Source: Liolophura sinensis
Taxonomy: Eukaryota > Mollusca > Polyplacophora > Chitonida > Chitonidae
Length of the DNA stretch: 64,000 nt
Direction: 5' to 3'
Assembly: GCF_032854445.1 (NCBI RefSeq)
Contig: NC_088295.1
Location: 4,094,501-4,158,500, forward strand
In this document: in pieces, positions 1-64,000 of the stretch
Layout of the letters: the number at the start of each line of letters is the position of its first letter
Numbering within the stretch: position 1 is the stretch's first letter
Translations under genes and position numbers: made by a program
Notes under the pieces: generated by a model
The model's input: the letters and a program-made list of their open reading frames with translations, nothing else
Told to the model about the DNA's origin: nothing
Databases searched by the model: none

Positions 1-66
1 ATTCATTGGGACGACGGTAAAGAGCGCACGACCTAATATATGGCGGGAAATGCAAATACTGTGGTT

Positions 67-163
67 ATTTATTTATTTGATTGGTGTTTTACACCGTATT
101 CAAGAATATTTCACTTATACGACGGCGGCCAGCATTATGGTGGGAGGAAACCGGGCAAAGCCA
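67..163 (-). repeat. SINE-B 3' fragment
   Basis: This is the 3' part of a dispersed SINE, read on the minus strand. It has the A/T-rich tail, the conserved block TTCAAGAATATTTCACTTAT and the GGTGGGAGGAAACCGGGCA block. The tRNA-like head is absent, so it is a 5'-truncated copy. The same blocks recur at 2.0, 18.3, 40.4, 55.2 and 63.6 kb. Confidence 0.8.
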
Positions 164-607
164 TCAACATACGCGCACAATGAACGTTCATAATTTTATT
201 ACAAACCTCGTTCAAATTATCGGACTAGTGATAAATGATTCGTTTTTCTGTATGCATATATTTAGTGGTGCTTTTCAATATAGGCCTATTGCATGTGTAT
301 TGCATTTTATAGGTCTGTGTTAAATGTATTCAGTGCAGAGTGGTGGTTTTTCCGTAGAATATTTTCGTCTTACACTGGTTGTGTATTAGCGTAGGTTAAA
401 TATTCCTCATTACATCATTTGTTGAATCTCCAAATGAACTCACAAAGAAATGTAGGCTACAACTAGAGGGCCTGCGTGCCTTGTGATACACAACTTTCCC
501 ACCATTCAGTTATTCGTTTTCATCCTATTAATTCAAAACTGAATGTGAAACAAGCAAAATTCAATAAACACACCACTGACAAACCTGAAAAAAAGTATTC
601 TGCACTT
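164..607. other. Spacer, no gene seen
   Basis: AT-rich spacer with short ORFs only and no splice-bounded coding exon. Nothing recognisable. Confidence 0.5.
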
Positions 608-618
608 CGCCTTCTGTT

Positions 619-990
619 GACCGGCCCGGATAGCACAGTTGGTAGAGCGTCCGCTTCGGGACCGGTAGATCCAGGATCAATCCTTGGTCGAGTCACACCT
701 AAGACTTTAAAAGAGGAAGTTGTAACTTCCTCGCTTGGCGTTCAGCATGAAGGGGATAGTGCAACGACTGGTTGACCCGTATCAGTAGGCTATAATGGCT
801 CGGGCGGGGCGGCTTACTTGCCTTCGGTAAGTCGTCTCAGTGATGCAGCACTAAATAAAAGAGCGGTAGAAATCCGTCCTGCAACAAGGAGGCACATTAC
901 ACGTGCATGCACCCTAATGATTCCTTCGTCGTCATATGACTGAAAAATTGTTGAGTACGACGTTAAACCCCAAGCACTCAAGCACTCACT
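619..990 (+). mobile_element. SINE-A, full length with target-site duplication
   Basis: Complete tRNA-derived SINE. The head has an A-box-like stretch (TAGCACAGTTGGTAGAGCG) and a B-box-like stretch (GGTCGAGTC). The body carries a GGCGGGGCGGCTTACTTGCC block, and the tail is TTGAGTACGACGTTAAACCC followed by CACTCA repeats. It is bounded by a perfect 11-bp direct repeat, CGCCTTCTGTT, at 608-618 and 991-1001, the mark of LINE-style target-primed insertion. Close relatives lie at 14.94, 29.30 and 36.61 kb. Confidence 0.92.
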
Positions 991-1021
991 CGCCTTCTGT
1001 TCCAAGCTCCTTGCGTTATCG

Positions 1022-1865
1022 TGGAGGACGGTGGCTAATTAACCTTCCTGTGTGTATAAAGTATAACATCCATGAGGAGGACGGTGGCTAATTAACCTTC
1101 CTGTGTGTATAAAGTATAACATCCATGAGGAGGACGGTGGCTATTTAACCTTCCTGTGTGTATAAAGTATAACATCCATGAGGAGGACGGTGGCTAATTA
1201 ACCTTCCTGTGTGTATAAAGTATAACATCCATGAGGAGGACGGTGGCTAATTAACCTTCCTGTGTGTATAAAGTATAACATCCATGAGGAGGACGGTGGC
1301 TATTTAACCTTCCTGTGTGTATAAAGTATAACATCCATGAGGAGGACGGTGGCTATTTAACCTTCCTGTGTGTATAAAGTATAACATCCATGAGGAGGAC
1401 GGTGGCTAATTAACCTTCCTGTGTGTATAAAGTATAACATCCATGAGGAGGACGGTGGCTAATTAACCTTCCTGTGTGTATAAAGTATAACATCCATGAG
1501 GAGGACGGTGGCTAATTAACCTTCCTGTGTGTATAAAGTATAACATCCATGAGGAGGACGGTGGCTATTTAACCTTCCTGTGTGTATAAAGTATAACATC
1601 CATGAGGAGGACGGTGGCTATTTAACCTTCCTGTGTGTATAAAGTATAACATCCATGAGGAGGACGGTGGCTAATTAACCTTCCTGTGTGTATAAAGTAT
1701 AACATCCATGAGGAGGACGGTGGCTAATTAACCTTCCCGTGTGTATAAAGTATAACATCCATGAAGAGGATGGTGGCTAATTTGCCGTCTTGTATGCAGT
1801 ATGAAGTACAATGCACATGATGGGGACAGTGACTAATTTACCTTCTTATGGGTATAAAGAGTGAC
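1022..1865 (+). repeat. 53-bp minisatellite, about 15-16 copies
   Basis: Tandem array with an exact 53-bp step. The landmark ACGGTGG recurs at 1028, 1081, 1134 and so on to 1717, and two decayed copies follow at the 3' edge (about 1770 and 1823). The first 14 units are nearly identical and differ mainly at CTAATTAACC versus CTATTTAACC. Written A or T, the order is AATAATTAAATTAA, so a five-unit block is repeated. The array starts about 20 bp after the target-site duplication of the preceding SINE. Confidence 0.95.
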
Positions 1866-2003
1866 ATTCAAGTACATGCCTATATAGAGAGTCGCCATTC
1901 TCCTGAAGCACATTTTAGGTATATGCATGTCATTGTCTTCATACGTCTGTTTTCTGTTAAATCAACATGTACCTTTTTCTTAAGCAGTTTTCGTGTATAT
2001 ATA

Positions 2004-2127
2004 CTTATTTATTTACTTATTTTTTTATTTACTTGATTCATTTTTTACGCCGTACTTAAAAACTTTCTATTTGTATACGACGGCGAGCAGCATTATGGTG
2101 GGAGGAAACCGAGCGATGCCCGGGGGA
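2004..2127 (-). repeat. SINE-B 3' fragment
   Basis: Minus-strand SINE-B tail: a TTTA-rich run, then the CCGTACTTAAAAACTTTC block, then GCATTATGGTGGGAGGAAACC. It is more diverged than the copies at 40.4 and 55.2 kb and lacks a head. Confidence 0.75.
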
Positions 2128-2326
2128 ATCTCATGATCATCCTGTAAACCCCTAGGTCAGATCTGCCCAAATCTCCAGGCCAGATCTGCTCTGGGTGTTC
2201 ACCAGTAAGCTAGTCATATCAGTAACCAAGCCTTATGGTTGTGGGGGAGTGCCCATGGCCTGAGAGGGGGTGGGAGGTCACATGACCTCCACACCCCAGC
2301 CTTGCCACGCGGCCCTTTGTTTTAGC

Positions 2327-2410
2327 CCCATTCCCTCCAAGACAGCCGAGCAGTCAAGACGTGTTTTGCCAAGATCACAGCCAGTCTTCATTCACACATT
2401 TCACCCAGGT
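2327..2410 (+). repeat. 84-bp direct repeat, copy 1
   Basis: An 84-bp segment beginning CCCATTCCCTCCAAGACAGC and ending CATTTCACCCAGGT. It recurs with one mismatch at 4417-4500, in the same orientation. Here the copy runs into GTAAGAAT, so CAG|GTAAGA reads as a textbook splice donor, which the second copy lacks. Confidence 0.9.
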
Positions 2411-4416
2411 AAGAATTTAACCCTTGTGGTCTCAGAACACTTCCATAAACTGATATATGTAATTGTTGTTACATATGCACTTATCTGACTGTGCCATATA
2501 GGATATATTATGCACATCTTTTTGAGTAATTTAAGTTATTACTTCGGGTAGTCATTCACGAGTTAGTGTGATCCCTGTAAAGAGATACACACATTCTAAA
2601 ATGATTGGCTGAATAGCTTTCAGGAATTTACACTAAGGAACAGGTGGGATAACTGCTTCTCCCATCAACTTGTTTACAGTGAAAATATTTGGTTAGCTGT
2701 GTTAGTTTGGGATAAACCTCCACATTGGAACTATTAACCCACTTAAGTTCACTAGTTTTAAAAAGTGACCACTGTTTACTTAAATTAATCTGGAATTTAA
2801 GGATTATATGTATCAATTACTAGCTTTTGCCTAAACTTAACTTGATCTCCTAACTTCCAGTACAGATAGTTCCGCTTACACTGGTTAACACATGGTCAAG
2901 CCTAATTCCTTTGTTCCAGCTGATCATGCCAGCCTCCAGTAGCTACAGACGTGTATTACCCCAGTGTATGTAAGCAAGGTGGCAGCACATCTGGAATGGA
3001 TTAATTTTACCTTGGCATCTATTGCCCCTGATGACCCCCGCTGGTTAATCTCATCCTATCAGCTCAGCCTTTATCGAGTGGCTAAACAAGATGGCTGCAC
3101 CAGCAGTACACAGACCAAATGAAAACTCAGTACAATAGCAACCACTTGTAACTGTTCTGAGTTTTTGTATTTAGTTATGCCTCAGTGATTGTCCTAACAC
3201 AACACAATCCTCAGAAATTATATATTACTGCAGATGCACATATACTGGAATTTATCATACTTTTGGACTTTGACATTTTGAGTCCAGTGTACATGTTCTC
3301 TATGGCCAGTCAGTAAGCATTTGTCATTATTGTTGATAGATACATATATATATATATAGATATTAACTTTGTATATACAGTCAATATGCATATGGGCTAT
3401 CGCGTGGTAATATTGCGTTAAGTTTATAGATATTATCAAAATCCCCTGTCTTACAAGCATGTTGATGTTATATCGTCCGACTGATGTAGACCTGGTCAAT
3501 TATTGTTCCCTTATGAGGAACTGCATACATATATCTCATTGATAAATGGTTATCATGTTTAAATGTTTCCGTCATAATTTGTTTTTCTGTCTAAATGCGC
3601 AATTTGACATTTTGACTACCTTAAGAACAAGGGTTACCAGCACATACCATACAATGACATGTCACATGCATCACATACATGTGGTTATCATGCGTGACCC
3701 GTATCATTGTTCCTCATGCGGTAACCGTTCTGGGTTGTACAATATGTATACAGCCCCTAGCATAAAAAATGTACCACTCAGATTATTATTGCATACACTA
3801 GTCTACACTATTGATTTGTAACCTGTATGTTAAATGATCGAAAGAGTAATTTAAGAATGTTGTGTTTTGGTTGGAGGTGAAGGTCAGCTGGCATAGACCA
3901 GCGTGTCTTGTTATATATGAGATATGACCTGGCATCATAAAATGCATTTGTACCCAGCATGTGGATACACTGAGTCATCTAAATTTCTAATGCGAGCCTG
4001 GCCCCTTATTGGCCTGGCAACGTACTCGACATTATGTTTAGATGCCTCTCTTAAACAGGATACCGATAGCCCTGTGACTCTTGGCCTCTCTAGTATTGAC
4101 TATATTGCAATCATTGTTAGCATGATGTCACTTGGTTTCTAGATGTCATGCTTAAACGTTACATGCATTATGGTCTGACTGTCAGGCTGACTTCTCAACT
4201 TCAGCCTACCTTGACCTACATGTATGTGTACAGGTCGCTGTGTATACATGTGGACATACATGTAACATGTCTATTATGTAATTGGGTTAATAATCACGTC
4301 CAACACCTTAACTTGTTTAACTTACCTGTTATGATCATATGGCACTTCTATTAAGTCTTTGAAAGCTAAGTTCTAAATTATTTACTCATTAATACTTGAA
4401 AGCTCTTGTAGCTCTT
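2411..4416. other. 2.0 kb between the 84-bp direct repeats, no gene seen
   Basis: No ORF longer than about 93 codons and no recognisable domain. It holds a short (TA)n run near 3343-3360. It could be the body of a small element bounded by the 84-bp repeats, but I found no reverse transcriptase or transposase in it. Confidence 0.5.
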
Positions 4417-4500
4417 CCCATTCCCTCCAAGACAGCCGAGCAGTCAAGACGTGTTTTGCCAAGATCACAGCCAGTCTTCATTCATACATTTCACCCAGGT
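4417..4500 (+). repeat. 84-bp direct repeat, copy 2
   Basis: Same 84-bp unit as at 2327-2410 (one C/T difference). It is followed by GTGCTGTACCG instead of GTAAGAAT. An 11-bp segment inside it (CAGTCAAGACG) is found inverted just downstream at about 4508 (CGTCTTGACTG), giving a potential hairpin. Confidence 0.9.
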
Positions 4501-4816
4501 GCTGTACCGTCTTGACTGCCAGACGTTACCCTCTAGGCTGCTTCTCCTTGTGAGTCCCTCAGCGGGAACACTGTCCAAACTCAGAAGGAAGGAAGGGAAG
4601 AAACATATTTACAGATACTCCTACTCTTATACTGATTACCTCTGTTTCACGTAATAAATTCTCAGGCTGTGGCGCTTGTGAAAACCCACCAGAGCATTTG
4701 CGTTTCTTTGTCCAGCATATATTTAACACTTGTTCCCCCAAATGCCAGTCAAGTGTCCACCCGACAACGTAAGATAGTCTCGCAGGTGATTCAACCGCAG
4801 ACAAACAGGTCTTACA

Positions 4817-4960
4817 ATCCGAAGGTTGCTGACAGACCTCCCAGTGTACGAGAGGAAACCAACATGGGCTGGACATAAACTCACACCGACTGCGTTGATG
4901 AGAGGCTCCTGATTCATCGTGCTGCGCCAGCACGCTAACGACTAGGCCACGAAGGCCCCT
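4817..4960 (-). repeat. SINE-B head and body fragment
   Basis: Minus-strand head of SINE-B. On the plus strand it shows GAGAGGCTCC, an inverted A-box region (CGCTAACGACTAGGCCACG) and GGCCCC at the edge, matching the head of the full copy at 40.4 kb. The 3' tail is missing. Confidence 0.7.
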
Positions 4961-4966
4961 CAGTTT

Positions 4967-6373
4967 TAGTAGGCCTGTATACTACACAATACGCAAGATT
5001 ATAGATGATGCGTCAGATGTTGTACATGTTGCAAAACTCACATTAATTTTTCTGAAACAGTAATTTTGAATGTGAAAGCAAATGCTTGTTCACCATCGCA
5101 TCCCAGGCAAGTTGAGACATCTATCTTCGGTCATGTCAGACAACTTATGAACAGACTGCGCCGACTGATACCTGGAGTTCTAAACTATGCAACCATAGTC
5201 ATCGCATCACTGTAAAAGACTAGGCTGTAATTTCATTAGAGAAATATTATAAATTATGGTATATATATAGAGACACTGAAAGATCTGCTTCACTCCTATT
5301 CAAACTAAACCACATGCATGCAGCTGCTTGGATGTCAAACACTCAAGCGAGAGCAAATGTTGGTAATACTGTGTAGACCGATATACCTGCAACAAAATCC
5401 ATTTCCACCCTCAGTATACCATTTGCATACAACTGCTGTGCTACATTATTTTGCCTATATACATGTACATATACATTTGTTAAGAAACATTTTGTAACAT
5501 ATGGAGTTTTATGATTTTCTGTGTTGTAATATTAAAAATATTAATAATACTTATACTTGGGTATATTGCTTACGTAAAAGAAAACAAGTGCAGAATACGA
5601 GAAAATTGTAAACGATACATTTCCATGACATAGACATAGATGTGGTCTGAGTTCCTATTTAAATTTGGGGACAATATGCTGAGCATAGTGCTCAGTGCTG
5701 AGCGAAAAGCGAGTCACCAACAAGTACGACTTCTTAAAGTCTTTGGTATGAAGCTGTCCTGGTACATATGAAAGTCCTCCAAGATGCAAGCTACTATTTA
5801 CTTTCACTTACCTGTTTTCGCTTTGACAGCTTTATTGCTTCGGACTCTAACTCAAGCGATTAAGTCAGTCAAATCTAATATACAGGATATAAGCTTCCGT
5901 GGTAAAATTAAACTTGGTATCAGCGGTCAGGTCAAAGGCTTTTTTTTTCTGAAATGAGCCGTTCAAAACTTATACATCATTTTATTCCGACTACAGTTTT
6001 GAACGTGTTGTTCTTATCATGGAATGGAGTATGACAGTTTGTCATACTTTGTACATGGGCATATTTAAATTTAAATATATGATCACTTAGACAACAGATG
6101 TTCAAGTCAGTTGGGCATGCAACAGGGCTCTACAGAGAAATGTCAAAAGGGCTAACAATGGCCATCGTTTAGAAGATTAGTGTAGAGTCAAGCACTAATA
6201 AAGTTCAGGATGCACACGAAATATTAAATGCTTGATAAATCCACAATAATACATAATTAATTAATGTACAAGTGTGATTAGAATCGTTGAGAGCTACTAT
6301 GGCCAATGGCTTCCATTCAGATCAACTTGATAGTCATCAATAACCAAAGTTCTCAGTCATATCACAGCAATGT
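4967..6373. other. Spacer, no gene; one hairpin
   Basis: No coding exon recognised. The only clear structure is a perfect 11-bp inverted repeat, CGTTCAAAACT at 5961-5971 (possibly one base earlier) and AGTTTTGAACG at 5995-6005, with a loop of about 24 bp. Confidence 0.5.
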
Positions 6374-6450
6374 AAATAAGCCACCGTCCTCCTACATAGG
6401 AAGATAAATTATCCACCGTCCTCGTCATGGATGATTTTATTTTTATGATT
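6374..6450 (-). repeat. Inverted relic of the 53-bp satellite unit
   Basis: Read on the minus strand this stretch carries CATCCATGACGAGGACGGTGG followed by AATTTATCTTCCTA and a second AGGAGGACGGTGGC. It is a decayed, internally deleted copy of the 53-bp unit at 1.0-1.85 kb in opposite orientation. Confidence 0.7.
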
Positions 6451-6835
6451 GGTATTATTGTTATAATTTTTTTGTTTCTTGTAGATACAGAAATGCTTAA
6501 AATACCCAACTTTCTCATATTGCCCTGTACACACATCACATAACCTCACTAGTCTCGTACCTTGCCAAATTTCTGGTAAAGGGACGAGTTTTATGTTCCG
6601 TTCTGCTCATGGATGTCCGTTCCCCTCGTGGACAACTGGACGTGCTGCTCAAAACGTAGGCTGCGTAGGTAGGGATACACAGGGCACAACTTGTTTTGTT
6701 CTTCACTTCCTGTCACGAAAAACACATGCAAGTTGACATTTTCGTACATTCAGGTGCCCATTGCCAAATAATCTCGCCAGTCTGCAAAGGAAGAAGAATA
6801 CGACCATAAATAGTTAACTGCTGAGATTACTGAAT

Positions 6836-9027
6836 ATGTCTGACGGGTCATTGGATCCTAAAGAGTCTGGGGAAAATTTGTCGTCTGCTTCGAGTCAAGT
6901 GACGGAATCCCAGCCTGACGTCGGCCCAACTAGTCCAAGTCACACGGCGAAACAGAAAGGTAATGACAAGTCCTAACCACACGACTAAACAGAAAGGTAA
7001 TACTGACAAGTCAAAGTCACACAGTGAAACAGACAGGTAATGCCAAGTCTTAGTCACACGGCAAAGCAGAAAAATAACGACAAAGCCTGTTCACATGGAA
7101 AAACAGATAGGTAATGCCAAGTCCTTGTAACATGCCAAAACAGAAAAGTAATGACGAGGCCTAGACACAATGGCAAACCAGATAAATAAGGAAAATAAGC
7201 GTAGTCTTATAGTGAAACAGATTGGTTATGCCAATTCCTAGTCACACAGTGAAACAGAAAGGCAACGCCAAGCCCTATCATGCAGTGAAACAGATAGGCA
7301 TTACCAAGTCCTAGTCACAATGCAAAACAGAAATGTAATGACGAAGCCTGTCCACATGGCGAAACAGAGAGGTAATGCCAAATCCTAGTCACATGGCAAA
7401 ACAGAAATGTAATGACAAAGCCTGTTCACATGGTAAAACAGATAGGTAATGCCAAGTCCTTGTAACATGGCAAAACAGTAAAGTAATGACGAAGCCTGTC
7501 CACATGGTGAAACAGAGAGGTAATGCCAAATCCTAGTCACATGGCAAAACAGAAATGTAATGACAAAGCCTGTTCACATGGTAAAACAGAAAGGTAATGC
7601 CACATCCTAGTCACATGGCAAAACAGAAATGTAATGCAAAGTACTTGCCACACAACGAAACAGAAAAGGTAATGCCAAGTCCTAGACACACAGTGAAACA
7701 GAAAGGTAATGCCAAGTCTTAGTTACACTGCAAACCAGGAAGGTACACCTGTAATGACAAGGCTTAGTCACATGGTGAAACAAATAAGTAATGCTGACTC
7801 CTAGCCACTGTATATATTTTGATTTTTAGTGGATGTTCTCCTTAAGCCAGCTGGGGATGCTCCAATTATGAGGAAGAAAAAGTGGGCTGTGGAGAGAACC
7901 AAACAGATAGGATGGGTCTCAGAGTTTATAAAAAAGTATATCAAAAGTGACCCATCAGAGAGTCTGGTATGTCAGATTTCCATGTCCTTTTATTTACTTC
8001 AGACTCATGACTTCTCTATCTATAATCAGTATGTTGCCTCCTGTCCTCAAATTGAAATAATCTTTGGGGGGGGGGGGCACACGTTAACTAAGTAGGTAAA
8101 TCAGTGTCTTTACCATCACATGCCTGAAGTCATCTAGAGGCCAGAGGAGTTATGGCCATCTAGCTTTGTGATGAACTTCTGAACATGATAAAGTAAGTGT
8201 AAGGACAGGATGATTTACTAAAACATTTAAATTTCTACTTTTGTTGTAATTCTAGTAACTGAAAAGATAGTGATACATATGATGTCAAATTTGAAGTAAA
8301 AACAACACCCCCTTTTGTATCTTTCTATTTTTCAGTTTTTATATGTAAATCAGTCATTCTGCCCATCACCAGACTCAGAAGTTGGAACTGTTTATGATGT
8401 GAGTGGAATTTTCTTCACATTTCAATTTTATGCTGGTGTTTGCTCTTCCCATATGGTATAGGACATTAATTATCTTGCAACAGGACAAGCGCTATGTTAA
8501 GTGTACTTTGTTCAGCCTTTAAAGGCACCTTCAAGATTTTCATGTACCATTAGGGGCTGGCTTGAAATTAATATTATGTTATGGAAGCAACCAAGTGGTC
8601 CCTGACTTAAGAAGTCACAGGCTCCAATCTGCTTGTAACACTTGCTGGTTTTGCTACAAGGAGGTTCTTTTTAGTCCGGGTGGTCAGACACCTGGCAAAC
8701 GGCTGTCATTTTCTCCAAGCTTTCCACCTTTCTCCATTCAGTAACACCTTCAATTTATAGATATATAAATATTTTTGACTGAAAATAGAGGGTAACTTTA
8801 TTCAGGTAATGTCCTTTATTTACATAGGGTCTACAATTTGCCTAGTGATAAAAATCTATAGTAGATTCAGGTGTCTTGTGGTTTAGTTTAATTTTAACTT
8901 TAGTTGGTCTATTTAATGTTAAATGGAACTGTATTCAGCCAACAGTTATTTTCTTGGTCTGTTGCAGTGTTTTGGAAGTGACGGAAAGCTTGTTCTCCAT
9001 TACTGTAAAACACAAGCATGGGGATGA
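6836..9027 (+). CDS. ATG12: ATG12, autophagy ubiquitin-like protein (4 exons)
   Basis: Exons 6836-6959, 7830-7966, 8336-8398 and 8968-9027, all with GT-AG introns, join in phase to 127 codons (human ATG12 is about 140). ATG12 is a ubiquitin-like modifier. ATG7 (E1) and ATG10 (E2) attach its C-terminal Gly to ATG5, and with ATG16L this conjugate promotes ATG8 lipidation on phagophores. The N-terminal 41 residues are Ser-rich and unconserved, as usual in the family. Diagnostic stretches are [44 protein letters not shown] and [19 protein letters not shown], the last ending in the conserved Trp-Gly with no residues to trim. The start is the first ATG, 124 nt before a donor, in the context GAATATGT. 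Intron 1 is odd: it is almost wholly a minisatellite. The gene converges with CFAP52. The family call comes from remembered conservation but is very secure. Confidence 0.97.
6936..7800 (+). repeat. 37-bp minisatellite filling ATG12 intron 1
   Basis: About 22-23 units, with a regular 37-bp step between about 7361 and 7583 (AAACAGA landmarks at 7361, 7398, 7435, 7472, 7509, 7546, 7583) and a 36-46 bp step elsewhere. The first unit is the end of exon 1 plus its splice donor (GCGAAACAGAAAG|GTAATG). In the middle two unit types alternate, one with CATGGCAAAACAGAAATGTA and one with AAACAGATAGGTAATGCC, giving a 74-bp dimer. Many units keep AGGTAATG, so donor-like sites recur along the intron. Confidence 0.95.
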
Positions 9028-9269
9028 AGATGAAGTTAGAAGAAACATGAAGCATACGTATATCTTGGAATGAAACTGTATATACACTAAATATTATTGT
9101 ACACGTATATATGATATGTATAATGAAGCATAGCTGTGTCAGAGGGAGAGTATTGGTCATATTTATTTGTGTAAAATCATATATCTAGTGGCAGAATTGA
9201 GCTTTCATCCTTTTATCTTGTCCAGCTCATCAAGATTGTGTCTTAATGGTATGTTTATCCTCTCCTTGG

Positions 9270-9410
9270 GAACTTCTGCCAGTAGCCAGAGGATGGTAGT
9301 GGGTTTCTTCCTGGTTTTTTTCCTCCCACCATCATGCTGGCCGGTGTTGTATAAATGAAATATTCCTGAGTACAGCATATACACCAATCAGGTAAATGAA
9401 TAAATAATGA
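9270..9410 (+). repeat. SINE-B tail downstream of ATG12
   Basis: Plus-strand SINE-B 3' half. It has GGTTTCTTCCTGG, CTCCCACCATCATGCTGGCC and GTATAAATGAAATATTCCTG, then a CCAATCAG and AATAAATAA tail. It lies in the presumed 3' UTR or flank of ATG12 and supplies an AATAAA there. Another AATAAA lies near 9728. Confidence 0.8.
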
Positions 9411-9879
9411 CATGTTGGTGAATCAAGAAAGGTGAACTTAAACACATGTAAGTCCCAGATAGGTATTGGTCATAACTGGCTCTTTTCTCCTGCCTAAATA
9501 CTCTGTGCTGATGCTCATGCAGTAAGCCAACTTTCTCAGAGCTTGGCAAATCTTTTCTTTCACAATTATTTAAAAAAATAATGATGTCTAGGATATAATG
9601 CCTCAAGAACTACGAGAAAAGTTCAAGACCATGGGCTGCATACATTCTGTTAAAAGAATTACACCACCTACCATCCGTACCCTAGATGACATAAAGTTTC
9701 GTCCACAAAACTCCATTTATAGAGGCAAATAAATGTCACATATTATTTTTGGTGCTGAAACTTTTCCAGGAGAGTATCATCTCATGCTCAAAGCAAACCT
9801 CAAAACACCTTTCTAAAATGTTTAGAGCTCTCAGAATGAGGAAAAATTGGCAAATTATTGCCGAAATTGATAGTCATTA

Positions 9880-10122
9880 TGGGTATTAGTTAATGTAGCA
9901 ACTCGCAGCCTTCACATGCCCATTGAAACTGTTGTGTGTTCAAATCCAGCTCTTGGTGTTTTGGCTTCGGCTTTGAGTCATTGGCTTCGTCAGGTACCGG
10001 ACAAAGGTCGGTGGTTTATACTGGACAACCCAGTCTCCTCCACCTATGAAACTGATTGCTGTCTACAGTCACACAAGTGAAAAATTATTGTCAAGCATTT
10101 AAACACCAACCAGTCAATCAAT
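9880..10122 (+). repeat. Diverged SINE (head type 4)
   Basis: tRNA-like B-box remnant (GTTCAAATCC) near the 5' side. The tail AGTGAAAAATTATTGTCAAG, then TTTAAACACCAACCAGTCAA and ATCAATA, resembles the tails of the other SINE families here. The head differs from SINE-A and SINE-B. Confidence 0.6.
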
Positions 10123-11297
10123 ACTTAATGTCACATCAACTTGTAGTTAAGGTATTCTCAGATAAAGCAAGATCACAATGCTGTCATCAGTCGTCAGCTG
10201 TAGTGCATATGTGAGCAGAATAGCCCATTGCTGGCAGAAAGTCCTCGCCAATTTTAGGGAGGCTTGTATTGTAATGTTTCCTACTAACCCCCCCACCCCC
10301 ACTTCTTCCCCTAGCTAGCACTAGAATCACAACAGGAATGTAATCTTAGGCAACCAACTTGAGTGCAGTAATTCCTTGTTATTCTTGTAATGACAAATTC
10401 AGAAATAAAAAAAGAAATATATGGATTATGTACAGAAAGCAAATTAGCTTGTGTAGTTCTGAATTTCTATCAATTCATAGCATTTATACTAGCTACTATT
10501 TGTCCGTGAATGTCAGTGGAAAGGTCTCTTCCAAAGGATTGCCATGAGCTGGCATGGGGATTTCCCTGTTACCTGAACAGATCTCTTTCTCATACTGAAC
10601 TCCTGAGGAATGTGAATGTTCCTCTGTGCCTGTTACCGGTATAAAAGTGTTCTTGTTTTGTATGTATGATTGAATTTAAATACACGTAAGTAAATACTGA
10701 TACCGCTTTCTTCTGGTTGTTTTCATAACAAGATACTCAGACTTAACAGTTGGCATCATTGTTTGGTTCAGGTTTGTGTCTGGGATTTTCACTCCATTTG
10801 GAGTGATTTTCTTCTAGTTCAGAATCAGCCCAGTTTTTTCATTTTCCCATGAACATGATTACTGTCATGAAAGTAAAATTTCTTTGAAGAGTGTGGAAAA
10901 CACTTGTCAGTGGCAAAAGTGTGTTACGAGGTGCATCCCAGCTGCATTAAACACAGATCTACTCGGCATTCCCTGCATTAACTTCTTGATTGTTAGATCA
11001 CTAATAAAACTAATAAACCAAAAGACTGTATGCTGATCAAGCAGTCGTATTGTTTCTTCTGCGTTGTGAGTTTGAAGGCGGCTGTTCACTTCTTTCACAT
11101 TTCTGTTTTCACCTGCCCTTTCAAAGATGGATTATCCACAGGCTGAGAATAGACATGGTTGAGTAGATCTGAATGTATGCAGATTGGGCTCATTCTTGTC
11201 TAAGAAAAGGTCGAATCAGTTGTTCAAGGTAACCCCATTTGCACTGGGCAAGAAGTGCACAATATCAACAAAAGGTGGCTTGACATGGATTATTTCC
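10123..11297. other. Spacer between ATG12 and CFAP52, no gene seen
   Basis: Convergent intergenic space without recognisable coding exons. It has a short C-rich run at about 10288-10300. The part next to 11298 is probably the 3' end of the CFAP52 transcript. Confidence 0.5.
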
Positions 11298-11303
11298 TTT
11301 ATT
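11298..11303 (-). terminator. Candidate CFAP52 polyadenylation signal
   Basis: AATAAA on the minus strand, about 300 nt past the CFAP52 stop codon. It is the first canonical hexamer I noted downstream. Cleavage would be expected near 11275-11285, which would make 11304-11598 the 3' UTR. A (TA)n run lies inside it at about 11421-11440. Confidence 0.5.
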
Positions 11304-11598
11304 TTGTACAATACAGAATATTACAGTAATGTCTGAAAACGTGGTCAGATGTTCAGTCTGAGGCATGTTGCAGACACATCGCTCTCAGTGGTTGATGAGA
11401 CTTTGCTGTGAAGGTGTCGTAATATATATATATATATACATACAGGAGTAGCGAGAGAATGGAGTAACACAGATAAATACATATCTATATACAGCATACC
11501 AAAGTCTCGAATCTCTTCACTGAACAGTTAAGAGAAAATGCTTTTTTAAAGTTGAAGTGTAATTAATTTTCCCCTGATACCCCATTTCTGTGAACTGT

Positions 11599-14500
11599 TT
11601 ATGCATTTCTTTGTGGGAACTTCCACCTTAAGATGGCTCCGTCTGTGCTGACACTGACAATGAAACGACTGGCAGGGCAGATCTTGATCTTTGTGATGTT
11701 TCCACTGTGACCAATGCCGACATGAGTTACTTCCCCTTCATTATAGTTCCAAACCTGTACAACAAAGTACATGTATACTAGTATTAGGTATATCGAGAAC
11801 AAAGCGTTGGTCAGAGTCATTCATGATGGGTTGATATAAGTGTACCTAATAGCATTTTATCGAATGAAGAATGACTGAGAAACATCTGTCATGTTATTGC
11901 TTAGGTCTGATATTTGGTAAGCTTGGCCGGCTCAAATCAGATGACATCTGAGCCCTTTTCTATGCCCACTTTCAGAAAACGTCGAAACTCATCAATTCTT
12001 AATTAATAACTGTAACTTTGTTGATAAATAATGTTGCCATACGATAACCCTCAGAAAACATCATCTACTCAAACCTGATTTACAACTTTTATGAAAGTGT
12101 GCCCAGCCGAGCCCAAGCCAATACAAGTGAGGTGACCTGTTCAAATCCAGTTTACACTGGGTGGGCTTTGGTTGCTTTAGGTCTTTACCTTGATCAGTTT
12201 ATCATCTCCCCCTGTGACAAACTGGTTGCCTTCCCGGGAGATGTCCATAGCGTTGACCGAACCGGACTTAGAGCCCTCCAACTCTCTAATCATGGAACCA
12301 TCAAAGATTTCCCAGTAGCAGATTTTGCGGTCCGTTCCACTGGTGATCATCTGACACTCCTCCGCACCATAGCACACACACTTGAACAATGTATTGGCAA
12401 ACATAATTTGTTTCCTCACAAATCTCCTGAAAAACACATCATGAATGACTGTAAGTGACGTTGGCCAAAATGAATGGTAACTCTGTAACCTACATTTAAG
12501 ATTTTCCATCACTTAAGGGCGTAGTTCTTGTAATTCAACCTCTTGTAGTACATAATTCAGTTTGGAACTCAAAAGAGCCTTACAGTAAATGTTACCTAAA
12601 TCTTTACCCGATTCAAAGTCCCATCAGGGCCAAGATTAAGACAGGGTTACACTTTTGTGATAAGGAAAATGGCTCTCAGGGAGCCACCCACTCAGCTGAT
12701 GATCTTACTCTAGATCCCAGACAATGCAGGTTCCATCTGTGCTGGAGGACACACATTCCTTGTCTTTTGTGGTGATCTTGATGGCTGTCACCTTGCCCTT
12801 GTGCTCCTTCATGGCCTCTACCAGCTTGGTGGTGATAGCTGGTCCTTTGGGGCCATAACCATTGATGATGTTCCATACCCTCACTTGCCCTTCACCCCCT
12901 CCACTCACAATGGAATGGCCATGAGAGGCACATGCAATGGCTGTCACCCCCTTGTTGTGAGCGTCGTGAATTGTGAACATTTCTTTTCCAGTTTTAGGGT
13001 AAAATGCTCGAATCTTCCCATCATCCCAGGCTACAACATAAGACCATACATGTGATCAATCCGTGGCAAATGATGATGAAATTTTCAACAGCAGCTTCTC
13101 CCACATATATCACCATAATTAAATGTCGTTATTGCCTACCAGCTTTAAGCCATTTAAATTCAGGACAAGTGTACAAATAACATAATAATAGTGAGGAACT
13201 ATCTGAACATTGCCACAGTTGGTCAGTATTCTTACAGTCAGACAAATAAATAAATTTTAGTGTAGAGTAAAAGAGGCTAGATCTTACCACTGATGAGTGT
13301 CTTGCCATCCTGCGCCAGACAAATGGCGTGGCACTCCATGTTGGGCACTTTGATTCTCAGTAACTCATCACAGGTATCTGTCTGCCACACCCTGATGTCT
13401 TCCTTCCCACAGGTCAGGAACAGTTCAGAGGCTCCCCTACACAACATAATAACAGGTACAGATACAATGTTACACCACACCCGCATGGCAGATTATCTAG
13501 GGCTATTACAAAAGGCTTACAGTTCCAGAAGCAATGTTCATGCTTTGTGAACAGAGTAGTTTAATTTGGAAGGTGACAGTTAACTGGCTATTTCCTATGA
13601 AGAACTACATGAAATACTAATTTTGTTTTTTCTGGTGTCACTTGCATGCTAGTATTGAAATGGTCACAACTTCTTATGAGAGACTCAGATGAAACTTACG
13701 GAGGGAATATGATGTCATTAACAGCTGTGGAGTGCCTGGTCCCAATCATCTCATGTGAAAACTCCGAGTAGTTAAATCTGTATATATGTGATTTGTCTGT
13801 GCCAACGAAAAACTGGAACAGAAGAAAGAAGAGTAAGCATGTATTTATCAACAGTTATTCCATACATGATTTGTGATGTGCAAATAGCAAATTGTAGGCA
13901 CTAGTTTACAATGTAAAACGACATGTCAATTCAGTAATATCTTTATCAGAGTGTGTTTGTTAGGCTTGGTGGACATGTGAATGTTAATTGCTTTTACCTG
14001 GTGACCAGAGCCTCTCAGTGTAATCGATGTGACAGCGCCATGGACCTTCTGCTGCTTCCTGTGGTTAAGAACAAAGGCATCAACAATAAGACAATTGCTT
14101 ATATAAACTGTAGGAGAGAAAAAAAATAAAAAGGCCTAAAATACATAAAAGAAAGAAAAAATGCACCAGATTTACGGCAGAATAGGAATATTTAATCAAA
14201 TTACCAACTTGGTATTGTACTCCACTAACATTCAGGGCTAGGCATTTGTAACTTGTTATTTACATGTGAAAGTACTTACCCCTGCACACGTTTCAGTTTC
14301 TCCCCCTTGACCACAGCGACTGTGCCATCTCCAGCTCCCACAAGTACCTCCCCAGTCTTCAGCAAGGCCAGAGCTGTTACTCCTAGACTAAACTTGTCTT
14401 TTGGGGGACCGTCAAACTGGTAGAGCTTAGTCTTTACATTTACACTAATGATATCACCGGTTGTTGTTCCACAGTAAAAGAAGCTGTCATCAGATTTCAT

Positions 14501-16863
14501 CTGTGAAATAGAAGAAAACAGAATTAAATTGCATTTCTGTTTCATTCAGCAATTTTTGGACTGACACACTGGAACAAATGTGTAATGTGTGTGTTGCTTT
14601 TGCTCTATTTTTATGTGACACCTAAATGCTTACCTGAATGCATTTGATTTTGCGTTTCAACTGGCCCATGTTGACGTCAGTAGCACGTACTTTTCTGTTG
14701 TCCAGGTCTAGGTCCCATACTCTCAAAGTACAGCTGAATAAAAAGTGAAATTAATTAAAATGCAGTTTTTACTGAACTTTAAAAATCTGATAATTTTCTA
14801 GAAGATGTGATAGTCTAATCTGTCAAAGTGTCCCACCAAGTGTTTGTTCGATAAGGACTTGAATGATGTAAATCATTGATGTAAAACGTTTATGTATCTA
14901 AATGCTAAAGTAAATAATCAAGATAAAGCTGTTTTCTGTTGAGTGAGTGAGTGAGTGCTTGGGGTTTAACGTCGTACTCAACAATTTTTCAGTCATGTGA
15001 CGAAGGAATCTTTAGGGTGCATGTACGTGTAATGTGCCTCCTTGTAGCAGGACGGATTTCCACCGCTCTTTTATTTAGTGCTGCTTCACTGAGATGACTT
15101 ACCGAAGGCAAGTAAGCCGCCCCGCCCAAGCCATTATACTGATACAGGTCAACCAGTGATTGCACTATCCCCTTCATGCTGAACGCCAAGCGAGGAAGTT
15201 ACAACTTCCTCTTTTAAAGTCTTAGGTGTGACTCGATCAAGGATTGATCCTGGATCTACCGGTCCCGAAGAGGACGCTCTACCAAATGTGCTATCCGGGC
15301 CGGTTGTTTTCTGTTGTGTGGTGATGATTAACAAATAGATGTTGTGACCGTGCAGTACTCACTCTCCTCCAGTGACAAAGACATTGTCGTCATTGTTAGA
15401 GTAGCAGATACAGGTGGTTGTACCAGCACTCTTCACCTGAGCAGGGGAGCCACAGATAGCATCCTTCTTATCAATACTCCACACCACAACACTGAAACAA
15501 TATAAAATGTACATTACAATGATTTCTAACTCAAAATTCATACAAATTATTAATACAGCGTTTAAAGTCCAGAAGATTAGCAAATGCAAAATTATGAAGA
15601 TTCTCACTCATGGGCAAGATATAATCGTTTGTACATGAAAATTCAACTGCAACAAGTGTTATCCTGGTGTAGTAACCGTAGCAGCCTTTACCTGCCATCA
15701 TCCTGACCACCCAGAGACACCAGGTATTTGTCATTTGGGGAAAAGGCCAAAGCCTCCACGTTGTTTTTGTGAAGGACAAGACGGCAGTACAGCTCTCTCC
15801 TCTCAAAGTCCCAGATAATTATATCAGCCTGTAAGACAAAAAATATGGTGAACTGGTGTTTAACATAAGTTGGCAAAAATCTCAAAAGTGCAAAAGCAAA
15901 CTGAAATCCTGTGCAGTAGTCTGGTCAAAGGCTTACAAGATTTAACGGTGGTCAAATGAAATAACATGGAAAAAGTTGTAACTGAAAGGCATAACATTGA
16001 TTTAACAGAAACGTAATTCAAAAGCTAAATTCTTGCCTTAAATCCCATGTATGTGATTTGCCCGGAGGCCAAGAATCGCCCACTCTTGGAGACAGCAATG
16101 CAGGACACATCATTGGTGTGACCTGTCAGGAACTCTTGCTTTCTCTTTCTTGGTCCCTTCTCATCAGAGATCTCCTCAATAATAACCGTACTACCCAGAG
16201 GGTAGATAAAATGTTGTCTGTCAGGATGCACTATAAGCCCAGAGGGAACCTGACCTGAAAACAACAACATGGTATATACATTTATCAGCTAGTGTATTGA
16301 CGAGTTACTTCAAAATACATATGTTTCACTTTCTACACAACATGTAGTATAAATACAATGAGACAGGGTTAATTCCTTGTACAAAATAACACTGAAATGG
16401 TGCACTAGTCCAAATGTACGCTCCAGCTACTTACAGATCATGCAACTTCACAAAATTAAATTTTGTCAACAAGGAATGTGTATATAAACTGATACTGTGA
16501 CTACACATTCCCATAGTGACAAATGTCGGTATAGAGGCCCAACGGTAGGACTACATGTAATGTTAAAGTATCAACAATCTCCAACTAATTTTAAATGTAT
16601 ATGTTTCCCAGTGCAAACTGTTATTTTGTCAAGTTGGACTTGCAATATCATGCTACTTGTGGATAACAATTTATTACAACGTACAGAACAGTTTCATTAG
16701 TTACAAGGAAAGGCACATTTATCTACAATAATAAAATCACTACGAACGGCTGACAAGATGGTTGAAACTGTTCAGAGCTTTTTGACCCGCTAAAACACTT
16801 ACCACAGAAGCCAATAGTGGCTTCAAGTTCCAATTTGTCAACGTCAAACTGTGTGTCTGGCAT
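11599..16863 (-). CDS. CFAP52: CFAP52/WDR16, ciliary WD40 protein (12 exons)
   Basis: Exons in transcription order: 16863-16803, 16254-16037, 15828-15692, 15491-15363, 14733-14634, 14500-14280, 14058-13998, 13812-13700, 13436-13288, 13030-12709, 12426-12189, 11754-11599. They sum to 1905 nt, all phases close, giving 634 residues plus stop (human CFAP52 is about 620). CFAP52 is a WD40 double-propeller microtubule inner protein in the B-tubule of ciliary doublets. Landmarks along the chain are IYPLGSTVIIEEI, SPNDKYLVSLGGQDDGSVVV, CGTTTGDIISVN, KDKFSLGVTALALL, HEMIGTRHSTAVNDIIFP, VPNMECHAI, GGGEGQVRVW, TSGTDRKICYWEIFDGSMI and the C-terminal HSGNITKIKICP, DGAILRWKFP. Intron 2 has a GC donor (AAG|GCAAGA); the others are GT-AG. 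Intron 4 contains a SINE. An X-box-like site lies upstream. Identification is very secure and the exon edges are read directly. Confidence 0.97.
14942..15304 (-). mobile_element. SINE-A inserted in CFAP52 intron 4
   Basis: Full-length SINE-A in the same orientation as CFAP52. On the plus strand it runs from GAGTGAGTGCTTGGGGTTTA (tail) to GCTATCCGGGCCGG (head). It is flanked by a perfect 12-bp direct repeat, TGTTTTCTGTTG, at 14930-14941 and 15305-15316. It lies wholly within the intron between exon 15363-15491 and exon 14634-14733 and does not touch the splice sites. Confidence 0.93.
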
Positions 16864-16979
16864 CTTTACTCCACTGGGTTAAGTTCTGCACTAAAATTAT
16901 CCCTGATGGGTTTTTATACGACTTCAATTCTGCCTTTCAGCGCTGACACTCGCACCACGGCGTCGAGTTTATTTCAACG

Positions 16980-16998
16980 GTTACCACGGACAACCAAT
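16980..16998 (-). promoter_or_regulatory. X-box-like (RFX) site and CCAAT upstream of CFAP52
   Basis: GTTACC-ACG-GACAAC at 16980-16994 is an imperfect inverted repeat fitting the RFX X-box form GTNRCC N0-3 RGYAAC, with one deviation in the right half. It overlaps CCAAT at 16994-16998, and ATGGCGG follows at about 16999. The site is 117 nt upstream of the CFAP52 start codon. RFX factors drive ciliary genes in animals, which fits this gene. The match is by eye only. Confidence 0.5.
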
Positions 16999-17001
16999 AT
17001 G

Positions 17002-18295
17002 GCGGTGTTGTCAGGTAATGCGCCGCGTCAAGGGGGGGTAACCGTGCATCCCAAAACATGGTCAGACACGATCGCATCTGAACATGTACAGGCTACCGGT
17101 AAGCCCTGAAGCCTGTGGCTGTGTGATCGCCCGTAGTTTTATACATGTCATACATAAACATACCCCTATAGAGCAAGGTCGACTGGTAGAGTCATTTCGA
17201 CGAAAACTGATTTATAAAGGAGCGCAATCTTTATATGGCTATGCCTGCATCGTACTGGTGATAAAATGCCTGTAGGCCTATAAGCAAGCAATTGATACAG
17301 TTGGCTTGTAGACTTTTAAAGTAAAACATTGAACTATGATTTTAGGATTAATTTTTGGAAGTTAAAATTTGTTGATCGCTAAACCCGTATTTATGACGTA
17401 ACTTAATTCTTAAGCTTAAAGGACACATGGAAGGTTTTGGTTTTATTTCATAATGTGCAGATTAGCATGTGTTATTTAATATACAACAATACAAACAAAT
17501 TTTTCAGCTTTTACTTTTGGGGTAAAAATTTCAACGCCAGCTGTCAGTCCGGAAGTTAGGTAGCTTGCAACGAATACAACAATGATCTCTGTTTAAAAGA
17601 ACTCTGTGGGGGACAGACCGAACGGGTCTGGCCGAATGGGGGCGGAGGTGTTGGGAACAGACCGAATACCGGCGGGTGTAGGAGCGCGGAGGGGCGCCAA
17701 GTTGGTGTGAAGAAGCCATGCAGTATTTGTGCATCACCCAACTCTGGGCACTTCGGAGGTGCTCACGGAGTTCCAAGCAAGATCAACGATGACGTAATTT
17801 CTGAAAAAAATCAGACCGTTCACGGAAAATATGCATAATATAGAGGGTTAATTAACAGGTATAAAAATACGCCCAACATTAAATTTTTTAAGAAAAATTC
17901 TGGGGCATACTTTTCTTCATTTGGCATAGAAACATAATCTTTGTTTTATACTTCCTTTTCATGTATGGAAAACATTTTAATTGTAGCTGTTTTGGAATTC
18001 AGTTTGAGTTAAGTTTTAAGGCATTTGATAAATAGAAGATATAGATTTACACCTCCATGGCTTTAGACTTAACTTTATGAACGAAGACATTTACAAGTCC
18101 AGAGTCGGACATTTCCTTATCAAACATTAGAATTTGGATATCTGTATAAAAGCCAGAGTGTATACATGTACAGGCTAACAAGTGGACGTCACTGAAATCA
18201 GGACTCTCTTCCCGGGTTCTTCCACCCTTGAGCATGGGAGCGATTATATTAATCACAGATATGCACACATACATGTACGCGCAACGAATACTTTT
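17002..18295. other. Spacer upstream of CFAP52, no gene seen
   Basis: No coding exon recognised. A GC-rich patch at about 17600-17710 contains two similar segments around ACAGACCGAA (about 17613 and 17658). Confidence 0.5.
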
Positions 18296-18520
18296 GTTTA
18301 TTTACGTGATTGGCGTTTTATGTCGTACTCAAGAATATTTCTCTTATACAACTTCGGCTAGTATTATGGTGGGAGGAAACCGGGCAGAGCTCGGGGGAAA
18401 CCCACAATCATCGGCAGGTTGCTGTCAGTCCTCACGTACGACCGGAGAAGAAGTCAGCATGAGCTGGACTTGAACTCAACATGTAGCATTAGCGGGAGGC
18501 TCCTGGGTCATTGCTCCCTC
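18296..18520 (-). repeat. SINE-B, 5'-truncated
   Basis: Minus-strand SINE-B. The tail is GATTGGCGTTTTATGTCGTA then CTCAAGAATATTTCTCTTAT, the body GGTGGGAGGAAACCGGGCAG then GCAGGTTGCTGTCAG, and the B-box-side piece GGACTTGAACTC then GGAGGCTCCTGGGTCATTG. The A-box end is replaced by a C-rich run. Confidence 0.85.
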
Positions 18521-18984
18521 CCCCTCCTCCCCCGCAACCATAATTAAAAGTGTTTCCGCATTGTTTAAAAATTTGTTACATATGACCTGCGTTTCCCAAC
18601 AGTTAACTTATTAGTCACAAATTAGGCGTTTATTGTTGACTTTAACGGTACAAGTATTAGAATCGTTAAGCTATTTATTCTCAAGATTTAAACTGAAATG
18701 ATATCTTTAACAATTCATGATACACCCAACGTTGTGACAGAAATGGAATATTGAAATTATAAGTTAAGGCAACACTATCTAGAGTGTTATAAACTTAACA
18801 CTTTGCTAAATGTTTAGAAAATGTTATGATCTATTGATATTCGTCTTATAAATGTTGAAAATCATGCAGATTAACAAAATGTTACATTTTGTAAACATTA
18901 AAATTGTAACATTTAAACGTGTTGACATTTTAACAGTTGTGTTTAAAGAGGGCTCTTTCCAGATAGAGGGCAAATTCTGCGGCT

Positions 18985-19035
18985 AAAATTAGAGACCACT
19001 GCGGGGATTCGAACCACGATTGAGACGCCCATGTC
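18985..19035 (-). repeat. tRNA-like B-box remnant
   Basis: On the minus strand GTGGTTCGAATCCCCGC is an excellent B box and T-arm. GGGGATAGCAGACATGG lies about 30 nt before it. The A-to-B spacing is too short for a functional tRNA, so this is probably an old SINE head or tRNA pseudogene. Confidence 0.4.
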
Positions 19036-19126
19036 TGCTATCCCCGAAAAATCATGTCCCATGTTACAATGCAGGCCCCGCTGACTTGGTTTGGTCAATA
19101 CATGAGTATTTTTGTCTCTTAAACAT

Positions 19127-19620
19127 AAGAACAGATGTTATAATGAGATGAAAGAGTGTCCAAACTTATTTGCAGATAAAGTCTTCAATATTTTTTTCCA
19201 TTTTTTTTCAGGAGAAAAGGGTATTTAAAAATCATACTCATGATGAGTATGTGGGACGACCTATTAGTATTTATCGTCGTTGCATAATAATGTTCCAGAT
19301 AAGGATATGATGCATGTCTAATAATTTTATTTGAATGTAAATTTGTGACTTGTATGCAAACATATGAATGTAATCTGAATTATGACAATATTTATGAATA
19401 TATTAAAAATATAAAATGATCACAGCCCTCATTTATAACATTATTACACGAAGATTACATATACGAAAGGTGGTCACAGATACCCACCATACAATGATTA
19501 TTTTAAGGTGTCTTTTTCTCTATAAAGAAAAATGGAAAAAAATATTGAAGATCACATTTACGACTAACTTTTAGAAGTTTTCATCTAAACTTCATGTAAT
19601 CTTATCTTTTCTCCACCTTT
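19127..19620. mobile_element. Foldback element 1 (MITE-like)
   Basis: Large imperfect inverted repeat. The core TCTTCAATATTTTTTTCCAT near 19180 is matched by its exact complement ATGGAAAAAAATATTGAAGA near 19530. Outside the core the arms stay alignable as far as AGATGAAA (about 19148) and TTTCATCT (about 19580), and perhaps ATAAGA (about 19128). The central 270 bp is AT-rich and has no ORF. It looks like a non-autonomous DNA element. No target duplication was established. Confidence 0.65.
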
Positions 19621-19689
19621 AAGGCTGGAAGAAACTTTAAAGTAAAGAAAGTGTCATTCTGCCAACACTCGCACAAAAATACGCGCGCA

Positions 19690-20150
19690 GCACGAGATCC
19701 AGCTGAGATTCAGTCGAGATTCAATGTACAACGCGAGATATACAGTCGAGTTTTTGTTCCAGAAACCGCCATTCACCCAATCTCATGGTTTTCTAAAGTA
19801 GGGCGCTAATCTGGCCAGAATGTCGTGCTGTTTTCCAAATCTCGTCCTTATGTCGTGTGTCGTCCAATTGTCGCAAGGTTCTGACGAGCATAAGATTATG
19901 AGGGACATTCTCAGGAGATTAAGTCGAGAATCAATGCACTTCGCGAGTTTTGGTGAGATTCAGTCGAGATCCGTTCGAGAAATGAAGGACGGACCAGCAT
20001 TGAGTCAATAACACCAGATAGAGACTCAGGCGCGAGATTTACACAAGGCTCGCCACAGAATATCGTTGAAGTTTGGTTGGAATCTCGTTAGAATATGTCA
20101 CATTGTCGTTCTAATTTCGACTGAATATCGACTAAATCTTGACGTGTCGT
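19690..20150. mobile_element. Foldback element 2
   Basis: The left arm, around 19693-19720 (AGATCCAGCTGAGATTCAGT then CGAGATT), pairs imperfectly with the right arm, around 20110-20140 (AATTTCGACTGAATATCGAC then TAAATCT), about 21 of 27 positions. The GAGATTCAGTCGAGA motif also recurs directly at about 19950. The CGAGAT-rich composition differs from the flanks. No ORF of note. Confidence 0.5.
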
Positions 20151-20373
20151 TAATTCAGATATCGCTATTCCTGGTTTGAGAATGTGTAGGAGAGAGCATG
20201 GTCGCTGTAGAAAAGACCCGGAATATTGATAGCCTCGTTTTATTCGCAAGGACTCCAACGTTTCGAAAAAATGAAATACACAGCAATTTATTTCTGCCAT
20301 TTTTTAAGGATACATATGTGTAAATAGTTACTTTGGTTCAAACTCTTACAAACGGACATAATCTATACTAAAC

Positions 20374-20625
20374 AGCTGGTGGCTTAACTGTAAGAGCGTC
20401 CCAAATGAAGGTGGGACACCTGAGATCCAACCCTGCTCGGGTCACGCCAAAGGCTTTAAACGTGGTACTTGTTTGTGCTCAGCACTGAGAGGTTAGAGCA
20501 AAGAAACAGGCCTGGTTGGCCCGGTGTCAGTATAATGTGACTGCATGCGTGAGGTTTCATGGATTCGCTCTGAAAATGTCCTATGACTGAAAATTGTTGA
20601 GTACGACATAAAACCCCAAGCATAC
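20374..20625 (+). repeat. SINE with SINE-A tail and a different head
   Basis: The head GCTGGTGGCTTAACTGTAAGAGCG resembles an A box and is followed by a B-box-like CTCGGGTCACGCC. The tail, CTATGACTGAAAATTGTTGA then GTACGACATAAAACCCCAAG, is the SINE-A tail. The middle (GCAAAGAAACAGGCCTGG, GGCCCGGTGTCAGTATAATG) differs from SINE-A. Confidence 0.7.
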
Positions 20626-21124
20626 TTATATGCATACTTCCGTCTTAACTGGTCATGTGATCGAACTACCGGTGGTCAATTAGTCCATTCCGGTTTACCT
20701 AGGAGATTTGAAATGAGAGTTAATTCCTTATTACTTACGCACTGGTCGAGTGGTAAACGTGATCGTTAATCTCCATTGATGCGTAGGCTACATGTTCGTG
20801 TGCCTTATAGTTTCTTTGAAGTAAATAAATCTTGACAAGGTCTAGTACCATGTAACAGGGCGTGAGGCAATCTGATGTTGGCAACATAGGGACTGAAGCA
20901 CGCATAAAAGGCGATCAATGTGGAACGTTTCACCATACAGGCCATGTTTTATGCTTATGTTTTCCCTATGTTTTATGCCTATGTGTGAAAGAGAAAGCTA
21001 AAACATGGTTCATCATACAAACAACTGAAAACTATGCATAAAATACATTCAATTATTTTTTCAGATTTTTTGAAGAGGTGTTAAAAGGCATAATATTTAA
21101 TATTTAATTACTACGGTGGGCTTA

Positions 21125-21345
21125 AGAACCATACTGACGGTATCTAGGAACTCCGACGTCACATCACTTTTTTTCCTGATGTTCACCAGAAGAATGGAAT
21201 TTTACGAACGTTATTGCAGTAATTACATGTATTTACTAATAGATAAAAGACTCATTATAACGTTCAGTGTCGTGATAAGAGTTGGGTAAACTTCCCGTGA
21301 CGCCAGAGTTCCTGACCTGATAGTATAGCTTTTAACTTTTTTTTT
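21125..21345. mobile_element. Foldback element 3 (MITE-like)
   Basis: Inverted arms: GGAACTCCGACGTCAC at about 21149 and GTGACGCCAGAGTTCC at about 21297, with further matches outward (CCATACTG against TAGTATAG) and inward (GAACGTTATTGCAG against CTCATTATAACGTTC). The arms are about 80 bp with gaps around a short centre. No ORF. A C-then-A homopolymer tract follows at 21359-21383. Confidence 0.6.
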
Positions 21346-21452
21346 CACAAAAATCTAACCCCCCCCCCCCCAAAAAAAAAAATGAAAGTATATTTTCGCA
21401 AAGTTTACGAGATCTATTTAGTTATACCTAAATAGAGATCTTTTCCTTTAAA

Positions 21453-21542
21453 CCTGGACTTACAACTACAGCATTGGTGAGAGGCTCTTGAGGCATTGTG
21501 CTGCCCTAGCCACGCTAACCACTTGACCAACGGAGCACACCC
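21453..21542 (-). repeat. SINE-B head fragment
   Basis: The plus strand shows CCTGGACTTACAACTACAGC, then GAGAGGCTCTTGAGGCATTG, then CACGCTAACCACTTGACCAA. This is the inverted B-box to A-box region of a SINE-B head. No tail. Confidence 0.65.
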
Positions 21543-23095
21543 CGACCCCACCCTCTGGGTGGAAAGAGTGCCTCTGTCACCGTATCACAGACACGGACCA
21601 ACCACTGCGGTCTTTGTTGTCTCCTTCAAGCCCATTGAATCTGTATGTATTAAATGCCAGTAATTATACGTGTATGCAGTCTTCATTTCCTATATTCATA
21701 GACCGCGTCGGTAGCCTATAATAGTTAGACTGTCCGCCTCGAAGTTGGAGAGATTGTCGGATTAAAACCCGCGTAGGGCCATATCAAAGGACGTTTAAAA
21801 TGGTACTGGTTGCTGCAGTTTGTTGACTGGAGAAAGTCACGCATATGGTTAGCTGCATGGTTAAGAAACCCCAAATGTAAAGATAGGGAAAGGCTTAAGA
21901 AAACCAATAGTGTTATAGCTGTTTGGAAAACCAAACAAGATTACTCGAGAAAACCGTAAGGGTTAACTCTTGTTGCTGATTAGCTAACATGACAAAACCA
22001 AACAGCTGATTTAGAAAAGATACCTTGAAATGAAGCTTTATTTATCTGCTTTTGAAATTAAACCGGCGTAGGTCATGGGGAGGAAGTAATTAGGATTTAA
22101 AAATGATATAACAGAACCCGTTCACTGAAACCCACCAGGAAACATAATAGCAAACAGAACAAGGGTTCCCTTGGGAGACTCTTTGGGAGAAGGGTAAAAC
22201 CAGGGGACGTGAAACTCCCAAAATGTTATTTTGCAATCTCAAGAGAATTCTTAAATGAGTGATCAATGAGGAATTTAACCTTATTTTAACGTATACTAAC
22301 CACGTGGATAGAAGAGTACTCATGGCTAGTTGATTAGTTGTGAAATTTTAATCACCCAAACCTCGCTTCGGCTGTTGTTTTTTTTTTTGTATGTGTGTGT
22401 GGGGGTGGGGGTGGGGAGGGGGGAGGGGGGTGGGTAATCTATAACAAATAGAACCAAAGTGCAATCCATGTCATGTAGAAAGTGTGCTATATTATTCTCA
22501 TGATTGTGTGATAACATACACAGGGAGGTACAAACGCCCACATAGTTTTTTTTTTTTTGTCATTAATATGATATTCACGACTGATATGCCCACTCTTATG
22601 TATCAAAGAGGCAAGGTCCCCAAGACATTGGTTGAGATTCTTGTCAAAAGTTTATTTAGCATAAACTTTCCCACAAAGACATAAAATGTATGCACGGCTT
22701 GATACGTGAACATGAACAAAGACTTAAATACTAAGTAACAGTTGCAGACATGGCTTTCGCAACAGGTTGCAACGTTAGCAGCATACTGATCAGAAAGATA
22801 ACTTATCATTTGGGCACGACACAATAATACACTTTAGCACAGTATCAATGGCTCTCATCAAGATATGATGCTCTATACTTCGATCTCGGAACAAGTACAA
22901 TGTCACGGATGGTATTCACAACTGGCTGCTTCAAACTTGTGTGTAATAATGAGGTCGTTTAGAGTGGGCTGCTGGGAAGATCATGTCCCAATGGTCTTTG
23001 GATTCGTTAGTCTCTGAAATCGAGGTCCTTCATCTTCTCAAAAATCTTCCCAAGTCTGAATACATAACTTTGGCCAGGACAAAGCTCACTCAGTA
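21543..23095. other. Spacer, no gene seen
   Basis: No recognisable gene. There is a poly-T/TG/G tract at about 22377-22437 with several G runs. Confidence 0.5.
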
Positions 23096-23339
23096 TTAAC
23101 CCACTGAACACTCACTTAATTGGCCAGTCACTGTGGCGCTGGACGATAACACCGACTTCTTCGTATTTGAACCTCCATAGGGACCTGGGCGATAGCTTGT
23201 CCACAATTTGCGTGGGTGCCAGTTAACATTCAAGCAAAGACTGTATCGTCTACATTCCCCAGCTGTCACGGACATCTGCTGGTGACGTGTCATAGAGTCA
23301 GAGAATGCTACATATCTCAATTTTCTGCGTTCACAATTG

Positions 23340-23746
23340 TTATATCTCCGGGGTTTGTGTGGACAACTCTTTTACAGAAGCCGAGATAGTACAAACTCCA
23401 TCGTCTGACGCGTCCGTTCGCCACTGTCCAATACGTACGTCGGGTGGCAATTGATATTCTTCACGGTAACAAATTCCTTCTTCATGGTCACCGTTCGCGC
23501 CCGATGGTGCGCAATGACACACAAACTCCCGTTATTCACGAGGACAGTTATGTCGGATTCCGTGACAATGTCTTCGTAGTGTCTTTGTGTATTTAGTTCC
23601 AATGGGCGTAAATTAAAGGTTACAGAGATGTTCTGTGCTTGATAGTCGAGGCTTACACATGGCGGCATGTTGGGTAGATAGGCACAGTGATCAGAGGGCC
23701 AGACATCTGGTAGCTTATACACGCTCAAGGGACCTATTCTGACCAC
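23340..23746 (-). pseudogene. Alpha-crystallin-domain paralogue with a 1-nt frameshift
   Basis: The first frame from 23746 gives about 92 residues that align with the ACD protein at 27.7-28.5 kb: SVTFNLRPLE against RLDLRPLQ, then DITVLVNNGSLCVIAHHRAR against the VTEVLVDVDGRNLRLEAKH region, then MKKEF against VKKEF. At about 23470 (a TTT run) that frame leaves homology. The next frame carries the rest of the domain, REEYQLPPDV, W, then DASDDGVCTISASV, matching the usual Y-x-L-P-x-x-V and D-G-V-x-x-I-x-A pattern, and stops at 23340. The segment is therefore one base short. It could be a young pseudogene or a base-calling error in a homopolymer. Whether sequence down to 23096 is its C-terminal part is unclear. 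Confidence 0.65.
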
Positions 23747-23904
23747 ATATAGCTAGTGTTTGGCCTGCTGACTTATAGTTTTTCACATCTTCTTGTTTTT
23801 GCAACATAACCACTCGCATTAACGTATCCGCTTTCCTGTGTATTTAACACCCAGATAGTATATACACGTATAACAACTGTGCACGACGACCACACTTGGG
23901 TAAC

Positions 23905-24265
23905 TGTATAGGGTGAGATTGTACCACGATCACAACTTTGCAACACTCGTAATCAACATTATATAAAGGTCACAACTTTGTAACACTCACAATCAATATT
24001 ATATAACGATTACAACTTTGCAACACTCGTAACCAACATTATATCACGATCACAATTTTAATTCTCGTAACCAGCATTATAGAACGGCCACAACTTTGTA
24101 ACACTAGCAATTAATATTATTTAACGGTCACAACTTTGTAACACTCGTAACCAATTTTATATAACGGCCACAACTTTGTAACACTTGTAATTAACATTAT
24201 ATAACAATCACAACTTTGTAACACTCGTAATCAATATTATATAACGAAGGCAACTTCTTAACATT
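23905..24265 (+). repeat. 40-bp minisatellite, about 9 copies
   Basis: CACAACTTTG (or close variants) recurs at 23931, 23971, 24011, 24050, 24089, 24129, 24169 and 24209, with a decayed copy at about 24249. The step is 40 bp (39 twice). The unit alternates TAACACTCGTAATCAACATT and TATATAACGGT segments. Confidence 0.92.
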
Positions 24266-24821
24266 CAACGTAACATCGTGTGCAGAGTAAAGACCGGCAT
24301 TTATTGGTTTCGCTACACAAATAGAGGGCCTACTGGATAGGCGTATCTAGTCGTAAATGGGCTACTTACGCCTACTTTGGGGACATAGACATTTTCTCTT
24401 TTCATAACTCGATACATTCACAAATAATCCATATCCATTAAGTCACTATAAAGACGTCTTAAAAGGGACCCTGGAGCGGAATTGCTCGGATCTACTTTTA
24501 TACAATGCTGACCGATTCCATCTGCCGCAGTCCATTTTACCCGTGCATTCTTATGTGTCAGTCATCCCCTGATGCTAAATGTCCCTGTAAGTGACCGTTG
24601 ATATTCTGCATTTTCTCCAAGGGTATCTCCCTACTTTAACACAGAGACGTCGTGGCGTCTGATAGCCTCTTTGCTACATAAACGTGCATACAGCTGTAAT
24701 GTCCGTGGGATAAGTCGGAATGATCTCATTTAAATGTGTGATGGATGTGGTCACTGGGTTTGATGGATTTTGACTTTGGTTGATTTTGTTGGTGGCTTAT
24801 GGCGGAAAAGTGTGAAGTGAC
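24266..24821. other. Spacer, no gene seen
   Basis: Short unique stretch between two minisatellites. Nothing recognised. Confidence 0.5.
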
Positions 24822-25157
24822 GGTATTTACAGGGACGTAACGCTTAATGGTCTTGCAGTGAATGGCTGGTATTTACAGCTGTAACGTTTAATGTGTTTGT
24901 AGTGAATGGTTGGTATTTACAGCACTGTAACGTTTAATATGTTTGTAGTGAATGGTTGGTATTTACAGCACTGTAACGTTTAATATGTTTGTAATGAATG
25001 GCTGGTATTTACAGCTGTAACGTTTAATGTGTTTGTAGTGAATGGTTGGTATTTACAGCACTGTAACGTTTAATATGTTTGTAGTGAATGGTTGGTATTT
25101 ACAGCACTGTAACGTTTAATATGTTTGTAATGAATGGCTGGTATTTACAGCAATCTG
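24822..25157 (+). repeat. 44/46-bp minisatellite with 136-bp higher order
   Basis: GGTATTTACAG recurs at 24868, 24912, 24958, 25004, 25048, 25094 and 25140, giving steps of 44, 46, 46, 44, 46, 46. Diagnostic variants (GCTGTAACG against GCACTGTAACG, GTAGTG against GTAATG, GGTTGG against GGCTGG) repeat every third unit. The real repeat is therefore a 136-bp trimer present twice. Confidence 0.92.
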
Positions 25158-25504
25158 GTGTTTATTAGTTTTGTGGTGAAATGTAGGTTTATACATGTTG
25201 CTTTGTTGATTGTAGTTCTTTTTTAATTGATGTTTGTAGATTTTGATGATTGGTGTTAGCTGTGTTAGCTGGAATGATTAAAATTGACGAATTTTGAAAA
25301 TTTGTCGATCTTGGTACAAATCTGAGAGCCGTAATAGACTTTCGTATAACAATCTCCACCATAATGGACGTTCTTCGTTGATGATAGATCCTAACGGTCT
25401 GAAAAGGATTGGTTGTGCGGAAGCTGGACGGGAAAGGCATGATTGTTCGTAACAGATCTTTTGAGAACGTCTAATGAATGTGGTCTTTAATCTGGAAACG
25501 CCAT
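25158..25504. other. Spacer, no gene seen
   Basis: Overlapping short ORFs without recognisable domains. Unique sequence between two arrays. Confidence 0.45.
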
Positions 25505-26870
25505 TCACTTCTTATTAGCTGGATGGTGCCTTACACTTCAAGTAAATCTGGAAACACCACACCCTTCCTGTAAACTGGATGATGCCTTACACTTCAAGTA
25601 AATCTGGAAACGCCACACCCTTCCTGTAAACTGGATGGTGCCTTACACTTCAAGTAAATCTGGAAACGCCACACCCTTCCTGTAAACTGGATTGCGCCTT
25701 GAACAAGTAAATCTGAAACACCACGCACTTTCTGTACACTGGATGGCGCCTTGCACTTCAAGTAAATCTGGAAATACCACGCACTTTCTGTACACTGGTT
25801 GTCGCTTTACACTTCAAGTAAATCTGAAACACCACGCACTTTCTGTACACTGGATGGTGCCTTGCACTTCACGTAAATCTGGAAACGCCACAAACTTGCT
25901 GTAAACTGGATAACACCTTAAAATTTTGAAACGCCATTCACTTTTTGTACACTGGATGGCGCCTTACACTTCATGTAAATCTGGAAACGCCACACACTTC
26001 ATGTTAACTGTCTTGCACTTCATGTTAATCTGGAACGCCAACTTCATGTAAACCGGGTGACGCCTTAAACCTGACACCTTACAATCTGGAAACGCCAACA
26101 CGTCTGGTAAAATGGATGGCGCCTTACACTTCAAGTAAATCTGGAAACGCCACCCCCTTTCTGTAAACTGGATGGCGCCTTACACTTCACGTAAATCTGG
26201 ATATGCCACACACTTCCTGTAAACTGGTTGTCGCTTTACACTTCAAGTAAATCTGAAACACCACGCACTTTCTGTACACTGGATGGGCGCCTTACGCTTC
26301 ACGTAAGTCTGGAAACGCCACAAACTTGCTGTAAACTGGGTGGCACCTTAAAATCTTGAAACGCCAACTTCATGTAAACCGGATGACGTCTTAAACCTTA
26401 CACCTTACAATCTGGAAACGCCAAACACGTCAGGTAAAATGGATGGCGCCTTACACTTCAAGTAAATCTGGAAACGCCACCCCCTTTCTGTAAACTGGAT
26501 GGCGCCTTACACTTCACGTAAATCTGGATATGCCACACACTTCCTGTAAACTGGTTGTCGCTTTACACTTCAAGTAAATCTGAAACACCACGCACTTTCT
26601 GTACACTGGATGGCGCCTTACGCTTCACGTAAGTCTGGAAACGCCACAAACTTGCTGTAAACTGGGTGGCACCTTAAAATCTTGAAACGCCAACTTCATG
26701 TAAACCGGATGACGTCTTAAACCTTACACCTTACAATCTGGAAACGCCAAACACGTCAGGTAAAATGGATGGCGCCTTACACTTCACGTAAATCTGGAAA
26801 CACCACACCTTTTCTGTAAACTGGATGGCGCCTTACACTTCACGTAAATCTGTAACACCACACAGTGCAG
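25505..26870 (+). repeat. About 54-bp minisatellite with 326-bp higher order
   Basis: About 24 diverged units of the type AAATCTGGAAACGCCACAC, CTTCCTGTAAACTGG, ATGGCGCCTTACACTTCA. From about 26100 the units form a higher-order block of roughly 326 bp. Its marker ACACGTC(A/T)GGTAAAATGG occurs at about 26101, 26428 and 26754, the last block being truncated. The proximal part (25505-26000) lacks this order. Confidence 0.92.
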
Positions 26871-27668
26871 TGCAGACAACGTGTAGTTCATACCGCCGGG
26901 GCACAGCAGATCCTGTCCATGACGGAGGACATCATACGCTACGTACAGAGGTGAAGGCTGTGGAAGAGTTATTGGTCTCTTCTATAAACATGTAGTTTAC
27001 TGATGCTAAAAGGTAATAAGCCGGTAAATGTGATAATATGAATAGTACCATCTTCCTGTTGCTGAGAGCACTGTTTATATTGTATAAGGTTTAATGAACA
27101 CCCCATGGTACTGTCACTGATTTGGAACCTATTACATCAGAAGAAAAGTGTATAGTTCGCATGTGCGTTGTATTGTATGGGATAATGCACACTTCACGGT
27201 ATTAACATGGATATGAAGTTTCTCGGAAGAAAGACGTACATTTCCTGTATCGGGTCGGAGTCGGCCGCCTGTCCCGTATGGGAAATGGAGCAATGCTTTC
27301 ATTGCCACGTTTTCTGATTGTTGCAGAATCGATTACAGGGTACGCCTTTGCATGAGTCCTGCAATGATGAGATAAGGAACAGGGCGCAGAAGAACTGTAA
27401 TCGTGGCTGACGAACAACTTCGTCTGGAATTACGCATGTAGTGTACTTCACGGCAAATTCAAGTTATCTAGTGACAGGAGCCCAAATTAATTCAGCTTAT
27501 ACCCATTGGTTAAACTGTGCGAGTACTGTCCAAATGCCAACCTAATCAAAGTTAGCTTCTCGTTAATCTGAACCCCCTCGTACGTGTTTCTCCTGGCGCG
27601 GGTGGGCTTCCCTTGCCTTTTCCCCTGGGACATCCTTGCCGCGTGAGGACATTGTAAGCCTTTCCCGA
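26871..27668. other. Spacer downstream of the ACD gene, no gene seen
   Basis: No recognised exon. The part nearest 27669 is likely the 3' UTR of the minus-strand ACD gene, but I see no convincing AATAAA there. Confidence 0.45.
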
Positions 27669-28517
27669 TCAGGTGTACAAGGGATTGGGGTCAGCCTTCA
27701 TAATGGCCCGGGATCTCGAGTGCGACCAGATTCCTCCTGTTAGATTCTCACCATCAGTTCTCTTATAGCTCAGATTAATCTTCCTCTCGATATCGTGTGT
27801 AATCGATTGTCCCAAACGTTTGAAAGATGCTAGCTCCTCCCGGAATGCTTTTAACTTTTTCGAGAAGTCTCTGCCTCTCGTATCTTCATAATCAGACCAC
27901 GTAAAATTCTGCGCTGTTAGTGGTTCGAATCTGCGGGCTTGTATTATTGTTCCCGGCGGCCCAGCCACTTGCTTGGGGCGGGAATCGGTAAACTGGTAAG
28001 AGGACTGGTGCTTACCTCTAGCAGACACCGTCTCAGAGCTAAAATTTGAGTTCCTGGGGTCGTTTAGCACGAGTCGTGCAGTAAACTTTGGGTAGTCCTC
28101 AGCCGTGAGCTCCTGCTCGTTCACCTGCGTGAGAGGGGCCTCGATGACAAACACGTCATCTGTATCCAGGTAACACTGCCAGGACTTCTCGTCTGCAAAC
28201 CCCGGGATGATATAGTCAGCTGAAAACTCTTTCTTTACGTTGTGGCCGAGCCGTCTTAGGGTATGTTTAGCCTCTAGCCTCAGATTTCGTCCGTCGACAT
28301 CAACTAGTACTTCCGTCACGGAGGCAAAGGGCTCTCCGGGACGGAATTCCAGACTACGGCACTCTTGTAGAGGTCGCAAATCTAACCGTATCTTCAGACG
28401 GTTTCCCTGAGTTTCCATCCCGAGTCGACACTCGGACGAGGCCATGCTAACTTGGCATATGTCTGCGCAGAAATACTTCGGTGGAACCGCACAGAGCCCA
28501 TTGCCGGACAGGTACAA
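27669..28517 (-). CDS. Alpha-crystallin-domain (HSP20-like) protein
   Basis: Single open exon of 282 codons. Residues about 40-130 form an alpha-crystallin domain: LKIRLDLRPL as first strand, VTEVLVDVDGRNLRLEAKH as the central strands, KKEFSADYIIPGF at the usual K-E-F-x-x-x-Y-x-x-P position, then DTDDVFVIEAPL, a good match to the D-G-V-L-x-I-E-A-P-L end of HSP20 family members. A charged 150-residue extension follows (SSYQFTDSRPKQ, REELASFKRLGQ), which is longer than in ordinary small heat-shock proteins. The family are ATP-independent holdase chaperones. A chaperone role here is inferred. Translation could begin at residue 1 or at Met26 (MASSECRL). A TATAAG sequence lies at about 28563-28572, roughly 50 nt before the first ATG. 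A damaged paralogue sits 4 kb downstream in the same orientation. No transmembrane segment or signal peptide seen. Confidence 0.8.
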   Translation of the reverse strand: MYLSGNGLCAVPPKYFCADICQVSMASSECRLGMETQGNRLKIRLDLRPLQECRSLEFRPGEPFASVTEVLVDVDGRNLRLEAKHTLRRLGHNVKKEFSADYIIPGFADEKSWQCYLDTDDVFVIEAPLTQVNEQELTAEDYPKFTARLVLNDPRNSNFSSETVSARGKHQSSYQFTDSRPKQVAGPPGTIIQARRFEPLTAQNFTWSDYEDTRGRDFSKKLKAFREELASFKRLGQSITHDIERKINLSYKRTDGENLTGGIWSHSRSRAIMKADPNPLYT

Positions 28518-28631
28518 CAGAGTTACGACCTGCTCGGATTAACTCTTGGCACCAAGTAATCTCTTATACAGTGCTTAGATATAGGATTAAGGTGGCGTAC
28601 TTCACAGCGATTTCAGACAGGCACATGCCAG

Positions 28632-28671
28632 AATGGCTTACCCATATAATCCCTTTGCTGGGGTAAGCCAT
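28632..28671. other. Perfect hairpin upstream of the ACD gene
   Basis: ATGGCTTACCC and its exact complement GGGTAAGCCAT are separated by 17-18 bp. The hairpin sits about 115 bp upstream of the ACD gene's first ATG. Function unknown. Confidence 0.7.
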
Positions 28672-29283
28672 TGGTGCCTTCTCGAATCAGCAGCACTGCA
28701 TGTGCGCCTGCATGTAGGCCTACACCAAGATCAGTTTGGTACATGTGAGGAGACACGTTCAGAATCCATTGTGGTATGTGTGGTGCATTATAAATTCCAT
28801 AAATTCCATTCCGGCCTTGAATGCTGTTTTTGGTTACAATGCGTGTATTTTGTGCCCGGAAAGCTAGGACAAAACAGACTGTTGACAGCTTAAAAATGTG
28901 TCACTTTCAGATGAAAGCTTGACTTTTTTCTTTCTTTGGTACCTGAGAATGGGTATATGGGCTGTAGATTTGAAGCGTGACTTTTTGGATAACGAGATTG
29001 CGTGTTAAGATCTATAAGCTACCAGGCACAAGGGAAATCATTTGAATTCCTCTTACGTTCCTGAAATGTAGAAAGCAATGGACGGTCGTAAAGAGACGTT
29101 CCTGTCAATGGTAATGCACTGCAGAAGATTCATTCCCAACGCATCGTTTTGTCTTCAAAGAACTGGGGATAAAACAAAATAACAAATGATGCTGGCATTC
29201 TTTACATGAGAAGATTGTAATCTGTGGGAAACTTTCTATGAGGTTGAAATGGCCCCACGGACTTTAAGGGATATAATTTGTAT
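28672..29283. other. Spacer, no gene seen
   Basis: No gene recognised. ATAAATTCC is repeated directly at about 28790-28810. It is not a canonical heat-shock element. Confidence 0.45.
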
Positions 29284-29295
29284 TCTGTTTTCGAA

Positions 29296-29618
29296 GCGGT
29301 CTCGATAGCACAGTTGGTAGAGCGTTCGCTTCGGGAGCGGTAGCTCCAGGGTCAATCCTGGGTCGAGTCACACCAAAGTCACACCTGAAAAGAAGAATTT
29401 GTAACTGGTGTTCAGCATGAAGCGGACGGTACAACGACTGCTTGACTGTTTAATGACGCGGGTAGGGCGACTTACTTGCCTTCGGTAAGGTGTCTCAGTG
29501 AAGCAGCACTGGATAAAATCCGTCCTGCAACAATGAGGCACATTATATGCACTCCAAGGATTCCTTCGTCGCCATATGATAAATTGTCGTCGTACGACGT
29601 TAAACCACAAGCACTCAC
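29296..29618 (+). mobile_element. SINE-A with target-site duplication
   Basis: The head TCTCGATAGCACAGTTGGTA then GAGCGTTCGCTTCGGGAGCG is followed by the B-box region GGGTCGAGTCACACC. The body has GGCGACTTACTTGCCTTCGG and the tail GTACGACGTTAAACCACAAG then CACTCAC. It is flanked by a 12-bp direct repeat, TCTGTTTTCGAA, at 29284-29295 and 29619-29630. The body is slightly shorter than the copies at 0.6 and 14.9 kb. Confidence 0.93.
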
Positions 29619-29630
29619 TCTGTTTTCGAA

Positions 29631-30611
29631 TCATAAAACAGTGTGGCCTATGCAACCTTTGTAACGTTTATTAAACATTTAAACATTTATTTAACCTAAT
29701 GCCCTAATTTATAGTGCCACGAATCACTATTTGTAAGCAGATATGTTTTAATCACATTGCCATGAGTTTACTATGGAGCAGACACAGCAAATTTACCCCT
29801 TATTCTTCACATTATTTACTCCCGTCCAAAATGTAATGGAGCAGTAAGATGCTACGTAACAAGAATTCATTGTAGTTTTTGTTCAAAATAGGCTATGCGC
29901 ACAACCAGGGAAAGGTCAGCAAAGGTCGTGTAATGTCGCTTTCACCCTTAAGAACTTCTTGGTTTGGTCACCAAGTATTGTAAACAGAAATACATCGTAA
30001 TCGCCTCTTGTTCTTTGCACTATTTTCGGCGAAGCCAATTAGTTAACTTTGTGTGTGGGGGGGTTGGAGGGAGAGGGGGGGGGTCGTCTTGGAACATATA
30101 GCCCTGAACTGAAGCCCCAAACCCTCACATATTATGTACATGGTGCATTCCAGGAATTCAGTCATGTGACTGAGTGTCCTCAATAGACACAGAAATAACA
30201 ATAACACTATAGCTTGGATCTTTTCATTAAATACATGATGCAGTAAAGAAAATACGGCATTCATCAGCTTTCTTGTAGTCTGTCTCTATGTGAAAAAAAT
30301 TCCGCTGTGATATTATTTTCTGTCACCCTGAGGACAAACGACGTCACTGCAATAAGACCACACTTAGACAGCGCTGAAGTTAGGTACCCTGGAAATGTTG
30401 TTCCTATTAGGCTACATATCATAACCACAGTGTTTTCTTAAGTGCTGTGAATTATGTTATGAAAGCCGTCGCTTTAAAATTTTATTATCGGTTTAATAAG
30501 TAATAATCTGTGCTAAGACTTTCAGGGTAGCTTGAGTTTAAGTTGTTTCTAAATACGAAATCATCTAAACCTCCTGACTTTACTAGGCCTCTGATTGTTG
30601 TGTATAGCAGG

Positions 30612-30617
<6 letters not shown>
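29631..30617. other. Spacer with a G-rich tract, no gene seen
   Basis: At 30050-30086 runs of G separated by short spacers could form a quadruplex on the plus strand. No gene recognised. Confidence 0.45.

Positions 30618-30700
<83 letters not shown>
30618..30700. repeat. (TA)n microsatellite, about 41 repeats
   Basis: Uninterrupted TA dinucleotide run of about 83 bp. It produces a spurious alternating I-Y ORF. Confidence 0.98.
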
Positions 30701-30701
<1 letters not shown>

Positions 30702-30962
30702 GCCTCCATGCCTAAATTAACGCTTCGACCCCTGCAAGACTTATTCACGGGAGTCACGTGATTACCGAAAATCAATCATGGCAATTGCACTCTCAGAACT
30801 GCATTTGACTGAAATTGGCATGTACTTCAGGAAGAATTTGTGGTACTCGAACGGAGCTCGTGTAACAAGATCACACCGATTCAAACTAGTCAGAATTTAT
30901 CTTTGTGCATGTACAAATACCACCTGCGACCACCCCGACCGCTGGAGATCGCTGGCTGTATC

Positions 30963-31262
30963 TTCAGATTCATCAAGATCCCCCACGACTCACGGCATTC
31001 AGATTCATCAAGATCCATCACGACTCACGGCATTCAGATTCATCAAGATCCATCACGACTCACGGCATTCAGATTCATCAAGATCCATCACGACTCACGG
31101 CATTCAGATTCATCACGGCATTCAGATTCATCAAGATCCATCACGACTCACGGCATTCAGATTCATCAAGATCCCCCACGACTCACGGCATTCAGATTCA
31201 TCAAGATCCATCACGACTCACGGCATTCAGATTCATCAAAATCCCCCACGACTCACGGCATA
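30963..31262 (+). repeat. 35-bp minisatellite, about 8-9 copies
   Basis: The unit CGGCATTCAGATTCATCAAG then ATCCATCACGACTCA repeats at 35 bp. It has one shortened copy (CGGCATTCAGATTCAT only) near 31110. Variants are ATCC(A/C)(T/C)CACG. The unit lacks stops in all three plus frames, so long ORFs across it are not evidence of coding. Confidence 0.95.
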
Positions 31263-32519
31263 TTGTGCGATCGTTCCAAGAAAATTTTACTACGATTACA
31301 CCCGATTTTTCGGCATCTGACACACCTCCTGACGTGTAAAGCCGGACTAAATTTTGTTATCGACAACTCATATTCTAGCATGGTGCACGGTTTGAATGCT
31401 GATTTCACTCAGTCGCATAGAACATACCTTGTGTCTTTCCTGTATCATTGAAAACTGCTGACCGCTTCTCTATGTATGATTCCGTCTTACCGTCGTACTG
31501 TATATACTTCTGTTAGCTCTGTGGTAATTTGTGTTAAACGTTGTTTTGGGAATTGACCTTGCGATTATTTAACGTTCTTATTGGTAGACGGCTGGTATAC
31601 TAATGTCTGTTTCGACGCATAGACCTTTCAGTTCATCGAAATGTATTGGTTACCATCCATTGATATGTTGCAGTGCTTGTTGTATTAATCCATATCAGAT
31701 TTAGTGCCGTCGCATCCAGATTTACTGCCGTCCCATCCAGAGTTCTAAATTAGTTCTTATGCAGTTAGTTCATCTATAAAATTTCAGGCTATTAACAGAT
31801 AAAATTTACAAAATAAAACGCTATATAAGAGGCATAAAATATTCTTCAAAATATATTTTATTGACCGTTTTTTGGGCACTTGCAGGGGACGAGTGGATGC
31901 TTGCGTCTATTCGTTTTATTTAATTCCGTTCACGCCGTGAAGCTATAATAAACGTGGGCTTGCTTTGTTGTAGGTTTTAGTTATTGCCATGGTCAGACAG
32001 AGAATAAAACACTGCTTGAGATAAAAATGTCAAGTGTCCATCCTTGACGAATTTTGTGTGACCAAATTGACTATCACAGCCAACTTTAGGCGAGGGTCCA
32101 GGGGTCGCCTAGACCCCGGAAGTTCCGCGCGCCCAGATGCCCGGAGACGCATTCTGTTCGATATTAAGCCACTAAAACGAAGAGCTGAAAATGTCTAGTG
32201 TAATTGGATTCGACCTATTTTTAGCTGGTTCCTGTAGGAGACCATGTTCAAAATTTTGACTGTCAAGTATTATGCTATATTAGAAGATATATGTATGCTG
32301 AAATATTGATTCATATCAGTGGTGATTGTACAGTATGTAATAAATAAAAGTGAGAATATCTCTTTATGTTAAGTTCTATCATTAGAATATCATTAAAAAA
32401 AGGTTTATGCATTGGAGAAGAAATGTTCTTGTACTTTAACCACAGACATGGAATGCCGAGAAAAAAAAACGCCATGGTAATTTAAATGGATAGACATCAT
32501 CATGGTTTTAAGGCTACTG
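31263..32519. other. Spacer, no gene seen
   Basis: No coding exon recognised. A short tandem duplication lies at about 31698-31740 (ATTTA.TGCCGTC.CATCCAG, twice). Confidence 0.45.
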
Positions 32520-32770
32520 GATGCTGTGATACTTGGGGTCTAACGTCAACAATATTTCAGTCACGACGAAGAGTCAATTGTGCTGCCTCAACGTGAGGAA
32601 TTGCCGAAGACAACCCGTTACATTATACCAGGGTGACCATGCAGTCATTGTTATTTCCCCATAATGGTGAGCAAGGAAACATGCCGCAACTTCCTCATTT
32701 TTTGGTCTTAGGTGCGACTTAGCCAAGGACTGAACCTGGAGATTTGTGCCTGGCGCGTATGAACACGGCA
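32520..32770 (-). repeat. Old SINE-A-like copy
   Basis: On the plus strand TACTTGGGGTCTAACGTCAA then CAATATTTCAGTCACGACGA is a diverged SINE-A tail in minus orientation. Further on, GGTCTTAGGTGCGACTTAGC then CAAGGACTGAACCTGGA corresponds to the body and B-box side. About 70-75% similar to 36.6-36.96 kb by eye. Confidence 0.6.
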
Positions 32771-33461
32771 ACATCACTCACACATCTGGTGGACTTTGTC
32801 ACATTGTATCACATGGTTTTATTTTGCTGTTGTTAGTTGCATTTGTTTTAAACTTTAATAATTTTTACAGTCTGAAAGAGTTGAAAATAAGTTTTAATCT
32901 TTTCACTGGGAAAAACTCCAACAAACTGCTAAATCAAAATGAATCCTTCAACCTAATGTGTAACACGGGAAATGGAGACAGGAAGAAGCATTTTGTCATA
33001 CATACTTATCTTTTACATGTCACATGGTTTTAAAAAAATCAGCGCACGGAATTCCCCTGATTTTTACAGAACATTAACATAGCATTTTCTTTTAACAGCA
33101 ATTTGGTTGGGTGATTCATTTCCATGCTTATTTCTTCATTGTTCAATGCTGACATCAGTTAGACCTCTATGCCATGATATAGGACTTGAATCCAAATCTG
33201 AATCACATAGACTTGAATAAAACGACCCAAAATACTACTATATTCTCAAGAAGAAATGCACATCCAGTGCTTCTCATTTATTAATATTTGAGGTGGGAAA
33301 ATTAAAATTAAAAAACAATGGCTAACATGAGGTTTCTGAATCCTTCATTCACATACTTTCGGTACAGACGTGTCGTTAAAATAAAATCATACACTTACAT
33401 GTTCCAAAAGAAAATATCATGAAGGTAACTTGAAATGTAATACCATTTAACGATCATGTTA
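32771..33461. other. Spacer, no gene seen
   Basis: AT-rich, with no recognised feature. Confidence 0.45.
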
Positions 33462-33662
33462 TTGGTGGCCGAGTGGTCTAGGCGCTCGCCTACGGATCAC
33501 TGCCGTACGTGGGAAGGTTTGTTAGCAACCTGCGGATGGTAATAGGTTTCTTTCCGGTTCCCTCTCTCTCCCCCCCCCCCCTCCCACTATAATGCTGACC
33601 ACCGTCGGATAAGTGAAATATCCTTGAGTACGGCGTAAAGCACTAATCAAACAAATAAATAA
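33462..33662 (+). repeat. SINE-B relative with a Leu/Ser-tRNA-like head
   Basis: The head GGTGGCCGAGTGGTCTAGGC then GCTCGCC is an A box like those of Leu or Ser tRNAs, unlike the SINE-B head at 40.4 kb. The rest is the SINE-B body and tail: CGTACGTGGGAAGG, AACCTGCGGATGGTAATAGG, a C-rich run, AATGCTGACCACCGTCGGAT, then AAGTGAAATATCCTTGAGTA with CGGCGTAAAGCACTAATCAA. The B-box region is deleted. Confidence 0.8.
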
Positions 33663-33850
33663 TTACTGATCACTGTAGCGCACCCATGGGTCACGGGCTC
33701 GAATTCGGTTCACGCCGTCTTCTCCCTGACTTTACGTGGGAAAGCTTGCCAGTGTAGCTTACTGTGTAGTGTCGGTTTCCTCCCACCGTAACTGGCTGAC
33801 CGTCGTCATGTATAGCTGCAATGCTGTAAGGCATTAAAATCCAAACAAGC
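33663..33850 (+). repeat. Second SINE fragment abutting the first
   Basis: GGTCACGGGCTCGAATTCGG (B-box-like), GACTTTACGTGGGAAAGC, GTCGGTTTCCTCCCACCG and a diverged tail. It starts directly after the AATAAATAA tail of the preceding copy, suggesting insertion at or fusion with that tail. Confidence 0.6.
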
Positions 33851-33916
33851 AGCAAACCAAAAAAATAAAATATTAGATCAAACTGAATCTAAAATGAATC
33901 AGAACTTGTACGGAGT

Positions 33917-35990
33917 TTAGAAATGTCCATAGAAAGATTTCCTCCTGTCATTCACACTCCCGAATTCCCTCCCTACCCCCAATAAATTAGCTTTGTCAGC
34001 AAGGTCTTTGTGGCAATGAATCAGTATTAGATTACTTAGTCTAGATTGAGTCATTGTTGAACGCAAGTATGTCTTCAACCTACCTAGATTTGAAAACGAT
34101 CTCTCTGCAGAAACACTGGAAATTGGGATTGTTCTGAATATCTTTAGAAGTTTGGCGACCTCTGAGAACAACCCGGTTTCAGCAGGTACCAACGGGGAGA
34201 TACTTGTATACTTCAGGATTTCAACAACGGTTTCAATAGCTGTTACTTTCTTAAGGCCGTGCATGACGCCCGGGCCTTCTCACACTACCCGAACCTGTTC
34301 TGGTAACATATTCAGCTGGCGTTTGAGGCGACTTCCGTCTAGGTCTTTGGCATACAATTTAAGAATTTTCTCGTTGACATCCAAATCCCGAACTCCATCC
34401 CAATTTGCAGCCTCGAGAAGGAGATCCTGTACAGCTTTTGGAACATTCAAGGAGGATTGGTCATACCGCTTTGAGATTTCCTGCGTTACCAAATCCAGTA
34501 CCTCAAAGTAGATTTTCCGAAAGTACTCTTTTGGAGAGGAAAATTTATGTGGATCAGGTCCTTCACTCACACGCCTGGGTCGACGAACATACCTCGGTAG
34601 ACAAGGATTGTCTGTGTGTTTACTGGCAGCCTCCAGCACCTGTTGATAAAATATCTCAAACGACCCATCTTCACGCTGTCCGGTTAAGGATTTTTTTGCC
34701 ACGTCAGTTTCGATGAGAGCGAAGCTTTGATTCCATATTCGTCATGCGTTGTGGAATTTATTTCCTCCATGGTCTTCATAAAAGAGCTTCATAGTTGTCC
34801 ACGACTGATTGTATTGCACCTGTGCGGATCGTCCATCTTGTAGGACACAGTGGACGCAAACGTGGGGATGCAGGGGATGTTTCGCTTTGTATCGTCTGGA
34901 ATAAAGCGTCTCGTTTTGGTGAAAAGCGAATGAGTTGGTATATTTCCTGAATTAGACTAAGAGAGTCCCTAACAATACGACACTGTTAAGTAGCGTCTAG
35001 CCTACAAAGGTTCAAGCAATGGGCGAAGCAGTGTACATGTAAAGCAGAAGGTTCTTCTTTCCTGCTTTGTGTAGCCACACCTGGAAAGCGTCCAATCATA
35101 TTTGATGCGGCGTCATAACCCTGACCAGTACATTGGTTAAGTGGCAAAGAGCACTGAAGGAGGACATCTTTAATGGATTTGATCAAAGTGTCTGAATCTG
35201 TTTTGTCAACATTCACCATTCCTATGAGGTCTTCATGGATTTCGAAATCGGTGTCCACCCAGCAGATGCATATGCATAACTGCTCTTGATTGTTGATGTC
35301 CCTTGTCTCATCAGCGATAATGCCATAAAAGCAGCTTCACGGATCTTGGCTAGTATCTGTCTCGGCAAACCTTGCCCCATCAAAAAATACACTCATTCAC
35401 ACAATCAGGTGAAAGGTACTTGTTTTTTACAACCCAATTTTTCAGTGCAGGAATGTCTTCTGATCTCATTAAAAGAAGTTGTTTAAGGTTGGATTCCATA
35501 TCGTGGTGTCCGCGGATAGCGTTTCCCTGCCTCAGCAGCATTCGCAAACTTGACAGCTGCTTCAGAAACATTTCTCTGTTAAGAGCTTCAGGTTTAGGTA
35601 ATTGTTCCGAAAGTTGTGCCTGGAACGGTCTATTTTCATGGGATTTTAATTTATACACTACTTCCCGATGCCAGTCACTCTGTTCATGTCGCTGAAATCT
35701 CTGTCCAGCCTTTTTCCAGTTTTGGAATCCATCCTTTGTAAATGCACTCTCCAAATTCTTACTCAGGGTCAGTTCCTTGTTTCGGTGGCATTTTCGGCAA
35801 TAAAAACGAAACACACTCTTCTTGGTCAGACAGAGGGAAAGCCATTGGAAGTCATTGTACCAATCTTTGGTATATTTTCTGTGCTCAGCTTTGCTCCCAA
35901 CCCTTTGTCTTGTCGATTGGAGTGTCTCGTCGCCTGCTGGTTGATGTAGGGAATCTCTACTTAAGCAACAATCCGCAGTGCAATGAGGCG
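33917..35990 (-). pseudogene. Decayed hAT-type transposase (TTF zinc finger, ZMYM1-like)
   Basis: Minus-strand homology runs through at least four frames. About 35.99-35.38 kb: HQPAGDETLQSTRQR, then a TTF-type zinc-finger segment (WYNDFQWLSLCL, FYCRKCHRN) and WKKAGQRFQRHEQSDWHRE. 35.35-34.99 kb: the catalytic-region signature ADETRDINNQEQL and CTGQGYDAASNMIG, then ALHVHCFAHCLNL. 34.70-34.28 kb: middle part with RRVSEGPD and FRKIYFEVLDLV. 34.26-33.92 kb: the hAT dimerisation motif AERSFSNLGRLKTYLRSTMT then RLSNLILIHCHKD. Stops and frameshifts between the segments make it inactive. An ORF at 36318-36593 may be further N-terminal sequence, but this is weak. No terminal inverted repeats or 8-bp target duplication were established. 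Confidence 0.85.
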
Positions 35991-36610
35991 TGTCACTGGT
36001 ACTTGTCCCACTGGAAGCAGAAAGATATTTGGTTGCTTATTCTCACTTTTGGGGAAGCCTTCCTTTCCATAAATTTATGCAGGCATAAGAAAATGTATTT
36101 AACCTATACTTTTGAAACGGATTAACAGCTGTAACTGTACACGAGTAATGTCACATGTGTATGGAGAGTGGAGCTTTTCTTGGTTTGTGGTTCATGAATT
36201 AAAATACATTTAACTCGCTACATAATATCAAACGTTTTTCCATATACTTAATTGCATGTGTAAAACACTATAAATGCTATTCTACTATAAACACTATTCC
36301 TGTTTTTATTAATGTATTTATGGACATAACGCCGGAATTTTATTATATCTTGCACACCTTTTTACGATAGACAGGTCCTCTGTAATGCCTTGAACACATT
36401 CGCCGGATCGGCTTGATTCATTGCTAGAGGATTCCGCCAGAAAAACTGCCTCCCTTACATTAGTAGATATTGGATTCTCACTACCAATTGACGGTTTTTC
36501 AACATCCCCTGAAATAAAAGGTAACATATCCCAGAGAAAATAGGTCAAGATGTCACTATGCAAAAAAGGAACTGTGTGAACGTATGTGTTCACAGTTTCA
36601 TTTGTATCAG

Positions 36611-36956
36611 TAAGTCAGTGAGTACTTTTAACGCCGTACTTAACAATTTTTCATTCATATGACGACAAGGGAGTCTTTTAGGTGTAAGCACATGTAATGT
36701 GCCTTCTTGTTGCAGGACGGATTTCTACCGCTCTTTTGTTTGGTGTTGCTTCACCGAAACGACTTACCGAAGGCAAGTAAGCCGCCCCACCCGAGCACTT
36801 ACTAACACTGGTTGATCAGTCGTTGCACTATCATCTTAATGCAGAGTACCAAATGAGGAAGCTGCAACTCTCTCTTTTAAAGTGTGACCCGACCCAGGAT
36901 TGACCCTTGATCTCCCGCCCCCAAATCCGACGCTTTATGAGCTATACCAGGGCCGG
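36611..36956 (-). mobile_element. SINE-A with target-site duplication
   Basis: Minus-strand SINE-A. The tail appears as GCCGTACTTAACAATTTTTC, the body as GCAAGTAAGCCGCCCCACCC, and the head as GAGCTATACCAGGGCCGG. It is flanked by TCATTTGTATCAG (36598-36610) and TCATTTGTGTCAG (36957-36969), a 13-bp duplication with one mismatch. It is more diverged than the copy in CFAP52. Confidence 0.9.
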
Positions 36957-36969
36957 TCATTTGTGTCAG

Positions 36970-38546
36970 ATACACGTACTTTGATTTTATAAGCAACCGT
37001 GTAATTGTGTAATTATCCATTATAATTATATTTATATAGATGTAGTTATATATTTGACGAATTTACAGGCTGGAACCTCCATGGTGGGACTATATATAGG
37101 TCCACTGTGTTTCGAAATGAAGTGTCTTACATTCTCTCAGTTTGATAGGAGAATAAGTTTGTTCATGTATTTTGTTAAGGCTAATAGTCCTTGAGTTATG
37201 AGCAGTGACCAGCATAGGGCCTAATTTGCAAGTACATACCTGTATGTCTACATGGCATCTTGAAAAAAATAAGCAATATTCGGTTATTGTCGTTCCATGC
37301 TTGTACGCTTTTCACCATACAAAACACGTGCAATGGGCAGCGGTAATATAGATGGCGCAGTCACATGGCTAGTCAGATAACTCTCCTTGGAGGAATATTA
37401 TTCGGTCAATCACTTTCAAAGAACGATGGGTTAATTAGTCAGTGCATTAAACCTTCGAATGATTCGTGCACATAATATTAATGTAAAGTACGGACTTGTT
37501 TCGTCAGATATATGACATTTCTGTCTCTAAATTTTATGTTTGAAGATGAGAGTTTACCAGCAGTTTGGCGTCAAATATTGATTGACAGGCCTATAGACCT
37601 ATAGAGGCCTACACTAGCTGGAAATCTTTCTTGGCTAATTTGGTGACGCAGGAAAAGATAAACCATATCAAAACTATAATATCATAATAATGTCTGGGTA
37701 AATTAAAAGCTTAAGTTCTGATAGCACTATATCAAGTGGCCCTTGGCATTATCCGTAATATAGCGTACATATAGTAAAGTACGACTATCTTTTAGTTTGT
37801 CGTAGCTTCCTTGATATATAGGCCATTCTCTTTTCGTACATATGTCTTATCCTAAGAAACCATAGGCTTATACAGTAGGCCTAGATGTGTGTCATATAAT
37901 GGATATATCATGATTAGCTTTTGCGTCAGGGATATAGGCCCTATACGGCCGTGCTTGGACAAATTTCATCCCTTGTTTGTCACTGTCAAAAGGATTTACT
38001 AACATTCGCCTTGACTTGAAAAATTTCACCAACGGCAAGCCTGGGGTGGGGGTAGGGGTGATGGAGGGTGGAACAAAAGATATCCGCCCCCTCTGCCAAC
38101 CCCACCCCCTGTTCCTTCTCCTATGTATGTGAGTGTAACAAACGCACACAAGTCTTCGTATGGGAAAGGCACAATGTAGTTTGTATTGACAGTGAACATC
38201 GATCGAGCGTCGTGCTATATTGCATTTGCACATGAAGTGTTGTGGCGCTATACGCGCTTATACACGATATTACATTCCTCCACCTTTGGGTAAGAATTAG
38301 ATTTTAGAGAAAATGGTAACATGGGATAAAACATTAGCAGTGATAACTGGTACAATGGAAATAATATAATGTCCATAAGTACAGCGTGTACTTGAAATAT
38401 CCCGACGTAAAGTTAATTCTTCACAGTCTTTGTAGAATCATTAGTGTCAGATTAGGCATAAGGTAATTCTTTGTCATAAACAAATACCAAAAGAAGCGTT
38501 TAACATCCTCAAGAATTAAAAGTCACTGGACATAGTCTTCAAATAA
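36970..38546. other. Spacer, no gene seen
   Basis: AT-rich, with scattered GGCCTATAG-type short motifs near 37580 and 37870 and a pyrimidine/purine-rich patch at 38038-38110. No coding exon recognised. Confidence 0.5.
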
Positions 38547-38690
38547 GAGTCCTCGTTTGGCGTTCATCATGAAGGGGATAGTGCAACGACTGGTTGACCC
38601 AGTAGCCTATAATGGCTCGGGCGGGGCGGCTTACTTGCCTTCGGTAAGGTGTCTCTCTGAAGCACCACTAAATAAAAAAAGCGGTTGAAT
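38547..38690 (+). repeat. SINE-A body fragment
   Basis: GTTTGGCGTTCATCATGAAG then GGGATAGTGCAACGACTGGT, then GGCTCGGGCGGGGCGGCTTA. This is the interior of SINE-A. Head and tail are both missing, so it is a truncated remnant. Confidence 0.85.
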
Positions 38691-39059
38691 AGCATGGTCA
38701 TCGCGGGTATCATTGCGAAGTCGAATCTGGTCCTGGTGTCGACGACGAATTCGTCTGTCTGATGTTTGAACATGCCAAGACAAAGATCCTGTCCTTTTAT
38801 GCACAATTGTTGGTATCCGTTTCTTGCAGCTGCAATAATTGCGAACACAGACGCTTTCGTTTTCCAATATATTGCGACTTTTTGCGTGTCGATCATGGTA
38901 TGTCTTCTGCTGTTGTTACCTCTCGTAAATGCGTCCTTGAATATCTGGGCTGCGTACTTTGTTTTCATTTTCATTGGCCATCTTGGGTCACCATATACAG
39001 CTTGTGGCAATGTTTTTAAAACGAGAAATCCCTGGATAATGTTATATGAAGTTCCTGTA

Positions 39060-41035
39060 TCATCTGTTGACATCCCTGTGAAGGTACAATGACATGTGCT
39101 CAACACAGAAGGCAACCATTGAGTTCTGTCCGTCTTGTAAAAAAATGGTCTGCTTCCTGGCATTTATCTAGCCAACCCTGAAGAACAAGTTTGAGTTCTC
39201 TGGACAACGCTGGGTCTCGCTGAGTTCATGACTTGATCTGTTTTTGGTTTAGAGGTCCATGAATGTCCAGATGAGTAAAAAGTTGTACTTGGGATATCCC
39301 GGGATAGGTGGATTTTCGCCGCCTGATGAATCAAGAAGTGGCAAACGACTTTAAGCGTCTGCGTTTGCATTTAACTTACCAGATTTGTAGACCAACACAT
39401 ATTCGTAGGCTGTCAAAGTCAATGCCCAGCGCTGGATACGCGCTGCTGTTATGGCTGGTATTCCCTTGGTTTCTATTAATAGTCCAAGTAATGGTTTGTG
39501 GTCACTCATTATGGCAAAATGTCATCTATACAGAAGTTGACGAAATTTTTTTTACCCCAAATACGATGGCTGAGGCCTCTTTCTCCAGCTAGGAATACCC
39601 CTTTTCAGCTGTAGAGGGTGTGCGCGACATGAAGCTGACGGGTCGCTCTGTTCCGTCCGCCATTTTGTCAGAGAGCACTGCCCCAATTCCGTATGATGAC
39701 GAGTCATAATCCAGTACCAAGGATTCAGTCTTAGCAATTGAATAGCTGTCCAATTTGGAAACTTGATTAACTGTTTGTTTGTAGTCCCCCCATATACGGA
39801 GAGATTTGTCACTGTTCTCTACTGGAGCTGCCCACTCCAATACTTCACAGGTTCTGCTGTCCGTTCTGACTGAAGTCTCTCCAGTTCCAGGTCAATTTTC
39901 TCACGTAAGGCGTACGATACTGGTCTTGGTCTGAAGAATTTAGGCTGAGCATTTTGCTTCACAGTTATCTTGGCCTTAACTTCTTTAAAGGTGCCTAATT
40001 TCTCTTTGAACAGGTCAGGATACTGGTTTAACACAGTTCATATTGTAAATGATTTAAAGACTTGAAAATGTCTCTCCAATTCAATTTGATTTGACAACCA
40101 GTCTCTGCCTAGCAAGTTGAGACCGTTACCTTTAGTGACAGCAGCTGTGAGTTTAACGGCTTGTCCATTGCATGATACTGGATCCATAACTGTCCCCAAT
40201 ACTGGAATTTCCTCCTCTGTGTAGGTCCTGAGTTTAACTTTTTAAGTTTTCTGGAGTTCCCAATTTTCAACTGGTTGCATGTCTTTTCATCTAGCACAAC
40301 AACTGATGCTCCAGTCTCCAATTCTCACTGAACACTAACATATCCAATGTCCATGGCAACCTGATATGATTAGCAAATCACGCTGAAGGCTAAACACAGT
40401 ATAGATGTCCTGGGGGCCTCCGTGGCTCAGTTGGTTAGCGCGCTGGCGCAGCGTAATAACCCAGAAGCCTCTCACCAATGCGGTCGCTGTGAGTTCAAGT
40501 CCAGCTCATGTTGGCTCCCTCTCCGGCCGTACGTGGGAAAGTCTTCCAGCAACCTGCGGATGGTCATGAGTTTCCCCCAAGCTATGTCCGGTTTCCTCCG
40601 GGATCTGCCCGGTTTCCTTCCACCATAATGCTGGCCGCCGTCGTATAAGTGAAATATTCTTGAGTACGACGTATAACACCAATCAAATAAACACATGAAT
40701 TTTATTGACTTCTGGTAGTTTTACAGGTTGTGTGGATTGCTGAGTGTGTTGGAGGTCCTGGGTGTTTTTAGATGCTAATTCCATAGCTGTAGATACTTCA
40801 CGTGCCCTTTGGAACGTTAATCCACGCTCAGACAGTAATCTTCTTTGGAATCTGTCATCTTTCATTCCACATATCAGCTTATCTCTAAACTTTTTTGTCT
40901 AGAGATCGTCCAAAGTCACAATGTTCAGAAAGTCGACTGTTGAATTTGCATCTCTGGACACACGCTGAGAGTGGGGCATTGTGATCACCGACGATTTTCA
41001 CCAGTTCGATAAACGTTTTTCACCATGTTTTTCAG
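39060..41035 (-). mobile_element. Ty3/Gypsy retrotransposon relic, gag to RNase H
   Basis: Minus-strand pieces in order. Gag C-terminal part at 41.03-40.69 kb (KFRDKLICGMKDDRFQRRLL). Protease with the ETGASVVVLD active-site type at about 40.33-40.11 kb. Start of the RT domain at 40.03-39.77 kb (YPDLFKEKLGTFK, RPRPVSYALREK, IWGDYKQTVNQVSKLDSY). RNase H at 39.74-39.45 kb (GIGAVLSDKMADGTERPVSF, SDHKPLLGL), ending in the NANADA.SRLPL-type motif at about 39.37 kb, and a linker to about 39.06 kb. The RT core including the YxDD region is absent, and several frameshifts separate the blocks. A SINE-B is inserted between gag and protease. No LTRs were recognised. Confidence 0.85.
40412..40695 (+). mobile_element. 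SINE-B, full length, inside the Gypsy relic
   Basis: Best complete SINE-B in the window. The head is GGCCTCCGTGGCTCAGTTGG then TTAGCGCGCTGGCGCAGCG, the B-box region GTGAGTTCAAGTCC. The body is CCGTACGTGGGAAAGTCTTC, CAGCAACCTGCGGATGGTCA, then ACCATAATGCTGGCCGCCGT. The tail, AGTGAAATATTCTTGAGTAC then GACGTATAACACCAATCAAA, has an AAT-rich end. It is in the opposite orientation to the retroelement it interrupts. Confidence 0.93.
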
Positions 41036-41136
41036 GTGCAACTAAATTCCTTGCATCGAGCGTCGTGCTATCTGGGCGCGGCCATTACATGTGCACATAA
41101 ACTGATGTGGCGCTATACGCGCTTATTACACTGGGC

Positions 41137-41325
41137 ATATCTGTCATTTGTGTTATACATGGGTATATATCTGTCATTTGTGTTATATCTGGGTATATAT
41201 TTGTCATTTGTGTTATATCTGGGTATATATTTGTCATCAGTGTTATATCTGGGTATATATTTGTCATTTGTGTTATATCTGGGTACATATTAGTCATTTG
41301 TGTAGCATTCGAAACGCATTTGTGT
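41137..41325 (+). repeat. 30-bp minisatellite, 5-6 copies
   Basis: Unit TCATTTGTGTTATATCTGGG then TATATATTTG, 30 bp. Because 30 is a multiple of three, several frames stay open on both strands. Confidence 0.95.
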
Positions 41326-41394
41326 TACATTGATCATTTTAGTTCGCAGGACTAAATTTAAACTTCAGCAGGAGATATTACTAGCGAAGAGGTT

Positions 41395-41505
41395 GGTATA
41401 CTAAGGCACTCACTCACCTGTTTGTCAACATATACTCCTTACCACCGTTATGTAAGTACACTTCAAACATCAATCAAATGAATAAACAAATAAACAGATA
41501 AATAG
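41395..41505 (+). repeat. Probable SINE tail remnant
   Basis: CCTTACCACCGTTATGTAAG then TACACTTCAAACATCAATCA, AATGAATAAACAAATAAAC. It resembles a diverged SINE-B tail. Confidence 0.45.
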
Positions 41506-43689
41506 TGCTTGACTTCATCTTTCTTGACATATGAAGAGTTTTCCAGGTGATGAAAATTCCTAAAAAACGAATGCAATTATTAACAAGATCAGAGGAAAAC
41601 AACTGTCAGAAACTTCACCAGAGAATAAACAGAGGGCTAGATTTCTTTCAACATATACAAATACATTTATTGCAGCGACGTAAATCACAAAGAGAAATAA
41701 GATCAAATGTGAAGATAAAGAAATAATCTCATTAATATACACAACAAACTTTGACGTGCCATGCATGGTGAGTCTATAGTAAGTTTCATTTTAAATGAAT
41801 GAAATTATAATCTATGGGAAAATGGAATATAATATACATATACTCATATCTCCAGAAATAGTTTGATTTGTGGTATATTAGTATACAGTACCGACATGAC
41901 TCATTAAGGCGTGGCTTCTTATATGCATATTATTTTCTGTATATTATAGTACATGACCTTGCAAAAAGGTGAACAGGCTTAGGTGAGCTTTTTATTAATC
42001 TGAATATGGTGTTTTACGCCGCATCACATGTATCCATGGTTATTTTTGTACACGGTCACAGCCAGGTTTATGAATAAAGAAAATGCCATGGTGATATCGT
42101 GACCTTTGGACAGACATTCGGCGTCAGTGGTTCTGGGATAGTCCTGTTACAGCAGAGTCCCAATCAGTTCAAAGGCAGATAGCCTTCACAGAAACGTCTC
42201 CTCCACAAGAAATAGACAAGAATAGCATGGATACTTAGTTTTGGCTTATATGAAAAAACTAGAATGCTAAAATAAACCCTGAAATCTGAAAAAATGCAGT
42301 TCATTATAGGCTTTCTTGTCAAAAAAAGGTATCCTTGTGACGACTTAATTTAATGTGTCGCATTCTACAGGATGTGTTCTGGGACTCGAAAGGAGAAAAA
42401 CAAATGCAGTAAATGTCAATTTTGTACAGAGTTACAGATTCAATTACTATTTAATATCCAGTGTTTAGGCCCTTTTTCGCGGATTTGTGCAATTTCTCCT
42501 AATATATGTGTGTATATAAAATACCGCGCAATGAACTATATTCCCTTCGGCAAAAAGCACAGTCAACTGGGATAGTTTGTTTACAAGGTAATAGAGGCAC
42601 AGATCCAACGGCCTTGAAGAAGTAGGTCATAGGGTTCTTCTTCATTACTGGGTTGTGCACTTGTGGAACAAGTATGAAGACAATAGCTTCCAGAGATATC
42701 GTGTTTACAAGGTTATAACAAAATACACACTAAATCAACCCAAAGACCTTGAAAGGTCACTGAAAACAAATTTGCACGCAGCTTTTGCTACAAACAATCA
42801 AGAGATACCCTGATGACAAAATATTGACAAATGGACGGACGGATTGATTGACGTCAACCTCTACGAAAATACACCCTGGACCAATTTTCATCGCCGGGTA
42901 AAAAACACGTCATGGAGGGTTGAAGAAAATATGTGAAGATTGGAACAGCTAAAGCTACAAAATAATAAGTGGTAACAACTGTACTGTTGAATGACTTGTA
43001 TTTATCGGATGGCCTGTATAAAGCCCTGTTCCTATCGACCTCAAACGAGATCTGTAACTTAACATAAAACACGGCAATTTGTGTCCATTCCTCAAAAATG
43101 ACGAAGATAAATAACGTCTACGACATAGTTTGCCAGTTATGTTGCTGATCACGGAACAGGGCGTCAACCAGCAGATGGTTATAATGAGGCTATAACTTTA
43201 TAGCCTGGGTACACATCACACCGACACGCGTCAAACAATGCCACACATTTTTGTCAAAACTGTCTGGTGACAGCTATTGTCCAATTAAAACACCAGTCAC
43301 ACAAACTTTGTTTTGCAATAAATCTGATCTGACAACAGTTGTCACGACATTTATAGGGCACGGATCCATGACATTTTGGTTTATGCCAAGTAGAGTTTTT
43401 AATGGCTGACCAACCTGTTCATTCGGAGTCACAGTTTCGCGTCATTTTAAACCTTAACAGAGGCGGATATGACCTTCGTATTTGACAGTGATCCGAATAT
43501 GTGAACAGATATCAATATACAGTGTATGATTGGAGTGGATGCAGTGAATATCGAGTGTCCAAAGTAACAAGCTGCTCATCCAGTAACAATCAAAGTCTAC
43601 CTTGGAATGAATACATGGTGAGATATGTCCTTCACTTGAGGAGGAAATATTCAAATTTTGCTTCAAATGTTAAGTGTAGCCTATATCGA
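41506..43689. other. Spacer, no gene seen
   Basis: 2.2 kb without an ORF above about 72 codons and without recognisable exons or repeats. Confidence 0.5.
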
Positions 43690-44205
43690 GGCCTGTGATG
43701 TAGAGTGATGGATACTTGTGATGTAGTGCGTGTGGGAACACAGCAAGAGCGAAGGATACCTGTGATGTAGAGACTGTATGAATACAGCAAGGGTGAGGAT
43801 GCCTGTGATGTAGAGACTGTATGAATACAGCAAGGGTGAGGATGCCTGTGATGTAGAAAGTGTGGGAATACAGCAAGGCTGAGGATGCCTATGATGTGGA
43901 GAGTGTGGGAATACAGAAAGCCTGACGGATACCTGTGATGTAGAGCGTGTGGAAATACAGCAAAGGTGACTGATACGTGTGATGTAGAACGTGTGGAAAT
44001 ACAGCAAAGGTGACTGATACGTGTGATGTAGAGCGTGTGGAAATACAGCAAGGGTGACTGATACGTGTGATGTAGAGCGTGTGGGAACAGAGCAAGGGTG
44101 ACGGATACGTGTGATGTAGAGCGTGTGGAAATACAGCAAGGGTGACTGATACGTGTGATGTAGAGCGTGTGGGAACACAGCATGGGTGACGGATATTTCA
44201 TGTAG
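43690..44205 (-). repeat. 44-bp minisatellite, about 12 copies
   Basis: TGTGATGTAGAG landmarks recur at about 42-45 bp. A typical unit is TGTGATGTAGAGCGTGTGG, AAATACAGCAAGGGTG, ACTGATACG. The unit is stop-free in all three minus frames, giving three long overlapping ORFs that are not genes. One short copy lies near 43695. Confidence 0.93.
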
Positions 44206-44279
44206 AAACTATAACAGTGCAAGCACTGTACCAATCGTTATGATTTATATTGTAGGTAAGAAGTTAAAACACACCCTTC

Positions 44280-44720
44280 ATTTGTCATACTGGGTACGTC
44301 CTTCAATTTGTTATAGTTGGCACGTCCTTGAGTTTGTCATTCTGGGCACGTCCTTCAGTTTGCTCTACTGGGCACGTAAATCAGTTTGTTACACTTGACA
44401 CGTTGATCAGTTTGTTATACTGGACACGCCCTTCGGTTTGTCTTACTAGACACGCCCATTGGTTTTCTACACTGTAGAAGTCCATCAGTTTGTTACACTG
44501 GACACGTCCATCAGTTTGTTATACTGGATACGCCCTTCGGTTTGTCTTACTAGACACGCCCAAGTCCATCAGTTTGTTACACTGGACACGTTCATCAGTT
44601 TGTTATACTGGACACGCCCTTCGGTTTGTCTTACTAGACACGCCCAAGTCCATCAGTTTGTTACACTGGACACGTCCTTTGCTACATTGAACGCGCCTCT
44701 CAGGTTGTTATACTGGACAC
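44280..44720 (-). repeat. 26-bp minisatellite containing the GPCR stop codon
   Basis: About 16 units of 26 bp (some 31), plus-strand form CACGTCCTTCAGTTTGTTAT then ACTGGG. The distal end of the array overlaps the receptor gene: GTGTCCAGTATAACAACCTGA (minus strand, 44720-44700), which encodes the last five residues and the stop, matches the array copy at 44615-44595 in 20 of 21 positions. Confidence 0.92.
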
Positions 44721-45938
44721 TGACACTGACCGCGTGGCTGTGGACTTGAGAGGCAGAGTAGTACCGCGCCGGGCATGGCGCATGCCCCGTCGGCAGAAGC
44801 ACAGAGTTGCCAACGAGGCCTGCCTGAAGCGCTTAGCACTGAAACAGTAGAGGAGGAAGTTAAGGCTGTGGTTCGTGTACATGAGATTGTTGATAACGGT
44901 GCGGACGAGGTGGTAGATAGCTGCCTGGTGAGGTGTGGAAGCCAGGTCGAACTGGCGCTCCACGATGATCAGGACGGCCATGGGACCAACGAGCAACAGG
45001 AAGGTGAAGGAAACCAAGAGTAACATCCGGGTGATCTGCCCTTCCCTGTTCCTATTCCGCTTGACTAGATCCACTTCCTGGCTCTTGCCGATCTCACCAG
45101 ACGAAGTAGAACTTGTTGACGCCGAGGATGACACGGGTTTCGTCGGTGCAAAGCGGACCGTCATCTGCGCATTCCCCATCCCTTGACGGATCTTTTCCGA
45201 TTTGTTCAACCAAACAATGATCAAAATGTTCATCACGAAAAGGCTAGTCATGGGAATGAAACAGTAAACACACGCGTCTATCCAAGGCCAGATTTGGAAC
45301 AGAAAGTACTTGTTTTCTGGTCCGGTTGGGTAACACGTTTCCGTTTGGGTTTTTGGGTCATATACCATGCCACGAGTGAAAAAGTTATGGGCATCTAATG
45401 CGCATGTACAAATGGCAATGATGCACATGATCAGTTTTGTCCTCGGTTTCCATGACGCCGCGTGCAGCGGAAAACGTACAGCCATGTACTTCTCAAATGT
45501 CATAGCTATCATGACGGCCACGTCAAAATGGATGGTAAAATAAAACAAGAAAAATAAAAGACGACAGGACCAGGGATTAAAGATTTCGTAGCCTGGAAAC
45601 TTTCTGATGAGGAATAGAATGTTGTAGACGAGGATCATTGAATCGGCAATGGCTATAGCGGCCATGTACTGACAGGTGGTGGAGCGCCTGAGGGCCGGGG
45701 ACAACAGCGTGACGAACGACCACATATTACCCAGAATCCCCAGGCTCGAGCACACCGGAACGTAATAATTGTCAATGGCTATGGCCACCTGGAATTCAAT
45801 AAATCCTTTGAGGATTTCATCTTTTCCCAAATCTAGATTGTTCTTGGATCCCCAGACATCGCCCTGGGTAGTGGACAGGGTACCATTGGTTGTGATGTTC
45901 AGTTCAGCTGGACACGGACACTCTGTGGACATGGCCAT
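44700..45938 (-). CDS. Class A (rhodopsin-like) G-protein-coupled receptor
   Basis: Intronless 412-codon ORF with seven hydrophobic segments: TM1 about 56-80 (GILGN, N71), TM2 92-112 (D99 in IAIADS), TM3 126-150, TM4 168-188, TM5 212-243 (P229), TM6 304-326, TM7 343-365. C125 and C202 are placed for the usual TM3-ECL2 disulfide. The N-terminus has sequons at N14 and N18 and no obvious signal peptide. ICL3 is long and Ser/Thr-rich (269-281). Departures from the family: E-K-Y (149-151) in place of D/E-R-Y, no Trp in TM4, VGP instead of CWxP in TM6, and NFLLY (360-364) instead of NPxxY. The helix-8 region SAKRFRQ is followed by C380 and C382, possible palmitoylation sites. It resembles the peptide-receptor-like GPCRs expanded in molluscs and annelids. 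The ligand cannot be told from sequence. Its last codons lie in a minisatellite. Confidence 0.92.
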   Translation of the reverse strand: MAMSTECPCPAELNITTNGTLSTTQGDVWGSKNNLDLGKDEILKGFIEFQVAIAIDNYYVPVCSSLGILGNMWSFVTLLSPALRRSTTCQYMAAIAIADSMILVYNILFLIRKFPGYEIFNPWSCRLLFFLFYFTIHFDVAVMIAMTFEKYMAVRFPLHAASWKPRTKLIMCIIAICTCALDAHNFFTRGMVYDPKTQTETCYPTGPENKYFLFQIWPWIDACVYCFIPMTSLFVMNILIIVWLNKSEKIRQGMGNAQMTVRFAPTKPVSSSASTSSTSSGEIGKSQEVDLVKRNRNREGQITRMLLLVSFTFLLLVGPMAVLIIVERQFDLASTPHQAAIYHLVRTVINNLMYTNHSLNFLLYCFSAKRFRQASLATLCFCRRGMRHARRGTTLPLKSTATRSVSVSSITT

Positions 45939-46534
45939 CTTCCTCGTATGCCTGGGAGATGACGTCGATTAGAGATTCACAAGGAAAACATTGACTAAAA
46001 TAGCTAACCATCTGTGAACTTTCACATTCTGCAAGGCTCAAAATGTACTGACTATTTTGTCTTTGTATCCCACAGAGTAATGTACAGCTGTTTTGTTAGG
46101 TGGTGTGTGTCGCTATGCTGTGGTGGATAGTCATCCAGAGGTTGCAGGGTAATAAGAACATCTTGCGTCATCTAGTCTGATTCATGTATCTGTAAAGAAC
46201 AATAAAAAGCATTTACTTTTGAAGAACAAGTTATGCCATTGGACAGCATCAATTTATCAAAACAGAAAATGTAAACCTCCACCTGTCAAAAGTAGAAAAA
46301 TAAATCCATCAGGTAGCAACTATCGGTCGTTCTGCATATTTCTAAACCCCAGTCTATAATGTAATTAAGATCAAGAGGGTAGTCATGCATTCAGTCAGAA
46401 TTTGATGATAGACAGCGTGACGTTGAAAATGATACCTGTTTTTTTTCGCTCAGCGTTCATGTAGCACTGAAGAAAGCCCGATGGCTGCTTGATTGGCTCG
46501 TGCATATCGGGAATTTTCGGCTTGCTGTTTCAAT
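45939..46534. other. GPCR upstream region, no motif resolved
   Basis: Presumed 5' UTR and promoter of the minus-strand receptor. No TATA box or exon boundary could be assigned with confidence. Confidence 0.4.
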
Positions 46535-47335
46535 GCATCGTGACTTTTAAAGGTATTGGCACCATTATACTACACCGAGACCGAAATACTCGATTGGGAC
46601 TGCAATACAACACAAGCAGACTGACAGCAAGGCATTGAGACCGTAATACTACAAGCAGACAATGTGGTATGGATATGGAATCTGAGCAAGGCATTGTGAA
46701 CGTTATACTACAAGCAGACAATGTCACATTTTCACTATGTCGCACAGACATGGAATCTGAGAGCACGGCATTGGGACCGTAATACTACAAGCAGACAATG
46801 TGGTATGGATAAGGAATCTGAGAGCAAGGCATTGTGAACGTTATACTACAAGCAGACAATGTCACATTTTCACTATGTCGCACAGACATGGAATCTGAGA
46901 GCACGGCATTGGGACCGTAATACTACAAGCAGACAATGTGGTATGGATATGGAATCTGAGAGCAAGGCATTGTGAACGTTATACTACAAGCAGACAATGT
47001 CACATTTTCACTATGTCGCACAGACATGGAATCTGAGAGCACGGCATTGGGACCGTAATACTACAAGCAGACAATGTGGTATGGATATGGAATCTGAGAG
47101 CAAGGCATTGTGAACGTTATACTACAAGCAGACAATGTCACATTTTCACTATCTCGAACAGACATGGAATCTGAGAGCACGGCATTGGGACCGTAATACT
47201 ACAAGCAGACAATGTGGTATGGATATGGAATCTGAGAGCAAGGCATTGTGAACGTTATACTACAAGCAGACAATGTCACATTTTCACTATCTCGAACAGA
47301 CATGGAATCTGATGGCAAGGGCCGTGATACTTCAA
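46535..47335 (+). repeat. 138-bp dimeric minisatellite, 5-6 copies
   Basis: CGTTATACTA recurs at 46701, 46839, 46977, 47115 and 47253, exactly 138 bp apart. Each unit holds two related halves: a 77-bp half with AATGTCACATTTTCACTATG and a 61-bp half with AATGTGGTATGGATATGG. Both carry TACTACAAGCAGACAATGT and ATGGAATCTGAGAGCA. Partial copies flank both ends. Confidence 0.95.
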
Positions 47336-50300
47336 GCAGACGTTTGGATGACTTTAGTGTAAAACAAGGAATATTCCACATGAAGGAAAACCTCTTTTCT
47401 CCTCCACATTGTGTTACTGACAACAAACAGAATGCTAATCACACTCCTGTGATGAGATTATGTGACCAAAAGCGTTTGGAATTTGTAGGTGAATGTATTT
47501 CTAAATATATTGATGTGATGCATAAAATGCGGAAGAAATACTTGTCCGTTTTCAGATGACCAGTGGAGAAAATGGATCAAATTATCAATAAAATGTAGAC
47601 AATGACAGCTGGGAAAGACAGAAAGCATTCATGTTAAGATTTTGCGATCAATTAATTCCCTTACAGTGTACAAAGGTCGTTCATGATTTCTTAAAAAAAA
47701 TTCTGTATTGTCAGTATTAATTAGATTTATGGAAATATATTCTCAGGAAAATTAAGCGCCTAAGGCTGTTTATGAACAGTTAAGTTATCAGAGAGTTAGG
47801 AGCTCTTGTCAAATGGGTGACATCAATAGTGTTTTGTGTAACGGATCCAACCGCTTTTTAGAATGTCGGGAGCACTCCATGACTCGGCTCCCTCTCAGCT
47901 GGCCTAAGTCCCCCGATGGGAGCTTGTACATCGCCGACAAGACCAGTCTTTCCTGATCAAATGGGTTAAGCACTGATCGAAGTAACCCAAGTAACAAAAA
48001 AGAATCCAATTCTCAGTCTTAGTTGCGGAGATGTGCAATCGAATTTGGAGACGTTGCTGAGTTTGGGGGGTTTTGTGTTTGTTCACCGAGTCCCCGCTGG
48101 TTTGCCACATATTATCTCTAACACTACTGACCCTCTGTAAGGGCACGTTAGAGATGTTATACTAACGCCTAAACTCGACGTTTGGTATCGCTGGGATTTT
48201 ACAAACTCCAGTGATGAGGCAAATCAAATCATATGTGACCGTGTGGAAATGGTTGTGAGTGTTTCTTATAACATAACATTTAACAAGAACGTCGCAATCA
48301 TGACTTACAACTGAACAACCTGCTTCGACACCATGTCTTTTCCTAATTACAGTCTTACTGTCCTACGTTTTATTCCCATTCAGTATTAATGGAGAGAAAA
48401 GCCTCTTCAAACTTAAGCCTTCTCAAAGCCATAGTTCCATTGTCTTGCTTTAAGTTCCTCGTAGTTTCCAGATGAAAAACTACCCAATACGGTCACTTGT
48501 AACAGAGACTCATACTGCATACATGGTCTGCTGTGTCACGTCGGTGTAGTTTTTACAACCAAATCTAACTACACGTAGTGTCTCAGTGTTTTGCCAAGTA
48601 ATCACTAAATCCAAACTCCAAGTCTGACAATCGTATACTGCTCGTAAACAAACAATGCCAAGTCGTTAACAGCAGAACCCGTTTCTAAAACAACCCAAAA
48701 CATCAGTTCATAAAGGACCATGTAAGATATAATATAGATATATAGTAAATGTCTCTGGTAACATGTAAGAGAGAAGTTGTCAACAGTTTTAAGGGATACA
48801 GGGAAGATTTCTAGGCATGATATCTAATTCAAATTTTAAAGTCGTTGTCAGTGAAAAAATTCCAGCTGTAATACAAATATGGTTATCTCAGTTACACCTT
48901 TAATGCAATTGTTCATGAAAGGCATGATGTTGATATTATAAACATGTAGGATTATGGTGCCCCAAGCCCCGGGGTTAAGCGGAATTAGACACAATTATGA
49001 CAACCAACGGTATGAAGGAAATCGCCAAAGATTCTGAACGCTCTGTCCAAATTTGTCGACCAGAGTGTTATGTCCATTATAGAATTTTAGAAACTTAGAC
49101 TGAAGGCGTTTCGCTGAGTTTCCTTGAAACACTGTTGTTTAAATTAAAAATTTTTGACGCAGATTAAAACCATCACATTGTACACAAGATCTAACAAATG
49201 CCGCAAGGATCTTCCTGTGACAATTTCACCTGTCGAGTTCCTATTGACATTTCCATGACTTCGTTATTTTCAGAAAAACACGAGTCAAGGGCTTACAGGA
49301 TTTGTATCGCTCACTAATCCAAAACTATTTATGTCACCTGAACTACAGTGGGAAGGATGCTGCTGTTTGTGGCTGTCACACTTCCATGCAACACTAAGCA
49401 TGGAAAGTTTATCCTTGGGCGATTAAATTCCGAATATCACCAAGCGATGAAAGTTTCATATGAACACCAGAGTGAAATTGATCGAGAATCTCCCGTATAT
49501 ACCTACCATAGTCACATTTCCACACTCACACGTGGGCGTGATATATGGTCAAGGAGGAGACAGGTGAACTAAAAAGGGAAGGTTAAGAAGGATATGGCTT
49601 CCCACTGTTCCTTATTCAACCAACCAGAAATATTTTTTGTAATTATGTAGCGGAAGCCTGAGATCTGGCTACCTTGTTAACGTGCCTACCTATGTACAGT
49701 ATACTTTATGAGCATCAGCTTAAAAGATCCGGCTACCAAAGAGAGGCTATGTCCATTAACCTTATAGACCTGTAGTATTTATCTGGGAAAGCTTCCACAA
49801 GCTTCATCTAATCTCTGTGGACGTACACTGATGTGTCTTCGCAAGAGTGTTGGATATTTTAAATACACTGTAAAGAGGGATGGCAGGTTTCCATAGTCTT
49901 GATTTTACAACGTTTTACAAGTTGGACGACCTATCCAAAAGTGCACTGTGCTTAGTGGGTATAAAAGCGTATTTCAAACGACCAGGTTAAAATGAATGAG
50001 GCACTGAGTTAGGGTATGTAACTTGCCAAATGTTCGACAGCGAAACGCGTTGATTGCTGTCGTAGGACGTGGAAGGTATATAACCGATGACTCGTGCATT
50101 CCGGACGTTTGCAGGGTCGAACTGCTTTGATGAATTAACCTTTACACACGAAACAAAAAAAAAACATAATTAGTTGCCACATTTATACCCACTGTATACA
50201 AGCATCGGTGTTGTCGGTTCGCACTGATACTGCCTGGGGATCATAAACACAACAATTCACACAGGTATTTGTTCAAACAAAGGCATATAGAAAACACTGT

Positions 50301-52642
50301 GATTGTAAATAATTTCTAACTATCAGGGGAAATCAGGTGGAAGAGAGATGGTGGTGGTTGGGTTGTAGCCTGCAAACCGATCTGTCTTACATATCTGTAT
50401 TCGTGCTTTTGTTTCGTTGCCGAGGAGCGCAAGATTCTGTGTACACGTCAATAAACCTGGCTCTTATCGAGACAAACAGGTGAAAATATTTTCAGTAGAA
50501 CAGAGCGCAGAGCAAATTTATTTAATACGTTAATTAAGTCTCTAGTCTATTCCCGTAGATAAGGATAGAATAAATTTAACTCCAAGGACACATAGTCAAA
50601 ATCCATTAACGTAGACAAGTTGTGTTTCATCTTAACCGGGCATCGAACTTGCGGCTTTCGGAGCTAACAATTCGCTGCTGGATGGAAAACGTCTCACAAC
50701 AAGGATGATCACGTAGGCAGACGGAAATCTATCGTATAGGACATTATATCGTATCTGCTAAACTCCATGATACATGACGGACATGGATAAAATCCATAGA
50801 TTCTCGTAGCAAGTTTCTTTTTTTCTTATTACCAACACCCAAAGATCTCAGATATGTTTCTTATACCCGTCATGAGCCACTTTCTTGTGTGTCACCTGGG
50901 CACGACGGTTTCGATGAGATTACAGTATGCTGTTTGTAGCCAATCATGAGATCTCCTGTTACGTGTAGTAGGCTGAGTTTCAGAGACTTTCACGGATAGA
51001 ACTAGAGTTGAAGTTTTGTGTCAGATCGGGCAACAGACATTTCACTACGTGCTGGTGATTTAGGCGGCACGTCCTGCAATTCTCATATCTCAGACATTAA
51101 CGTAATAATGTATGACAACATCGATATCAAATTGAAGCTGTTTGTGGCATAAGGTTTTTTTCTCACTTATTCAACTTTCGTCTCGCGATTTTATCAGTGG
51201 ATACCATCTGCTAGATAAATTTCATCGATTACATTAAAGCATAGCCTTGTTCAACATGCGAGATATTCTCCAACTCTCGATGGTCGAACCATGTCGTGAC
51301 TATTTCGCCGAAGAGATCACTCACCGTCAGCCCGGGGATAGGTTACCCAATTGCGACATCCGGTACACAAGAGTTTCATTTAGCATAAACATTTTTGCAG
51401 TGAGTCAGCCTGTGGGTAAAAGCAAGGTCTGTTTGTTGGAACGTATGAAACGACACAACAAAGTAAGGTTTTTGTCTTCATTCGGTAGGGAACGAGGATG
51501 GCCTTCATAATTTTGGCTGTGACGTTGAAAATTAATAACTCACAGAAGGAAAAATGAAAGTCGAATGGTAACGGGGCTGACAATTGCTAATTGAATACCT
51601 CAGGCACATACGATTTTTAGAAAAAAAAAGTCAAAGGCAAACACAAAACACAAGTGATGCATATGGGAATAGGTTATAAAAGTGAGGAATACGTTCTATT
51701 ATCGGTTATAACATATTAGGAAATGTAAGTGCTTGGGCCTTTGAGCACGATTTGCCATGGACAGCGCCAAGAAAGAGATCCTCGTGTGTCATTTCCAGCC
51801 GTGGGTTGAGTCATGCAGACATTCAATTGTCAGAAAGTGAATTTTAGAATGAACTAGAGAGACAGACGGAGAATATTTCTGTGTTGACAGATTGGCATTG
51901 ATATCACGGCACATCTTGAGAGTGAGCGATAAAGATACTTAGAGACGGATTGTCGTTTAGAAGAATCAATGAATGATGGTAAAACATAGTTACGCTGATT
52001 TGGCCGTGCGGGTTGAAGTCTAAGCTTCGAACGTCGAGAATTCACGACGTCACCACTCAAGGCAAACAAACGTGCAACAAATATTTTTTAAAACTAAATA
52101 AAATATCCACCATATATAATAAGAAATATAATAAGAGGTACATACGGGTTGCTGTTATGTTAGGCACGGTCAATTAGACGAGCTGTCGGAATCCCCGGTG
52201 TTTGAAAGCAATTCACGAGGCAGACGGAAAACACCTGAGACTGTTCCACAGGACATGCCGCTGATACTAGTACTGTATTGGACAAAGGCCTGTCGCTCTT
52301 CTGCTGCTCTTGTCTGTTCTTTCATTAGACTGGAGCAAGTTAGAGAGCTCTGTAGAGTTTATATGGGGGCAACGCATAGCTTCAGCTACTGATCAAACCA
52401 AACTGGCAGGTACACCGATGTCTATAACAGCCAATCAAAAGACGACCAGTGTTTTGTCATGGCGGTAGTGGTTTGCTCTCATGTTTGTTTATTACAGTTG
52501 ATACAGTAACAAGTGCATGATTCTACACGCTGATTTGTGCCTGAAGCAATAAGAGGTTTGCAAGGCTTGCCCCCCAACCACTGATATTTCTGCTAACCAT
52601 CGCAAATACTAGTAATCCATGTTCATTCTAGATGACACTTAT
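47336..52642. other. 5.3 kb spacer, no gene seen
   Basis: The longest gene-poor stretch. ORFs stay below about 105 codons and none shows a domain. No SINE, satellite or transposase was recognised on either strand. It could hold non-coding exons or regulatory DNA that cannot be read by eye. Confidence 0.5.
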
Positions 52643-52880
52643 GTTTATTTATTTATTTATTTGTTTGTTTATTTATTTCTTTGTTGTTAAGACTTTACTC
52701 AAGGATTTTTCACTTACACGATTACCGTTAGTTCTACGAGTAGAGGAAAACGGTCAATAAAGTAACGGACCTTTGGAACGTTGCCAAGCTATTAACGAAG
52801 TTTCCCAAATGTGGCCGACAGAGACTCACACCATATATTGGTGGAAAACAGGTGATCCTTAGACTGAGCAAATAGTCACA
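52643..52880 (-). repeat. SINE (head type 3)
   Basis: A TTTATTTA-rich tail, then TTAAGACTTTACTCAAGGAT then TTTTCACTTACACG (the common tail block), then a body ACGGACCTTTGGAACG, TTTCCCAAATGTGGCCGACA, ATTGGTGGAAAACAGGTGAT. The body is shared only with the copy at 60.18 kb. Confidence 0.7.
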
Positions 52881-52914
52881 CACGAGCGTTGTCGACTGCT
52901 TGTTGTCACCAATC

Positions 52915-54240
52915 CCTACAAGTAGTGAGCACGGGCAAATCCTCCTTGGTACAAGGCGGTACCGGTGACAATCTGCACAACGGTCACTCCATGGTACAAG
53001 GCGATACCGATGTCGGTCTGTACAACGGTGACTCCATGGTACAAGGCGGTACCAATGTTGTGCCTGCGTCGGGTACAACGTTGACTCCATGGTATAAGGC
53101 AGTACCGATGTCGGTCTGTTCAACGGTGGCTCCATGGTGCAAGGCGGTACCGATGTCAATCTGTACAAGGGTGTCTCCTTGGTGCAAAGCTGTGCCCATG
53201 TGAGTCCACTCAACGTTGTCTCCTTTGTGCAAGGCGTTGTCAATGTCAGTCTGATCAAGGGTGTCAAGGGTGTGCAAGGCGATACAGATGTCAGTCTGTA
53301 CAAGGATGTCTCCTTGGTGCAAAACTGTGCCCATGTGAATCCCCTCATAGTTGTCTCCTTGGTGCAAGGCGTTGTCAATGTCAGTCTGCTCAAGGGTGTC
53401 TTATTGGTGCGAGGCGGTACCGGTGTCAGGCTGCACAACGGTGACTCCTTGGTGCATGGTGAAGGTATGTGCAACGGTGTCTTATTGGTGCATGACGGTA
53501 CCGAAGTCAGAGTGTATGGAGTGTCCATGGTTGATATGGTACAACGTCAGCATGAAATAATTTCAAAACGATGTATGTTTCCTAGCTAGAAGTAGCCACC
53601 GATGTTGGTATGCACAACGGTGTCTCCAGCTCCAACGTGGTACCTTGTCAGTCTCTAACCTGTCAACCTGTACAACGCCTCCTTAGTACAATGCGGTACC
53701 GATGACAGCATTGTACAAATTGACATTGATACCCCTTGCACTAATGAGACAGCCTTGTACAAAGTCTCCTTGGTTCAAGGTCGTACCGATGTGTAAGGCG
53801 GTACCGATGTCAGGTTGTACAACGGTGTCCACTTGGTGCAAGGTGGTACAGATGTCAGAGAGTATTGCGTTGTCTCCTTGGTTACAACGTCAATATGACG
53901 TCTGTTTATTTCTCAGCGATATTTTCTTGGTACAAGGCGGCTCCCATGTTGTTCTGGTCTTTGCAACGGCGTCTCCAGCTACGAGGCGGTCGCGATGTTG
54001 GTGTTTTCTTGGTGCAAGGTGTCAGTCTGTTCAACAATGTCTTATTGGTGTAATGCAGTACTTTTGTCGGTTTGTGCAACGGTGTCTCCAGCTACAAGGT
54101 GGTACCGATGAGATCTGTGCAACGGCGTCTCCAGCTATAAGGTGGTCGCATTGTTGTTCTGTACAACGGTGCCTTATTGGTGCAATGTGGTACCGATGTC
54201 GATCTGTGTAAAGGTGGCTCTATTGGTTCAAGGCGGCAAA
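52915..54240 (+). repeat. 45-bp minisatellite, about 28 copies
   Basis: Unit of the type GTGTCTCCTTGGTGCAAGGC then GGTACCGATGTCAGTCTGTA, CAACG. It is rich in GGTACC. The units are well diverged, with indels in the distal third (after about 53600). The 45-bp step keeps ORFs open on both strands (for example 264 codons on minus), but the frame changes along the array, so I do not call a gene. Confidence 0.92.
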
Positions 54241-54257
54241 ACGATCGTTGTGCTCAT

Positions 54258-54367
54258 GTCTGACGTATATGTCTGGTATGCGCATGTCTGAAGGTTAGTA
54301 TACACATGTCTGAGGGTTGATATACGCATGTCTGACAGTTGGTGTATGCATGTCTAACGGTTAGTTT
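54258..54367 (+). repeat. About 27-bp repeat, 4 copies
   Basis: CGCATGTCTGA(A/C) followed by GGTTAGTATA-type segments repeats four times right after the 45-bp array. Units are diverged. Confidence 0.75.
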
Positions 54368-55150
54368 ATCATGTTTGGCAAGATGCCATGATCCCTTACC
54401 TCAGTCCTGACCGACTGCTCTAGCTTTCTTCGAAACAGAGTCTTGTAGTTTAGTATTTTGTTCTGCTATACAATGTCTTGCCTCTGTAAACAGGCTTCTG
54501 AGTGGTAATTTTAAGAAGCTTCACAACGGCGGCTTTTTCCGGACATAATCGTGTTTAGCACACCGTCGGCTTCGTGAGCCAGTGATTATATGGTGAGTGT
54601 AAAGATGGCTTAGGGATTCAGGATGAATGAATTTTTGAAGGATGGTCAACTGAAGACTACCAAAAAATGTTTTTGAGCCGAAGGCTAAGAACATTGCAGA
54701 TAGTTTCAAAGTTCCTAATAGATAAATCTGTCAATTAACCAAGTTATAAAGAGATCGAAGAAAAGTTCACACGTTAGATGAAGTATATGAAAGCCTGGGG
54801 CGTTTAAGTGTGATCTGTGAAGACAGAAAACATTCGGTAATTTTAGACTTTCTCGATGGGACATAATCTAGTGAGCCTAAAATGTAAAGATGTAACCGAT
54901 ACTGTGCAGGCTTGATAGGAAAATGTAACCGATGTTGTGCAGGATTAAGGGGAAGATGTAACCGATGTTGTGCAAGCTTTATGCGAAGATGTAACCGATA
55001 CTGTGCAGGCTTGACGTGAAGGCGTAACCGACGCTGTGCAGGCTTGATGTGAAGGCATAACCGATACTGTGCAGGGTTGATATGAAGATGTAATCAATAC
55101 CGTGCAGGCTTGATGTGAAGATGTAACCGATGCTGCGCAGGCTTGATGTG

Positions 55151-55378
55151 AAGACAAATGATTGGTGTTTCGCCGTACTCAAGAATATTTCATTCATACG
55201 ACAGCTGGCAGCATTATGGTGGGAGGAAACCGGACAGAGCGGAAACACAGGACCATCCGCAGGTATGGCTAAGGAGGAAATCAGCATGTGCTGGACTTGA
55301 ACTCATAGCGACCGCATTGATAGGCTCCTGGGTCATTGCACCGCGCTGGCGTGTTAACCACCTCGGCCATGGAGGCCA
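55151..55378 (-). mobile_element. SINE-B inserted in the 33-bp array
   Basis: Minus-strand copy: GATTGGTGTTTCGCCGTACT then CAAGAATATTTCATTCATAC, then GGTGGGAGGAAACCGGACAG, then GGACTTGAACTC, then GCGCTGGCGTGTTAACCACC then TCGGCCATGGAGGCC at the head. Full or nearly full length, with array units on both sides. Confidence 0.9.
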
Positions 55379-55456
55379 TGTGCAGGCATGATGTGAACCG
55401 GTAATCGATGCTGTACAGTCATGTATCAAGACGTAACCGATGTTGTACAGATATGA

Positions 55457-55690
55457 TGGGATTTATTTATTTATTTGATAGGTGTTTTACACTGTACTGA
55501 AGAATATTTCACTCATAGAGCCCGGGAAAAACCCACGACCATCCGCTTTTTCCTGACAGACCTTCCCAGGTATGACCCGTGAGGAGGCCAGTATGAGTTG
55601 GACTTGAACTCACAGCGATCGCATTGGTGAGAGGCTCTAGGGTTATTGTGCTGCGCTAGCACGCCAACCAACAGGTCACAGAGGCCCCTG
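55457..55690 (-). mobile_element. Second SINE-B inserted in the 33-bp array
   Basis: The tail is TTTATTTATTTGATAGGTGT then TTTACACTGTACTGAAGAAT. The body is CCCACGACCATCCGC and GACTTGAACTCACAGCGATC. The head is GCGCTAGCACGCCAACCAAC then AGGTCACAGAGGCCCC. Slightly internally deleted (the GGTGGGAGG block is missing). Confidence 0.88.
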
Positions 55691-56320
55691 GCATGATGGG
55701 AGGATGTAACTGACGCTGTAATAGCATGATAGGAAGATGTAACAGATGCTGTAATGGCATGATGGGAGGATGTATCAGGTGCTGTAATGGGGTGAAGAGA
55801 GGTTGTAACAGATGCTGTAATGGGATGACAGCAGGCTGTAACAGATGCTAAAATGGCGTGATGGGAGGATGTAACAGATGCTGTAATGGCGTGATGGGAG
55901 GATGTAACAGATGCTGTAATGGCGTGATGGGAGGTTGTAACAGATGTTGTAATGGCGTGATGGGAGGATGTAACAGATGCTGTAATGGCGTGATGGGAGG
56001 CTGTAACAGATGCTAAAATGGCGTGATGGGAGGATGTAACAGATGCTAAAATGGCGTGATGGGAGGATGTAACAGATGCTGTAATGGCATGATGGGAGGA
56101 TGTATCAGGTGCTGTAATGGGGTGAAGATAGGTTGTAACAGATGCTGTAATGGCATGACAGCAGGTTGTAACGGATGCTAAAATGGCGTGATGGGAGGAT
56201 GTAACAGATGCAGTAATGGCATGATGGAAGGATGTAACAGATGCTGTAATGGCGTGATGGGAGGTTGTAACAGATGTTGTAATGGCGTGATGGGAGGATG
56301 TTACAGATGTTGTTCCAGGC

Positions 56321-57649
56321 GTCCTTGTTGCACAGTTAAATCCAACAATACGGCGTCAGAAATTTTCCTCTGTAGAGTACACATTACCTACTTGTCATGT
56401 GCATTTGTTTGCATTTTTGCTTCAACAAAATAACCATGTATTAACACCTGTACATTATCAACATAACACTAGGTCTGGCAGAAGATAGTGGTGAGGAGAA
56501 CAGCCATTTCTTTTGGATTAAGAGTTGATATTGAATTTCATGCAGAGAAGTTGTTGTGTTGATGAGGCTATTGTTCAGCAGCCATTCTTACGACAATCGT
56601 CATTCATCCTTTACTGGACAATAGCTCTTTTATTGCATTGATTATCGGCAATTATTGCTTTGCATTCATTCCAAGAGGCAATGACAAACATCAACTCGTC
56701 AGTAGAAACAACAACCATGTATTGGAATGCGTGGTAAGAGTTGGTCTGCAGTTAGTTTATTCGATCCGCTTCGTCTCCGTGAGGAAATATCGATGCCACT
56801 TTTCCATGGGTATGTAAAGATACACCATTCTAAGGAAGGATACATTGTTATCCTAGTCAAACATAATGGCTGATTTGAAAACAACACAGATGATAAATGT
56901 TTCAAAGTCAAGAATTCGGCTTTCCAGGCATTGTGGTTTAAGCACACAAAGAATCAAGTATTATCGGGACTCAGAGCTTTAGGATTTGTACATAAATGCT
57001 GGAATTCATACACTAACTCTCACTTGACGAATTTAATGGATTTATGTCAGCATGTAAATCATTCATGCTGAAAAACTGTTAATATTATCCGAGTGTTCCA
57101 GATAAATACGGATGATGGATCGCCATTCAGAATGGTATTGAATAGATTTAACAGAACTGAGGGAGACTCGTGAACTCAAGGGCTGATAACGGATTGGCTT
57201 GCATCCGGTGTTTAGGCTAAGCCGTGTGCCATCCGACAAGTAACAATCGCCACTATGGACATCATTTTGACAGTCACATTGCTATACTGACACAGAACTG
57301 TCTTAGCTGAAATTGGACCACTGTCGATGACAAGAAATTGTAAACATGTGAAATTGTTCTTTCACAATTCCACTCGTGGTCAGAGGTAAATAAGAAATGA
57401 AGAAAATGTAACAAGAAGTCCTGGAAATTGTAGGTACGAAATCAGTCAACTGCCGAGCTGATTAGAAGTCTGTTTACCACAAAAATTGACCCTTTCTCTG
57501 GTTTGTCAAAGGAATAATTACAAAAAAAGAAATAAAAGTCAAATAATTAAAGAACAAATCAATAAACAGCCCCCCCTCCACATGAATGATTGTGACTTAA
57601 CGCCACATACAACAGACGCTTCACACTTCAGACTCCACGGTGTAGAGGT
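56321..57649. other. Spacer, no gene seen
   Basis: Unique sequence without recognised exons or repeats. Confidence 0.5.
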
Positions 57650-58490
57650 GTGAGAACCTATTTCTGGTGCAATACCCACTGTTATTCAGCAATATGTGGG
57701 AATGTGACTGTGGGTGGTATGTGTGTGATATAGACGTTCCTCAGGTCTGACTAACAGCCCAGCCCTCAGTGCTCACGTGGAGAACCTATGTCTAGTGCCA
57801 TACCCACTGTTATTCAGCAATATGTGGGAATGTGACTGTGGGTGGTATATGTGTGTGAGATAGACGTTCCTCAGGTCTGACTAACAGCCCAGCCCTCAGT
57901 GCTCACGTGGAGAACCTATGTCTAGTGCCATACCCACTGTTATTCAGCAATATGTGGGAATGTGGCTGTGGGTGGTATGTGTGTGTGAGATAGACGTTCC
58001 TCAGGTCTGACTAACAGCCCAGCCCTCAGTGCTCACGTGGAGAACCTATGTCTAGTGCCATACCCACTGTTATTCAGCAATATGTGGGAATGTGGCTGTG
58101 GGTGGTATGTGTGTGATATAGACGTTCCTCAGGTCAGACAACAGCTCAGTCCCCTCAGTGCTGAGGTGGAAAATCTATGTCTAGTGCAATACCCACTGTT
58201 ATTCAGCATTATGTGGAAATGTGGCTGTGGGTGGTATTTTTGTGTGGGAAAGACGTTCCTCAGGTCAGATAACAGCCCAGTCCCCTCAGTGCTGAGGTGG
58301 AGAACCTATGTCTAGTGCAACACCCACTGTTATTCAGCAATATGTGGGAGTGTGATTGTGGGTGGTATGTGTGTGTGTGAGATAGACGTTCCTTAGGTCA
58401 GACAACAGCCCAGTCCCCTCAGTGCTGAGGTGGAGAACCTATGTCTAGTGCAACACCAACTGTTATTCAGCAATATGTGGTAGATAAGTT
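57650..58490 (+). repeat. About 129-bp tandem repeat, 6-7 copies
   Basis: CCCACTGTTATTCAGCAATA recurs at about 57675, 57803, 57933, 58063, 58192, 58323 and 58455 (last truncated). Steps are 128-132 bp, caused by a variable GTGTGTG tract. Two subfamilies can be told apart: CAGCCCTCAGTGCTCACGTGG in the first four units and CCCCTCAGTGCTGAGGTGG in the rest. Confidence 0.95.
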
Positions 58491-58794
58491 CCTGAGGTAA
58501 TTATCTCTCTATAGACTTTCATGAAGTTAGCATCAGCTAGACTTGAACTCACAACGACAATTGTTGGTTTATAGTTAAAAATAACGACAACAATTGTGAG
58601 CAGACGACTGCGAATTGATTCACGTCAAATGAAATTCTGAAACGCACGTTGTATATTGGTTTTATTGTTAATGGTTTCCAAGAACCCCCGATTACTGACT
58701 GACGAATACGCCTCTTTGAACCCAGCTGGCATGCACTGGACTGCTAGCTGGTTATGGCAGCATATTTCCAGGTGAATAAACGCAAATTATTCAT
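58491..58794. other. Spacer, no gene seen
   Basis: Short unique stretch. ATAACGACAACAATTGTG lies near 58585 and a related ACAACGACAATTG just before it. Confidence 0.4.
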
Positions 58795-59505
58795 GTAACA
58801 TGGCTACCTTTGATGAAGATTTGTAATATGCTACCTTTGATAAAGACACGTAACATTGCCACCTTTAATAAAGACAAGTAGCATTGCCACCTTTGATGAA
58901 GACGTGTAACATTGTCATCTTTGATAAAGACGTGTAACATTGCTACCTTTGATAAAGACGTGTAACATTGCCACCTTTGATAGAGACGTGTAACATTGCC
59001 ACCTTTGATGAAGACGTGTAACATTACCACCTTTGATGAAGATGTGTAACATTGCTATCTTTGATAAAGACATGTAACATTACCACCTTTGATAAAGACG
59101 TGTAACATTGTCATCTTTGATAGAGACGTGTAACATTGCCACCTTTGATGCAGACGTGTAACATTGCCACCTTTGATGAAGACGGGTAACATTACCACCT
59201 TTGATGAAGATGTGTAACATTGCTATCTTTGATAAAGACGCGTAACATTGCCACCTTTGATGAAGACGTGTAACATTACCACCTTTGATGAAGATGTGTA
59301 ACATTACCACCTTTGATAAAGACGTGTAACATTGCTACCTTTGATAAAGATTTGTAACATTGCTACCTTTGATGAAGGCCTGTAACATTGCTACCATGAT
59401 AAATACGTGTAACATTGCAACCTTTAATAAAGCCGTGTAACATTGCTACCTCTGATAAAGTCGTGGAACACTGCTATCTTTAATGAAGAAGTATGACATT
59501 GCCGC
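58795..59505 (+). repeat. 28-bp minisatellite, about 25 copies
   Basis: Unit CGTGTAACATTGCCACCTTT then GATGAAGA, 28 bp, with T/C, A/G and GATG/GATA variants. It degenerates after about 59390. Minus-strand ORFs across it are repeat artefacts. Confidence 0.95.
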
Positions 59506-60175
59506 ATTTAATTGCATCTATAGCATGCGATTTCCAAACTGTTTGGAATTTAGAGGATACAGCTAAAAAGTTACTTGAGTTGGAGGGAACAGTATGGCAC
59601 GAGGCTATTGGACTCGTGAAGCGTCTAATTACTGATTAATCATTCGTGAAGGGAATGACGTATTATTGCTTTACACAAAAGGAGGCTTTAGGGGTGTTTA
59701 GAAGTTATTTGTCGGACCGGAAAATCTATTAATCTTTCAGTGACGGAAAACAAACTGTTCTTGCAAATTGGGGACAGGGGCCTTATGACTGAATGATGAC
59801 TTGTTGCCAAGCTTATGTGGCCAGGAGACGTGTTTAAGGTCGTACCCCAGGCCTGCAGGTCAAACGCGGACACAAAACCTGAGGTTAAATATTAACACTT
59901 GGTTGGGTTGACAAACCAGGCGATGACCACAGCCCGGGGCGGCACATCCCATCCGGTCAGTCTTTCACAGATCAGAAGCAGGTGTGACAGATTTGTCATA
60001 TTGCCGAGGTGCTTCCGCTGTTTTCATGCCCCGTGAGATGTTAACAAGACATTGCGATCCGTCATCAGTACTCCCACAGGACGGGAATCCGCTACAAGAC
60101 TCGGAGCCTGATTGTCGTGATATTGGCGCGGGAGGCGTGGAGGTACAGGATATAGTTAATGCGGTCTTATGTACA
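59506..60175. other. Spacer, no gene seen
   Basis: No recognised feature. Confidence 0.45.
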
Positions 60176-60395
60176 GATTTATTGACTGCTGTTTAAGCCC
60201 ATACTCAAGAATTTTTCACATCTACGATGGCGGTCAATTTCATGGATGCCAGGGTTAAACTACCGACCTTTTGGCAAGTTACTGACGAACTTTCCAACGT
60301 GTCATCTACAGAACTGTACACCGCATTGGTGGAAGACAAACTGTCTTCAATGAACATCTGACGGCGAAAACGGCCACGAAGGGCTTCGCTGACCA
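60176..60395 (-). repeat. SINE (head type 3), second copy
   Basis: The tail is GACTGCTGTTTAAGCCCATA then CTCAAGAATTTTTCACATCT, followed by ACGATGGCGG. The body, TACCGACCTTTTGGCAAG, AACTTTCCAACGTGTCATCT, GCATTGGTGGAAGACAAACT, matches the copy at 52.64 kb. Confidence 0.7.
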
Positions 60396-61244
60396 CTTAT
60401 CATAAGTTGTTATCTAGGCCACTCCGGACAGTGAGAGGGATGGAACACATGAGTATGTTTTTGACTTGGATGGTGCCTTGTGGTGCACACAAAAACACTC
60501 ATGTTTAATAATGGCCTTCAGTTTCATAGGTGACGACAATGTGTATTAGGGCCCTGATACCTACGAAGTGAAACAACAAAGGGCGTGTCCAGCCGCTGAT
60601 GAAATACGACAAAACTACGACCAGTTTAATGGTAATGTACAAGCAGCTGTAGTACCTTGTTTATGGGCTTGTTTCCTCCCGGACAATGCAGATACGTCCT
60701 GGTCTGATGGTCTATGCTGATTTAAGGCTCTCATGGCGTGAGCTGTGTAAGTCTCAACTCACAATGGCAGCAGATACAGTAGAGTAAAATTAATCTATCA
60801 ATACGGCAAAATTTATTCCATGACGCAAAACCTCATTTTACCGAAGTTACATCAGATATTATCTTAATAAAAATATCGATAACAGTCATTAAATAATTTA
60901 CTTTCGCATCTGAATGGGATTAATTAGGCTTTCACCTCGTTCTGCATTTTCACAATTACGACTTAATCATTAACGGCAACCATTTTGCTTTTTTATGACA
61001 AAATGCCTGCTAAGTGAGATGTGCACAGAAATTGAAGCTAATGTAAAGTCAAATGAATCATTCTTCTGCTGAATGAACAATTCTCAAACGCAAGTTTTAA
61101 CTTTCCTACATTTATATTATTTACTTGTAGCTTTCTGCTTAGTTTCCCGGTGTAGTCTTCGCCATACAACTCCTCTCATCTGCTTCGATCTTCTAATTTC
61201 CCAGCATAACATCTATATTCAGTGTTACTATCCATCTCGTGGTC
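60396..61244. other. Spacer, no gene seen
   Basis: AT-rich, with no recognised feature. Confidence 0.45.
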
Positions 61245-62681
61245 TCAGCTTAACCTCGATTCCATGTCTGTTCTACTGTAACTGCTGTACAGTATTGGTT
61301 CACTACCATCTCCACAGGTGTTTGCATGGTAGGTTGTAACTGTGATGCGGTTGTGATAACCAGTTTCTATGTTCACTGCCGATACTATATATGCGTATGA
61401 ATGGAAGGCTGTAACTGTGGTGCGGTTGTGATTACTAGTTTCTACGTTCACTGCTGACACTATACACGTGTATGCGTGGTAGACTGTAACTGTGGTGCGG
61501 TTGTGATCACCAGTTTCTACGTTCACTGCCGATACTATACACGTGTATGCATGGTAGGCTGTAACTGTGGTGCGGTTGTGATCACCCGTTTCTATGTTCA
61601 CTGCTGACACAATACACGTGTATGCATGGTAGACTGTAACTGTGGTGCAGTTGTGATCACCAGTTTCTATATTCACTGCTGATACTATACACGTGTATGC
61701 ATGGTAGGCTGTAACTGCGGTGCAGTTGTGATCACCAGTTTCTACGTTCACTGCTGACACTGTAGACGTGTATGCATGGTAGGCTGTAACTGTGGTACTG
61801 TTGTGATCACCCGTTTCTACGTTCACTGCTGACAGTATACACGTGTATGCGTGGTAAGCTGTAACTGTGGTACTGTTGTGATCACCAGTTTGTATGTTTA
61901 TTGCTGATACTATACACGTGTATGCATGGTAGGCTGTAACTGTGGTGCGGTTGTGATCACCAGTTTCTACGTTCACTGCTGACACTGTAGACGTGTATGC
62001 GTGGTAGGTTGTAACTGTGGTACTGTTGTGATCACCAGTTTGTACATTCACTGCTGGCACTATACACGTGTATCCGTGGTAGGATGTAACTGTGGTACTG
62101 TTGTGATCACCAGTTTGTATGTTTATTGCTGATACTATACACGTGTATGCATGGTAGGCTGCAACTGTGGTGCGGTTGTGATCACCAGTTTCTATGTTTA
62201 ATGCCGACATTATGCACGCGTATGAATGGCAGGCTGTAACTGTGGTGCAGTTGTGATCACCAGTTTCTATATTCACTGCTGATACTATACACGTGTATGC
62301 ATGGTAGGCTGTAACTGCGGTGCAGTTGTGATCACCAGTTTCTACGTTCACTGCTGACACTGTAGACGTGTATGCGTGGTAGGTTGTAACTGTGGTACTG
62401 TTGTGATCACCAGTTTGTACATTCACTGCTGGCACTATACACGTGTATCCGTGGTAGGTTGTAACTGTGGTACTGTTGTGATCACCAGTTTGTATGTTTA
62501 TTGCTGATACTATACACGTGTATACATGGTAGGCTGCAACTGTGGTGCGGTTGTGATCACCAGTTTCTATGTTTAATGCCGACATTATGCACGCGTATGA
62601 ATGGCAGGCTGTAACTGTGATGCGGTTGTGATCACCAGTTTTTACTTTTACTGCTGACAGTATACACGTGTATGCCGGCAT
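61245..62681 (-). CDS. Possible repeat protein: 18 x 25 residues (unproven ORF)
   Basis: The only long open frame across a 75-bp satellite, 478 codons with no stop. Each unit is of the type YHAYTCIVSAVNVETGDHNRTTVTA. Substitutions include conservative ones (V/I/L, T/S, R/S/C), and nearly every unit keeps an N-x-T glycosylation sequon at H-N-[RSC]-T. The first Met lies inside a unit, and the upstream unit continues in another frame (HHDSITVTA at about 62690). There is no signal peptide, and the C-terminal 19 residues leave the repeat. A 75-bp period keeps a stop-free frame open by arithmetic, so coding is uncertain. I list it as a candidate, not a gene. Confidence 0.25.
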   Translation of the reverse strand: MPAYTCILSAVKVKTGDHNRITVTACHSYACIMSALNIETGDHNRTTVAAYHVYTCIVSAINIQTGDHNSTTVTTYHGYTCIVPAVNVQTGDHNSTTVTTYHAYTSTVSAVNVETGDHNCTAVTAYHAYTCIVSAVNIETGDHNCTTVTACHSYACIMSALNIETGDHNRTTVAAYHAYTCIVSAINIQTGDHNSTTVTSYHGYTCIVPAVNVQTGDHNSTTVTTYHAYTSTVSAVNVETGDHNRTTVTAYHAYTCIVSAINIQTGDHNSTTVTAYHAYTCILSAVNVETGDHNSTTVTAYHAYTSTVSAVNVETGDHNCTAVTAYHAYTCIVSAVNIETGDHNCTTVTVYHAYTCIVSAVNIETGDHNRTTVTAYHAYTCIVSAVNVETGDHNRTTVTVYHAYTCIVSAVNVETSNHNRTTVTAFHSYAYIVSAVNIETGYHNRITVTTYHANTCGDGSEPILYSSYSRTDMESRLS

Positions 62682-62740
62682 GATTACGCTGTAACTGTGA
62701 TACTGTCGTGATGACAGTTTCTCGCAGATTGTAGCCTACA
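61330..62740 (-). repeat. 75-bp minisatellite, about 19 copies
   Basis: GTGATCACC landmarks step by exactly 75 bp (61503, 61578, 61653, 61728, 61803 and so on) with no indel over most of the array. At unit level a five-unit block (units 2-6 counted from the 62.68 kb end) is repeated as units 7-11, a 375-bp higher-order repeat. The copies at both edges are more diverged. Confidence 0.95.
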
Positions 62741-63626
62741 GCACCAGTACAGCCTGACGTGCAGTTCCAATGCTCTAGTTTCTGTGCCTAGAGCGAATGT
62801 TTTTTTTGTCGAAATGTAAGCCCTCACACATATGAATGTGAGGGTGTCCCAGTTAATGTGGAGCCAGCGGAAAGTGAGTATTGCCATGGTTTTCTGTTTA
62901 GAATCAAGTACGTGAGGGTTTTCCTGTAGAGATCACACGAGGAGCGATTCCGCAAAGGGAAGCAATAACCAAACATGACATGTCACGGCACGGCGTATCG
63001 CGCCGACAGCCCCGACTCCCAGCTCCTCGTCCGATCGATTAGAAGGAATGGACATTTCCAATTAACCTCGTGACATGTGCATGAATTCTGCCAGTGGTTT
63101 GAGCAGAAGGCCGGGTAGTAGGGGAAATTGCTACTGTATCAAACCTTGCAGTGTTAAGGTTTAAATGTTATAAACGGAGAGATCATGTCCGCTAAAATTA
63201 ACCAGGCCGGGGTAATGACAACTCACCTGAACATCTACAAATGTCGCCTTAGGGCCAGGAATAAAGGAAACTGTAGATTTACGAATATGGAAACAACACT
63301 AAGAACGAGGAACAATGAGGATTTGACCATGTACGGTCTCCGTTTTCGGCCTATATATATATGCCTAGATATAAGAGCTATTCTTTTTTGTTGTAACGGA
63401 CTTACCCAAAGCTCAACCTCTGAAGAAGGTCTATAGGCGTCACGGTACACTTTCATGAAAAGTCGAACAGCAGTTCTTCACAAGTTTACTAAAAAATACG
63501 CCTCTTTATCGAATTATCGCGGAAAAGGCAGTCCGACAAAGCAAATTTACGATCAAAGTGCAGTGAAAGTTGGTAAAGTCCCATACCGTTGATATATAAG
63601 CACAGACACATTCGTCTTCAAATATA
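62741..63626. other. Spacer, no gene seen
   Basis: No recognised exon. A short hairpin, CCCTCACA...TGTGAGGG, lies near 62820-62846. Confidence 0.45.
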
Positions 63627-63785
63627 ATTTATTTATTTATTTATTTCATTGCTGTTTTACTCCGTACCCAAGAATATTTCACTTATACCACGGCGGCTAG
63701 CATTTCGGTGGGTGGAAACCGGGCAGAGAAACCCACGACCATCCGCAGGTTGCTGTCAGGCCTTCCCACGTACGGCTGGAGAGAT
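63627..63785 (-). repeat. SINE-B, 3' half
   Basis: The tail is TTTATTTATTTATTTC, then CCGTACCCAAGAATATTTCA then CTTATACCACGGCGGCTAGC. The body is GGTGGAAACCGGGCAGAG, CACGACCATCCGCAGGTTGC then TGTCAGGCCTTCCCACGTAC. The head is missing. Confidence 0.85.
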
Positions 63786-63799
63786 TCAAATATAAGCGC

Positions 63800-64000
63800 A
63801 AAAACCTGTTAGCTCTCTCCAGTGTAAGGGCAGGGGCCTGTTAGCTCTCCCCAATCTGAGACCAGGGATCTGTTAGCTCTCCCCAATCCCAGACCAGCGA
63901 CCCGTTAGCTCTCTTCAGCCTGAGACCAGGGGCCTGTTAACTCTCCCCAGTCTGAGGGCAGGAGACGGTTAGCTCTTCCCGATATGAGACCAAGGACCTG
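63800..64000 (+). repeat. 32-bp minisatellite running off the window
   Basis: Unit CCTGTTAGCTCTCCCCAATC then TGAGACCAGGGA, about 32 bp, six copies up to the last base. Its true length is unknown. It begins at the broken head side of the SINE-B copy. Confidence 0.92.

Follow-up and report, generated by a model that had tools for sequence, protein, structure and literature searches.

A mirage-like minisatellite across the exon 1/intron 1 junction of ATG12 in the chiton Liolophura sinensis, probably one of many tolerated by-products

The DNA analysed here (the window) is a stretch of 64,000 nucleotides from Liolophura sinensis (NC_088295.1, positions 4,094,501 to 4,158,500 of the forward strand). 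An ATG12 gene and a minisatellite that runs from its first exon into its first intron are found near the start of the window:

6836-9027, plus strand: ATG12 locus, four coding exons
6836-6959, plus strand: coding exon 1, ending in phase 1 with ...SPSHTAKQK and the first base of a V codon (sequence and protein match to ATG12)
7830-7966, plus strand: exon 2, its acceptor AG at 7828-7829 lying beyond the array edge
8336-8398, plus strand: exon 3 (sequence and protein match)
8968-9027, plus strand: exon 4 including the stop codon (sequence and protein match)
6932-7810, plus strand: 37-bp junction-derived minisatellite, 23 full units and a 14-nt remnant (wrap-around alignment)
6932-6968, plus strand: unit 1, with 28 nt of exon 1 and 9 nt of intron
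7345-7602, plus strand: units 12-18, recently duplicated (distance matrix; unit coordinates from the wrap-around alignment)

The joined product has 127 amino acids, of which residues 38-127 align with ATG12 from structure 4gdk (E 9.4e-41), which we take to be human. The Pfam family APG12 (PF04110) is matched over its full length (E 3.1e-34, 1-87 of 87), and the product has the ubiquitin-like domain and Trp-Gly end of ATG12. With the native donor the frame across intron 1 joins K-V-D-V-L-L, and since frame and homology both fit, the first donor (6960) is probably the one used.

Intron 1 occupies 6960-7829, and only its last 19 bases are free of the array. The tandem-repeat finder TRF recovers a period of 37 at 6932-7745 (21.8 copies, 72% matches), which wrap-around alignment lengthens to 7810. 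The first-pass annotation had described about 22 units of 37 bp that take in the last ~20 nt of exon 1; the unit length stands, while the exon share is 28 nt and the count is 23 units plus the remnant. Its proposal that the array is built from the gene's own exon-intron junction is borne out, as unit 1 agrees with a consensus of units 2-23 (from which it was excluded) at 33/37 positions overall and at 25/28 in the exonic part, well above chance: the top score in 20,000 shuffles of exon 1 is 19, and the best matches in the rest of the window are 19 on the plus strand and 17 on the minus strand. Units 13 and 17 are identical, 12/16 and 14/18 differ by one position each, and unit 5 (7083-7119) has one difference from unit 14; sister units such as 13 and 17 point to duplication within the array. 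When the assembly was searched with the ATG12 unit, with common words skipped and the best candidates scored, all 10 of the matches listed fell in the intron 1 array. Another, degenerate unit that seemed by eye to lie farther upstream in exon 1 (AGTCAAGTGAC) was discarded, 0.95 and 0.53 of shuffles being equally good.

Donor-like sites recur along the array. Their strength was scored as pairing to an 11-base U1 tail, a crude measure, and three positions are needed in what follows:

6960-6965, plus strand: native donor GTAATG (AAG/GTAATG), no G at +5, U1 duplex -6.6 kcal/mol
6975-6977, plus strand: in-frame TAA reached from the tested later donors, giving a 46-aa product
7037-7042, plus strand: strongest downstream donor-like copy, CAG/GTAATG, -8.1 kcal/mol

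The native donor resembles those of exons 2 and 3 in U1 energy (-5.3 and -6.6) and is not the strongest in intron 1. The exact string AGGTAATG occurs nine times in 6836-7829, native donor included, and twice elsewhere on the plus strand. Seven of the 58 downstream GTs in the intron match or beat the native donor in U1 pairing, against 2.2 expected from non-array window sequence and a maximum of 6 among 199 overlapping control blocks; GT is kept in 17 of 21 downstream copies, 7 of which are no weaker than the native site. A ladder of donor-like sites, as had been described, is present. The accompanying statement that a later donor would run into a stop at once also holds, in that all nine downstream donors tested for frame (those within 0.2 kcal/mol of the native donor or better) lead to the same 46-aa product, ending at 6975.

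To place the ATG12 array among others in the same assembly, 181 exon matches of three protein families (helicases, kinases and kinesins) were sampled, some of them exons of one gene or of similar paralogues. The first 141 comprise 30 loci each of PF00069 and PF00271 with 1500-base flanks, a further 43 PF00271 and 35 PF00069 matches flanked by 300 or 250 bases, and 3 PF00271 matches inside loci already taken. The sample takes in every one of the 76 listed PF00271 matches and 65 of the 138 listed for PF00069 (the best 30, plus 35 picked for short open frames). A replicate with criteria fixed beforehand draws on 132 kinesin matches and takes the first 40 listed without internal stop, with 130-base flanks. 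The check by eye covered, L075 aside, exon ends whose domain match had an array no more than 30 to 40 bases away. After this check a junction-crossing array is found in 13 of the 181 exon matches:

L049, L050, L056, L077, L078, L082, L091, L106, L120 and L127: donor side, eye-checked (10 cases)
L112 (1-275), L113 (1-298) and L148 (1-159), in gene orientation: acceptor side, units formed of the intron end with AG and the exon start (3 cases)

Machine criteria alone give 9 donor-side and 3 acceptor-side crossings; L078 is counted by eye because its exon extends past the domain match. Exon sequence makes up as little as 2 nt (L091) and 5 nt (L127) and as much as 119 nt (L077) of an aligned array. 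L091 and L127 are weak as junction-derived cases because so little exon lies in the aligned array, the share in L091 being 11 nt on a reading of a longer-period TRF row. Arrays that proved intronic throughout on reading (L070, L099, L136, L153, L182) were not counted, nor were an array inside its exon (L025, 15 bp x 1.9) and 10-bp repeats inside exons found at a lower score cut-off (L043, L044); L075 (17 bp x 2.1), beyond its exon end, was also left out. In the helicase L082 (372-731) the 66-bp unit is a multiple of three and has no in-frame stop in the stretch examined, so that a later donor would add repeated peptide. Gene names for the other sampled loci, such as DDX24-like for L082, are motif readings. 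ATG12 is thus not special, and such arrays are apparently common in this genome.

In four of these genes the direction of copying can be read from protein conservation. The exonic part of the array is conserved as far as the residue next to the junction in L050 (against DDX41), and to ...NYIHRIG in L049 (eIF4A), ...EDRCHRVGQT in L056 (a SWI/SNF-related protein, presumably SMARCAD1) and ...YRSYVQSK in L077 (Dicer). As the exon end inside each array is conserved protein, the exon was copied into the intron. In ATG12 the KQK at the end of exon 1 aligns with KKK of 4gdk and with VQK of 1wz3, the latter presumably Arabidopsis ATG12, and copying from exon to intron is likely here too, judged from sequence and by analogy; since only the final codons of exon 1 (KQK) align with other ATG12 proteins, the case for this direction leans in part on the four other genes.

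Conservation of the donor columns of the repeat unit was compared with that of its other columns. In ATG12 the nine donor columns score 0.85 against 0.82 for the others (rank 14 of 37 circular windows), with a similar outcome in the array-by-array test (0.852 vs 0.828, p 0.50), and few columns of the unit are less conserved than the G preceding the donor (12/22 units). Across 11 donor-side arrays, ATG12 included, GT is kept at 93 of 106 downstream donor positions, and 54 of the 106 equal or surpass the native site in U1 pairing; the donor window has a mean percentile of 0.55 (p 0.49) and the stratified odds ratio is 1.59. Individual arrays differ: donor columns are better kept in L049 (0.892 vs 0.756, percentile 0.89, p < 0.001) and L050 (0.979 vs 0.909, percentile 0.96, p < 0.001) and worse kept in L056 (percentile 0.20, p 0.047), with percentiles between 0.18 and 0.72 in the other arrays, all p values being optimistic because units are related by duplication and cells are not independent. 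A blanket statement that donors are nowhere under selection was therefore dropped, as the pooled comparison behind it (0.910 vs 0.898) masked the better retention in L049 and L050 and the worse in L056. In the DDX41-like L050 (1643-2501) the 39-bp unit consists of the exon end plus a GTGAGT donor, and all 21 downstream donor copies have GT, 11 of them as strong as the native one. On these column comparisons there is no consistent trend over the 11 arrays and nothing in ATG12, while L049 and L050 may keep their donors; together with the odds ratio, their retention leaves room for donor maintenance in some genes.

Whether arrays favour one side of the exon was assessed with arrays of period >=20 and length >=60, randomly shifted within each locus. 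Such arrays make up 4.8% of the sampled sequence (three loci being entered twice), and random shifts predict 9.6 crossings per exon end. On the donor side 9 are seen (65% of shifts as high), so donor junctions are not targeted but merely not avoided. On the acceptor side 3 are seen against the 9.6 expected (0.2% of shifts as low), which is suggestive only of avoidance of acceptor junctions. The first 141 matches give 10 donor against 2 acceptor cases (p 0.039), the kinesin replicate (n=40) 0 against 1, and the total 10 against 3 (p 0.09). When exon ends with an in-frame stop nearby as a bound are compared directly, the difference is not significant (3/147 vs 7/146, p 0.22; with tighter bounds p 0.33-0.50). 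With the replicate at 0 vs 1 and the direct test at p 0.22, a donor/acceptor asymmetry is not retained as a firm result. Array coverage of the first 25 bases outside the first 141 exon matches is 1.4% upstream and 7.5% downstream; for the first 26 bases outside the 40 kinesin matches it is 5.3% and 0%. A simple reading would be that an extra donor behind a working donor is nearly harmless, whereas changes just before an acceptor affect the branch point and tract. It is a tentative and somewhat doubtful extension of this that donors are transparent to minisatellite growth and acceptors are not, with splicing having to pick the first donor or sometimes using the copies. Were it so, many genes would run with ladders of near-equal donors, as in L050, and the arrays would offer a ready stock for lengthening exons and making new introns.

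Arrays of this kind are known from amphioxus as mirages, described in the available parts of two accounts for Adh3, the globins BflGb6 and BflGb9 and troponin C, with PGBD5 similar (PMC3087553, PMC3902484). As there, the ATG12 units hold the exon end and the intron start in tandem across the boundary, and AG/GT is kept in many but not all copies; either boundary is involved in the amphioxus cases, and the sampled chiton genes likewise have arrays on the donor or the acceptor side (available parts of PMC3087553, PMC3902484). According to the same portions, amphioxus mirages leave regular splicing undisturbed (PMC3087553, PMC3902484), as RT-PCR suggests, and BflGb6 haplotypes have 6 and 3 units (PMC3087553; also PMC3902484 for both points). 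Unlike those arrays, the present one is in a mollusc and contains 23 units, which have diverged further than those of BflGb6 (81-100% in the accessible text; PMC3087553, PMC3902484), and here 13 of 181 sampled exon matches carry one. An amphioxus host was considered and dropped: GFP-family genes, which amphioxus has, were looked for and not found, a negative that does not establish their absence, and eight neighbouring haemocyanin domains of the molluscan type (PF14830) are present. Tandem repeats in the first intron of an invertebrate gene are also described for earthworm metallothionein genes, where the available part of the source does not state that the units are junction-derived, unlike those of ATG12 (PMC12783039). 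In the open-licence literature, as far as its accessible text goes, no report of a mirage outside amphioxus, molluscs included, was found, and open-licence papers yielded nothing on duplicated donors.

We consider it most probable (about 0.8) that ATG12 intron 1 is a mirage, one instance of a wider, tolerated by-product and not a device dedicated to ATG12. The array would have been seeded by tandem copying of the exon 1/intron 1 junction and would have grown to about 23 units, presumably by slippage or unequal exchange. The spliceosome most likely picks the 5'-most donor, and the later copies would drift without detectable selection. ATG12 still reads through because the first copy retains both the coding sequence and the donor. 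Since the same layout lies beside unrelated genes, and arrays are numerous (about 5% of the sampled sequence) and cross donors at about the chance rate, a general by-product is indicated, of which ATG12 is one instance. The array probably has no function, and ATG12 splicing is assumed, by analogy with amphioxus, to be normal.

The first-pass annotation went further, proposing that copy number could tune ATG12 output or splicing fidelity. On such a reading the number and strength of downstream donors would set the level of productive splicing, with later donors yielding a truncated message. The excess of strong downstream GTs (7 vs 2.2), the uniform 46-aa product of nine tested donors and the better-kept donor columns of the two other long arrays, L049 and L050, speak for it. 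Donor columns in ATG12 that are as variable as the rest, a pre-donor G kept in 12 of 22 units, 11 arrays with no consistent trend and the same layout in unrelated genes leave the tuning claim unsupported and make such a regulatory ladder improbable. The relation of exon and array could also be reversed, with an intronic array arising first and its edge unit being recruited into exon 1 by a donor shift, so that SPSHTAKQK would be repeat-derived. Although the best alignment covers exon 1 only from residue 38 and leaves the preceding tail uncovered, this order of events is unlikely: the KQK codons, which fit KKK and VQK of the two ATG12 proteins, lie inside the unit, exon 1 upstream of 6932 has no trace of the repeat (0.95 and 0.53 of shuffles as good), and the exon is clearly the older partner in the four other genes.

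Tandem copying of an AGGT or splice-junction segment is shared with reported intron gains in ATP2A1, fission yeast and potato RdRp, as far as the available text of the source describes them; unlike these, ATG12 needs no new intron, and its acceptor is outside the array (PMC4974935). The corresponding account, the Rogers model, would have intron 1 created when an exon segment with AGGT was duplicated in tandem. AG/GT does occur within the units and the intron is nearly all array. However, the array ends at 7810 and the acceptor lies at 7829, so the two splice sites are not both in copies; exon 2 does not start with a unit copy, its best match being internal and equalled by 10% of shuffles; and the consensus unit has, by eye, no polypyrimidine tract, all of which makes a gained intron very improbable. 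Insertion of a dispersed or transposon-borne minisatellite at the donor is harder still to credit: arrays abound in the window and a single inverted recurrence of one 53-bp unit is seen, but the ten listed unit matches (best candidates, common words skipped) all lie within the ATG12 array, which is not the pattern of an introner.

Taken as a mirage, the ATG12 array extends this class from amphioxus to a mollusc and suggests that it is common there. It makes the question of how a donor is chosen when many near-identical ones follow a single exon testable without engineering, and gene models and variant calls at donors in such genomes may be error-prone. As a finding on ATG12 by itself this is rather ordinary; worth following are the abundance across the genome and the ladders of donors in L049 and L050.

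Elsewhere in the window, listed arrays cover 10,314 of the 64,000 bases, more than the 4.8% of the sampled gene loci, under criteria that differ somewhat. Other features of the window are:

1023-1782, plus strand: 53-bp array of 14.3 near-identical units
6371-6392, minus strand: inverted copy, diverged (3 mismatches in 22), of the start of the 53-bp unit, upstream of ATG12 exon 1, with a second partial unit copy beside it, seen by eye
11602-16288, minus strand: probable CFAP52 gene, without TRF array; the frame 12708-13055 matches CFAP52 chains (E 1.9e-38), and further WD-like frames are seen by eye, of which 14279-14545 has no Pfam match
27672-28538, minus strand: open frame of 289 codons, no Pfam family matched
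34989-35336, minus strand: open frame with a DUF4371 match, presumably transposase-like
39592-39891, minus strand: retroelement fragment, reverse-transcriptase RNase H
44703-45968, minus strand: open frame of 422 aa with a rhodopsin-family receptor domain; arrays at 44281-44677 and 43705-44195 lie just past its 3' end
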